Assembly (NCBI GenBank): GCA_019321725.1
Contig: CM033110.1
Span: forward strand, 11,711,278-11,775,277
DNA: 64,000 nt
Reading direction: 5' to 3'
Origin: Paulownia fortunei
Lineage: Eukaryota > Streptophyta > Magnoliopsida > Lamiales > Paulowniaceae
Position numbers and translations under genes: made by a program. The notes beneath the pieces are model-generated. The model was not told the origin of the DNA. It saw only the letters and a list, made by a program, of their open reading frames with translations, and did not search any database. Within the stretch, counting starts at the first letter, position 1. Every line of letters begins with the position of its first letter. Below are positions 1 through 64,000 of this stretch, one piece after another.

Positions 1-215
1 GTATTTTTCTACAACACAACTCTACTAAAACTTAATTAACATATTTTCTGCCTCCATTAAATTGAGTGACTAAGTCATCACGCGAGAGATCACTATTTTC
101 AAACAGAATAACCGATTGTACTTTGTGAACAGATTGTGTGCTAGTTTTTACATAATTGTTTTTAAAGGTCTATTAAACCCCACTCTAAACCCTTTAATAC
201 CACTCAAGACCAATA
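1..215 (+). mobile_element. 3' tail of a SIRE-like LTR (copy A)
   Basis: This corresponds to 39912-40126, the end of a SIRE-like LTR that can be followed leftwards only in copy B. The last bases read CCAATA, where the related minus-strand LTR at 53200 ends in CCAACA. The remaining bases to 278 are the flank between that LTR and the Athila-like element. Confidence 0.6.
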
Positions 216-278
216 ATTACTATATGGGAGTCTTGAAATTAATAACAAGAAACTTTGTATGTTGATTTTTTAAGTTCT

Positions 279-1914
279 TGATGAACATTTAAAAGTGTAT
301 AACTAATTAGGATTTATATAATTATTTTTACTTTAAAATTATTATTAGAACTCCCAATTAAAGCATTTTTATGTTTTAGAAATAAAATGGGAAATCAACA
401 TAAAAAAATAAGATTAAAAAGTTTTATCTTCTTTTGTGCAGATTTAAGAAAAACTGGCGTAATTTTTAATTCCGTTATGATTTAGAGTTAATTCTTGAGG
501 CTATGGAATGATAAGTCATTCATCTACAAGTTCATGCATACTTTGGATTTCATACTAAATGTTTAAGGATCAAATAAGTTGTATTACAAATAGTTGTACA
601 AAATGTATCACCAAAAAAATTCAAATTAGAGTTAAGATCAATCCTGACCTATTTTATTATTTGGGTCATATCTCTTAAATTTGGATATGCTACACATAAG
701 AGATAGATAAACAAGTTTGTTGAAGAAAAGATGGTAAGAAAATATGTTAAAATAGCCAATAAACATGTTGCAATGCGCTGATGATGTTGAAGGACGGCTC
801 TTGAACATGATTTGATAATTTAATCATATCTCCCTCATCCGGCAGCCAAATTTGACAAATTATATAAGAAACAAATATCTACAAATTTTATTCTTTACCC
901 ATCATAAACATCTGGCTGTATCCTGATGGAAAATACAATTTAATTGGGTAGTTGAAAATTTAGAAGATTTGGTGTAACAACTTTCCAACTCTTGATAACT
1001 AGCATACCACTTGATTGTTTAACTCCTTCATTATATGTTTGGCCTCTAGCATACTTCAAGCACTATAAATAGGCCATGTATTAAGCCTATAAGAGTGGGG
1101 GGTAGAGGGTTTCTTTAGGGTAAGTTGTCTAGCAGTAATGTAAGTTTTATAGTAGTAGTGTTAGTTTTTTTTAGTAGTAATAGAAATGTATTCTCTAGTT
1201 TCTCTTCTATTTTTAGTCTTTCCTACTTTTATTATGTCTTTCTAAATTTTATTTTACTGAGGAAGATGGTGAACCTCTTGATGGAGGAAGAGGAATGGTT
1301 ATAGGGGTAGAAAATGCTTAAGTGTATTGTATTATTATTTTAATTTTTTATCTAAACCCTACTTATTTTGTAGTGGTTCTTGATTTATGTATCACTAGTG
1401 GCACATCAAATACTTAGGTTCATTTAGCTAGACGTTTGGTTTTACTACACCAACCGCTAACGTGAAACATTGATTTGTTGTAGACAAAGGTATGCATAAA
1501 TACTTGATCCCATAAATAAGTATTGGCGTTAAGAGATAATTTGTAAATAGTAAGACAATATCATGATTTCATTATTGCATGAGCCATTTGATAACATCTT
1601 CCCATTGGAATCTTCATTATATATGGATTCTATTAGTGGCAATTAAAAAAGGTAAAAAAAATAAATAATCATTTCTCTATCCAAAACTCAAGAGCAGATC
1701 TCTAATCCTCAATACTTTTATTATTTTGATTTTTTTAGTTATAACATACATTATTTTGTATACATATTCTAAATCACATAAAGCCCATCTTTGTATTTTT
1801 TTTTTAGAAATATAATCCTAAATTCATCAAATAACTTTCTTGTGGATCGACCTCGAACTCACGAGAAATTTATTTGACACAACCTCTTGGGTTTGCCACA
1901 TTAAAGTTGTAGCA
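279..1914 (+). repeat. Athila-like 5' LTR, copy A
   Basis: The LTR starts TGATGAACATTT, ends TTGTAGCA and is 1636 bp long. The five bases before it are GTTCT, the same target-site bases found on both sides of copy B. It is indistinguishable by eye from the LTR at 40190-41825, whereas the 3' LTR at 49661-51305 differs at roughly a tenth of sites. Confidence 0.9.
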
Positions 1915-1920
1915 AGTTTT

Positions 1921-1938
1921 TAGCGTCGTTGCCGAGGA
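1921..1938 (+). promoter_or_regulatory. Primer-binding site, tRNA-Asp type (copy A)
   Basis: The stretch TAGCGTCGTTGCCGAGGA six bases after the LTR resembles the complement of a plant tRNA-Asp 3' end (TGGCGCCGTTGCCGGGGA), the usual primer of Athila elements. The differences are mostly transitions, consistent with decay of methylated CpG sites. Confidence 0.75.
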
Positions 1939-2114
1939 AGGCAAGGTAAGTTTTTAAGTTTGTAAATATTTCTCCTTTGTAAGTATTATGTATTTATTTT
2001 ATTTATGATTATATGGTTATATGGTATCTGGGTCATAATTCTCGGCATTTAGTTAGAAATAATTCTGAAACTTTAATTAGAAATTTGTTTGAGTCACCTC
2101 CACACACTTCCACC

Positions 2115-2961
2115 ATGGCTGAAAATGAAAGTGTCCAGGATGAAACTAAAATCAATAGGTGCATACCATACGTTATTACTTACAACCTCATTGAAATTCT
2201 TCTCCTTCTTGTTTTATTTTTCCTCTCAATTCAAATAACTTTCAATTCAAGGCAGGTATGATCCCTTTACTTCCTAATTTCCATGATTTAAACTCTAAAA
2301 GCCCTTACTTATATCTAAAAAGAATTTGATGAAGTACGTGCCACTTTTGATGATCAAACTTGTACAAATGAAATTGTTAAGCTCAAATTATCTTATTTTT
2401 CTTTAAAAAGTAAAGAAAATCAAATATGTGTAAGAGAAAGAAGTTTGTGGCAATTGTGAACTTATGGGGCACTCCACCAATGAATGTCCAAACATTTCAG
2501 TACAAGCAAATTTCATGAACACATTCAGAAAACCTTTTCATTCTTCATATTCCGAAACTTACAATCCATAATGGAAAAATCATCCTAATTTCAGTTGACG
2601 AGATGATAATTGTGCCCAATCGCTATATTCACAAAAGCCACCAAACTTTTCTTCTTATCGAGCTCCACATATAAAATCCCTTGAGGAGACTTTGCAAGCA
2701 TTTATACATGAACAAATAAACATCAATAATCAAACTTCACAAGCCATCAATGAGATCAAAAATACACTTTCAACATTAACCGCCTCTTTGCGCACTCAGG
2801 AAAAAGGTAAGTTGCCAACTCAACCTCAACCTAATCTTTCCACTTCGTGTCATATTTCTTCTTCAGGCAAAAATCCAATCAAGGAGGCTAATTCTATCAC
2901 AACTCTTCGGAATGAAAAAATTGTTAATAAAACTATTCATCCCAAGGAAAAAAGTTTCTAA
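2115..2961 (+). pseudogene. Athila-like gag remnant (copy A)
   Basis: The likely start ATG at 2115 has a good context (CCACCATGG) and opens with MAENESVQDET. The frame stops at 2259. A second frame holds a textbook retroviral zinc knuckle, C-x2-C-x4-H-x4-C (CGNCELMGHSTNEC), at 2446-2487. A third frame, 2692-2961, is Gln/Asn/Ser-rich and carries the TTLRNEK-type motif typical of the end of Athila gag. The protein would package element RNA. It is far shorter than a usual Athila gag, with a large central loss between the N-terminus and the knuckle, and has several frame breaks, so it is non-functional. Confidence 0.75.
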
Positions 2962-2974
2962 TCCACCTTAAAAA

Positions 2975-3796
2975 ATGAAGAATGGAAATATTCTTGACGA
3001 CGAATGTATGTTTGAAGAAGATAAGTTTAAAAATGATGAAAAAGAAAAATATTTACCTCTAGCACCCTTTCCTCAAAGATTGCAACCAACTCAGAAGTTG
3101 AACTCAAATGCTGAAATCTTTGAAGTTTTTAAACAAGTCAAGATTAATATTCCATTGTTGGATACAATCAAGCAAGTTCCACCTTATGCCAAATTCTTGA
3201 AAGATTTGTGTACAATCAAAAGAAAACATTACGTACAAAAGAAGGTAATTTTAACTGAAAGTATTAGCTCAATCACTCAACAATTCACTCCACCCAAGTA
3301 CAAAGATCCAAGATGTCCAACCATTTCATGTACCCTAGAAAACATTAGAATAGAGCATGCTTTGCTTGATCATGGTGCTAGTGTAAATCTTCTACCTTTC
3401 TCAGTTTATAAACAGTTAGGTCTAAGAGAACTTAAAATAACTTCTGTTGTACTCCAACTAGCTGACCATTCGATTAAAGTTCCAAAAGGAATAGTAGAAG
3501 ATGTGTTGGTACAAATTGATAAGTTTTACTTTTTTGTGGATTTCTTTATTTTGGACATAGAGCCTGTTGCATATACACATACACAGATTTCAATCATTTT
3601 GAGTTATCCTTTTCTTGTAACTTCAAATGTTGTGATTAATTATCGGAATGGTATTTTGAAGTTATCTTTTAAAAATATGACTTTGGAACTAGATGTGGTT
3701 AATGTTTGTAAGCAACCTGCAGAAGATGTCGAAATACATAAAGTGGATTCAATCGAGAACTTGTTCATGGATACTTTACTATCATTAACTATTTAG
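2975..3796 (+). pseudogene. Athila-like aspartic protease domain (copy A)
   Basis: An open frame of 273 codons covers the gag-pol linker and the retroviral-type aspartic protease. The active-site motif is LLDHGASVNLLP at about residues 131-142 (family consensus D-x-GAS), followed by YKQLGL. A hydrophobic stretch ending in SIILSYPFL near residue 210 matches the C-terminal part of the fold. The enzyme would process the element's polyprotein. It is separated from gag and from reverse transcriptase by stops, so it can only be a piece of a former gag-pol frame. Copy B (42886-43707) differs at a few residues, including the last four. Confidence 0.8.
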
Positions 3797-4080
3797 ATTC
3801 TTTGGAGACTAGTTTTGAAAGTAAAAGTATTTGTAAAAAGACATACTCTAATACTCTCTCTGAATTTTTGCAGGTATAAGAAAAATATTTTTGAAAACCA
3901 AGATTTGAATAATTTTCATCATCAACAGTACAATATATTCCATCAAGTATTAAAACTCCAGTGATTGATTTGAATTCTTTGCCATTTGATTTAAAATACT
4001 TTTTCTTGGGTGAGAATTAGACTTTTCCAATAATAATTTCTTCCAAACTCAATTCATCCCATGAAAGTAAGTTGATCAAA

Positions 4081-5557
4081 ACTTTAAAAATCCACAAGAA
4101 TGCTTTAGGATGGACCATTGCTGATTGTAAATGTATTAGTCCTTTAATTTGCACACATAATATCTATTTAGAGGAAAATTCTAAACCTTCTATAGAGATG
4201 TAACGAAGGCTAAATCCTAATATGAAAGAAGTAGTGAGAAATGAAGTTATTAAAGTCTTAGAAAATGGAATCATTTATTCTCTTTCTGACAACAAATGGG
4301 TAAGCCCTACTCAAGTTGTACCTAAGAAATCTAGAGTCACTGTAGTCAAGAATGAGAATGATGAATTAATTCTAACTAGGACTATTACATTGACTATAGG
4401 AAACTCAACTCACTTACTAGAAAATATCATTTCCCATTACCCTTCATGGATCAAATCTTAGAAAGAGTTACAGGACATTAATTTCATTGCTTTTAAGATG
4501 GATATTTTGGGTATAATCAAATTGTAATGGTATTTGAAGATCAAGAGAAAATAAATTTTATATGTCCTTTTGGTACTTTTATATATCGAATGATACCTTT
4601 TGGATTATATAATGCACCAGCTACATTTCACAGATACATTCTTAGTATTTTTAGTGACATGGTTGAACCTTTTCTTGAAGTCTTTATAGATGATTTTTTT
4701 ATTTTTGATAATTCATTTGGTGATTGTTTGTCTAATTTAGAAAAGGTTTTGATCAAGGTGAAGAAAAGAACCTTGTACTCAATTGGGAAAAATATCACTT
4801 CATGGTAACAAGTAGTATTGTTCTTGGACACATTATTTCATCAAAAGATATTGAAGTAGATAAATCTAAAATCAAGTCAATTGCTAATTTGCCAATACCA
4901 AAGTCTGTGAAGGTAAAATCATTTTTAGGACATGCTGGTTTTTATAGAAGATTTATCAAAAACTTTAGTATAATATTTAAACCTTTGTGTAATCTTCTAA
5001 CAAAAGACTCTATATTTGAATGGATTGAAAATTGTGAAAATAATTTTGTTAAGCTTAAAAGCATGCTCTACTCTAATCATGCAACCTCCAGATTGGACTT
5101 TACCTTTTGAAATAATGTGTGATGCCAGTGACTATATTGTTGGACCTATCTTATGACAAAAAAAAAGATAAGAAACCATATGTTATTCACTATGCAAGTA
5201 AAACTTTAAATAGTGCTTAATTGAATAACTGAAAAATAATTACTTACTATAGTTTTTGCATTTGACAAATTTATATCTTATCTTATTGGCTCACCAGTTA
5301 TTGTTTTTAATAATCACGCAACTTTGAAATATCTTTTTTGTCAAAAAAAGATGTCAAACCAAGACTGATTAGGTGGATTCTCTTACTCCATGAATTCAAC
5401 ATTACGATTCGAGATAAGAAAAGAGTAGAGAATATGGTGGCTGATCATTTGCAAGACTTGTTTGTGATAACTTATTTCAAACCACACCCATTAATGACAC
5501 TTTCCATGATGAACAACTATTTAATATTTTTATTTTACCTTGGTTTGTTGATATTGT
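4081..5557 (+). pseudogene. Athila-like reverse transcriptase and RNase H (copy A, cut by gap)
   Basis: Frames in order give: ALGWTIAD and RRLNPNMKEVV (RT start), KWVSPTQVVPKK, then a frameshifted palm with FGTFIYRMIPFGLYNAPATF, and the catalytic box FIDDFFIF (family Y/F-x-DD) at about 4687. These are followed by the connection region with FLGHAGFYRRFI (4921-4956) and the RNase H region with FEIMCDASDY around 5107, and then [17 protein letters not shown]. At least four frame breaks or stops are present. The frame ends in the N run, so integrase cannot be seen in this copy. Confidence 0.85.
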
Positions 5558-5657
5558 NNNNNNNNNNNNNNNNNNNNNNNNNNNNNNNNNNNNNNNNNNN
5601 NNNNNNNNNNNNNNNNNNNNNNNNNNNNNNNNNNNNNNNNNNNNNNNNNNNNNNNNN
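5558..5657. other. Assembly gap of exactly 100 N
   Basis: This is a run of 100 unknown bases, a common placeholder for a scaffold join of unknown length. The sequence changes from an Athila-like element to a Ty1/copia element across it, so the order and distance of the two sides are not supported by sequence. Confidence 1.
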
Positions 5658-6418
5658 GATTCTTGCCGATGAGTCATGACGTTTCTCTTTTGAGGGCAAT
5701 ATCTCTAAAGACTCCTGAAGAGAGGGAAATGATGACATGTATACCTTATGCATCCACTATAGGAAGCATAATGTATGGTATACTATGTACAAGACCTGAT
5801 ATCGCATATGCTCTGAGTGTCACGAGTAGATATCAGTCCAATCTAGGTGAGGAATACTGGAAGGTCATAAAAACAATCCTAAAGTACTTGAAAAAGACTA
5901 AGGATATCTTTCTTGTATATGGATCTAGAGAACTGAAACTAGAAGACTACACAGATTCTAGTTTTTAGTCTGATATAGATGACTCAAAGTCAATGTCTGG
6001 ATACGTATTCACCTTAAACGGTGGTGTAGTCAGCTGGAAGAGATCCAAGTAGGAGATGACTATAGATTCTACCGAATACATTGCTGTATGTGATATGACA
6101 AAAGAAACTATTTGGATAAGGAACTTTATCCAAGAGTTGGGTGTGGTTCCATCTATTGTTGATACTATATTGATATACTGTGATAATAATGGAGCTATTG
6201 CCCAATCAAAAGAGCCAAGATCTTATCAAAGATCCAAGCACATTATGAGAAGATACCATCTGATCAGAGAGATCATTGGTAGATGCGATGTTGTAGTGGA
6301 TAGAGTCACTTTGACAGAAAATATAGCAGACCCACTGACCAAACCTCTAGCACAGAAGGTATTCAACGGACATCTTGAGAAGATGGGCCTAAAGTACATG
6401 GGCAATTGGCGCTAGGGA
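5658..6418 (+). pseudogene. Ty1/copia reverse transcriptase end and RNase H
   Basis: One reading frame from just after the gap carries the copia RT tail (IPYASTIGSIMYGILCTRPD, then ALSVTSRYQSN) and RNase H (GYVFTLNGGVVSWKRSK, then IYCDNNGAIAQSKEPRS, then HLIREIIGRCDV). It ends at the family's normal place, IADPLTKPLA and GLKYMGNW, with a stop at 6413-6415. Two in-frame TAG codons (5966-5968 and about 6050) break it. The second replaces a Gln expected after WK-SK, consistent with C-to-T decay. The 5' part lies beyond the gap. The 3' LTR follows 11 bp after the stop region. Confidence 0.88.
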
Positions 6419-6428
6419 AGTGGGAGAT

Positions 6429-8520
6429 TGTTAGAGTAGTGCCCAGCATGCCAATTAGATTGCCCGTCCTTTATACTCTTGTATTTGTAAAAATAATCTT
6501 TTTAAAATTATATTAATAAAAAAGAAAATTTTCTTATCTTTAATTGCTTCTTGTAATTAGATAAAGTTCCTAGACCAAAATTAGCTATGGGGTATGATGA
6601 CGTATTTGATGGTGATCATGGAATATGCCTTTATGACTTTGATCTTAAATTAGATTTGAGTCAAGGGCTTTTTGAAAAGGGACATTGAATAGCTTAATAG
6701 ACTCGCACATAAGATGCATACTCGCATGAGAAGGATATCTTGCTCTACGGACAATGACGTAGTGACGCCAGTGCATATATGCAGGTGCTTGCTAGGGAAC
6801 AAGTATATTGAACAGGCCTACTGGAAATTTTTAATTGGAAACTTGTCGAAATACAAATTTCCATGTTATGATAGTACATGAATAGTCCTTTGACTTGAGG
6901 TACCATGGTAGTCTTGTGCATATCGTGTTTCATTTTGATGTATCTTCTAATTTCTTGATAATCACAAAGGGGATACATTGGACATTACATTGATATATAT
7001 GGAGGTTAATGAGTGATCAACAAAGGATCCATCACATGTCTGACAAAATAAGTGAATCTCTTATGTTTTTATAGTTCATGACTCAAAAGTCCTTGGCCAA
7101 GGTAGGATGAGTGTTAGACGGGGTTTTCTAATGATTTGTCATAAGTTATTGAAGCTTAAAATGGAATCATAGTTATTGAACAATTAGGCTTTTGACTATT
7201 AATCCATACCCTAGACTCAATCGAGAGATTAGTTGACGAAAGGATTTTACGTGTATGATGCTCTAATTAAAATAGGTTCACTCGCTATTTCAACTAAGTC
7301 TAAGTAGTCATGATACACTTGTTAGGTGTTTCCCATTACTTGTATGGTTTTTGAAATTAAGGAATTAATTTCAAGCAGATTAATTAATTAGATTAATTAA
7401 TCAAAATAATTATTATTATTCATAAGTTACAAATATAGTAAGCTCATTGCTAGTTTAGTTATAAACGTAAAGGGTCACACATAATTTGAGATGGAACATT
7501 TCTAATTTAGGAATTGATCCAACAAATTTAATTAATTAATAGAGATTAATTAATTAGGGCTTAAATTAATTCGAGTTGAATTAATTATTCAATTAAATAA
7601 TTAAATTATTTTATTGGACCTAATAAGATTAAGGAGCCCAATTGGAGTGAAATAATTATTTGATTAGATCAAATTAATTATGTAGTCTATCAATTAATTT
7701 AATTATTAAATTAATTTACTTAATTAAACAATTAGATTATTTCATTATTTTTAATTTGATTAGATGGGCTAGATGAAATTAATTAATTTGGGTAAGATAA
7801 TTAATTGAATTAATTATGGGATTTAATTTTAAGTTCAAGCCAAATTAGGAAAGACCCATGAAAGTAATTGAAAAAGAATGAAAAGTGAAGAGTTTGAAAT
7901 TTTTAGGTAATCTTAAATATCTTTGGAAGATATGAAAAGATAAAATTGAAAAAAGTTTGGATGAACCAAAATATCTTCCAACCAATCAAAAGGAGACACA
8001 AAATACTAAGAGTAAGACTCTTGAAATTTTTTGTCCCCTGTAAATACATGATGGACGAAAATTTAAAGAAGAATAATCATCCCTATAATTTTCGGCGATA
8101 TAGAAATTAAGAGAAGAAAATTATTTTTTCCATCCGTCATTTTTCTCTAAAAATTCCATCTTTAAGTGTTAATTCTTTTATCACAAGTTGATAACAGGAA
8201 TTAATATTTTCTATACACACTCCATCAACTAAAGTAGAAAAGAAATCTTAATTGCTAGTCGAATTCTGATTTTGTGTTCTTACTCGAAGTGTGAATTACT
8301 TTAGAGGGGAGATATTTAGATCCCTATGAACTAAATTAAAAAAAAGGCTAGTAATTGATTGTTTCATACCCTACGACAACCGGAGTGCAAAGAAATTGTG
8401 AGATCATTAAAAATTGCATTGGATCCGGAATATTACTGTAATTGTTATGGTTTAATATTTTTTAAAATTTTAATTTTCCGCTGCGCATACCCTAAGTTCA
8501 CATGAACCCAACGCTTAACA
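6429..8520 (+). repeat. Ty1/copia 3' LTR, about 2.1 kb
   Basis: The LTR begins TGTTAGAGTAGTGCCC directly after a purine-rich tract (AAGTGGGAGAT, 6418-6428) that follows the pol stop. It ends near ACCCAACGCTTAACA; by comparison with the related solo LTR at 31262-33476 the true end may be 8513 and not 8520. It is rich in TTAATTAA blocks (7370-7830). Truncated or diverged relatives occur at 9105, 26495-27131 (minus), 31262-33476 and 51311-52845 (minus), so this family is abundant here. Confidence 0.8.
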
Positions 8521-9104
8521 CATAGCAACAAGTCAATCCAACAGTTCAAAACCATAGTCCTAGGGACCCATCCTCCTTTTATGTTAGGGGAATGGTTTCC
8601 AAGGGATTAGAAATACTTGAAAGAAAAAGATAAATCTAAAAAGTTCACATCTTCATCACAAACCATAAGCCTTGATTCCACCTCTTTCTTTCAAGCTCCA
8701 GGTTTCTTATTTGGTAAGAAAATGAAGACTTTTGGAGGATGTATGTATGGACTTGGGGTGGGTATTGATGTTCTTGGTGGTTTGTGGAAGGGAGGATATG
8801 TGTTTGTGTATGTCTTGTTGTGTAGTGTGTTTTGTGCATAGTGTGGTGGGTTTTGGGTGCAAAGTGTATGGAAGTGAAGAGAGTTGTGATAGCTTGTGTG
8901 AGCTGGAAAGTGTGTAGAGTATGTATATATTAGTGAGTGTAAGTGCTAGAGGGAGAGTGTGTGTGTTCGTGTGTTGGACATTAAGACGGTGTTTTGTGAT
9001 GTGTTGAGTATGTGTGTGACAAAAATCATCCTTAGGCAGAAAATATCCTCCAAGGTACACACTGAAGTCAAAATAACATAACAAACTCACAAAAAAAGAC
9101 ATTT
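8521..9104. other. Unassigned spacer with strongly GT-rich, C-poor plus strand
   Basis: No convincing gene is visible. From about 8725 to 9030 the plus strand is mostly G and T, with runs such as GTGTGTGTTCGTGTGTTGG and very few C. Short open frames here follow from the composition and match no family I recognise. Confidence 0.5.
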
Positions 9105-9325
9105 TGTTAGAGAAACATGCTGATTAGATTAATCAATTTTACACTTTTATAGTAAATATTCTTATTTATTTAATATGAATAAGTAGGCATTATTTTCTTT
9201 ATTTTTTAATTCATTAAACTTAGATGAAGCCCCTATATCATATATAATTATAGGGTATGGTCGTGCAAATAATAGTGATCATGAAATATGTCTCTATATT
9301 TTGATCTTAATTTAGGTAACATAAT
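9105..9325 (+). repeat. Truncated copia LTR start
   Basis: It begins TGTTAGAGAAACATGC and continues with blocks matching 6429-6660, such as GGGTATGGTCGTGCAAATA and TGATCATGAAATATG, then stops matching near 9325. It is a 5' fragment of an LTR of the same family as 6429-8520, with no associated coding region. Confidence 0.6.
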
Positions 9326-9829
9326 GTTAGACGTTAAACATGATTTGCACTTTCTTAGAATTTAAGAGTTGATTCTAATTGAATTTCCAAAATTCTTGTC
9401 TTATCAACAAAAAGATCTTATTATCTAATAAAACAAATCTTTAAAAATTGCTATCCAATTATATCCCATAAAATTTGTACAAGACAATCAAAATTGTTAA
9501 TTAATAAATGACACGTCAATTAAATCAATAAAATCTTGTACATATTAATTAATGCCATAAATAATATAAAATAGCAAGTCAATCAAATCACACAAATCTT
9601 GTGCATAACAAACTTAATTGCTAATCAATGGTTACATCATGAATTCTTCAAGCTTATCACTAATAAATTCATCCATTTGTTGAAATTCATTTATGTTTTA
9701 ATCCTACAAGGAAATAATCAATTCAAGATTTAGATTTAGTCGAAACTCATATTGGAATGTGAAAAATACAACTTATCCTATTAGGATCAATCAGATATAA
9801 CTAATTTTATTTTGCACAAATAATTTCAT
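9326..9829. other. AT-rich spacer, nothing recognised
   Basis: This is AT-rich sequence with several short near-repeats of AAATCTTGTACA type. I see no coding frame, RNA gene or element end that I can support. Confidence 0.5.
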
Positions 9830-10196
9830 GAAATGGGGAGTTGGCCCACATGATAGACCTCAGTGGCTCCCATCATTCTGGCAACTCTTTCATTCCTTTT
9901 GTTCAAGTCCTCTGTCCACACGTCATCTAGCACAAGAAGAATTTTTTTTTCCTAAAACACAGTCCACCACACATTTTAGTAGTTTCTCCAATTCTTTTGA
10001 ATTCAGCATCCTTTGGCAATCCTAATCTCATCAAAAGGATTAGAAATGCATATCCACATTTTTAGCTCAAAACAATCCCTCACTCGCCCATCATTATAAC
10101 CCACTTGAGCAAGAGTGGTCTTTCCAACCCCCTTGTCCCTAAAATAGAGATAATCTTGATGTCCACATTTTCTTCACCGCCACCTTTAGACCATTT
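9830..10196 (-). pseudogene. CC-NBS-LRR resistance pseudogene, NB-ARC part
   Basis: Read on the minus strand, this stretch contains the NB-ARC nucleotide-binding module of a plant intracellular immune receptor. VDIKIISILGT leads into the P-loop GVGKTTLAQ (10114-10131), then RVRDCFELKMWICIS (RNBS-A) and NPFDEIRIAK. After frameshifts comes Walker B, KILLVLDDVW (about 9912-9950), followed almost at once by RVARMMGATEVYHVGQLP. The jump from Walker B to this last block shows an internal deletion, and at least two frameshifts are needed. The matching coiled-coil N-terminus lies at 12745-13275, separated by a DNA transposon. The rest of the ARC domain and the LRR region are not seen. Confidence 0.85.
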
Positions 10197-10609
10197 CCAA
10201 CCCAACACCATTTCCCATACTAAAATACTAAATTTGTAACGTATTTTGCCCCCCAATTTGTACTACCCTAAATTTTAATTTCATTTGTATCCAATGTTGT
10301 ATATTTATTAGTCAATAATTTAATTTAATTTATTTAATTTTAGTTTGATTATTATTTTTATTAACGTTTGCAATAAATTATAATAATTAATAAATAATAA
10401 TTAAATACACTGAAATAAAACTACATGTGCCAAATTGAAAAGTTACAAGCTTGATAATTGGAAATTAAAAAGAAAATAGCCATACAACAACATAAATATT
10501 TAAAAATAAAATTTAAAAATAAAATACTACATAAACTAAATACAATAATTTAGTATTATGATAGATCATTTCCGGGTCCTGCAAAGAACAAAAACTACTT
10601 TGAGAACCT

Positions 10610-11560
10610 CACTTGTTGTTGAGCTCTATTTTGCATAATTCTTGTCTGTTCATTTGGAAAAACTCATGTAGATTGGATTCGTTATGGGATTTAATCTTTT
10701 AATAAAATTTTATTCTCCTTTCGATATTTTGCCATGGCCAATTTTTTTGATGCATTATGAGCTTGAAGATTAAACTTGTTGGCTATTTTTTGATTTTTTT
10801 CTCTAACAACTTCAATAATTTTTGTGCTTTCTTCATCATTTTTCCTTTTCAGTTTCACCTTGTTTACCCCAATTTGTCGTTCATTTGAAGTACCCTCAAC
10901 ATCAATTATATTAGGTGAAAATAGTGACAATCCTTGATATGCTAATTGTGATGATGTGTCGTCCTCTGAAAGGGAAGACTCTGAATGTGATGATACATTG
11001 TTACAACTTTGCCTTTCAAAAACTGCTGTTAATGTATTGGTCTGTAGCTGATAGCGGCGGATCATCAAGAAAAAGAAAGGGTCTTGTACTAGACTTCTTC
11101 CCTGAGCCTTGAAAGAAAACTTAGCACCTAAAAAAATCAAGAGTCCAAGTAGTATAGAAAGCTGAGGTATAGGCTAAGAAATCATAAAGGGCAAAAGGCA
11201 AATAAAAATCAGGATAGGGGCTACCTCTAAATAATGGAAGTTCCTGGACTATGAAGGTTAGCTTCAGGTCAAATAGATTCATTATTTTCTTTTAATAAGA
11301 GAATTCTGAGCTCAACCTCATTCAAGGGATAGAAAGAGCCGATGAGCTTAGTGGAGGAGAAGTCGTCTTGATGAACCTTTTTTTCAAATTTCTCAGTATC
11401 TTTAAGGAGGGGCCAGAAGTGATCAAATTTGAACCATTTCTTTAAATTTTTATCTTCTTTAACAACATTTTGGCTCAAAAGAACTGTGAAATAATATAAA
11501 CATAATAATAAGTTCATTAAAAATAATATTTATAAGCAATATTACAAATAATACTCACAA
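10610..11560 (-). pseudogene. Harbinger ORF1-like protein (Myb/SANT with NAM-associated C-terminus), broken
   Basis: The 5' piece (11269-11517) reads KKWFKFDHFWPLLKDTEKF, the pattern found after the Myb/SANT helix of Harbinger ORF1 proteins. The 3' piece (10691-11140) is a charged region with LKRKNDEESTKIIEVVREKN and AMAKYRKENKILLKD. It continues in another frame with remnants of the conserved MQKRAQQQ-like tail near 10610. In this family ORF1 helps the transposase bind DNA. About 130 bp between the pieces lacks an open frame and may be an intron or decay. The N-terminal Myb helix itself is not clear. Confidence 0.6.
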
Positions 11561-11918
11561 CATTTTGCTGTGAAGCACCACTAAGATGAAGATTTTCCAC
11601 TTATCAGATGCATCCCCTCATTTTACCAATTGTCGCCAAAATAACTTGCATACAAGACTGCAAGTAACCTTTAAGTCGATATTGAGAGATAGAATTTAGT
11701 TTTATATTATTATACTCACTCAACTCAAAACCAAAATTGCTCAGTTTAAACATATAATTAGATTTTAGGAAATATCAAGATATACCATTACTTATTTTAT
11801 GGAAATTTTGGATAAATGGAAAGCTAAGATTAGGAGAAAGTGAAGGTAAGACACAAAGAAGCGTGGTATGCTATTTTATAGCAAAAAATAAAGGTTGTTA
11901 AGATTTGGAAGAAAGTGA

Positions 11919-12248
11919 AATCCAATCTAATGGTTGAGATGGTTCGCCAAAAGGTGTTGCACCAAATCTGGTACTTTTTAGAAAGATAAGAGATGTCTTC
12001 AGTAAACCATCTCAACTGTTATATTGGATTTCATCAACACCTCGGCCATAATTTTGGATATGGATAACACGGTCGAGGTGTTGATGAAATTCTATCTAAC
12101 GATTGAGATGGTTTATTATAGACATCTTATCTTTCTAAAAAGTACCAAATTTGGTACAACACCTTTTGGCGAAAGATAATATATCTGCAATAAACCATCT
12201 CAACATTTAGATTAGATATTATCAACCATCTCAACTATTAGATTGAAT
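11919..12248. repeat. Long foldback (hairpin) repeat, MITE-like
   Basis: Arm 1 (11945-12045) and arm 2 (12072-12173) are inverted copies of about 100 nt with roughly 88-90% match by eye, separated by a loop of about 26 nt. Both ends read CGCCAAAAGGTGTTG and its complement. A shorter outer pair, TCTAATGGTTGAGATGG (about 11925-11942) and its complement near 12223-12245, suggests nested ends. Transcribed RNA would fold into one long stem. Confidence 0.8.
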
Positions 12249-12744
12249 TTTGATGATTTAGTAGGACCATAAATGGTCTACCACAGTATTAAATTATTAT
12301 TTTTAGTTTCTGTTGTATTTTACTTTTTGAATTTTACTTTTTAATATTTATAATGTTGTATGGAAAATTTCTTCTTAATTTTCAATTATCATGTTTGTAA
12401 CTTTTGAATTTGGTGTAGGTAGTTTTATTTCAGTGTATTTAATCCCATCCAACACCATTTCTCATATCAAAATATCAAATTTGGTGTAAACCTTCTCACA
12501 CCCAATACCATTCTTACCAAATTTGGCGTAATGAATAGTGATGCACCACACCTTGCAACACTATTTATTATGCCAAGTTTGGTGTAATGTATTTATCTCC
12601 ATTTTCTCCCAAATTTGTTCTACTTCAAGTTTTAAGTCCATTTGTTTCCCATGTTTTATATTAATTAATTGATAATTTAGTTTTAATTTGTTTATTATTT
12701 TTATTAACATTTGCAAAAAATTAGAGTAATTAATAAATAATAGA

Positions 12745-13275
12745 TGGCCTTAAGGAGAAGTTTGCTCACAAGAATGTCCCTATCAGACTCTTGACCATGT
12801 ACTTCATCTATATCAATAAGAAAGAAGTAGATTTAACTTTTCTTAATTCAAGCAAAGGATCAATAGGCTGACTCGTGGTAAAAATTGTACTGATCTTTTT
12901 GCTCCCCGATTAGATCTAATTTAGCTTTTACTCCCTTCATGTCCTTTTCTATATCATGACGAGCAACGAATTTCTTGAGATAAAAACATGAAGGTGGGAT
13001 AAAGGGATGTACCTTTTGCACATTAAGAATTACGAAGTTCTATTCAGCCAACAAATCGTCCACTTCACAAGACACAACTTCGAGTTTTTTCAGCCAATCT
13101 TTGATGGTTTTCTCCTTAAATTCTCTCATTTTTGCATCGACCAACATGTTTCTAATTATTTGTAGCTTTGAGAAAAGACTGAGAGCTTCTTTCTATCTGC
13201 CTCTCACCAAAGTTACCCCTTCTTGTATCTATTTTTCAGTGATAACTGCGAGGCACTTGTGCCCTAGCTATTTTT
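12745..13275 (-). pseudogene. CC-NBS-LRR resistance pseudogene, coiled-coil (Rx_N) part
   Basis: Read on the minus strand this is the N-terminal coiled-coil domain of a plant CNL receptor: QEGVTLVRG, SLFSKLQIIRNMLVDAK, EFKEKTIKDWLKKLEVVSC, EVDDLLAE. It continues with FIPPSCFYLKKFVARHDI and, after breaks, the linker EVHGQESDRDILVSKLLL just before the NB-ARC. The motif E-VDDLL corresponds to the conserved EDVID-like face of this domain. At least three in-frame stops occur, one directly after EVDDLLAE. The text runs straight into the NB-ARC piece at 10196 once the intervening transposon is ignored, and both pieces have the same strand and order. Confidence 0.85.
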
Positions 13276-13514
13276 TCTATAGATCTCTGGTGTTTTAATT
13301 GAAACAAGTACAAGACATCCGTGGTTAGGTGCAACCTTTGTTACCGTCCCCAATAAACTCCTTTATCGCAACAATTCAACTATGCCAATTTTTTCATGTT
13401 GTGACCAGTTAATTAAACGTTCAGAATGTAATTTTTTTTTTGGATATAGTATTCTATAGACTCTTACTTTCAGTAGAATAGAACTTATGAGAGAAAGTAT
13501 GACTTATCTAATAA
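13276..13514. other. Boundary between resistance pseudogene and SIRE-like element
   Basis: No coding signal is clear. The first part probably includes the original start and promoter of the resistance pseudogene (minus). The second part is the end of the SIRE-like env-region frame. No LTR end was recognised, so the SIRE-like element appears truncated at its 3' side here. Confidence 0.4.
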
Positions 13515-14264
13515 GTGAATTCAGAACCAAAATCACCATTTTCATGCATAGAGTCATTTTCAACATCCTTGGCTTACTCTGAATCTTTTGATTCTAATTC
13601 TGTGCTTTCAACAATTTTTGCTTTACTATGCAATCTTGCAGATCTTCGTGGAGTGGTTTTAGATAGATCTTTCTTTGGATGTTTCTCTACCACATTTTTC
13701 TTCCCTTTGTCAACATTGGGTACAAGAACCCAATGGGAAGAACCTGGAACTAGGATGGATAACATGTGGTGTTCCTATCTTCTTTTGAGGCTTAATTTCT
13801 AGAGGAGGTTGACTGGGTGCTTCTGTTAGACTGTGTTCTATCTCAGCAATTGTCGGAACAATGGTAAGTGCTATTTCTTCTGTTGCAATAGTTGGGGTGG
13901 TAGGTGGTCCAAATAGCAAAAAAATTGTGATGTCCACTGTAGGTTCCTCAGGAACTCCTTCGGCTTGATATACAGGTATCTCATTTCCTTCTTTAAAACT
14001 TTCCAGTTATGGTTCAGGAGCAATATCCTCCAAAACACTCACAACTAGTTATCTAGACTCAGTAGATTTTTCCCTATCAGGCAAAACAATATCAGTAGGA
14101 ACCATGGTAAGAGGGATAGGGCAAGTAGGTTTAGGGCTTTCTCTTTGAATCCGTTTAGATTTGGTTGGAGAGGTTGTACCTAAACTTGATACTTTGTTTC
14201 CTCTCTTTAGTGATGTTCCTTCTCCTTTTACAATTCTCTTTGTTGATCCACTATTTCTGACCAT
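13515..14264 (-). pseudogene. Disordered 3' ORF of a SIRE-like element (env-like region)
   Basis: It starts MVRNSGSTKRIVKGEGTS and continues as Ser/Thr/Pro/Lys-rich text through three frames: KSKRIQRESPKPTCPIPL, then Glu/Pro-rich APSQPPLEIKPQKKIGTP, then STPRRSARL-type basic text (about 13640). It lies about 1 kb downstream of the RNase H end of the minus-strand SIRE-like pol, where SIRE/Maximus elements carry their extra env-region ORF. I recognise position and composition, not a defined fold, so the role is inferred. Confidence 0.5.
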
Positions 14265-15284
14265 TTTAATTCTTGCTATTTGTAGAAGAGAAATACAAAC
14301 TAGAAATAGAGCAGGGGTGAAAGAGACAAGAAAAATAGTAAAAATATGGCTGTAAAAATTAGGGTTGAAAAAAATACTGTCACAACAGTCTGCCTATATA
14401 TAATAGTGCCTGTTTTTTCCCTCCCAAGTGCTTTAAGGGTTTTTCTTAAAAAACTACAGCCTTAAATAAGACAGTTAACCTTGATTAGGAAAATGGAGAT
14501 CATTCTTGTCACTTAGATTTGGGGTTTGGAGGAAAAAATATAAGAAACAGAATCTGTTGTAACAATTCATAACAAACTCATTTCTAACTCAATTGAAAAT
14601 CTTTGGATATACTCCCACACAAATACAAATTCCTATTTTATGCCTAGACAAATGGAGCTAAATAATTGTAAGTCATCTAGATGGAATAATGCAATCAAAA
14701 TAAACATGTCATATGCAAGTCAAAATTGCATGTGAGTTTCCTTACATTCAAAATTCAATTCCTAAAATATTTGGAGAGATAAATTTTATAAACTATTTTT
14801 TTCTCTTTGAAAAATAATTTTCATCTCTCATAAAAAGGATTTAGCCAGTTATGAGCTTTTACTCTATCCCTAGGGTAACTCTTTTCACATGGTTAATCAT
14901 TTCCTCTTTTTCTCTTTCCCTTTTTTTTCTTTTAATATTAAAAGGGAAACAAGTGATTAGATAAACATATGACTAGCTCCACATCATAAGGTAGGTAGCT
15001 TTTTCTATCAAAGGTTTCCAAAAACATATGAAGGAACTTTTTTAAAATACTTTTTCAACTACAAATGCAGTTATATATTACTTGGTCTTTCCAAGTTGAG
15101 AAACAAATATTGACACAACATATAATGCATAAATGAGTGCAATATGCCTAATGCAATTCTTAATATTGAAACACAAATAATACCTATCAGACTACTGTAT
15201 TCTAATAAACCTTAATTTTGTTGCAACATTTATGAACACACATATAGTACTATTGAAACATATGAATGTTTATGCATCCTACAC
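14265..15284. other. Non-coding part between SIRE-like pol and its 3' ORF
   Basis: AT-rich sequence with no open frame that I can assign. On the minus strand this is the region between the pol stop (about 15285) and the ATG at 14264, a normal place for the splice-acceptor spacer of SIRE-like elements. Confidence 0.45.
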
Positions 15285-16734
15285 CACACATATTTCTAGA
15301 GACTTTCTCAAGGAATCAAAATGGAGTGCATCAAGAGTTTTGGTAAAGATATCCACAAGTTATTTCTCTATTGCAATATATTCTATTATCACAATTTTTC
15401 TTTCCACCATTTCCGTAATAAAGTGGTGACGGATATCAATATACTTAGTTCTAGAATGTTGAACAAGGTTTTTAGAAATGTTAATAGCACTTGAATTGTT
15501 ACAGAACATATGATTAGGAAAGTGTGGACCTTCAAAACCTTTTGGTTGCTCAATAAATGTTTCTTCCTCATTTCTAAGTTCAATTAATGAGGTGAAATAC
15601 ACACACCTTATCATATCTTTATAACTTACCTTTGGCTAGTCCCTTGTTCGCATACCTTCAGTGAGTGAACCAAAAATTTGATCTGTAGGATGGTTCTTCT
15701 AAATTCTTATTGAAGGTTTCTTCTAAACTATTTTAGTACTGGTTTCTGACCCCAGTTCAGTTTTATTTGTTGCCATATTTTTCTCGATTGTTGCAACATC
15801 AACCTTAGTGGTGACTTTAGCGTCATTCTATTTAATTCCTTTTTCCTTATTGAGTCTGATAATTTCCTCTTTTGCTGTTAGTCTCTTTTTTTATTTTCCA
15901 AGTTGACATGCACCATACACTCTTTGATTGTTTTTGTTTAGATTTGGCACTCCTAGCACAACTCCAGAGGTTGGTGCAACATATAACAGTTATCAGATGA
16001 ACGAGAACTAGTTAACACGCACCTGTTAGTTTCATCAAATAGCAGAACTTGACAAAGATATTCTAATCACAAAGATAGCTGATGCTGATCAGATTTACCT
16101 TTAATCCTTCTACATGAAGCACATCTTTGAGTTTTGGCAGTCCTTCAATATTGAGTACTCCTTTTTCAAGTACATATTCTTTTTCACCATCTTCAAAGTT
16201 AACATGTCCTTCATTCACACTTTGATAGCATTTTGATTTTTCCTTATCACTTGTTATATGTCTGGAACATCCACATAATCTAGCTTCATCATCTTTTGAG
16301 TGTGAAGTAGTTTGTGTACAGTTTTGTGGATTTTTCTGTTCTTTTCAGCAATAAGGTTCATAAACTCAAGTATTTCTACTTTCATTAATTCGTTTTCCTA
16401 GTTTAGCGTAATAATTTGTTCCTCAAGTGACTTATTGATTTTACATATCTCAAGCCACTTTTGAAAATATTTTGTTATACATTTGCTGAATTTCCTCGAT
16501 ATTAGGCTCATCCTCATTACTATCAATTTCTGAATCTAAATTCTACAAATCCTTCTCACATGTTACAGTAGATGAAGTCAGACACGTTGCATTATACTTA
16601 ACTATTAGAACATACATTTTAATTGTTGCAACATGTTCATGATGACTCTTGATCTTCTTAGAGTTGAATGCTATATGATTGCTCACATGTCCTTCCTCAT
16701 CATTTTTCTAACTTTCTTGAGATTCTTTATTACT
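15285..16734 (-). pseudogene. SIRE-like copia pol with large internal deletions
   Basis: On the minus strand, after gag, blocks appear in order. There is a charged spacer (SNEDEPNIEEIQQMYNK), then the pre-integrase region with GVLNIEGLPKLKDVLHVEGL (near 16100-16170), then ANLISIS-type text. The element then jumps to the end of RT and RNase H. At 15360-15614 one open frame runs from the RT block [14 protein letters not shown] directly into the RNase H block [19 protein letters not shown] and DIRHHFI, which are normally separated by a few hundred residues. The C-terminal DIFTKTLDALHFDSLRKSL follows at about 15290. Most of integrase and the RT core, including the catalytic DD, are absent. Confidence 0.8.
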
Positions 16735-17668
16735 TTAGGTAGTAGTTAAAGACTTGCCCATTCGTTTGAGAGTATTGACACATTTTGCTTTGATATATCC
16801 AAACCTTTCACATTCATGGAATTGAATCCTTCTGGTTTTCCTATTATAAGAAGAATTAGAAATACTTTTATCCGTTTGTGAATTGAAAGGTTTACCAGAC
16901 CTTAGCTTGTTTGAGTTTTCATTCATCATTTTGAGAAATTTCTCAAAAAACTTTATCACAAGAGCCAAAGATTCTAACATATCATTGTTGCCCTCTAATT
17001 TAGATGTTGATTTTGGAACTTCAGTTTGGAAAGCAATACTTTTTCCTTTATCTCTTCTATTGTGATTGAGATTTAATTCAAAGCTCATTAACTCATCAAG
17101 TTTTATTTTTTCAATGGAAGTGACCTTGTATGAAAATCTTTCTAGTAGAGACCTTAAAGCTTTTCGCACAAGTTTAAAGTCAGAATACTTTTCGCTAAGT
17201 GCTTGAGTTTCATTTGCTATGGCACATAGCTTTGCATTGAAGGTGGAAATTATCTCATTCTTCTCCATTATAAGATCCTCAAATCATGAGGTGAAGATTT
17301 AGAGTTTTGATATTTGTAGAGCTGTTGTTCCTTCATAAGCAGTTTAGAGAATTTCCTGAGTCTCCTTTGCACTCTCACATATTACAATCAATTTGAATTG
17401 GTTAATATCAATTGCACTGAAAATTTCATTTAGGGCCTTTAAGTTGTAATTTGCAACTTTCTCATCCTCAATGTTCCATTGATCTTTTAGCTTAAAAACC
17501 TCATATTTCGATTCATTTATCATCACATGATGTTTCCAACCTGTTATAATAACATACTAATCCCGTTCATCTACAGATTTAATGAAGGCTTGCATCTTTG
17601 CCTTCTAGTATGAGTAATTTAATTCTTCCAACAGTGGAGGTCGAGTGTTTGATCCTCCTTCATGAAGA
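16735..17668 (-). pseudogene. SIRE-like copia gag
   Basis: The N-terminal part (17520-17668) reads SPPLLEELNYSY and QAFIKSVDERD. It continues at 17344-17526 with WNIEDEKVANYNLKALNEIF and NQFKLIVICESAKET. After a break, 16735-17268 opens MEKNEIISTFNAKLCAIANE and continues RKALRSLLERFSYKVTSIE and KLDELMSFELNL. Near its end the zinc knuckle is damaged: the family pattern C-x2-C-x4-H-x4-C reads H-EC-ERFGY-IKAKC, so the first Cys and the His are lost. The protein would form the element's particle. It is broken by at least two stops. Confidence 0.85.
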
Positions 17669-17732
17669 TGGTCCACTCCTATACGTTAAATAGATCAGTT
17701 CCCAAAATCTCACTATGTATATCTAGTGACCA

Positions 17733-17746
17733 ACTCTGATAAAGAC
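17733..17746 (-). promoter_or_regulatory. Degraded initiator-tRNA-Met primer site of the SIRE-like element
   Basis: The minus strand reads TTTATCAGAGTTGG, close to the copia consensus TGGTATCAGAGC complementary to tRNA-iMet. It sits about ten bases after the LTR end and about 65 bases before the gag text. Confidence 0.6.
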
Positions 17747-17755
17747 CTATTTTAG

Positions 17756-18508
17756 TGTTGTTACACACTTTTACATGCTTCAAGTACAAATGTACTCTAC
17801 ATGCATGAGGCCACCACCTGTAATGGACATTTTATTAATTTAGATTGTACAGTTACAATAATAGGAGTTATTCATAATATAAAGACTCTCTCTTTACAAA
17901 TGATACTATTCTTAAATTTAATCAACTAGTGAATGTCCAGCAAAATCCCATCGACTTTTAAGTATGTACTATTGGACTCCCTTTAATGCTAAAATTCCTT
18001 CAAACGGCAGACCAACCTTCTCCAAAGATGTTCAAAATCTCCTGAATAATTATGTCAATCTCCCAAAAAGCTCAGCCTTTTCTCCTGAAGAGTGAATTAT
18101 GCAAAAATGCACGTGCTTAAAGCTTTGAATCTTGAGTGAACATTAATAGCTAAGCTCAATCTTCTTTGCTTTAAGTATTTATTTTATACAACATCAATTA
18201 GAGTCATTCTCCACTTCAAAGTATCTAGATACATTATATTTGGACTTCCATGATCTTCAAAGATCCTTCCCTTATCAAGAAGATCTTCTCTTATCTTCAT
18301 TGTATCAATCTAAATCCCACAACATATGTTTTTGAAGATCTCCAATTAGTATCTTGGAAATATCTTTGCATGCTTATCAAAATCTTCACATAACCAATAA
18401 AAGTTGTCAGATACATTATCAATAAAATCGACAACTATAACATTGCAATCAAGTCAATGACTTTCCAAAACTTGCAATTCTAAACTATTCAATAAATGGT
18501 TTCCAACA
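17756..18508 (-). repeat. SIRE-like 5' LTR, about 750 bp
   Basis: On the minus strand it begins TGTTGGAAACCATTTATTG at 18508 and ends GTAACAACA at 17756, followed by the primer site and gag. No partner 3' LTR was recognised downstream on the minus strand, so the element is truncated between 13276 and 13515. Confidence 0.65.
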
Positions 18509-18549
18509 ATGCCAATTTTAGACTTAACAGAATTCAATGGTGATTGCCT

Positions 18550-21000
18550 AACTTATTAATTCAATGGGACCTGAGATATGGCTAAATAATTTAATGGAAC
18601 CTGAGATAGGGCAAGGCTATATTCTCTACACCACAACAAAGGGTATTTGGGAGTTTGCAAAAACCTAATGTTTTGGGAATAATTTGAAGCTCTATGAATT
18701 AAGCAATAAAGCGAGAGCGATACAGTAATGTGAGACTTTTTGAACATGTTAAACATCATAAGGCCTCTTTTCCTATTCAAATCTATGAAAATCTTATCCT
18801 TTTATGCTAATTCATAGTGATATTTGGGGTCATCTCATGTTAAAACCAGTACTGGAGCTTATTAGTTTATAACATTCATTAATGATCATATGAGGATATG
18901 TTGGGTATATTTGTTGAAAGAAAAACTTGGAGCACCCGGGATCTTTAAAAAATTTCTTAAAATGATTCACAATCAATTCAGACCAACATTAGGATCCTTC
19001 GTACAGATAATGGGAAAGAATATTACTTAAATATTCTAGAAGAGTATCTATAAAATAAAGGAATCATTCATCACTCATCATGTATTGACACTCCACATTA
19101 ATAGAGTGTCAAAAAGGAAAAATCATAATCTTCTTGAGGTTGTCTATGCCATGATATTGCAAATGAATGTTCAACATCCTATTTGATCAACAGAATGCCA
19201 ACTAGAGCCTTGAAATATGAAACTCTAATTAATACCCTTTAATAATATTTTTAGTTACACCGCCTTGTCCATACCATGGTCATAATCATAACAAGGGTGC
19301 AGAAAAGCATTTCTTTTGGATAATCACCCACTCAAAAAGGCTACAAGTGTTATCATCTACAGTTACAAAAATATTTTACTTCTATGTATATATCTTTCTT
19401 TGAAAACTAGCTTTACACCACGCAGAATTCACTTCAGGAGAGATTGGAGAAGGAGAGGATTTTTGGAAAGTATCCTCCCAAGTAAAGAAATCGGGGAGAG
19501 AGATAAGAGAGATTGAGGGAGTGATTGGAGAAACCCTAGAATACATTATAATTGAAGAAGGACATGAAGAAGGAAAAAAGAGGTTATGGAAGGAAAAATT
19601 GAAAAGGGAAAAGAGTTGATTACATATTCTAAAGACGAGAAAGAAATCTGTCATCTCTTGAAAAGGCTAATTTTCAACTCTAGAAATAGAATCGAAGAAA
19701 TCCATCATCTCTTGAAAGGGCTAATTTTCAACTCTAGAAACAGAATCGAAGAAATCCATCATCTCTTGAAAGGGCTAATTTTCAACTCTAGAAATAGAAT
19801 CGAGCACCCAGTAGACCTTATTCCTAAACCCTCATTTGATGATCTAGATATAGCCATTGCTTTCAGATAATCTAGTTGATCTTGTACACAACACCATATT
19901 GCTCATTTTATTTCTTATAGTGCTCTTAATGGTTTATTTAGAGCCTTTACCACTAACTTATCTCCATCTCATATCAGTATTCCATGTGATGTTCATGAAG
20001 CTATATAGGTTCCAAATGGTGAGAAGTAATTAATGAAGAGATGAAAGCTTTGAAGCTCTATAGGTTCCAGAATGGTGAGAAGTAGTTAATGAAGAGATAA
20101 AAGCTTTGTTAGAAATCACACTTGGGAAGCCACTAATCTTTAGACTAGTTAGGTGTATGTTCACAATCAAGTTAAAAATAAATGGGAGCATAGAGAGACA
20201 TAAGACAGGAATGGTGGCAAAAAGGTTACAACCAGACATTTGGTGTTGACTACTAAGAGACCTTTGCCCCAATAACAAAGATGAATATAGTAAGGGGTTT
20301 TACTGTCTATTGCAGCAAAAGGGGATTGGGCTTTACAATAGCTTGATGTAAAACAAAAAATATTACATGATGACCTAGAAGAAGAAGTTTTTATGGATTT
20401 GTCACCCGATTTTGAAGATCAACTAGGTAGAGGAAATGTAAACTGAATAAATCTTTCTACGGCTTGAAGCAATCTCAGGGGGATTAATTTTAAAAATTCA
20501 CTTAATTAGGGAAGAGCATGGTGTATAACTAGGGGAGATTGACCACACAATATTTTACAAGCATTCTCATGATGGTAAAGTAACTATCTTTATAGTATAT
20601 GTTGATTATATCATTCTCACAAGGAGTGATAAAGGAGAGATGTTGAAACTTAAAAACTCTTTGGCACAGTCATTCAAAACCAAAGATCTAGGAAATTTAT
20701 GATATTTCCTAAGTATCGAGGTACTTTGGTCAAAGAAGGAAATTGTTCTTGTCTTAAATGAAGTATGTTGTAGATCTTTTTAAGGAGATAGGAAGGTTAG
20801 GATGCAAAGCCATTGATACACCAATAAACGTAAATATCCTGATGAGCGCCACAAAGGAAGATAGGAAGTTGACAGGAAAGGTTACCAAAGACTTGTGGGG
20901 AAGTTAATCTATCTCTCACACACTCGACCAAACATTTCTTTTGCACTCAGTTTATTGAGTTAATTCATGCACAGTCCTAGAGAAGATCGTTTACAAGTTA
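18550..21000 (+). pseudogene. Ty1/copia gag-integrase-RT pseudogene, left part
   Basis: Gag text (PEIGQGYILYTTTKGIWEF, NLKLYELSNKARAIQ) at 18590-18730 passes by deletion into integrase (IHSDIWG near 18815, then LRTDNGKEYYLNILEEYL near 19000, then INRMPTRALKYETP). A linker follows with a triplicated 54-bp unit, then HPVDLIPKPSFDDLDIAIAF and FRAFTT. RT blocks include YVDYIILTRSDKGEML (catalytic YVDD has become YVDY, about 20600), FKTKDLGN and TKEDRKLTGK. Many stops and frameshifts occur. The frame is cut at 21000 and resumes at 23536 at exactly the next expected residues. Confidence 0.85.
19643..19804 (+). repeat. Three in-frame 54-bp tandem repeats in copia pol
   Basis: Units at 19643-19696, 19697-19750 and 19751-19804 each encode 18 residues of the form EIHHLLKGLIFNSRNRIE. 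Units 2 and 3 differ at two bases; unit 1 has a few more differences. The length is a multiple of three and the units contain no stop. They lie in the linker between integrase and RT. Confidence 0.95.
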
Positions 21001-21005
21001 TTTTT

Positions 21006-23530
21006 TTTAATACTCGAGCCTCGCGCTACTCACCTGACCAATATAGTTCATGCATTTTATGCCACGTATGTGTCATTGCATTTTAATTGATATTTCATAA
21101 CGCATTATATTTTATATGGTATTTTAATAATTAAATTTTTAAAGTCGTCACCGACATTAGTTTCTAGATTCTTTAACCTAATTGGTTGAGTTGGTATTAA
21201 GATATGAGAATTTAGGTATCAACTATCAGATAACATTATGATACACGCAAGTGAAAGGTGGCATCGTTATGTTTATCGGTGTAGGATAAACTATGCAAAT
21301 AAATTAATTAGGGAGAAAATAATGATAGTAATATTAATAATAATAATAAAAAAATAAGGACATTATCATATTAATTAAGAGGGTGTAAATTTTTTAATAT
21401 AAAATAAATTTAGGGGCTTATAAATAAATATATATAAAAATAAATAAATAATATTTTGTATTGATTATATAGAAAAAATATAATATATATATACAAATAT
21501 ATGTGTGTAATATAATATATATATACATATATATATACACGTGTAGTGTATACATGTATATATGATGAGGATAAGCATATATATAATATATATATATATA
21601 TACATATAGGTATACATGTGTAGTGTATACATATATATATGATAAGGATAATTATATATATAATATATTATATTAAACTACTTTAATACTAATATTAAGG
21701 TTAAGTATATATATAATATATTATATTAGATTTCTTTAATACTAATATTAAGGATAAGTATATATATATATATAATATATTACATTATGTTTTCTTAGTA
21801 GTTTGTTAAGCTATTATAAAACACACCACACAAACACACGCCTACAGCAAAGGAAAGAAAAAGAGAAGAAAAAAAAATGGATGGTGGGGGGGGGGGGAGG
21901 GGGAAGAAGAAATAGCGCGAACAAACTTCCACCGTAGAAATTTGAGAAAATTTTAGGTAAGTTCCTTCTTATTTTTGTATGAATAAAAATATATATTTAT
22001 GTCATTTATTTCTAATTTAAAAGAAAGTTTTTGATCCAAGTTAATTAGTTATCTACTTGTGAAATAATACCTTAAATTTGAAATTAGTTAAAAATATTCG
22101 ATTTTATTATCTTGTATTAATTGGATGACGAAGTTAATTAAATTGAGGGATTGATTATAGGATTATAACATATCAATTAAATAATATTAGAATAAATTCA
22201 AGACAAGAAATTAAGGTATTTAAAAGGTTTTGATTGGGGTGAAATATAAAAATTTTAAGGTTTAATTGTTACTTAATTAAATTTAAGATTTAAGATACCT
22301 TATGAAATTTGATATAGAAACCTATTAATTAAGAATGAAAATTAATACGTTATACTTTTATAGGATGCCTTATATCTAAGGTTAGGGAGGAGAATCTTGT
22401 TAACTTTCAGTAGGATATCAAAGGTGGAAGGTAAGTGAAAATTCATTTGCAATTACAATGCATGGGCATAGTATTTCTTAACTTATTTATATTAACTGTG
22501 ATCCTTGTGTCTTGATGAGTATTATAAATATCTTATAGTGTATATATTGTTTGGATGACAGGACATGTGATTCACTGGGTCATTGAACATGCCATTCATC
22601 AATATTTACACGTGCATGCATAACATGTGCTCACAATTGAGGTTTTGTATGCATAATATTATTTTTAAAAAGAAAATATTTTGGTTGGCCACTACTAGTG
22701 TACCAAGGCCCATGTGTAGCTTATTTATATGATATTTGGGGCACCGCGAGTATTACTTTTCGGAAGATCATAGAGGTTGACAGGGAGTGTGCCTCTGGTG
22801 GTCACGAGAGGCTAGACCACTTGACTGTGCCCTTATTGACGCCGCTGGTGGAATACTTTTGGAAGGTCACAGGGGAAGACAAGGGGTGGACCTTTGGTGA
22901 TCCAGGAGATGGTCCCCGAACTGTGTCGATCTATTTATGGCCATGTGATTATTGATATTTTTGAGAGCTCTATTCGGTACATAGTAGGTGGGCTAAGGGC
23001 CCACTGATGGAAAATGATTTTAATGCATGAGTTCGCATTCTTGTCATAATCTCATAGAAATGCATTGCATTTATGTTGGATTATCTCCTTCAGCATGTAT
23101 GATTTTCATTTACTGAACATTAGCTCACGTAGTTCATACATTACAGGTGAGTTTGATGATACTTGAAGCTATAGACTTACTGAGTGAGCGACTGGAGCTC
23201 CTACAGGTTTTGAGGATCAGTGTACATGGATGACGACCTGTTGGGCTGGTTGTTAACTTATTTGATTTTGGAGTTTATTGTATTAAGTTTTAATTTTTTT
23301 GTATTGTGTGTTACTTTTAAAACTTTTCTGTACATGAGTATGTAAATGTTATGGTTGTTATGGGTCCTCTACAGATACATATATATTAGTTTGTGAGTGA
23401 GAAAAATAGTTTATTATTTATTATGCTGTTACAGGAAGAAAAATTTTTTTGTACATGCACACAGGATTTATCATGTCAAAATTATTATATCTATAAATAT
23501 ATATGTGTGTGTAGTATTGGGGGTGTTACA
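21006..23530. mobile_element. 2.5-kb insertion in the copia RNase H region, probably a minus-strand solo LTR
   Basis: The copia frame breaks after LQVI at 21000 and resumes with RILWYLNGH at 23536, so 21006-23530 is an insert. It may be bordered by a TTTTT target duplication (21001-21005 and 23531-23535). Its right end reads GGGGGTGTTACA, which on the minus strand is TGTAACACCCCC, a very common plant LTR start. It holds an AT microsatellite, a G12 run (21886-21897) and a GC-richer block (22740-22950). No protein domain was recognised. The left end is not a clean CA, so the LTR identity is tentative. Confidence 0.55.
21466..21790. repeat. AT-rich microsatellite with longer repeated modules
   Basis: Runs of TATA with GTGTAGTGTATACAT occurring twice (about 21541 and 21618), and TTTAATACTAATATTAAGG occurring twice (about 21684 and 21733) followed by ATAAGTATATATATA. 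This looks like slippage plus duplication of 60-75-bp modules. Confidence 0.8.
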
Positions 23531-23535
23531 TTTTT

Positions 23536-23993
23536 AGAATCCTGTGGTATCTAAATGGTCATTAGGAAGTGGATTGTTATTATCCTAGTAGAGTAAAAGT
23601 TTGGATGTTAAAGCCTTTGATTAGGCAAGGTCCATTCATTATAAAAGATCTGCCCCAAGCTATTGTACATTCCTAGGAGGGAATTTGACAATATAGAAGA
23701 GTAAGAAACAAGTAGTTGTTGCAAGGTCGAATATGAAAGCTAAATTTAGAGCATTAGCCCTTGGAATTTGTGAGCTAATTTGGATAAAGCCTTTAATAAA
23801 TAAACTGAAAATACCTCTGAGAATGCTAATGAAGATTTATTGTGATAGTAAAGTTGTTATTATTGCACATAAACCTATTCAACATGATAGAAACAAGCAC
23901 ATGGAGGTTGATGACCACTTCATCAAAGAGAAGGTTAAAGCAAGTCTTATTCATTATCTTATATTTTGTCAAGTAATCAGAAAACACATATAC
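23536..23993 (+). pseudogene. Ty1/copia RNase H, continuation after the insertion
   Basis: RILWYLNGH continues the frame cut at 21000. Further on come KKQVVVARSNMKAKFRALAL and GICELIWIKPLINKLKIP. Next is IYCDSKVVIIAHKPIQHDRN (catalytic Asp in the YCD/YCDS block), then KHMEVDDHFIKEKVKASLI, the usual RNase H end. The text after 23945 diverges from the family and stops at 23994. Downstream to 24165 there is no recognised LTR. Confidence 0.85.
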
Positions 23994-24164
23994 TAACAAA
24001 TTAGTATATTCGCAAGTAGATTTCTTAGGATTTAATCTATGTACTTTATTTCCCAAGATCATAGGTATTACCTTAGGTTAACGTTAACCTTTTATTTCCT
24101 GTCTTTGTTTATAGCCTCCATATACTGACTTCACATACGAAAAATGTGGAAATCTTCTTCAAAA

Positions 24165-25075
24165 AAAACCTTCACTCAATTAGCGATATGAGCGCACAAG
24201 AGAGAAGATTTTCTAAGTCCCTCAACTAGCGCAATAAGATGAAAATTTTTTGAAGTTCCTCAACTAGTGGCATGAGGTGAAAATTTTCTAAGTCTCTCAA
24301 CTAGCAATGAGATGAAAATTTTCTAAGTCCTTCAATTAGCGCAATGAGGTGAAAATTTTCTAAGTCCTCCAACTAGCTCCATAGGTGCACAAGAGAGAAA
24401 ATTTTCTAAGTTCCTCAACTAGCACAATGATATGAAAATTTTCTAAATTCCTCAACTAGCGCAATGAGGTGAAAATTTTCTAAGTCCCTCAACTAGTACC
24501 ATGAGGTGAAATTTTTTTGAGTCTCTCAACTAGCGCCATGAGGTGAAAATTTTTTAAGTCCCTCAACTAGCGCAATAAGGTAAAAAGTTTTTAAGTCCCT
24601 CAACTAGCGCCATGAGGTGAAATTTTTTTGAAGTCACTCAATTAGCGCTATGAGCGCACAAGAGAGAAAATTTTCTAAGTCCTTCAACTAGCGCAATAAG
24701 GTGAAAAGTTTCAGACTTAACTAGCACAATAAGGTGAAAAGTTTTTAAGTCCCCCAACTAGCACCATGAGGTGAAAATTTTTTAAGTCACTCAATTAGCG
24801 CTATGAGTGCACAAAATAGAAAATTTTCTAAGTCCCTCAACTAGCGCAATGAGGTGGAAATTTTCTAAGTCTCTCAACTAGCGCCATGAGGTGAAAATTT
24901 TTTAAGTCTCTCAGCTAGCGCCATGAGGTGAAATTTTTTTTAAGTCTCTCAACTAACACCATGAGTGAAAATTTTCTAGGTCCCTCAACTAGAGCCATGA
25001 GTGAGCACACAAGGGAAAAAATATTTTAAGTTCCTCAACTAGCGCCTTGAGCAAACAAGGGAGAAAATTTTCTTT
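24165..25075. repeat. Minisatellite of about 37-bp units with longer variants
   Basis: Roughly 22-24 imperfect head-to-tail units share CCCTCAACTAGCGC-ATGAGGTGAAAATTTT. Most are about 37 bp. Some are about 10 bp longer because the middle reads GAGCGCACAAGAGAGAAAATTTTCT. The long form recurs at about 24185, 24385, 24650, 24805, 25000 and 25045, hinting at a higher-order pattern. The array sits just upstream of a polypurine tract and LTR, where Tat/Retand/Ogre-type elements carry 3' tandem repeats. Confidence 0.9.
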
Positions 25076-25151
25076 GTGCAAAAATCAACGACACTATTTA
25101 CTCTCAGCCAACCATCCCTATGCAAGGCTTTTGCCCAAGAGTGGGGGCTTA

Positions 25152-25618
25152 TGATGGGCCATGAGCTCAAAAGAAACCTAATTGGCAAAGTCTAAAGAGT
25201 TAACGAAAATCATGGACCAAGGGTTAACAAAAAAAATAGGCTATAATACTTATCCTAAGTCTATGGAGGACCACAAGGCCCAAGCCTACATGCTTATGTA
25301 ATCCAAATAGTTTGTGCACCTTACTACACACGATTACATCTCCTAACCTATAGGTATAAATACCCCTATTCTCCACCATTTTAAGCTACGTTATTTATAT
25401 TTGGGCACCTACTTTCTCATGCTCTAATACTGATTTGAGTATTGGGGGTATCCTTGGATAACCCCGGGGACCCCTATTCGTTTGTTCATATTACAAGCAA
25501 GAACCTACTTAAGAGTTGATCTCTCATAATAAGTGTTGACTCATGCAAGGACCCTCTTAGGAGTTGATCGTGCACCTGGAGTCAATGCTTGAAAATATGG
25601 ATTAGTTCCACATCAACA
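25152..25618 (+). repeat. Short Ty3-type (Tat/Retand-like) LTR
   Basis: It starts TGATGGGCCATGAGC directly after the polypurine tract AAGAGTGGGGGC (25137-25148) and ends CCACATCAACA. Length is about 467 bp. It contains a TATA box and is preceded by a tandem array, so by its left side it is a 3' LTR. No second LTR of this type was found in the window. Confidence 0.65.
25355..25361 (+). promoter_or_regulatory. TATA box of the short LTR
   Basis: TATAAAT within GGTATAAATACCCC, about 205 bp into the LTR, is a typical plant retrotransposon core promoter position. The downstream CCTATTCTCCACC would be near the start of transcription. Confidence 0.5.
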
Positions 25619-25639
25619 ACCTATGGGAAAATTCTCCTT

Positions 25640-26494
25640 GGGATAATCAAATGGAAGGTAGGAGATGGAAGAAACAATAAAAAAAGAAAAGGGATGAGTC
25701 TTTAATTCAGACGACTAAACCAGCAAAGAAACTTCTTAAAGTAAAAATGGAAGTTGGAGCTAAAATAGAGAAGAAGAAAAAAAGCAAAACCAAGAAGGCT
25801 GCTGCAATAAAGACTATTGTAAAGGCACCTAAAGACCCTGGGTAGATTTAAATTCCTCATAAAAGAGGAAGGCCAAGAACCAAAGTTTCCAGAAATAAAA
25901 AATCCTAAGAAGACCAGGAAATGACTGATCTTAGAGTGTCTTGCTTTGAGGAGTCTAGACACCAACAGACTTCTCTTAAATAGGTTACTACGAAGAAACA
26001 GATGCAGCTGAGTACGAAGGTGCAGACCAACCAAGGCCTAAAACACCAATCCAGTCAAGTACAATGGTGCAGACCAGCCAAGGCCTAAAACACCAATCCA
26101 ACTAAGTACTTAGGTACCAGAACATACAACTACACCTCAGAAGAAAAAGAATATCACTATGAAAAATATTATCATCAAGAAGCATGTTACACCTAATCCA
26201 TAATTTCCAGTACCAAAGCCTCAAATTAAGAAAGTGAGATAAAGAAGACACCATTTTTTGAAGAAAATAGAAAAGGCATCTTGGTTGAGAATCATCTCTT
26301 AAGCCTCCAACACCTTATCAATTACTAGAAGCTAAGCTCACACCTACTTGGGAGGAAGTGAACAACCTAAGTTCTGTAGATCAATAGAGCATGTATCTAT
26401 TTTGGAAAAATGCTTAGTGGAGGTGCCATCCAAAGACCTCAAGGAGTGGAAAGACTTTGAGAAAGAGGAAAATGGGTTCTAAATTGGACTGAGT
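25640..26494 (+). pseudogene. Lysine-rich disordered coding remnant, unassigned
   Basis: Purine-rich sequence read in plus frames gives basic, low-complexity text with KKKKSKTKKAA, an AT-hook-like KRGRPRTK (about 25865) and KQMQLSTKVQTNQG. A 47-bp unit containing GTGCAGACCAACCAAGGCC is duplicated (about 26012-26104). Stops are frequent. Composition resembles the extra ORFs of SIRE- or Tat-type elements, but I recognise no domain. It may be the start of the SIRE-like 3' ORF that continues at 27132. Confidence 0.35.
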
Positions 26495-27131
26495 GCACAT
26501 CAACATATGATGTACCGAAATTTACCTATTCATTTAGATAGGTTATGGATCCTTTGTTAGCCACTTTAACCTCCATAAATGATTATATTGCACCCAAAAT
26601 ACTTTTCTTTTGATTATCACAATAAATTGAAGTACAATACAACATGCACAGTTACAATGGTGCCTTAAGTCGAATATTTAATTCTTGCACTGTCGTAATG
26701 AGGAAATATTCTTATTCGACAACATTTTGTTTTCAAGTAGGAATTTTAGAAAAGGGTTGTTCAATGTACTTGTTCTCTAACAAGCACCCAGATACATTCA
26801 CTAATGTCACTACACCGATCTTATGGAATAAGGCATCCCCTTTACAAGCCTATATCATATATACAAGTCTTAGTAGATCATTGATATCCTTTCTTAATGA
26901 TCCTCAACTTGGAATGTTTTAAGCCAAAATCATAGAGGCATATCTTGTAATCGTCATCATATGTGCGACCATACCCTATAGTTATATATAGTCTGAGGAT
27001 TTCACCTAGTTAACGTAAAGGTAAATAAGATGAAAAATCGTCTTTATTTATGGTATTAATTGAAAAATATCTTTTATATAAAGAGTATTAAGCAGCCAAT
27101 CTAATTTTACTAGCTGGGCACTACTCTAACA
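26495..27131 (-). repeat. Truncated copia LTR, minus strand
   Basis: The minus strand starts at 27131 with TGTTAGAGTAGTGCCCAGC, identical to the opening of the LTR at 6429. It continues with the conserved blocks TATGGTCGCACATATGATGA and AGTGGCTAACAAAGGATCC before matching stops near 26500. No coding region is attached. It interrupts the lysine-rich coding remnant. Confidence 0.75.
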
Positions 27132-30130
27132 CGATGGAGATGATCAAGATAATGATGATGACCACAATGGAACAACAATTTTAACTATATAACAAAGCAC
27201 TACATAATAGCCAACTCCAACAATATAGGAACTAACAAGCACCAAGCCTATATCAGAGGAGTCCAGGAGGCCCAACTAGCTGGAAAAAGTCATGCAATGA
27301 AGGACATTCAAGAGCAAAAAAGAGCAACACAATAGAGAAAATTTGCGGTGTAGAGAAAATCACTAAAGAACAGGAAAGAGAGAAAGCAGTAGAGAAATTT
27401 ATACAAGAAATTACATAGGAATAAATCTCTCAACTATCAATCGAGGCAAAAAGAAAGACAAGTACTTCAGCTCAGGCGACTGAAAAGATTGAAGAAGATG
27501 AAGAAAAACCAAATATAGAAAACACAGAGTATGAACTTGAAGGTGTTGGAATCATCAAGACATGGATGCAATAAATCAGTTTACCACAAGAGACAATAGC
27601 CTTACAACTCACTCAATAATGACTATGATCAAGGACTTCAAGGATAAAGTAAGACTTGGTCACATATTGCTTATAGATGTAGCTTAATGAATACTAGGCA
27701 CCATCTCAACTCAACTGAAGGAAATCCAACTCAACAACAAGTATTCAAGAGACCATCATAAAATAGATTACTCAAGCTAACAAAAATCAACAAAGCCTAA
27801 TACATGAATAAAATATCAAGACTATAGGTTCACTACATTGGAGCAAGGAGTACAACATATGATATCATAACTCCTGGAAATACTCGATTACATCAATAAA
27901 CCCGCCTTATTGTCCCAATATGCTAAAAAATGAAAGGAGGAGAACAAATAAAGAGACTTTTGATAAGTGCATATTTTGATATATTTTTGTATCAAATTCT
28001 TTATACTTTATTTGCTTTATTCTTTTTAATATTATAGTTTTATTAATATTTTGTGTTAGGGAATCAACGAACAAAAAGAGATCAAAAAAAACCAAAATAA
28101 AATCGAAGAAGACAACACATTTTGTGAGCAAGTTGGGAATATTTTATTGGATCAAATAAGTATCATAATTAGAATAAAAGGGCCATTTTTACATAAGTCC
28201 ATCATGTGTATATCAAAATATATGCAAGAAATCATATGGACTTTGCAACTGATTATTGGGCTTACATTAAATTCAAAATAAGCATGTTTCTAAACTTGTA
28301 CAATTTTTGTATTTTATGCATAACTCTATGTTCAAAAGTCCTATGGACCTAAATCTTACTTTATTTGAAATCTAAGAAATAGAACTACAACTTTGTTGTT
28401 GGAAGCTCAACCCAATTCATCCTTGATTATAGCATAAAATTCGTCCAATATGTGTATTGGAAGGAATCTATCTATGCTGACATATCTCTTTAAATCAAGC
28501 ATAACTTTCTCCCTAGTAGTTGGAATTAGTTATTCAAGTTGGAAAATGAAGCGGACAGATAAATATACAACCTTCATATTGATCACTAATTCAAAATCAG
28601 CACATTTGAAGTTAATTTGGAGTGCATTTGGAGTGAAATTGGAGATTCTAATTTAGACTATAAATAAGGGCTCTTGGATGGCATTCAACACAACAAAAAC
28701 CTTTAGAGGGGAAAAGAAAGCTTTATTGTTGTTATTTCTTTAGGCTAAGTTTTCTCGTAGTAATGTAAGTTTTCTAGAAGTAATAGAAATGTATTCTCTA
28801 GTTTCTCTTCTATTTTTAGTCTTTTCTATTTTCATTATGTCTTTCTAAAATTTATTTAGTTGAAGAAAAAAGGTGAACCTTTTTATGCAGGAAGATGAAC
28901 TGTTACAAAGGTGCATAATGTCCACGTGTGTTATATTATTGTTTTAATTTTTGATTGAAACCCCCCTGTTTTGGTGATTTTTTATTTATTTATCACTAAT
29001 GGCATAACAAATACTTGGGTTCATTTATCTTATCGTATGGTTTTACTCTATTGACTGCTAACGTGAAACCTTGATTTGTTATAGACAAAGGTGTGCATAA
29101 ATACTTAATCCCATAAATAAGTGTTGGCATTAAAACTATTCTTGTTTAGTGTCAACTCTTGATTTTTGTATCACCAATGGCTCAACAAATACTTGGGTTC
29201 ATTTAGCTTATTGTATGGTTCTACTCCACCGACTGCTAATATGAAACCTTGATTTATTGTAGACAAAGGTGTGCATCTTATAAATAAGTATGGTGTTAAG
29301 AGATAATTTGCATATAGTAAGACAATATCATGATTACCTTAATGCATGAGATATTTGATAACATATTCCCATTAGAACCTGCATTATGTATGAATTCCAA
29401 AAGTAGCATTTAGAAAAGATAAAAAGAATAAATAATTGTTCATCTATCCAAAATTTAAAATTGGATTCCTAATCCTCAATACTTTTATTACTTTTATTTC
29501 TTAGTTATAACATATTTTTTTCTTTATAATCTAAACCACATTCATCCCAACTTTTAAAAAATATAAACTCGAAAACTTTAAACAACTTTCCTATAAATCG
29601 ATCTTAGACTCCCGAGAAATATATCACTTAACACAACATGCATTTGTGTTTACAATCTTAAATATGTAGCAACTTTACCCCACATCATCCATTAAAAAAC
29701 TTAAAGATTACAAAAGACAACAACAAGAAGAAAGAAGAGAATAATAATAATAAGAAGAAGAAGAATAAGATACTAAAAAGGAGCAGAAAGGAGCAGTTGA
29801 TAAGGAAGTCGCCACCTAGACCTCCACCATCCCTAGGAAGATATGGTATGAAGGGTTGGATGAATATAAGTAATCACACAAAAGTTTTTGAAAATAGAGA
29901 AAAGAGTAGAGGAGATAACTTCCACAATATAAAGAAGACAAACTTCTAAAATAAAATATGGAAATAGAGTAGAAGAGATAACCTTCAGATGAGAGAAGAA
30001 GAGAGGCTCCTAGAGAAATAGAAAACTAAAAATGAAGTAGGTCATAGTTTCACTTATAAGTATTTGATTGTAAGTTTTTGTTTTACTTTGTTATTCTTAA
30101 GAGTTTTATTATCGTCAAAAAGGGGAAAAT
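27132..30130 (+). pseudogene. SIRE-like 3' ORF and 3' UTR, interrupted by a solo LTR
   Basis: Text on both sides of the solo LTR (27961-29671) is acidic/basic and coiled-coil-like: KEQEREKAVEKFIQEIT, ATEKIEEDEEKPNIENTEYE (27480-27545), then KKLKDYKRQQQEERRE and a Pro-rich PPRPPPSLGRYG (about 29810-29845). The region ends in the polypurine tract AAAAAGGGGAAAATT (30116-30130) immediately before a SIRE-like LTR, as expected for the extra 3' ORF of SIRE/Maximus elements. An AAG/AAT-repeat tract lies at 29730-29770. Several stops are present. Function is inferred from position only. Confidence 0.5.
27961..29671 (+). repeat. Solo Athila-type LTR with target duplication ACTTT
   Basis: It starts TGATAAGTGCATATTTTG and ends ATATGTAGCA. 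It is flanked by ACTTT on both sides (27956-27960 and 29672-29676). Its 3' half aligns with the Athila-like LTRs of this window (for example GAAATGTATTCTCTAGTTTC, 28787), while its 5' third differs. It is 1711 bp long, partly because an internal block of about 150 bp is duplicated (about 28975-29131 and 29153-29299). No internal element sequence remains, which marks LTR-LTR recombination. Confidence 0.92.
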
Positions 30131-30200
30131 TGTTACAAATACTTTGTATATATTTTGATGACAATTAGGATACCCCAAACCTTTTATAATTTTCTATTTA

Positions 30201-30393
30201 GAGAAAAAAAATATTAAGCCATCCGAACTATCATGTTTTTCACACTTTGCTATCTAAACATTTTTTTTATACTTTACCATCCAAAGTACACGGGGATTTT
30301 CACTTTGCCATCTAAAATCCCGGCAATGATATCTTCCTCCGAGATCTAGTCACATGCAAGGCACAAGCTATTTTTAAGGGCACTTTGGTAACT
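30201..30393 (+). repeat. MULE left terminal inverted repeat
   Basis: It pairs with 38751-38914 reversed; shared blocks include CCGAACT, TTTTTCACACTTTGC-ATCTAAA and TTTTTAAGGGCA-TTT. The left copy is longer because the module CACTTTGCCATCTAAA occurs about three times in it. Confidence 0.85.
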
Positions 30394-30879
30394 CCATGTA
30401 TATTGACATGGGCAAAATAGTCATATCACCTTACCACCTATATTTTCGTGGGAATGCAACAGATTTCTTCAGTTTCTTGCCTAGGTATTTTTCTTAATTT
30501 CCCTTTTCTTTTTTGTTGTGAATGTGGGGACAAACAACCCGAATCACCATGGATTAAATCAACCATTATAGAAGAATGACAACAAAGAAGACATCTTGGA
30601 CTGACCTCAACCCAGGAAGAAGATATGCAGTGTGTAAAAAATTTAGGGTAAGCAAAAACCCTAATTTCCTTTTTATTCTTGATTTTTAGAATTAAATTTG
30701 TGCATTTGTCATTAATTTTTGTTTAACTTTTGATAATTGCCAAATTTGTTAACAATGTCATTGATACGTTTGGTTTATGCTTATTTAAAAAATAAAATTG
30801 AATTGAATTTGGCATTTTCGAAAAATATGCTTCATATTTTGTTTTTATGTGATATGAGTTTGGAATTAAAAACATTAAA

Positions 30880-31225
30880 TTTATTTTACCATTTCTGAAA
30901 TTAATTTCTGAAAGAATTAGGAATTCAAGAAGCCCTTAAGAAATGGGATGGTATTAATTTAGATTTATAAACATTTATTTTTTTATGATTTTTGAAATTA
31001 ATTTTTAATTTCTAAAAAAAGTAGGAATTATTGTTGCCCATAAAAAATGGATTGACATAAATATTGAATTATAAACATTTAATTTAATTTAGAATTTTTG
31101 AGAGTTATTTTAATTTCTGAAAGTATTAGGAATTATTAAAGCCCTTTCAAATTAGGATTATTAATTTGAAATTATACACATTTAAATTATTTTTAATTTT
31201 TAAAAATATTTTATAAATTCTAAAA
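30880..31225. repeat. About three imperfect ~105-bp tandem units in the GRF intron
   Basis: Each unit contains TTTCTGAAAG-ATTAGGAATT, then GCCC, then TATAAACATTTA and a TTTTTGA-ATT stretch. Units start near 30900, 31005 and 31110 and are about 65-75% alike by eye. Confidence 0.55.
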
Positions 31226-31261
31226 TTATTTGGATCTCGCGAAGTTGGAGGTTGTACTTAT

Positions 31262-33476
31262 TGTAGAGTAGGATGCCCAACGCCCCAATTGGATTAGGTG
31301 TATTATACTCTTTTTTTTTTTTGTAAAGACAATCTTATTGACAATCATATTAATAAAAATGCATTCTCTTTATCTTATGTCTTGCATCCTTTATTTCTAC
31401 ACATTACATAAAGTGCTTACACTAAATTTAGTTGCGGGGCATGGTCGTGAATATGATGACGATCATGGAATATGCCTCTGAGACTTCGATCTTAAATAAG
31501 TTTCGAGTCGAGAGCTTTTTGAGATGGGACATCAAATAGCTTAGTAAGACTCGCACATATGATGCATGCTCGTGAGATGAGGATGTCACATTCCATTGGT
31601 ATTAGCGTAGAGATGCAAGTGCATGTATGTGGGTGCTTGTTAGGGAATAAGTACACCGAGCATGGCCCACAAGAAATTCTTAGCTGGAGGCTTTGCCTGT
31701 CGAAATAAGAATTTTTGTGTTGCGATAGTACACGGCTAGTCCTCGGACTTGAGGCATGATTGTAGCCTTCTGTACATCCTACAACACTTTGATATATCTT
31801 CTGATTGCTTGACAATCACAAATAGGGTATGTTAGGTGTTGCACTCATGTCCATGGAGGTTTGTCAGTGGCCAATATAGAATTCGACACTTGTCTTTTTA
31901 AACAAGAGAATCTCTTGTGTTTTTATAGTTCGTGATTCAAAGACCTTGGCTAAGGCAGGATGGATCGTGATTCATCAATAATAATTGGAACTTGAAATGG
32001 GATCATAGTTATTGAATCATTTAGGGTTTCGATTTATAATCCATGTCTTAGATTCAATCGGGAGATTTAGTTGTCAAAAGGATCGTAATTGTATGGTACT
32101 CGCAACTGAAATAGGTTTACTCGCTATTTCACCTAAGACTAGTTTGTCATGATTACTTGCTAGGTGTTTTCATGAATAGTGAGGTTCTTGGAATTAAGGA
32201 GTTGATTCCAAACAGATTAATTAATTGGAATAATTGTTATTCATAAGTTGCAAATGTTGCAACCCACTACTAGCTTAGTAGTAAACCTAAGAGGCTCACA
32301 CATTTTTATGAAAAGTAACATTTATAATTTTAGAATTTTATCCAATGGTTGGAAATTAATTAATTAATACTGATTAATTAATTAATTAAGGGTTATATTT
32401 AATTTAATATTAAATTAAATTATTCAATTAATTAGATTATTTAATTAGACCTAATTTGACTAGGAAGCTTAATTGGAGTAAATTAAATTAATTAATTGGA
32501 TTGATTTGTGGATTTTTTAGTCCAAGCGCAAAAAATAATGTGGACCATTTAAGAAACCCACTAAAATATGAAGAGAATAAATTAAATAAATATGATTTAT
32601 TTAATTAACATATTTATAGATAAATAAATATAGTGACCAATTTTATGGGATAAAATCGGCCACTAAGATTTAATTTATACATAAATTTAATTATAGTATA
32701 TATATGATATATATCAATCTTAATATTATTTGAAGAGTTTAAATTAATATCAAGAATGTACGTAGACAATTTTGATGATTAATGTAGTCTCAAATTAGTT
32801 CACATACAATAAGAAAGAGAAAAGAGAAGAGTACTTAGAAGATTTGAAATCCTTCCAAGATAAGATTTTGAAATAATTCAAAATTGTCACTCTCCAAGAG
32901 TTGGAGAATAAGTAAATTTGCAGTCCTATATATGATGATGGACAAAAATTACAACAAATAATTCAAAAAATTAAGCAAAAATTATTTTGTTTAAGTTTTC
33001 TATTTTTCTCTCCAAGAAAAGAAAGAAAAAGAAAAGCATTTTCTTGTAATCTTGATTTTCTTGTTCTTTAAAGAAAATCAGTTTCTTGTTATTCTCTTCA
33101 TATTATAGTTTTAAGAACTTAAAAATTAATCTTTATTATTCTTGAAAATTTACTCCAGTTCTAGATTAGTAAACAATTAAAATGATACTAGTGAATCCTT
33201 TTGATTGGTGTTGTTCTTCCGTATTGTGGACTTGATAGAGGGGAGACACTTGGATCCCTACGAGTTCTGATAGTCCAGGATAAGCAATTGATTGCTTCAT
33301 TCCCTACAACAATCGGAGTGCTCGGAAGGTATAATCTGAATTTTATATTTATTTATATATTCACTTGAATAAGCACGATTGTTAAAATCTCTTTCGAATC
33401 AAAGGGGTTAAATTTATGTTTGATAAAATTTTAATTTTCCGCTGCATATACCCCTGCGATTATAGTGAACCCAACA
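31262..33476 (+). repeat. Solo copia LTR inside the MULE
   Basis: It begins TGTAGAGTAGGATGCCC and ends AACCCAACA, is about 2.2 kb long and aligns along its length with the LTR at 6429-8520. Flanking bases are CTTAT (31257-31261) and CTTAC (33477-33481), a 5-bp target duplication with one transition. Removing it restores the GRF coding text on both sides, which fixes its ends independently. No internal sequence remains. Confidence 0.92.
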
Positions 33477-33959
33477 CTTACTTTGTGTGGATTGACCCCC
33501 CGATGTGCAGAAGAGCTCGGTAGATTATTCTGGGGCTGCTAAACGAGTTAACAGGGTTGATGTAAGCTGTTAAGACCAAATTATATACCCAAATTGTATT
33601 TAATTAACCTAAATGAATAATTATACACAAATAACCAACTGTAAATTAGATTGACAAAATGTACTTATAACTCTATAACAAAAACCATTGAAAAAGGTAC
33701 ATATTATATAGCAAATAACAAAAGCAATGCAATATAACCAAAAGAGTCATAATTCCATTAAATCAAGCACTATAAGTTATCTGCACAATGTGTTCTATCC
33801 TATAAAACCATTACCAAAAGCTATATACAATCCCATTAAATAATGCCAAACCCCCCTCCCCCAAAAGCCTATAGGCCTTAAATCCCCCAAGAGCTATACA
33901 ATTCAAACTCAAAAATTGCCATATAACTGCAAAAACTTATTATATCATAGAAGTCACAT

Positions 33960-36900
33960 TTGGGTGTGTTTTAGTATTTCTTCTTCTTCCTCGTGTACAA
34001 CTATTTGCTTTGATTGAGGTCCCTTGTTGGTAGAGCACCTGACATTTTATGTAAGACTACTACTTCTTGGAGGTCTCCATACAGGCTTTATTGAAGTACT
34101 AGGAATGAAGGTGCTTGGGATTGCATCATTAGGCTTGGCCTTGCTTCTTGTAGCTTTAGCTTTATCTGCAACATTTGTCTTCCTGGAGGTCACCTTATGG
34201 GCCGTAGTCTTTCTTATTGTACCTTGAGGCTTTGAAATTAGATCATTCCTACAAGCAACATCTTCTGTAGGTTTCTTGTGTACCTATTCACCCCAAAAGT
34301 ATCAAAATAAGTAAAAATGATATTTAGTAATGACATATTTAGTACCTATTTACTTACTACTTACTATTTACTATTTAATAATTACTAATAACACTTAACT
34401 TTCTTTTCAGCCAAGAGTTCTTGTCTATGTTTGGATAGTAGTAGATTCCTGGATATTCTTTTATTTAATTGTATTGAAGCTTTTCCTTTTCCTTTATCCC
34501 TTACCTAGATATGAGCAACTAAGTATATCATTACTACAACAATGTTATAATGTTGGAAGTAAGTATATCATTACAAAAATAATTGTTTAAAACTTTTTTG
34601 TTACCTCTTAAATTTGAACACTTATTGAACTTGTTTCATTCACACTGCTTCTTATCACTATGGTAAGGGTTGTGTTGGTAGACTTTTTTATCACTCTGGT
34701 AAGGTTTGTGTTGGTAGATTTTTTGTCACTCTAGTAGTGGTTGTGTTGGTAGAGGTCTTGGTCAATCTTATAGAGGTTGTATTGATGTCACTCATATAGT
34801 GGTTGTACTGGCATAACTTGTTGATCCCACTTTTTTTAGGGTTTATTGTATCTTCGATTTCCTTACCCTTTCTTGTTGCACCCTGTTTAAATGTCAAATA
34901 GAAAAAACTTCAGTACTAAAATTTCACATCTATATATTAAACATCAATTGAAAAGGATTTACCTTTCCAATAGTGTTGAAAGTTAATTTTTTTATCAATG
35001 GATCAATTTCCAATTCAATAGCATCAGTATTAAGCTCAACATTGACAGATGATTGTTGTGTGTTTCCTATTCCAGCAATGATTTATCATAATCAAATGTT
35101 GGAATTTGAACTTCCTCAATATTTTCAACACGTCATTGTCTTTGATCAATTTGTGGAGGAACAATTATTCCATCCACACCACTGGGCTAACCTGCATGTA
35201 CTTGCTGCCCTGTTACTTTTTTTTTCCTCCCTTACACAGTGATCATAGATGTACATGAGACTTAGATTAAAAAGTTTTAGTGTTATTTTGAAAATAATAA
35301 AGCAAATAGATCACCTTTTTTGTGCATGTTCTTGTGTATCAGCAAAAGGTGCAGAAACTTTTAATCCCTTTGTAGGCTGATTTGGTTTCTTTATAAGACA
35401 ACCTCTTATATTGTGATTGGGCTGGTGGCAGAATCAATATGTTATTTTCACTCTTTTTCTCCCCAAAACCCTTGGCTGGTTACTATCACCTTCTCTGTCT
35501 CCATTCTTCTTACCTTCATCAGGATTCTTTCTCCTCTCCTATTTCTTGGGCCTCCCAAGCAACTTCTCACAAACTGAAGGAATCAATGGTGTCATATCCA
35601 CCTTGGGCTATGTGTTACTGCATTTAATGCACCCAATAAATACTTTTATATTTTCAAAAATGTGTCCTTTTTTTAATAATTGTCTACATAGTCTTCAGGA
35701 TTACTCCCTAAGTAGTACAATCCACAAATGGTATGTGCACAAGGGATTCTAGTGAGCTCCCATCTTCTGTAGCTACAAGTTTTCTCCCCAGATGCAGCCT
35801 AAACCTTGTACCATATCAACTCTCAATCCTAAACTGATCACAACCATTCCAGTGAGCAATGAACTTTGTTGACTTCTTCTTCAATTTCTCTAAAGCTTTA
35901 CCGATCTCAGAACAAAGGTCCCCATTATACTTTAACATTTGATCTCTCCTCACATATATCCTCTTCATCAAAATTAATCTAATAGTTTCCAGCATACTCA
36001 CATGTGGCCTATTTCTGGCCCTCAATATCAATGAATTAAAACTTTCACACATGTTGTTCAATATAATGTCAAACTTAGGATGAGTACTAAAATATGACCT
36101 AGACCAGTATGCCCGTGGCCTCCACACCATTTAATCATATGCATCTATAACCCTATAATTTAATTTAGCCATTGATCTATCAAAATCAATTACTCTAGTT
36201 GCCCTTGCAGCTCTTCAAAAAATGTGTTTAAAGGGTAAAACTATATGAGCAATCTTGATGTTTTTGTACAAGTGCATTACACTAAACTTGTGTTCACACC
36301 CAGACAGCAATTGCTCCATGGCATCAATCAACCCTTTTTGTTTGTCTGACATAATTGTCCAGTGGTGATTGTTCCTTATATTTATATCCTGGACAAGTAA
36401 GTCTACAAACCAAAACCATGAATTCTTTTTTCCTTTCTCAACAACAGCATATGCAAATAGATATATTCAGTTGTTGGCATCAATCCCTACAGCACTTAAC
36501 AAAATCCCACTAACTTTTGAGATGACATCCATCAAGACACACCAGGCCTACACCCCTCAAGAAACCCCCTTCTTAAAGCCCCACAACATATGTATAATCT
36601 TTTAAATTATGCCTCAACCAGTTTAGATTTGATCTTTACAGTTGTCCCTGGATTTGTATTTTTATTTTCTTCTACATAAGATCAAAAGTGTAGCATATTG
36701 TTCACTTTCTGATCCACTATCCAAATTAAAAAAAAAAATCTTATCTCTATATATTTGACTCTTGTTAAATACTAGCTTCATGTATTTTGCATTACATTCA
36801 TCATTTAATTCACTAACCATCTAGGATCAATCTATATTTTTTCCTTATAATTGTCAGCTAGACATCTAGCATTAGCATGAGATAGTCTATATTCCCTAGG

Positions 36901-37920
36901 GCATTGATGCTTTCCATTATATGTTTTGACCTATATGGTGTCCACATTTTGTACCTTAGAAGCATAAATTACCAATTAGCAGGTTTCATGTTTGCATTTT
37001 TCTTGCACTTTAAACTTATCATTAATAGTGAACATAACATCCCTTCCCTATTTAATGGCATATTATCTTATTTCTTGCCTAATTGTAGCAGTGTCACAAA
37101 AAAACATCCCACACTCGAATTTAGGATCATGACTATCTATCCTCCGGATGACCATTATGCATATTTTAGTCATGTCTATTGTTGGATTCATACCCTATTT
37201 AATCATTAGATTCAAAAGTTTCTGTGTTTGACATAGGTAGCCCCTCCTCCTTCTATATCAACATCAATGTTATCAAATAGCACATTATCATCAGAAATAT
37301 CCCACTCACTATCGACAAAGTTATTGAAAAACCAGAGTCTTCACCAACTGACTGCTCATCCTCACTGCCATGACTCTCATTGTCATGAAGTACATCATTG
37401 TCTAACATATGCCCCTCACCTATTGTATCTACAGGTATGTCATTCTCATCCATTTCATTTGGATCCCTATTGGCTTCATTAAGATCTTCACTATCTTCAT
37501 TATCACCAACAACTTACAATGGCTCATCAACACTCGATAAATCTTGGGTACGTTATCCTATAGACTCAGATTCACTACAATTGAAATTGACATTCTCATG
37601 CTCTACAAACACCCCAAGCATCATATTCTCATCAATACAATTAACCAAGTTAAGAGTATTAATATTATTTTGCATTAATGTCAAACAAAAATAATCATTT
37701 ACCCTACACACACTGTAATAAACTTAGTGTATTCATTCCTTTACTCCTATTTTATTGGCCATACTATGTAACTCAATTATAGACACCTCATTTGGATCAC
37801 AATAACCAATGTGACTAATCTCTACCCAAAATAATATTTTTTTTCTAAATTAACAAATATGCCAGAATGATGGATTCTGATTGTGAAGTACTCAGAATTA
37901 GGACTAGATGGATGGGAAAA
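33960..37920 (-). pseudogene. MuDR-type transposase of the MULE
   Basis: On the minus strand the order is as follows. The N-terminal domain has EYFTIRIHHSGIFVN (about 37870). Next is an acidic linker (DENDIPVDTIGEGHMLDND). The MuDR DNA-binding region has QEIRYYAIKQGRDVMF (about 37060). The MULE catalytic domain has LDGCHLK (first Asp, about 36525), LSAVGIDANN, SWFWFVDLLVQDI and TIMSDKQKGLIDAMEQLL. At 35816-36130 are NMCESFNSLILRARNRP and the SWIM-type zinc finger. Then comes a zinc knuckle (CHQPNHNIRGC, about 35420) and a basic tail to 33960. At least eight frame breaks occur. Confidence 0.88.
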
Positions 37921-38750
37921 ACCATATAAAAAGGCTTAACTATCAAAATTGCATTCTTTTCAATATAGTATTAAAAAAAATTAGCTCAATCAAGTAAGCA
38001 CAATAAATTGAAAGCCTCCAATAAAATAATGGAAGAACAGACAAAATAATGCAAGCGCAGACAAACATTACACTGAGGTTCAATTTTATAACAAAAATTA
38101 CTATCATCTAATGCCCACTACTTAACCAGTATCAAAATGACCATTAAAAACCTTAAACCTCAAATTACATCAATTAAAAAATTGATTAATACATTAGTTA
38201 AAATCTCAACTTTTAAAGTCACATCAAAACACCCATTAAAAAAACCTTAAACCCCAAATTACATTGATTAAAAAATTGATTAGTATATTAACTAAAACCC
38301 CAACTTTTAAACCCGCATCAAAACACCCATTAAAAAATCGTAAACCCCAAAATACACTGATAAAAAAATTAATTAAATTATTAATTTAAACCCCATAATG
38401 TCACATTACACCGATAAAATAATTGATTAAAAAATGTGTCATTTTAACCCTAACTAAACCTAAATCAAACCACATCAGTATGCAACATTCCATAGAGATT
38501 TTGTACACCTTTATCTCGTATTTTCCACTCTATTAGCCTCAATTGAGTACTTCTAGATGTAGGGTTGAATGTTTCAAAAGAATCTTAAGGACTTCAGGTG
38601 TTTTGTGGTGGAAATTTTGAGGGAATTCTGAGAATATATGTTGAGTGTAAAGTTGAAATCAAAACCCTAGTCATTTGGTATGTTAACATTGGGGGAATTG
38701 CATGTGCTTGTCTTGTGACTAAATCCCACGAAATAGGGCAGGAAACCTAG

Positions 38751-38914
38751 AGTAACTAAAATGCCCTTAAAAATGGCTTGTACTTGTGATTGGATCTTGA
38801 TAGAATATTACACTACCGGGATGTTCCCGATGCAAAGTGCAAATCTCGTATAATTAATATTTAGATGGCAAAGTGTAAAAAATACGAGAGTTCGGGTGGA
38901 TTATTTTTTTCCCC
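38751..38914 (-). repeat. MULE right terminal inverted repeat
   Basis: On the minus strand it starts GGGGAAAAAAATAATCCACC at 38914 and aligns with 30201-30393. It is about 30 bp shorter because it lacks the extra internal modules of the left end. Confidence 0.85.
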
Positions 38915-40189
38915 TTCTGTTTATTAGGAAAATAATTATAAGAGCTATTTTCATAACAAAGGAATTAAACTGACCAGAGCAAAGCAGTGGAAATTGACTA
39001 ACCAAAGTTGAGAAGCTAAGATTAGCTAAGTAGAATAGAAAAGAGTAAAGCTGTTTGAATCAACTAAAGGGAAGTAAGAACAATAACAAAATAGAAAAGT
39101 GAAAAAATCTTCAAGGACAAGAAGTATAATCAAGGACCAAATATAAGATTAGTTGAGCTAAAATCTTTAGTGGAGTGAAGATTAGTGAGTTTTTTAGTTG
39201 CATAATTCACAACTATCATTTCGCAATGAAGAGTGTCACTAGAATCTAAAGAAAAATGATTTTAGGTAATGAATTCTATTATTTTACATACTACCATGGC
39301 CTGAAAAAAGGAGAAGTGTGCAAAAAGAGACAGAACTTGGATAAAAGACTATTGGCAAATTCTTATGAAGGCTAAAAGTAATAGTTGAAAAGTAGAGAAG
39401 AATAGAGAAGTGATAAATGATACAAGTTATACACGTGAGAAAATTTATGAGCACATAAAGAAAAAGTTCTAAAGTCATATAGAAGCTAATATTAATGGTT
39501 TGAGCTTTATTGGCTAGCTAATTGAATCTCTGGAAAGTACTTTGTATCTAAAGGAGTATGTGTTGATCCTTGTGTAGGATAACACTCGAGTCGACCTTTA
39601 TGTAGAGTGACTCTACCAGCAGTGCTAATAAGATCTTGTGTAGATTGATTAAGAAGGAGTTGGGAGCTATAGTTTGTGCAATGAAGCTGATTTTACTAAC
39701 CATAGGACTTCTATAAAAGTATGAGAATTTTCTAGTAGATTTATCTAGGAATTGGAGAATAGTAGACGTAGTATCACACTACCATCGAACTATTATAAAA
39801 AATACTTTTGCCATTACTTTTACAGCACTTTAATTCTGTCATTGTATTTAGCTTATTATTGCATCATAATTATTCCAAAAACTAGTAACCTATTCAACTT
39901 AGCTTTAAATCGTATTTTTCTACAACACAACTCTACTAAAACTTAATTAACATATTTTCTGCCTCCATTAAATTGAGTGACTAAGTCATCACGCGAGAGA
40001 TCACTATTTTCAAACAGAATAACCGATTGTACTTTGTGAACAGATTGTGTGCTAGTTTTTACATAATTGTTTTTAAAGGTCTATTAAACCCCACTCTAAA
40101 CCCTTTAATACCACTCAAGACCAATAATTACTATATGGGAGTCTTGAAATTAATAACAAGAAACTTTGTATGTTGATTTTTTAAGTTCT

Positions 40190-41825
40190 TGATGAACATT
40201 TAAAAGTGTATAACTAATTAGGATTTATATAATTATTTTTACTTTAAAATTATTATTAGAACTCCCAATTAAAGCATTTTTATGTTTTAGAAATAAAATG
40301 GGAAATCAACATAAAAAAATAAGATTAAAAAGTTTTATCTTCTTTTGTGCAGATTTAAGAAAAACTGGCGTAATTTTTAATTCCGTTATGATTTAGAGTT
40401 AATTCTTGAGGCTATGGAATGATAAGTCATTCATCTACAAGTTCATGCATACTTTGGATTTCATACTAAATGTTTAAGGATCAAATAAGTTGTATTACAA
40501 ATAGTTGTACAAAATGTATCACCAAAAAAATTCAAATTAGAGTTAAGATCAATCCTGACCTATTTTATTATTTGGGTCATATCTCTTAAATTTGGATATG
40601 CTACACATAAGAGATAGATAAACAAGTTTGTTGAAGAAAAGATGGTAAGAAAATATGTTAAAATAGCCAATAAACATGTTGCAATGCGCTGATGATGTTG
40701 AAGGACGGCTCTTGAACATGATTTGATAATTTAATCATATCTCCCTCATCCGGCAGCCAAATTTGACAAATTATATAAGAAACAAATATCTACAAATTTT
40801 ATTCTTTACCCATCATAAACATCTGGCTGTATCCTGATGGAAAATACAATTTAATTGGGTAGTTGAAAATTTAGAAGATTTGGTGTAACAACTTTCCAAC
40901 TCTTGATAACTAGCATACCACTTGATTGTTTAACTCCTTCATTATATGTTTGGCCTCTAGCATACTTCAAGCACTATAAATAGGCCATGTATTAAGCCTA
41001 TAAGAGTGGGGGGTAGAGGGTTTCTTTAGGGTAAGTTGTCTAGCAGTAATGTAAGTTTTATAGTAGTAGTGTTAGTTTTTTTTAGTAGTAATAGAAATGT
41101 ATTCTCTAGTTTCTCTTCTATTTTTAGTCTTTCCTACTTTTATTATGTCTTTCTAAATTTTATTTTACTGAGGAAGATGGTGAACCTCTTGATGGAGGAA
41201 GAGGAATGGTTATAGGGGTAGAAAATGCTTAAGTGTATTGTATTATTATTTTAATTTTTTATCTAAACCCTACTTATTTTGTAGTGGTTCTTGATTTATG
41301 TATCACTAGTGGCACATCAAATACTTAGGTTCATTTAGCTAGACGTTTGGTTTTACTACACCAACCGCTAACGTGAAACATTGATTTGTTGTAGACAAAG
41401 GTATGCATAAATACTTGATCCCATAAATAAGTATTGGCGTTAAGAGATAATTTGTAAATAGTAAGACAATATCATGATTTCATTATTGCATGAGCCATTT
41501 GATAACATCTTCCCATTGGAATCTTCATTATATATGGATTCTATTAGTGGCAATTAAAAAAGGTAAAAAAAATAAATAATCATTTCTCTATCCAAAACTC
41601 AAGAGCAGATCTCTAATCCTCAATACTTTTATTATTTTGATTTTTTTAGTTATAACATACATTATTTTGTATACATATTCTAAATCACATAAAGCCCATC
41701 TTTGTATTTTTTTTTTAGAAATATAATCCTAAATTCATCAAATAACTTTCTTGTGGATCGACCTCGAACTCACGAGAAATTTATTTGACACAACCTCTTG
41801 GGTTTGCCACATTAAAGTTGTAGCA
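40190..41825 (+). repeat. Athila-like 5' LTR (copy B)
   Basis: 1636 bp. It differs from the 3' LTR at roughly a tenth of positions in the stretches I compared (first 350 bp) and by several small indels. This makes the insertion old, in the range of millions of years under usual plant LTR rates. Confidence 0.93.
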
Positions 41826-41831
41826 AGTTTT

Positions 41832-41849
41832 TAGCGTCGTTGCCGAGGA
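41832..41849 (+). promoter_or_regulatory. Primer-binding site, tRNA-Asp type (copy B)
   Basis: TAGCGTCGTTGCCGAGGA, identical to 1921-1938, six bases after the 5' LTR; it resembles the tRNA-Asp 3' end complement. Confidence 0.75.
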
Positions 41850-42025
41850 AGGCAAGGTAAGTTTTTAAGTTTGTAAATATTTCTCCTTTGTAAGTATTAT
41901 GTATTTATTTTATTTATGATTATATGGTTATATGGTATCTGGGTCATAATTCTCGGCATTTAGTTAGAAATAATTCTGAAACTTTAATTAGAAATTTGTT
42001 TGAGTCACCTCCACACACTTCCACC

Positions 42026-42872
42026 ATGGCTGAAAATGAAAGTGTCCAGGATGAAACTAAAATCAATAGGTGCATACCATACGTTATTACTTACAACCTC
42101 ATTGAAATTCTTCTCCTTCTTGTTTTATTTTTCCTCTCAATTCAAATAACTTTCAATTCAAGGCAGGTATGATCCCTTTACTTCCTAATTTCCATGATTT
42201 AAACTCTAAAAGCCCTTACTTATATCTAAAAAGAATTTGATGAAGTACGTGCCACTTTTGATGATCAAACTTGTACAAATGAAATTGTTAAGCTCAAATT
42301 ATCTTATTTTTCTTTAAAAAGTAAAGAAAATCAAATATGTGTAAGAGAAAGAAGTTTGTGGCAATTGTGAACTTATGGGGCACTCCACCAATGAATGTCC
42401 AAACATTTCAGTACAAGCAAATTTCATGAACACATTCAGAAAACCTTTTCATTCTTCATATTCCGAAACTTACAATCCATAATGGAAAAATCATCCTAAT
42501 TTCAGTTGACGAGATGATAATTGTGCCCAATCGCTATATTCACAAAAGCCACCAAACTTTTCTTCTTATCGAGCTCCACATATAAAATCCCTTGAGGAGA
42601 CTTTGCAAGCATTTATACATGAACAAACAAACATCAATAATCAAACTTCACAAGCCATCAATGAGATCAAAAATACACTTTCAACATTAACCGCCTCTTT
42701 GCGCACTCAGGAAAAAGGTAAGTTGCCAACTCAACCTCAACCTAATCTTTCCACTTCGTGTCATATTTCTTCTTCAGGCAAAAATCCAATCAAGGAGGCT
42801 AATTCTATCACAACTCTTCGGAATGAAAAAATTGTTAATAAAACTATTCATCCCAAGGAAAAAAGTTTCTAA
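42026..42872 (+). pseudogene. Athila-like gag remnant (copy B)
   Basis: Same structure as in copy A: ATG at 42026 in CCACCATGG context, a hydrophobic frame ending at 42172, the zinc knuckle CGNCELMGHSTNEC at 42357-42398, and the Gln/Asn-rich end at 42603-42872. The only difference seen from copy A is one base at 42628 (C instead of T), changing Ile to Thr. Confidence 0.75.
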
Positions 42873-42885
42873 TCCACCTTAAAAA

Positions 42886-43707
42886 ATGAAGAATGGAAAT
42901 ATTCTTGACGACGAATGTATGTTTGAAGAAGATAAGTTTAAAAATGATGAAAAAGAAAAATATTTACCTCTAGCACCCTTTCCTCAAAGATTGCAACCAA
43001 CTCAGAAGTTGAACTCAAATGCTGAAATCTTTGAAGTTTTTAAACAAGTCAAGATTAATATTCCATTGTTGGATACAATCAAGCAAGTTCCACCTTATGC
43101 CAAATTCTTGAAAGATTTGTGTACAATCAAAAGAAAACATTACGTACAAAAGAAGGTATTTTTAACTGAAAGTATTAGCTCAATCACTCAACAATTCACT
43201 CCACCCAAGTACAAAGATCCAAGATGTCCAACCATTTCATGTACCCTAGAAAACATTAGAATAGAGCATGCTTTGCTTGATCATGGTGCTAGTGTAAATC
43301 TTCTACCTTTCTCAGTTTATAAACAGTTAGGTCTAAGAGAACTTAAAATAACTTCTGTTGTACTCCAACTAGCTGACCATTCGATTAAAGTTCCAAAAGG
43401 AATAGTAGAAGATGTGTTGGTACAAATTGATAAGTTTTACTTTTTTGTGGATTTCTTTATTTTGGACATAGAGCCTGTTGCATATACACATACACAGATT
43501 TCAATCATTTTGAGTTATCCTTTTCTTGTAACTTCAAATGTTGTGATTAATTATCGGAATGGTATTTTGAAGTTATCTTTTAAAAATATGACTTTGGAAC
43601 TAGATGTGGTTAATGTTTGTAAGCAACCTGCAGAAGATGTCGAAATACATAAAGTGGATTCAATCGAGAACTTGTTCACGGATACTTTACTACCACTAAC
43701 TCTTTAG
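42886..43707 (+). pseudogene. Athila-like aspartic protease domain (copy B)
   Basis: 273 codons with the active-site block LLDHGASVNLLP. Compared with copy A it has Phe for Ile after KKV (about residue 92) and a different end (TDTLLPLTL instead of MDTLLSLTI). The last changes begin the divergent tract that continues to about 44473. Confidence 0.8.
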
Positions 43708-43991
43708 ATTCTTTGGACACTAGTTTTGAAAGTGAAAGTATTTGTAAAAAGACACACTCTAATACTCTCTTTGAATTTTTGTAGGTATAAGAAAAATATT
43801 TTTGGAAACCAAGATTTGAAGAATTTTCATCATCAACAGTACAATATGTTCCATCAAGTATTAAATCTCCTGTGATTGATTTGAATTCTTTGTCATTTGA
43901 TTTAAAATACTCTTTCTTTGGTGAGAATTAGACTTTTCCAGTAATAATTTCTTCCAAACTTAATTCATCCCAAGAAAGTAAGTTGGTCAAA

Positions 43992-45485
43992 ACTCTAAAA
44001 ATGCACAAGAATGCTTTAGGATGGACCATTGCTGATAGTAAATGTATTAGTCCTTTAATTTGCACACATAATATCTATTTAGAGGAAAATGCTAAACCTT
44101 CTATAAAGATGTAACGAAGGCTAAATCCTAATATGAAAGAAGTAGTGAGAAATGAAGTTATTAAACTCTTAGAAAATGGAATCATTTATTCTATTTCTGA
44201 CAGCAAATGGGTAAGCCCTACTCAAGTTGTACCTAAAAAATCTAGAGTTACTGTAGTCAAGAATGAGAATGATGAATTAATTCTAACTAGGACTATTATA
44301 TTGACTATAGGAAACTCAACTCAGTTACTAGAAAATATCATTTCCCATTACCCTTCATGGATCAAATCTTAGAAAGAATTGCAGGACATTAATTTTACTG
44401 CTTCTAAAATGGATATTTTGGGTATAATCAAATTGTAATGGTACTTGAAGATTAAGAGAAAATAACTTTTACATGTCCTTTTGGTACTTTTATATATCGA
44501 ATGATACCTTTTGGATTATATAATGCACCAGCTACATTTCACAGATACATTCTTAGTATTTTTAGTGACATGGTTGAACCTTTTCTTGAAGTCTTTATAG
44601 ATGATTTTTTTATTTTTGATAATTCATTTGGTGATTGTTTGTCTAATTTAGAAAAGGTTTTGATCAAGGTGAAGAAAAGAACCTTGTACTCAATTGGGAA
44701 AAATATCACTTCATGGTAACAAGTAGTATTGTTCTTGGACACATTATTTCATCAAAAGATATTGAAGTAGATAAATCTAAAATCAAGTCAATTGCTAATT
44801 TGCCAATACCAAAGTCTGTGAAGGTAAAATCATTTTTAGGACATGCTGGTTTTTATAGAAGATTTATCAAAAACTTTAGTATAATATTTAAACCTTTGTG
44901 TAATCTTCTAACAAAAGACTCTATATTTGAATGGATTGAAAATTGTGAAAATAATTTTGTTAAGCTTAAAAGCATGCTCTACTCTAATCATGCAACCTCC
45001 AGATTGGACTTTACCTTTTGAAATAATGTGTGATGCCAGTGACTATATTGTTGGACCTATCTTATGACAAAAAAAAAGATAAGAAACCATATGTTATTCA
45101 CTATGCAAGTAAAACTTTAAATAGTGCTTAATTGAATAACTGAAAAATAATTACTTACTATAGTTTTTGCATTTGACAAATTTATATCTTATCTTATTGG
45201 CTCACCAGTTATTGTTTTTAATAATCACGCAACTTTGAAATATCTTTTTTGTCAAAAAAAGATGTCAAACCAAGACTGATTAGGTGGATTCTCTTACTCC
45301 ATGAATTCAACATTACGATTCGAGATAAGAAAAGAGTAGAGAATATGGTGGCTGATCATTTGCAAGACTTGTTTGTGATAACTTATTTCAAACCACACCC
45401 ATTAATGACACTTTCCATGATGAACAACTATTTAATATTTTTATTTTACCTTGGTTTGTTGATATTGTTAATTTTCTTGTTATAG
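43992..45485 (+). pseudogene. Athila-like reverse transcriptase and RNase H (copy B)
   Basis: Domain order as in copy A: ALGWTIAD, RRLNPNMKEVV, KWVSPTQVVPKK, MIPFGLYNAPATF (44501), FIDDFFIF (about 44598), FLGHAGFYRRFI (about 44832), RNase H with CDASDY, and [17 protein letters not shown]. Here the coding text continues past the point where copy A meets the N run, reaching a stop at 45483-45485 and then integrase. Multiple stops (for example after PSWIKS at 44370) make it non-functional. Confidence 0.87.
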
Positions 45486-45489
45486 AAAA

Positions 45490-46736
45490 GATGACATCGC
45501 ATTAGAACTCCCAAGATAAAATTAAGTTTTTGACTGAGGTGAAAAACTTTTATTGGGATGATCCATACCTATTCAAATATTGTTCTGGTCAAATCTTTCA
45601 AAGATGCATGCCAGACAATGAGATAGGTAATATTGTTAAATTTTATCATTCAGAAGCATGTGGTGGTCACTTTTCAGCAAAGAAAACCACTGCAAAGATC
45701 TTACAATGTGGATTTTATTGACCAAGACTTTTTAAAGATACTTACTTTTTGCAAAAGTTGTGAAAATTATCAAAAGTTAGGATCAATTTCAAAGCGAAAC
45801 ATAATGCCCCTACACCCTATCCTAATGATTGAAATATTTCACTGTTGGGGTATTGATTTCATGGGATCATTTTCATTATCATTTAGTTTTATTTACATAT
45901 TGGTCATCATAGATTATGTCTCAAAATGGATCCAGTCAATTCCATGTCGAAACAATGATCACAAAATAGTGATAAAATTTTTGAAAGAAATATTTTAAGT
46001 CGATTTAGAATTCCTCGATCCATTATTAGTGATGGGGGAAAATATTTTTGTAACAAAGTTTTTGGAACTTTAATAAGAAAATATGGAATCATACATAAAG
46101 TTGCAATCCTTATCACACTCGGACAATGGACAAGTTGAACTTGCAAATAGGGAGAGAAAATAAATTTTGAAAAAGACAGTTAACCCAAATTGTAAAGATT
46201 GGTTTCTTGGACTTACCAATACACTTTAGGCATATAGAAATGCTTTCAAAACATCATTAGGCATGTCTCCTTATAGGATAGTTTATGGAAAACAGTGTCA
46301 TTTACCTGTTGAACTTGAACCTAAAGCTTATTAGGCAGTCAAAATATTTAACTTCAAACTTAACAAAGCCTCAAAATTGCACAAATTGCAAATCATTGAA
46401 CTTCAAAAATTGAGAAATGATGCAGATGAGAATTCTAAAATTCATAAAGCAAGAATCAAATATGTTCATAATAATAAAATTTTAAGAAAAATATTTGAGA
46501 TTGGTCAAAAGGTTTTGCTTTATAATTTTTGAATGCATTTATTTTCTGGAAAATTGAGATCAAGGTGGAGTGGTTCTTTTTTTGTAAAAGAGATATATCC
46601 TTATGGGGCTATTGACATTGAGAATCCTAGAAATTGTAATGTATTCAAAGTAAATGGATAAAGACTCAAACCGTTTCTAGAGAATCAATTTTCACAAGAA
46701 GAAATTATTTTTCTTTCTAATTCTTATTATGATTAG
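45490..46736 (+). pseudogene. Athila-like integrase
   Basis: Frames in order: the HHCC zinc domain with FYHSEACGGHFSAKKTTAK and CKSCENYQKLG (45640-45780), the catalytic core with CWGIDFMGS (first Asp, about 45850) and VIIDYVSKWIQSIPCRNNDH, ISDGGKYFCNKVF (second Asp, about 46027), and HSDNGQVELANRE (Glu, about 46120-46150). The C-terminal region has [20 protein letters not shown] (46257-46310), RSRWSGSFFVKEIYPYGAI and a natural-looking end NSYYD with TAG at 46734-46736. All three catalytic acidic residues can be found, but in different frames. The enzyme would insert element cDNA into the genome. Confidence 0.88.
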
Positions 46737-47702
46737 TATGTGTATATATACTTATTTACTCTAATTTTATTTATTTTCTAGGCTTTTTTATTTTTTTCGA
46801 TTAAGTGGTGAATAACGATACTCCATGGTTATTAGAGTCGGACTTATTAGTTTCCTAAATAACTGAAATCACTATACAAATTTTCTCTCTCTTTCTCATT
46901 TTTTGTTCTTTTCAAAATGGATGACATTCTTCTAACTCTCAAGAAGTGATTTTCTTTTCTTCCTAAAAATATAATTTTAAAAATTTATAAAACTAGGATT
47001 GGAAGATTAAGGATCCTTATGCATAAGGGTATTCCTAGGATATACGATGGATAATTGAAGCAAAGGTAAGAGTAGCAAGTGAGTTTTCATGTGAGTCTTC
47101 AAACTTGCTTACTAGATACATGTCTGGTTTCGGTAAAAGTACATATTCAAAAAAAATGAAGGGTAAAAAAAATGAAAGCGTGTCACAAATGTACTTGATG
47201 AACTTACAACATAAAGTGTCGTTCCTTAAAAATGGTTTCTAAAAATTGAGAAGAAAAAATTCAATTCATTATGAATGGACTGAGTAAAGAGTCTTTAGAT
47301 GACATTATATTGACTCTTGATATGCATTCATGTGGATTAGTATATCATACAATTCTTGATTTAAAGAATCACTTTCAGGATAAATATGAGTGTTATAGTA
47401 TTGGGAATCTGACATTAAAAGATCCTATTTGCCAGTTTATAAGAAAATTAGATGGGAAGCATATCCTCGACCCATAATGAGTGTTTAAGGTGTTACTGGA
47501 CGTAAAATCAGAGGAAGACATGAGCCACAATCACAACTATATGTACATTCACATGTAAGTAAATAATTTTTAAATTTTGTATATCCTTATTTTCAATCTT
47601 TCTGACAAAAGAAAACAGACGTGCAATAAATACACTCTCTATTCACACCTCAATAAATAGCACCATACTCACTCCATTTTTGTACAATTCACTTTAAAAA
47701 AA
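46737..47702 (+). other. Region between integrase and the LOG-like sequence, with a small unassigned ORF
   Basis: Mostly AT-rich. At 47271-47477 a frame of 68 codons begins MNGLSKESLDDIILTLDMHS and contains LVYHTILDLKNHFQDKYE. It has a balanced composition and a stretch that could be two helices, but I recognise no family. It may be another captured fragment, an env-region remnant, or chance. Confidence 0.35.
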
Positions 47703-48340
47703 ATGGAAGTCTCTTCCACTAGCAAGTTCAACTATATTTGTGTCTTTTGTGGATCCAATCCAGCAAACAATTATGAGTTTATAGGGTCAGCCCATAACTA
47801 TGGTAGAATGTTTGCATAAAGAAAAATTTATTTAGTGTATGAGAGAGATAGTCTGGAGTTAATGGGAATGTTGCTACTTTTGCTCTTGTAGGAAGAGTCA
47901 AAGTTTTAGGAGTTGTCCCAAAACCTTTAAAAATACAGAATATCACAGGTATGACCATCGGAGGTGAGCTTAAAGTGTCACATATTCAGGATATAATGCC
48001 TAATATGTTAAACAATGAGGATGCATTCATCACTCTACCTAGTGATTTTGGTATACTAGATGAATTATTCCAAGTTGTCTCTTGGGTACAACTCAATATT
48101 TACCAGAAACCTGTAGGTATTCTTAATGTTAATGGTTTCTATGATGGTTTATTATTTTTTGTAAATTATGCTATGGAAAAAGTTTTTATTTCACCATCTA
48201 CGAGATAAATCCTCATTTCTGCTCCAACACCTGATCAATTGATTAATCAACTTCTAGCATATGTGCTAGAACCTAATCCAGCCTTGGCTATGTGGATTGG
48301 TCCAACAGGGACAATGGTCGAAAATGCAAAATCAATTTGA
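47703..48340 (+). pseudogene. LOG-like cytokinin riboside 5'-monophosphate phosphoribohydrolase, captured copy
   Basis: The family releases active cytokinin bases from their riboside monophosphates. This sequence follows the family from end to end without introns: NYICVFCGSNP (about residues 10-20), YLVYERDSLELMG where LVYGGGS-GLMG is usual, VLGVVPKPL, NITGMTIGGELKVS, MLNNEDAFITLP, then DELFQVVSWVQLNIYQKPVG and ILNVNGFYDGLLFFVNYAME. After these come ILISAPTPDQLINQLLAYV and the EPNPALA tail. The nucleotide-binding motif PGGxGTxxE reads PSDFGILDE (48038-48064), so key Gly and Thr are lost. There are two nonsense codons (TAA at 47817 and 48206, the second replacing an expected Gln) and one frameshift near 47867. 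It spans about 212 codons, near full family length, and lies inside the Athila-like element in its sense direction. Confidence 0.88.
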
Positions 48341-49652
48341 CTCTCAACCCATGAAATTTATCCTTAATGGTTTCAACTAATAGTTTGTATTTTGTATTGT
48401 TTCAGCTTTATTTTTTCAATAAGCCACATTTTAGGTGATATCTTTTAAAATCTATTTTCTTATATATTTTCAACATTGGGGACAATATCTCGAATAGGTT
48501 GGGGGAGGGGTTAGTTGATATCATGTCTTGTGTGTTCAATGCATATTCTTCTTGTTTAAAAACAATCAAGCTTATTTTCATTTGGGTCCATTAAAACCAT
48601 GAGTACGGTTGGCCAGAGGAAAGGATAATCTTTTGACACTTTTGAGACGCACCCCCATTTTTGTTTTTGCATAACATGGCATGTTTGTAAAGTTTTTAAT
48701 TGAAATCTTGTGAATTGTCAAAATATAATTGCAATCCTCTTTTTGTTAGAGTCCAAGGGTGCTATCTTTAAAAAAATATTAGTCTTGTGCACATCTTAAG
48801 CCTTGTGGAAAGATTGGTTGCAATACATATAACTGAAAATTCCGACCATGTTAAAGTGTTTTTTTTTTAATACTCACACATCTTTTATGAATAAGTGGAG
48901 AGTTTGAGAAAACAAGCATTCTGAACTTTAATTGATCATGTGAATTGGTTTCGTTGTAATTCAAGATACTTAATTATGTCTACCGTAAATGTGGAGAAAT
49001 AAATTGGATAAACCTGTATAGTTATCCATTTCTATTGAAATAATTCACTTTATAGCCAGTGATGTAAGTATAATTATAAATCCTTCTTTTGATCTTCTGT
49101 TATCATGTAAGTCACATTGTAAAACAAAAACAAAAATAAAAAAAAATGAAAAAAAAAGACAAAAAAAATCACCATTTCATTTTTAGGTTAATCAAAGAAA
49201 TTTTGAAGCATATTTTGGTAAGACAAATTAGTTATTTCAAATTTTGCGACTACCTATCTTATGCCCAATTCTAATTTGAATACTTGTCCTAAATCATTTA
49301 AGCCATTTCCCTGAGTGTTTTAACTGTTTTCCATCTCCATGAGTGAACATGTTACTAACTTATATGGCAAACACTTACCTGTGAGGATATGGCGTTGAGG
49401 CCTTTTCATGATTAATTTTGAAGTTATATTTATCTTGGTCTGTAGAATAAAAGATTAGCTTAGTGCACATACGCACAACATCCTTTGAAAAAAAAATCTC
49501 GATAGCATCTATTACCTCTGACAAATGATTGTTTGTGATTGTTAGATGATTTTACAAGTTTCTTTTAAATTCTGATCATCATGTCATGTTTCTTTTTATT
49601 TACATTGCATTTCATTATGCTATAATTACTATGGACTAGAAATAAGCTAGTT
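48341..49652 (+). other. Athila-type 3' untranslated region
   Basis: It holds the lineage-typical block ATTGGGGACAATATCTCG and GGTTGGGGGAGGGGTTAGTTG (48474-48524), followed by long AT-rich non-coding sequence to the polypurine tract. Several A-rich tracts (49125-49170) are present. No env frame is recognised. Confidence 0.7.
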
Positions 49653-49660
49653 AGGGGGTA
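49651..49660 (+). promoter_or_regulatory. Polypurine tract of the Athila-like element
   Basis: TTAGGGGGTA lies immediately before the 3' LTR, at the usual plus-strand priming position. Confidence 0.75.
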
Positions 49661-51305
49661 TGATGAGCATTTAAAAGTGTATAATTAATTAAGATTTATG
49701 TAATTATTTTTACTTTGAAATTATCATTAAAACTCCCAATTAAAGTATTTTTGTATTTTAGAAATAAAATGGGAAATCAACATAAAAAATGAGATTAAAA
49801 AGATTTATCTTCTTTTGTGCAGTTTTTAAAAAAACTGGCGTAATTTTTAATTCCGAAATAGTTTTGTGAGTTAATTCTTGAGGCTATGGAATGATAAGTC
49901 ATTCATCTATAAGTTCATGTAGACTCTGTATCCCATAATAAATATGTAATGTTCAAAGAAGTTAAATTACAAGTGGTTGTATAATATGGATCACCAAAAG
50001 AATTCAGATCACAGTTAAACATAATCCTGACCTATTTTACCAATTGGGTGATATCGCTTAAACCAAAATTATTTTTGGGCTAACATTTGGATATGTTATA
50101 CATAAGCGATAGATAAACAAGTTTGCTGAAGACAAGATGGTAAGTAAATATGTTAAAATGATCAATAAACATGCTGTAATGCGCTGTTGATGTTGAAGGA
50201 CAGCTCTTGAATATGATTCAATAATTTGACCATATCTCCCTTATCCGACAGCCAGATTTGACAAATAATATATGTAAATATATCAGCAGACAAAGGTATA
50301 CAACTTTTATTCTTTACCCATCATAAACATCTCGCTATATCCAACTTACCAACTCTTGACAACTAGCATACCACTTGATTGTTTAACTCCTCTATTATAT
50401 GTTTGACCTCTAGATACTTCAAACACTATAAATAGGCCATGTATTAAGCTTGTAAAAGTGGGGGAGTAGAGGGTTTCTTTAGGGTAAGTTATTTAGTAGT
50501 AATATAAGTTGTCTAGTAGTAATGTAAGTTTTTTAGTAGTAGTGTTAGTTTTTTTTAGTAATAATAGAAATGTATTCTCTAATTTCTCTTCTATTTTTAG
50601 TCTTTCCTACTTTTATTATGTCTTTCTAAATTTTATTTTGCTGAGACAAAAAGGTGAACCTCTTAATGGATGGAAGAAGAGGGACAGTTATAAGGATAGA
50701 AAATGCTTAAGTGTGTTGTATTATTATTTTAATTTTTTATCTAAACGCTACTTATTTTGTGGTGATTCTTGACTTATGTATCACTAGTGGCACATCAAAT
50801 ACTTAGGTTCATTGAGCTAGACGTTTGGTTTTACTACACCAACTGCTAACGTGAAACCTTGATTTGTTGCAGATATTTGTATGCATAAATACTTGATCCT
50901 ATAAACAAGTATTTGCGTTAAGTAATAATTTACAAATAAAAAGACAATATTATAATTTTCTTATTGCATAAGTTATTTGATAACATCTTTCCATTGGAGC
51001 CTTAATTATGTACGGATTCCAATGGTGGCAATTAAAAGAGCTAAAATAAATAAATAAACATTCCTCTATCCAAAACTCAAGAGCGGATCTCTAATTCTCA
51101 GTACTTTTATTACTTTGATTTTTTTTAGTTATAACATACATTATTTTTTTTATATATTCTAAATCACATAAAGCCCATCTTTATTTTTTGTAGAAATATA
51201 ATCCTGAATTCTTTAGACAACTTCCCTATGGATCACCTCAAACTCACGAAAAATTTATTACTTGACACAACCTATACTTGGGTTTGCAACCTTAAAATTG
51301 TAGCA
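49661..51305 (+). repeat. Athila-like 3' LTR
   Basis: 1645 bp, TGATGAGCATTT to TTGTAGCA. Compared with the 5' LTR it has a second copy of the AAGTTGTCTAGTAGTAATGTAAG module near 50487-50535 and many scattered substitutions. Followed by the target duplication GTTCT (51306-51310). Confidence 0.93.
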
Positions 51306-51310
51306 GTTCT

Positions 51311-52845
51311 TATAGTCAAGAGACAAGAAAATAACAAAAATCATGGAAGGGAATAGAGGAAGCGCATAGTTTTATGGCTAGAAGAGAGGGCCCAATTTGC
51401 TCGAGTTTTGTCTCAAAAATTCTTGCAATTTTGGCCTCTAAGGGCCGTTTTACACTCCCACTTTTTCATCCTAATGGGACTCTCAATGCATATGGGATTC
51501 CAAGTTTTCTTGTGTATGAAGGACTCTTAATACTCATCCAACTATCTTAATTCCTTCTTCTCTAGGGCTTAAATTTTTCTTCATCCAATTCCTATTAAGG
51601 CTTGAATCTACCAAGCTCGTAGCAATGAACCTAAGCCTAAAATTAGTTAAGCCCAATTAATTTAATTAATTAATTATATGAACTAATTAAAACTCATTTA
51701 TTTAATTGATCTAATAAATTAATTAGTTGCTCCGATTGGGCTTTTCAAATCTCATTAGTCAATTAATTGATCATATCAATTAATTTAAATTTTTGGATAC
51801 TTATTTAAATGAGCCCAATAAATTAATTAATCAAATTAATCAATTTGCTTAATCTAACATTTGGATTACTTCCCTTAACAAGAAATCAATTTGTCCAAGT
51901 TACTTTGTAACCTCTTAGGTTCACCAATAAGTTAGTAATAGGCTCATAAAGCTTGTTAATTAATTAAATAATTGGAATTATTTTAATTAATTAATACACT
52001 TAATTAATTATATTATAATTAAAACCTATTCTAAGAGCCCACCAATCATGATTAGCGTCTAGCAACGCGCCATATAAACCTAGATATATGTGAAGTAGCA
52101 ATGTTCCCTATTATGAGTATCATACAAATATTCCTTCCATCAACTAATCTCCAAATTAGGCCTGGGGTATGGATCATTAGTCAAAACTCAAATAACCCAA
52201 TAACTATGAGTTCATAACTAATTCCGTGACTCAAAGATGAAATTAGAAAATTCTTTTCTAATTTTCATATAGTCTTGGCCAAAGACTTTCAAGTCAAGAA
52301 CTATGAAAAACATATGAGATTCCTCAATTCATTTAAATAAGTGATGGATCCTTTTTTGGCCACTCATTAGTCTCCATACATAATTCAATTACACCCAAAA
52401 TATTTTTCGTGTGATTTTTCTATTGTCGGAGAATAAATCAAAGTACAACCAATTATGCACAAGATTACCATAGTGTCTCGAGCTAAGGACTAATCTTGCA
52501 TTATCGTAACGTAGACATACATGTATTAGCGTCCCTATACCAATGTCCATGAAGTGAGATATTCTTCTTTCAAGCATGCATAGTATGTGCAAATCTTCTT
52601 CAATCATTGATTTCTCATCTCAATGATTCGCGACTTGGAATAGTTAAGATCAAAACTATAGAGGTATATTTCATGATCGTCGTCATATGCGTGGTCATAT
52701 CCCTTAGCTATATATGGACTAGAGACTTTATAAAAATTTAATAAAAGTAAATAAAGATGAAGAAATGACTAATTTAAGATTGATCAAAAAAATGGTTATA
52801 ATACGAGTATAAAAGCAACCAAAATATATTGGCTCGTTAAGAACA
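51311..52845 (-). repeat. Copia LTR, minus strand, probably split by the Athila-like element
   Basis: Read on the minus strand it shares blocks with the LTR at 6429-8520: the TATGACCACGC-TATGACGACG block, GGATCCATCACTTATTTAAA, CTCTTAGGTTTACTA-like text and arrays of TTAATTAA (51640-52020). It starts near 52845. Its far end seems to continue across the Athila-like element into 40127-40184, because the joined flanks give AGAACTTAAAAA, which is also found near the end of the LTR at 31262-33476 (about 33115). The host of the Athila-like insertion was therefore probably this LTR. Confidence 0.6.
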
Positions 52846-53186
52846 CCTGAACACAAATTCTCCAGTCATCATATTACTCAAAAGAGAAGATTGGAATCTT
52901 AAAAAGTGTAATCTTCAGTGTTATTCCTGCTTAAAAAGTATGCATGTTGATCCAAATCGCTCAGATATGTGGTGCAACAGTTGACTGGACATATATGGTA
53001 AAGCACTGCTTCGTTGCGGGCTGCTAGAGTAGTACCAAATTGAGGCAAATTCTGAATATTAGATATGACCTTAAAATAACAAGTCTCAAGGTCTGCCAGT
53101 GAGACGATGGGGATAAGCTTCATCTTCGATAGGGAAACAACCAGGATCACCAGCTAAGGCCCCTATGTAATTTCAAAAATCGACTA
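52846..53186 (-). other. Internal 5' fragment of a SIRE-like element, unassigned frame
   Basis: Directly after the primer site on the minus strand, a frame of 83 codons (52899-53150) begins MILVVSLSKMKLIPIVSLAD. I cannot match it to SIRE gag, so it may be the leader, a different insertion or chance. Confidence 0.3.
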
Positions 53187-53198
53187 CTTTGATACCAC
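53187..53198 (-). promoter_or_regulatory. Initiator-tRNA-Met primer site of the minus-strand SIRE-like element
   Basis: The minus strand reads AGTGGTATCAAAG, near-identical to the copia consensus TGGTATCAGAGC, two bases after the LTR end. This makes the adjoining LTR a 5' LTR. Confidence 0.75.
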
Positions 53199-53199
53199 T

Positions 53200-54364
53200 T
53201 GTTGGTCCCAAGTGGTATGAAAGGGTTTAGAAAGCTTCACAAACTTGCACTTATTAGAATTCAGCTGAGTGATGAAAATATGCAATAAAAATTCAATAAC
53301 TTGAAAGAATGTAAAGTGCTACAAATGAAAAAACACAATAAATGTTTAAGTTCAAAAGTGGCAAAATTCTTCTACGTTAATTTTCTCCAATTTCCCATAG
53401 AAGTCCACTAGATATCCACAAACTTTACACAAAAGTCCTAATCTAGTTACAAAGCATAGTAAGACAAACTCACTTACTTCTCAATAAGCCAACATGAAGC
53501 TGGTTTGATACTGCTTAAGTCACTCTACACAAGAGTCAACTTAAAAATAAGTGTTTAGCCCAAAGCTCAACATTCCTTTGATGGAAAAATAAATTCTTTG
53601 AAAAACACTTAGCTAGAAAACACACTCAATCTTTCACAATTTGTTGAATGCAGTTGACTGATTTTGGACTTTGGAATTTATTGCTCTTTTGCTCATAATA
53701 ACAGACTTTCTCCTTGTATTCTATTGTATGTTCGTTGTTTACTCCAGCTGCTATTTATAGACCTCTGAAGAATTCTACCGATTGCAACCTTTGCTTCAAC
53801 TTCCTTTGTCCAATCGCATTCATATTCCTCTACACGTTTGGTAGTACGCAAGTCGAATACATTATATCTATTTTTTGTGGATTTACTGATGCTCCTCATT
53901 ACTATTGATAGTTATGAGTACTACTCCATGGCAATCTGCATATGTCCTCACTCCAAGATTTAGCCCAACTAAACTCTATAGCTCTGGTCTTGGATTATTG
54001 CTGACTTATCCTTAAAATAATCTTAACATTTCTATTCTACTCTGATTTTTTTTACTTATCTGTTAAACTTTGATATGTTCTTATTCAGTTATTCTGCTCT
54101 GAACGATCTGCTCTACTCAACTATTCTAATCTTGTGCTATGATATGTTCTACTTAGGTCTTCTATTTTGCTCCTCTAAACTAATCTCCCACTCTGATTTG
54201 CTCCGCTCACGTCTTTCTACTTTGCTCCTGTTCTCTATTCTATTCCACTGTTCTGAAAATAGCTCTTACAACTATTTCATAACATATAAAAAATTATAAG
54301 AGTTTTCACGGTCCTATACATCCAACCTAATCATCATAAAAATATATACAATGTAATCATAACA
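53200..54364 (-). repeat. SIRE-like 5' LTR, minus strand
   Basis: On the minus strand it runs from TGTTATGATTACATTGTATA (54364) to GGGACCAACA (53200), 1165 bp. It aligns with the plus-strand LTR at 30131-40126 once the MULE is removed. Flanking bases (CAATA and CCACT on the plus strand) do not match, consistent with a truncated element and not a solo LTR. Confidence 0.75.
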
Positions 54365-56680
54365 CAATATGTATTACTTCTATGAAATAATATTCAAACT
54401 TTAATTTTGTAATATTTAATACATTCAACAGTTAATAGTACCCGTATATATATGTTTGTGTACTTATATGTTTTTAGTTTTGTAAATTTTTTTATCCTTG
54501 AATTTTCAAAATAAATAAAACTTTAATAGCAAAATTTAACATTTGAATCCTTGATTGTAGTTGCAAGCAAAAATGCATTTTGGTTAGTAAATTGGCTTAT
54601 TTTTAAATTTTACCTTTTATTTATCTAATTTGTAATTTTAGTCCATCATCTATCTACTAACTCAGTAACAATTTTTAGTTTAATGTGACTTAGTTCAGCT
54701 CAACCACTGCCTGCCAATGGTGGCACGATGACTATAGTACTTTGATGCGTAGTGGTCGAGGTGGTTTTTCTTACTATTTTCCATGGATTTTTTTGGCAAC
54801 TTTAACAAAATACGGAGGGTTTAATGCAATTTATCCCATAGAATCTCATATTTTTTATTTTCGACAAATATCATATCAAATTTGAACTTTCATGTCAATT
54901 TAAAGTAAAATACCACTGAGTCAATAGATGGGGGATTAAAATCCCAAAATAAATAGATCAAGGACGAAACATGAAAACAGGCCGACTTCCAAGATTAAAA
55001 GTAAATTTTTCCCTTTAGTTGCATGATCCACATTTTTTAGGAATTATTTTTTTATTTCAAAAAATTATTATTGAACAAATAAGAATGTTTGCCAAACAAA
55101 TTTATTGTCCAAATTTCATCCTCTACCAAACAAACATTATCTAAGGTTCTCGATTTAATTGGTTTTATATGACGAATATATCGATAAAATAATAAGGGAT
55201 ATGAATAAAAACACGAAATATAGAAAAGAGAACATAGTAGTGAAAATTTTTGTGTAGTTCAGAGAGAGAGAGGACAATTTTATTAATTTAATCAACTATC
55301 AACGATATATATAAGTCATGTATCTCCAAGAATTAATAAATTTGGCTCTTTTAATATTTGACATTAGTTAAAGGGGTTTAAATGTGTATTTCAATAGTTG
55401 AAGCTCGTAAAGTGTTACTTACCATTAAAAAAACAAAAAAATAGATACATACAACTAAACTACAAAATGTCGAACTTATCCAAGACACGCCCAAGTTTGA
55501 GAGGAAATAATGTGTTCGGATAAATAAAGATAAGATTGATAAAAAATAAAAGAAAAACTAACCCATTATGAAAGGATTGAAGGATAAAAAAATGTTTTGA
55601 CTTTATGTGTTACATGTTTATAGTTATGATTCCTTTGGACAAAAAAAAAATCATATTATAGTGGAAATATTTCGTCTCTCTTTTAAGCAATCTTGTTGAA
55701 TCTCTCAAACCAAGCATACATTGTGTAAGATAGTAAATTCACATTGCATGAGAGAAACAAAGACACAGAAACATGGAGACAACCAGTCCCAGGTTTAGAT
55801 AAAACCTTTCCAAGTGTTTTAGGACATGGAAAGGGACAATTTTGATCAAATCAAGGAACTAGTAAACCCATGGATTGGTATTGAATATTGACCACATCAA
55901 AAGCTCATTTTAAGCAAGCAATCTCCAACAGCGTCGACAGGTCAATATGGTATACCATCAACAGCAAGGCCTTTACCGAAATTGAGTTTGGCTTTTGCTA
56001 GGTCACCCTAAAAATAATATTTTCTTCAATAATTTTACTATAGTCAGAGGCAATAATATTTCAAATGAGGCAAAATTGGTAATATATATGATTTTCTTCA
56101 ATGATTTTGCACCCTTAACTCTTAATCATTATTTCAATAATTAAAAATATAAAAAAAATTAAATAAATTTACTTTTTTTAGCTCTTACCTAAAACTAGGA
56201 GCTAGTTCAATCATGAACATTCATTATTCGTTGCGCGAAGGAAGGGAGTATTACTTTTTCCATATATTTCATTTCTTTTTCCATAATACATCACATTTAA
56301 AATTTTGTTAGATTATATGTTTATTTGTCCTCAAAGACATTGCAAGGAGATCTAGTTTATCATTGATTTTACCTTTTATTCGTCAGATCTTTGATCATGA
56401 TATAGTGTTTAATGAACTAAAACTTTCTGAAGTCCTCATTTCTGTAAGACTCGAGGGAACCCAAAAAAAAAAGAAAGAAAAAATGGAAATAGATTGTCTA
56501 TTATAGGTGAGAAAATTTCTGCCAACTGTTTGAAACCTGATTTTACAGCATTGTGCAACCTCGAAATGGATAAGTAAAAATTGCCTCCACAGCAGTTGAT
56601 ACATTCTTTCGAATAAGCTATCAGATCACAGTTCAGGAAAAATGAAAAATGTTTGATTAAAATTAACAAGGCCCATACCA
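54365..56680. other. Intergenic region downstream of the S-acyltransferase gene
   Basis: AT-rich. Apart from a possible inverted-repeat element (54600-54980) I see no gene. The last part (about 56400-56680) probably contains the 3' UTR of the minus-strand S-acyltransferase gene. Confidence 0.5.
54600..54980. repeat. Possible small inverted-repeat DNA element
   Basis: ATTTATCTAATTTGTAATTTTAGTCCATCATCTATCTACT-type sequence (about 54618-54660) faces a partly complementary stretch near 54918-54965 (minus strand ATCTATTTATTTTGGGATTT, then TAATCCCCCATCTATTGACT). The outer parts are diverged, so ends and target duplication are not fixed. Confidence 0.35.
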
Positions 56681-59600
56681 TTAGCAGCAACGACACGATA
56701 GAACATCGAAGCATGTGTAAGGTCTGGACTTTTCCTCTAGTTCTTCTGCTGTTGGTAGTGCTTCCATCCTGTACATGCTGCTTCTGGCACAACAGAACAA
56801 GTACAAATTTCTGCTAACTCCTTTATTGAATGGATACACTCTCTCAGGAATCCCCCTGCAAAATCCATTCAAATTTCAAGTGAAAACTGGGACAAAAGGT
56901 TTATGCTTTACAATGATTGGTGTTAGTTTTTGGCAACATGTTTCAGAAAATAGATTCCCCAACAACTGATTTGTGTATATTGATTTTAGCAAAGATTACT
57001 TCTTCAAATCAATTTTTAAAATTTGAGCAACAACATAATGGTAAAAATAATATGCCCTCTTACATTTACTATCACAATCCAAAGTCCATTTAACTAAAAT
57101 AGACAATACAGAATTCAATGAAACTATAATCATTAATGTAAGTCATTTCTATTTACCAAAACTTAACAAAACCCAAAAAGTATGTGTATACTATGTCAAT
57201 GAACACGAGGAGATACTGGAAAAACAAAGTCCCATGATAAGAAATGAACATTGAGCTGAAATCCACCATCAGGGGCAGATACCAGTGGAACATGATATTT
57301 TGTGTTGTATGTGGCAAGCCCATAACAAGCCAGGTCGCCAGACAGCATTCAGGGCCCAAACATGTGCTTGGCTTTGGTAAATGCTCTCCAAACTCACTTT
57401 AGTTGTCTTAAGCCATTATTCATGAAGTTTATGGTGAATGCTCTCCCAAAGACCTGTTCTGGTTATAAACTTTTAAATTAATTTAACCAACTTCAGCATC
57501 TAGTCTGTTACATCGAATTTGTTTCTTGAATCCAAACTATGTTTCTCAAAATATCATCTTTGTCTTCTCATGTTACAAAGATTTACTGCATGATTTAACT
57601 TACTAACACAAAACATCATAGTCTGACGCATGAATTGCACAGGTATGTCTGCATACATATAATCCACACACCAAATGACACAACTACTTTACAACTTCCA
57701 TGTGTACCTATCTCAGATGTTAAAACAATATCATTGCAAGCTGCATAGAGTGAAAGAACCTTCTACATTATAACCCTTGTAACTAAAATGTCAAAGCAAT
57801 AAAAAGTATGAAAAGAGAGCGTTAAAGCAATATAAGAAATCAGGAAGGACAAAATTAAGAACAAACCTTAAATACACAATTCGCCGCCGTCTTACAAGCT
57901 CGTAAGTGGTTTGATTGGTCATAACAAGGTAGCTGTTCCATAAGAAATATCCAATCATAGAGGGAAAGGAGCACATTGTCAAAAATACACAGGCACCATT
58001 GCACTTCATTAATACTTGAATTTAGAAGATATAAAGACACAAGTGCATGCACATGGATATTAAACATACCTATGAAAAAGGAGCAGCAGCAGCAGAAAGA
58101 TTAGAGAAATTGACAAAGCAGCCAAGAGCAAGATCATTATTACATCTGCCCACCTGAAGCAAATCCAGTTCAGTTTTTCTTTGGCATTAGTCCCAATCAA
58201 TGTTGGAATCTCAATCATGACAAGCTAAAATCTAAAACAGAAAGCTATGTCCAATAGTAATTAGATATACATATTTATATTATGGGCATATGTCCAGGGT
58301 TCAACATGTGTATTTTGTCTGTTTTAAAGAGAAACAGATGCTTTCTCAGACATAACAAGTCAGCATAGATACATACCATGCCTTCAATATATTAGACTTA
58401 AGGTACCCAATGTATAATATGCTCGTCCAAAGGCACAAGGCTGTTTCCTCACATATGTACCACCTGATGTACCATACACATAAATTTAATGAAAGAGAAC
58501 AGGGTCACTGATTCAAATAACATCAAAATTCAAATAAAATGAACCAAGCATGTGTAAGTTACATTATTGGAATATCGAGTTCAAGCATGCTAAACTATGA
58601 AGAAGACAACAAAGAATGGCATGGGAATCTTTCATTACAGATAAGGAGTTCAACAAACATAATTGACACTTAGAAATAAATTCATCGAGATAGTACACAA
58701 ATATTACCAAGGATAGACAGACAGGAACAGCAGGACCTAATGAGCTAGGCCTCACTTCTTTCGCAAGAACCTTCCATCCACTCGATTTATCGTTACAGAT
58801 TTTTTGACAAAAGGTCAGCCTAATCTGCTTCTCATTACTTAGATGGAAGTCTTTTGTTTCACTTATATAAAATATTTGAACTGATCAGCAACCACAGTTG
58901 GGGTAATTTGAAGCCATTTATTACCAATATCCTCAGCAGATTGCTGCATTCATGGTATAAAGTATACCTTCATATAATTATGATCAAGTTTGATCAATTT
59001 CACAATGATATAGAAGTCAAAAGCTGGGTCCATTCAACCTACTAAATAACAGCATGTCGGCATGCATATTATGACCTAATTGCCACATTGATTTGACTCT
59101 GAGATCTGCATTTTAAGTGCTGCACCAATTGTCAATTTCCTAAGTTTCCTTCTTTTTCTTCATTTTTTCTTTTACAAATGAACTTTCTTGGTTAAAATTC
59201 CAAGAGATGCTGCATCAAACTCAAATCTTTTTAATTAATTTAATATTTGATGCTTTGCATATTTACATTTGAATATACATTCATGACCAACAGAACACAC
59301 TTGGAAATACAGAGAAAATAAAATAGTAAGGTAAAAAGACAGCAACTGGTGCATGAATTAAGGCTCTAACTTTTGCATACAGAATCAGGTACCTAAACAC
59401 AGATATGCAAATAATCATTATCATATTTCTCTCTCATCATTTGAAGCTCTCATCTATATACAAGAAATCACAAATTCATAAGTTAAAATTCAAACCATAT
59501 CAAACCCAATGCAAAAGCAAATTCACTAGCACTCTTTGAAGTATGACAATATACTTGTTTGTTTGATAAACTTAACTCCTCTACCAACCCAGTCAGGTAG

Positions 59601-60829
59601 CAAAATTAACAAAGGCCTCCCAATAGAGACTTGCTGCATTGAAATTAGAGAACTACTGAATAAAAACATATCAAAGCTCATCTTTAAAGCAAACACTTGT
59701 AGCAGAAGAAAAATATTCATCCCCATCCCCACCTCTCCCTTCCTCAGCCGAATTGGACACCACCGCTACAGAAATTTTTTACCTATCAAAAGTACCACAG
59801 AAGGTCTTCCTGAAAACAATATCCATCACTTTTGCACAATTTTCAACAATTTAAGCAAATAAAAACTTTCAGAAGACAGATTACCATCAAAGACTCAAAG
59901 CAATATATGTGCATTTCTGGTCACATGTTACTGCATAATTCATTTTTAGTCTGCACTGACAAATGCACACCTCTAAGTGTATACATAGATTTGCATATAT
60001 ATGCAAGTGCAATTTATTACATCATTCTACATGTGTGCATATTCTGAATTAACATGCACATGTGATGAATGCACAACCACAAGTTCAGTATGCGAGTGGC
60101 TGTAAAGTTGAAACGACATATTTGATAGTTTCTCAGCATATACAACTTTTACATGATATGCTTGTTTCGCCTATTGAGGAAGGAGTAGGGACAAGTTCTG
60201 GTGGCATAATCAAATAAAGATAGAGATACCTAAGAGATGTCCAAGGTTCACCTATCTTCAAAACTACATTCTGTGACTTGCATGGGGACAACTAGGCTGC
60301 ATCACATTAGATGTTGAACCTATCAATTAATTTTTCACAGAGATGAAAATGAGGGCCAAAACTTAAGGGGTGTAGATATAATTGATCTAAAAGAACTAGC
60401 TATAAGGAAAAAGTAGAAATTTGGAAGTGACAGCGGAACAATGCTTACTTTATTTCTATAAAAATATGAGAAGAAGAAAGTTGAAAATGTTACTTAAACC
60501 TAATACTCATGCTCTAGTATGATTTAGAAATTTGGCCCTTAAATAAACTCAAATTCACTGAACTCGAGGTTATATTTAATATTAGCAATCCAAGCACTAG
60601 GAAAAAACCAATGAATGAACGGTTTCATGACAATGTCTCGAATAAGACATAAGAAGCAGTGGTCAGAAACAATTAACCTGAAATAATTGATTGAGAAAAT
60701 AAACATAATGGACACTTACCAAAAACGACAATGATTGCCCTGGCCTATGCATGTCCCAAGCCAGACGCAATGATGATCAAACTGAAGAACGCACTTGTCA
60801 CAATCATGACAATGCTTTGCTCGTGGAGG
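56681..60829 (-). CDS. DHHC protein S-acyltransferase, PAT10-like, C-terminal five exons
   Basis: The family transfers palmitate from acyl-CoA to cysteines of membrane proteins; Arabidopsis PAT10 acts at Golgi and vacuole membranes. Exons (minus): 60829-60720, 58463-58377, 58153-58070, 57932-57867, 56855-56681, all with GT-AG borders and phase-2 junctions. Together they give 173 residues and a stop with no interruption. The first exon holds the zinc-binding DHHC domain: [30 protein letters not shown] (catalytic DHHC). Next come two membrane segments (about residues 47-64 and 70-96), the conserved TTxE motif ([12 protein letters not shown]) and the C-terminal region ending [15 protein letters not shown], a very conserved plant PAT10 tail. 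The upstream half (first two membrane spans and the start of the Cys-rich domain) is not found between 60830 and 64000. Close relatives are other plant PATs, but the tail favours PAT10. Confidence 0.92.
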
Positions 60830-62640
60830 CTACAAAAGAAATGCAAATATGCTAAGATCAGAAACTTAGAACATTTGGACAATAAGTGAAAAAAGTTCTA
60901 CAGATCATGTACAAAAGAACAGGCATGAGATTCTGTGGCTAAGCATACAAGAAAGCAATTACTTAATCAACATAAACAACAAACAAGGAAAACATCAAGA
61001 TTTCTCATTTACACCCAGCACTATTGGTGCTTTTCCATCCGTCATTGTAAAGGAAGGATATTTCGAAACAACTTAATACAGCTATAGTTAGCATGATATA
61101 TCATAGCTACATTTCCTTTCACTTCCAAGGAATTTATTGTTCTGGAGTACTTGCGGGGTCTCATAGAGGCTTCCGTGGAAACAAATGCAACAAAATTCCT
61201 GTACCCTATCATGTATATCATACGGATGGTATGAGTTTGCCATCTCCATCTAATTATTTAAAAAAAAAAAAGCGCTACTTTAAACGATATCTCCAACTGC
61301 TTGGCTACTTGGAAGGGTGACTCTTATTCATTTAACTCTGGGAGAACATGTTATGATATTCATCTAGTCAGAGGTGGTAAACTTTTGATCAAAGAAACAG
61401 GTGGTAAACTTTTGATCAAAGAAACAATATCAATAAATCTGATAGACAAGATAAACCGCCTAAACACGGAAAAGTTTCTTTGATGAAGAATGATGGTCAA
61501 AGAAGCATTTACGCGAACTAAATGCCTTTACGGCTCAAAAGTTAATTAGGATTATCAACAGTTAATTTGGAATTACTTAAGTTGGCATGAGTAGTTTTCT
61601 TGAAATTATAGAATTTTATTTATCTATATATATATATATATATATTTGGGCTTCTTTCTGTTATTTTTAAGTCAAGGAAAATTCGAGATTTTCTGAGATT
61701 TCTTAATTTCGATTATAGAAGTAAGTGGAAGAAACCATTTAAAGTTTATGAAAGATGAGTGCACAATACTTCCAAGTCTCAAGACTTATTTTGGATTTAC
61801 ATAGAGCTTGATGGATTAAACTGGGAGTAGAATAATTACTTCAAATTTTAATTCTAAGCCCGGGGGGCAGTTTCTTGAGTTTCCAGAATTTTTAACTTTC
61901 CAAATTTTCAACAGAAATCCTTCTTGGATTTCAATTTAATTTGATTAAATTTAGTAGCTCTGATAACAAATCTGCAGTGACTTTAATTTTGTTTCCTTTT
62001 TGGAAAATGGTAACCTTGCCAGAGTTTCAAGTTACGGAGGCTTTATAGACTCTTGCAAGATTTTAAATGCTATAAACTATTCAGGACTCCCCGCTATGTT
62101 TGGATTCATTTTGCCAAAATATTCTCCTTTCCCAAAATGACACGTGTGCTTTGGCATATTTTCAGGAAATGTTCTCTGGAAAATATTTTCATATAACAAC
62201 CCTATTTTCAAACCCTACACACTAGTTTTCTACTCTATTTTGAAAGCCTACACCCTATTTTTTAAAAGCCTAAAAAATACTCTTCAGTTTACATTTGGAA
62301 ACAAGTAAATCAAATACGTTTTCACAAAATGAAATTTCAAACCAACCTTTCAACTCAATTGACAAACTTTGCAACTTACTCATAAACATATTTTCATTTC
62401 CACATTCCCCAAGGGAACCTTCTCAAAACATTTTAAAAAAATATATCTTCAAAATGATAGTGGAAATGACTCCAAACAGAGCTGAATTTTCCTTAGATTG
62501 TGGGATAAAATTCAAAACTAGCTGTGATGCCTAAGGAACATGAGAAGTGATTCCTTAAGATTATTTTTCATTTTTCACAGGTATTTTATGATTACAGTCT
62601 GAGTAATTTTACTAATTTCATTTAATCTACTCCCTGCAGA
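60830..62640. other. Probable intron or 5' region of the S-acyltransferase gene
   Basis: The acceptor TTTTGTAG lies at 60830-60837 (minus strand). Beyond it I find no exon encoding the N-terminal half. The stretch contains an A12 run (61260), a 27-bp tandem pair and a TA microsatellite (about 61625-61645). It is probably intron, followed by the left side of the copia element. Confidence 0.45.
61372..61425. repeat. 27-bp perfect tandem pair
   Basis: AGGTGGTAAACTTTTGATCA followed by AAGAAAC occurs twice without a spacer (61372-61398 and 61399-61425). Confidence 0.9.
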
Positions 62641-62759
62641 GGTTTATTGGATTAAGTAAACAGCCCCCAAACCCCTTTTTATGCATGGAATCAATAAAGA
62701 TACCAAGAATAAGTTTATGAATTGGAGCTGGAGTTACGAGAAATACAGCAAGGAGAAAA

Positions 62760-64000
62760 TACTGTCACCAAGTATTTAATATCCTTAAAGGGTTATGGCA
62801 TCTTAACCTGTATAATGACTACGAACGGAAGTGCCCAAAAGATGGAAATCACTATAGGAAGATGGTGGAGCATAGTAAAATTTTCAGATTTCTGGTAGGT
62901 CTCAATATAGAATTTGACAAGGTAAGCGGAAGAATCACTGGTAGACAACCTCCACCTTCTATTGGAGAAGTCTTTTTTGAAATCCACAGGGAATAAAGCT
63001 GAAGAAGTGTTATGGTGGGAAAGAAAATAATGATTTCTCTGATTGAGAACTAAGCCTTAGTCACTTCCTCTATTTCTACAGCGAGCCGAAGTGTTGGAGG
63101 ACTGATGAAATGGCTCGAGTTTGGCGTGATGTTTGCAATAAACCTCGGCATACGAAGCGTGCTGGAAGATTCACGGAAAGCTAACCGATTGGGTAACCCA
63201 AACCTCCAGTCCCCGAACTGCTGCTACTTTGCTAATATTGCCGAGGTGCCCTCTCTAAACAGGAAACAGATGGAGCAACTTCTTCAATTATTGAAATCCA
63301 GTCCACTCTACTGGTTCATTGGCACAAATACGTAGTGGTTTTTCTATTACATCTTTTTCATCAGCATTGACTCAAGTGCATCTATTCAAGTGCATCTGAT
63401 CATATAACTAATATCCCCAGTCTGTTTCACACTTATAGTCCTTATCCTAGTAATAAAAGGTCAGATGGTAGCTTCTCACCTATTGCAGGGAAAGGCTCAT
63501 TTCCTATCTTTGAAAACATTGAACTTCAATTGGACCTACATGTTCCTAAACTTGCTTGCAATTAGTTGTCAGTGAGCAAACTTTCTAAGATGTACGTGTT
63601 GTGTCACCTTTCTTCATTCTCATAGTGAATTTCAGGACAGGACAATGGGGAAGATGACTGGCAGTGGTAGGACGCAAGATGGTCTCTACTACTTTCATGA
63701 AAAGATCTTAGAAAATAAACAAGTCCAGAGCTTCGTTGGTAGTGTTAGTTCTTTTTCTACTTATGACAAAATAATGCCTCGGCATCTTAGACTAGGACAT
63801 CCTAATTTATTCTATTTGAAACATTTATTTCCAGGTTTCCAGGAGTTGATTGTAGTTTGTTGCTAGGTTTACGTGAGGAAATCAAATTCTGATGTGGAAC
63901 AATTTTTGAAAGATTTTATGCTTTTGTTGAAAAGCAATTACAATTTAAAAATCAGTATTTTAAAAATTGATAATGGTAGTGAATGTTTTAATAACTGTTC
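62760..64000 (+). pseudogene. Ty1/copia gag, protease and pre-integrase, cut by window edge
   Basis: In order on the plus strand: gag with ERKCPKDGNHYRKMVEHSKI and FRFLVGLNIEFDKVSGRI, then TGRQPPPSIGEVFFEI (62817-62985), and a damaged zinc knuckle with DVCNKPRHTKRA (about 63128-63163). The protease region follows with DHITNIPSLFHTYSPYPSNK (about 63397) and SFSPIAGKGSFPIFENIEL. The pre-integrase domain (63645-63866) has MTGSGRTQDGLYYF, LSVSKLSK-like text upstream, and PRHLRLGHPNLFYLKHLFPG. Integrase begins with EQFLKDFMLLLKS and ISILKIDNGSECF at the edge. Stops and frameshifts separate the blocks. The 5' LTR was not identified. Confidence 0.85.

Follow-up and report, generated by a model that had tools for sequence, protein, structure and literature searches.

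The LONELY GUY (LOG) sequence in the window (the whole stretch of 64,000 nucleotides analysed here) is probably the dead copy of a standing gene of an Athila-like retrotransposon family, derived from LOG, maintained by selection and encoding a phosphoribohydrolase with an altered base preference that aids the element. A bolder version is offered tentatively, in which a plant LOG was domesticated by an LTR lineage, became a nucleotide hydrolase of new base specificity working for the cycle of the element, and was useful enough to be carried even by pol-less derivatives. If this version is true, the gene is a rare case of an extra ORF in a plant LTR element with evidence of a selected function. 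The element in the window has the following parts.

40185..40189, unstranded: left target-site duplication, GTTCT (sequence)
40190..51305, + strand: decayed Athila-like Ty3/gypsy LTR element, 11,116 bp (LTR alignment, TG...CA ends, 5-bp target-site duplication)
40190..41825, + strand: 5′ LTR (LTR alignment)
41832..41849, + strand: decayed primer binding site (comparison with sister copies)
42883..43707, + strand: protease part of gag-pol (PF13650, E 0.0025, below cut-off)
44115..45021, + strand: reverse transcriptase pieces (PF00078, E 1.9e-7 on 44456-44719)
45506..46138, + strand: integrase pieces, H2C2 and rve core (PF17921 and PF00665, below cut-off)
46912..47477, + strand, start approximate: ORF-X, an extra frame between integrase and LOG
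47651..47660, + strand: TATA-like CAATAAATAG upstream of the LOG start (sequence; putative promoter)
47703..~48350, + strand: intron-free LOG pseudogene (profile, structure-sequence and sister-protein matches)
49651..49660, + strand: polypurine-tract-like stretch before the 3′ LTR (sequence only)
49661..51305, + strand: 3′ LTR (LTR alignment)
51306..51310, unstranded: right target-site duplication, GTTCT (sequence)

Both LTRs start with TGATGA and end with GTAGCA. The original prediction of intact LTRs with a target duplication holds for the duplication, as GTTCT is found on both sides, and for the LTRs in outline only, since the pair differs by a K2P distance of 0.10-0.14 plus indels. This divergence marks the window copy as old; with the rice rate of 1.3e-8, which could overestimate the pace in this plant, its age comes to about 4-5.5 million years. 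Two of the five sister copies shown have TGGCGCCGTTGCCGGGGA as primer-binding stretch; it occurs as near variants in the other three, and is taken to be a tRNA-Asp-type site as in Athila. The gag, protease, reverse transcriptase, RNase H and integrase regions of the window element are recovered by tblastn from sister copies, with a reverse transcriptase coverage of 0.92. Two sisters, L028 and L030, carry pieces of all five domains above the Pfam cut-offs and in that order, including PF17921 and PF00665 in both and gag PF03732 with protease PF13650 in L030. The LTRs, the 5-bp duplication and the order gag, protease, reverse transcriptase, RNase H, integrase are those of a Ty3/gypsy element. An additional (archaeal-type) RNase H has neither a match nor room between the RNase H and integrase of L030. 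The Athila ORF-1 (PF03078) had no match in the frames scanned; the available text of PMC6317226 reports it in only 16% of Athila elements. The Athila type first proposed is therefore likely, as an assignment by sequence features rather than one proved by a tree.

ORF-X is open in some sister copies, for example in the region L028:4137-4898 (minus), and had no Pfam match when the window and sister frames were scanned. The CAATAAATAG motif is kept with small changes in the copies aligned. The 200 bp ahead of LOG (47503-47702) contain a TATA-like CAATAAATA and, in front of the ATG, a run of A whose length varies, and form a possible internal promoter. Elsewhere in the window, positions 1-5557 repeat 39912-45468 at 99.2% identity, with 278 bp of flank to the left of the 5′ LTR also matched, and this duplicate stops at a gap of 100 N (5558-5657); it probably stems from another haplotype or from duplication in the assembly, not from a second insertion. 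A second LTR-like stretch at 28746-29676, 74-82% identical to the LTRs of the LOG element, belongs to a related family, and 24204-25001 is a tandem array of about 21 copies of a 37-bp unit. No RNA family reached its gathering score within the 64-kb window.

The identity of the pseudogene is secure. Its open piece at 47852-48208 (118 aa) matches PF03641 with E 1.5e-19 (70.9 bits) and TIGR00730 with E 3.7e-19 (69.2 bits, under the cut-off of 96.35), and its best solved structure is 2a33/At2g37210 (AtLOG3), with E 9.7e-26. An open LOG protein from a sister copy aligns collinearly at 47703-47840, 47855-48289 and 48283-48348 with a joint E of 3.7e-78. The LOG-family similarity originally read from the letters is borne out, and the homologous frame runs on from the end first given, 48340, to about 48350. 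The gene is indeed sense-oriented between the integrase pieces (45506-46138) and the 3′ LTR (from 49661). Both nonsense codons of the prediction are present, at 47817-47819 and 48206-48208, and the PGGxGTxxE motif is ruined as described, reading PSDFGILDE; the catalytic Arg is replaced by Ile. The single frameshift becomes two, one between 47840 and 47855 and one between 48283 and 48289. As its frame is broken, the window copy should yield no working protein.

The assembly searched comprises 509 Mb in 1247 contigs. A DNA search with the window LOG gave at least 40 scored places, including the window, and 2306 loose, unconfirmed candidates; the other 39 of the 40 are 85-87% identical over nearly the full length. 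A search with a piece of AtLOG3 gave at least 150 scored places and 2466 loose candidates. These 150 are assigned to the element type on the strength of their 48-53% identity and their lack of introns, in contrast to the host LOGs. As 14 of them coincide with the 40, there are at least 176 distinct LOG places. Among the 150, which are the best-ranked and not a random sample, the match is free of stops in 125, and 85 of the 125 lie within open frames of 207 codons or more; stop-to-stop frames around LOG reach 275 codons.

Besides the window copy, the next 20 ranked places were read, each with 10 kb around it. All 21 copies were selected by their LOG match, so that their holding LOG says nothing and only the context counts; elements or pol-less derivatives devoid of LOG would escape this sampling. 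ORF-X lies upstream with a coverage of at least 0.9 in 18 of the 21, with 0.46 in two, and is absent in L011. Integrase coverage is at least 0.8 in 15 copies, and LTR-like DNA follows downstream, within the fetched stretch, in 17. LOG is a regular component of a large element family and not a private capture by the window element, as had been supposed: it occurs at 176 or more places, and with the same element neighbours in most of the copies read. That LOG entered the element afterwards by itself, bringing a target duplication of its own, is rejected because the same neighbours (ORF-X in 18, LTR-like DNA in 17) flank LOG in most of the 21 copies.

Four of these copies (L013, L016, L022 and L027) have a coverage of 0 for reverse transcriptase and RNase H and 0.11-0.19 for integrase; gag-protease is covered to 0.73-0.98 and LOG to 0.88-0.99. 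Together with two copies whose flanks were not read they form a LOG clade with support 99. The LTR pair could be measured in three of the four and gives a K2P distance of 0.16-0.18.

Better-preserved sister copies had been foreseen and do exist, both among the best-ranked 150 (125 without a stop in the match) and among the 40. A young clade with support 100 comprises 21 of the 40 LOGs. Eight of the 40 have no stop or indel over 217 codons, all of them in the young clade, and six of the eight keep the ATG as well. Three open copies score 115-129 bits with PF03641 (cut-off 27) and 164-172 bits with TIGR00730 (cut-off 96.35), thus passing the family profiles. LTR pairs were sought in nine sister copies, seven of them young. 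Four young copies gave K2P distances of 0.021 (L020 and L021), 0.048 (L029) and 0.056 (L028, part of the LTR); no pair was found in L023 or L030, and the short match seen in L025 does not represent one. The two older copies gave 0.142 (L026) and 0.171 (L017, over 269 bp). An AlphaFold model of an open LOG from a seven-row alignment has a pLDDT of 34.6.

Selection was measured with a codon model (own script, branch lengths fixed from the nucleotide tree) in which internal branches, representing the multiplying element, and tips, representing mostly decay after insertion, have separate omegas. For the 40 LOGs omega is 0.56 on internal branches and 1.13 on tips; equality of the two is rejected with p 0.0015 and an internal omega of 1 with p 0.0037, and masking codons near indels has little effect. 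The 21 copies alone give an internal omega of 0.51 (p 0.008). The five wrong frames give 1.09, 1.50, 0.75, 0.80 and 1.69, none significantly below 1 and the last significantly above it (p 0.033). As positive controls, integrase (13 copies) and RNase H (11 copies) have internal omegas of 0.24 and 0.34; tip omegas in these controls are above 1 (1.64 and 1.38), which means that the scale of the script may be biased and that only the contrast between internal branches and tips is safe. On the 13 integrase copies the signal for LOG is weaker, with an internal omega of 0.53 that differs from 1 at p 0.03 and from the tip omega at p 0.07. The internal omega of ORF-X, 0.60, does not differ from 1 (p 0.11). 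By internal omega, constraint is weaker on LOG than on pol. Purifying selection on LOG while the element multiplied is thus supported by the codon model.

Two further results speak against it. From singleton to shared changes in the 21 copies the nonsynonymous share was not lower (80:36 versus 53:30, p 0.54), and columns invariant in the LOG family were not less variable among the 40 copies. In 20 copies LOG shows a pairwise identity of 84-90% with 0-3% gaps; DNA at 48753-49602 shows 54-72% with 6-75% gaps. The non-coding stretch 47503-47702 between ORF-X and LOG, at 85-89% identity, is about as conserved as LOG, so conservation alone is no proof of coding.

These results bear on the view that LOG is a hitchhiker, captured once and amplified without any function, and open in young copies merely through their youth. 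The null result of the singleton comparison, the neutral tips (1.13), the restriction of open frames to the young clade and a constraint weaker than that on pol all agree with it. Against it stand an internal omega below 1 in the true frame only, a frame that stayed open on the line leading to the young clade despite a dS of about 0.17-0.31 between young-clade LOGs and those of the older subfamilies, and the presence of LOG in the pol-less derivatives; it is considered unlikely.

The kind of enzyme that was kept is suggested by the active site. In CgLOG the adenine/prenyl pocket is formed by Met96, His97, Lys100, Glu125 and Trp129, the last two supplied by the neighbouring molecule, and alanine changes at AMP-binding or catalytic residues, S19A excepted, almost abolish activity (PMC4979012). 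Met96, His97, Lys100 and Glu125 do not vary across the eight LOGs compared, which come from the host, Arabidopsis and bacteria. Among the 40 element LOGs (CgLOG numbering) Met96 is replaced by I in 39 and by V in one, His97 by Q in 38 (H in one, masked in one), Lys100 by M in 36 and Glu125 by Q in 37 (masked in two). Trp129 is kept in 34 and masked in four. The hydrolytic core is largely kept, with the catalytic Arg99 in 36 and Glu122 in 39 copies and an intact PGGxGTxxE in at least 10. Across 176 usable columns (the stretch of a splice-edge artefact in host L064 excluded) the element differs at 7 of the 45 columns invariant in non-element LOGs. Four of the five pocket columns are changed, versus 3 of the 40 other family-invariant columns (Fisher p 0.0011). 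The changed pocket with a kept core predicts an altered substrate, although a weak or dead enzyme likewise fits the pocket changes. The NCBIfam profile CtkRMPhLog gives the element LOGs 107-116 bits against a cut-off of 300; the AtLOG3 piece itself scores 133.5, so this cut-off does not discriminate plant LOGs.

The pocket also weakens the cytokinin activation that the original prediction named. In this alternative the element LOG would be a working cytokinin-riboside-5′-monophosphate phosphoribohydrolase, and locally produced cytokinin would keep cells meristematic and let the element reach the germ line. Family membership, purifying selection and the retention of PGGxGTxxE (at least 10 of 40), catalytic Arg (36), Glu (39) and Trp129 (34) are what such an enzyme would show. 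Against it, the cytokinin-type pocket is not preserved: four of its five residues, invariant in the eight other LOGs, are replaced in nearly all copies, and in CgLOG alanine changes at AMP-binding and catalytic residues other than S19A almost abolish activity (PMC4979012). Because of these four replacements canonical cytokinin activation is doubtful, and this alternative has a low probability.

An inactive or feeble LOG might instead interfere with the host LOGs, for instance through mixed dimers, in keeping with the supply of Glu125 and Trp129 by the neighbouring molecule in CgLOG (PMC4979012), or through small RNAs directed at their messages. The high copy number also favours interference. 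Protein identity to the three host LOGs with enough columns is only 48-49%, for which reason sequence-matched small RNAs are unlikely to reach them, and the kept Arg, Glu and phosphate loop oppose a simple loss of activity. This alternative is more doubtful still.

The origin of the gene was approached through the host LOGs. A pattern search for MHQRKAEM found 22 matches, 15 of them exact, two of the MHERKAEM type and five looser. The first two classes make up 17 host LOG-like places, of which five (L064-L068) were examined, with identity for four. Several of the 17 have identical letters and sit on contigs other than the 20 large ones; these are perhaps unplaced haplotype copies. L064, L065, L067 and L068 have several exons, with introns at shared points and splice-like GT/AG letters at several junctions of L065 and L067; L066 has one exon in the 2 kb examined. 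Six host junction columns are visible (all in L065, some each in L064, L067 and L068), and the element LOG is gapless across them. The absence of introns is thereby confirmed at these six junctions.

Against the three host LOGs that share at least 155 columns with it, the element LOG has 48-49% identity; the figures are 40% for L066 over 35 columns, 50% for AtLOG3 and 46% for AtLOG8. The same three host LOGs (L068 not included) are 64-75% identical among themselves. In the tree, whose alignment has the splice-edge artefact in the PGG motif of the L064 row, all plant LOGs used fall into one clade (support 100) with the element LOGs on a long branch next to it, and plant and element LOGs together are separated from two bacterial LOGs with support 97. 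Long-branch placement can mislead, and an old capture and fast change are inseparable in the tree. The identity of 46-50% where columns suffice and a branch outside the host and Arabidopsis LOGs make the capture look old. A bacterial origin is disfavoured: plant LOGs score 214 and 197 bits versus 162 for the best bacterial chain, and plant and element LOGs are joined against the bacterial ones at 97, with two outgroups only and a long branch. Ancient transduction of a plant LOG is likely. No recent source gene was seen among the host LOGs compared (four of the 17 places; best identity 49%). A recent, Bs1-like transduction of a host LOG transcript by the window element, as first proposed, accords with the intron loss and sense orientation and is very unlikely, being contradicted by the presence of LOG throughout a large family, by 48-49% identity to the compared host LOGs and by a position outside the plant LOG clade (support 100/97).

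The preferred reading, that of a selected standing gene, can be cast as a series of steps. Long ago an Athila-like element would have picked up a spliced plant LOG message, perhaps by template switching during reverse transcription, and LOG would have settled as a standing extra gene after gag-pol and ORF-X. The base/prenyl pocket would then have been altered, with the phosphate-binding loop and the catalytic Arg and Glu retained. The present protein would most likely be a nucleoside-5′-monophosphate phosphoribohydrolase with altered base specificity and not a standard cytokinin activator. It may benefit the element, for instance with a modified nucleotide as its target or through an effect on host nucleotide signalling. 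In vitro tests are within reach, since structures have been solved for this known enzyme family, some copies are open, a selection signal is present and the active site yields a precise prediction. For annotation there is a warning, as in such a genome many sequences of a retrotransposon may pass for 'LOG genes'.

Athila and Calypso elements carry an env-like or unassigned 3′ ORF. The present element resembles them as a large Ty3/gypsy element devoid of an extra RNase H, with an additional ORF between integrase and 3′ LTR; it is unlike them in that this ORF is an enzyme of a known family, 217 codons long from the ATG. A lineage scheme covering such elements is given in PMC6317226. Maize Bs1 has transduced parts of recognisable host genes. 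It shares with the present case host-derived sequence within an LTR element, whereas here the gene is old, full-length and common to a large family. Compared with plant LOGs (AtLOG3, AtLOG8, host L064-L068), the element LOG is full-length and collinear, with PGGxGTxxE and the catalytic Arg/Glu, and differs in having no introns, 46-50% identity (at least 155 columns) and four replaced pocket residues.

A YgdH (LOG-type) domain has been reported in LTR-retrotransposon consensuses of Citrus sinensis and C. clementina (PMC9289625, citing Steinbauerova et al. 2011), and in those of Populus trichocarpa when the n5 filter is omitted (PMC9289625). The likeness lies in a LOG-type domain occurring as a non-canonical domain of plant Gypsy-type elements; unlike the present work, the available text of that source has no analysis of anatomy, selection or active site. 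Orchid Ty3/gypsy elements carry an ORF for a 2-ODD m6A demethylase with activity in vitro, according to the same partial source (PMC9289625). They, too, are a multiplying Gypsy family with an additional ORF for a host-type enzyme, but they belong to an Ogre/Tat-like lineage and carry a different enzyme, one with activity shown in vitro. The function of extra ORFs is left open in the available part of PMC6317226, in which a limit of 250 codons was used. At 217 codons from the ATG the element LOG is near this limit, so that many copies could be missed by such a survey, and some of its stop-to-stop frames (up to 275 codons) would pass. The words LOG, cytokinin and YgdH are absent from the main text of PMC7264820, in the part available, which names Bs1. 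None of the other matches listed in the open-licence literature dealt with LOG genes of LTR elements. Thus, a LOG-type domain in plant LTR elements is already known and the evidence for its function is new, consisting of an intron-free, full-length enzyme ORF, signs of selection, a changed pocket and presence in derivatives devoid of most of pol.
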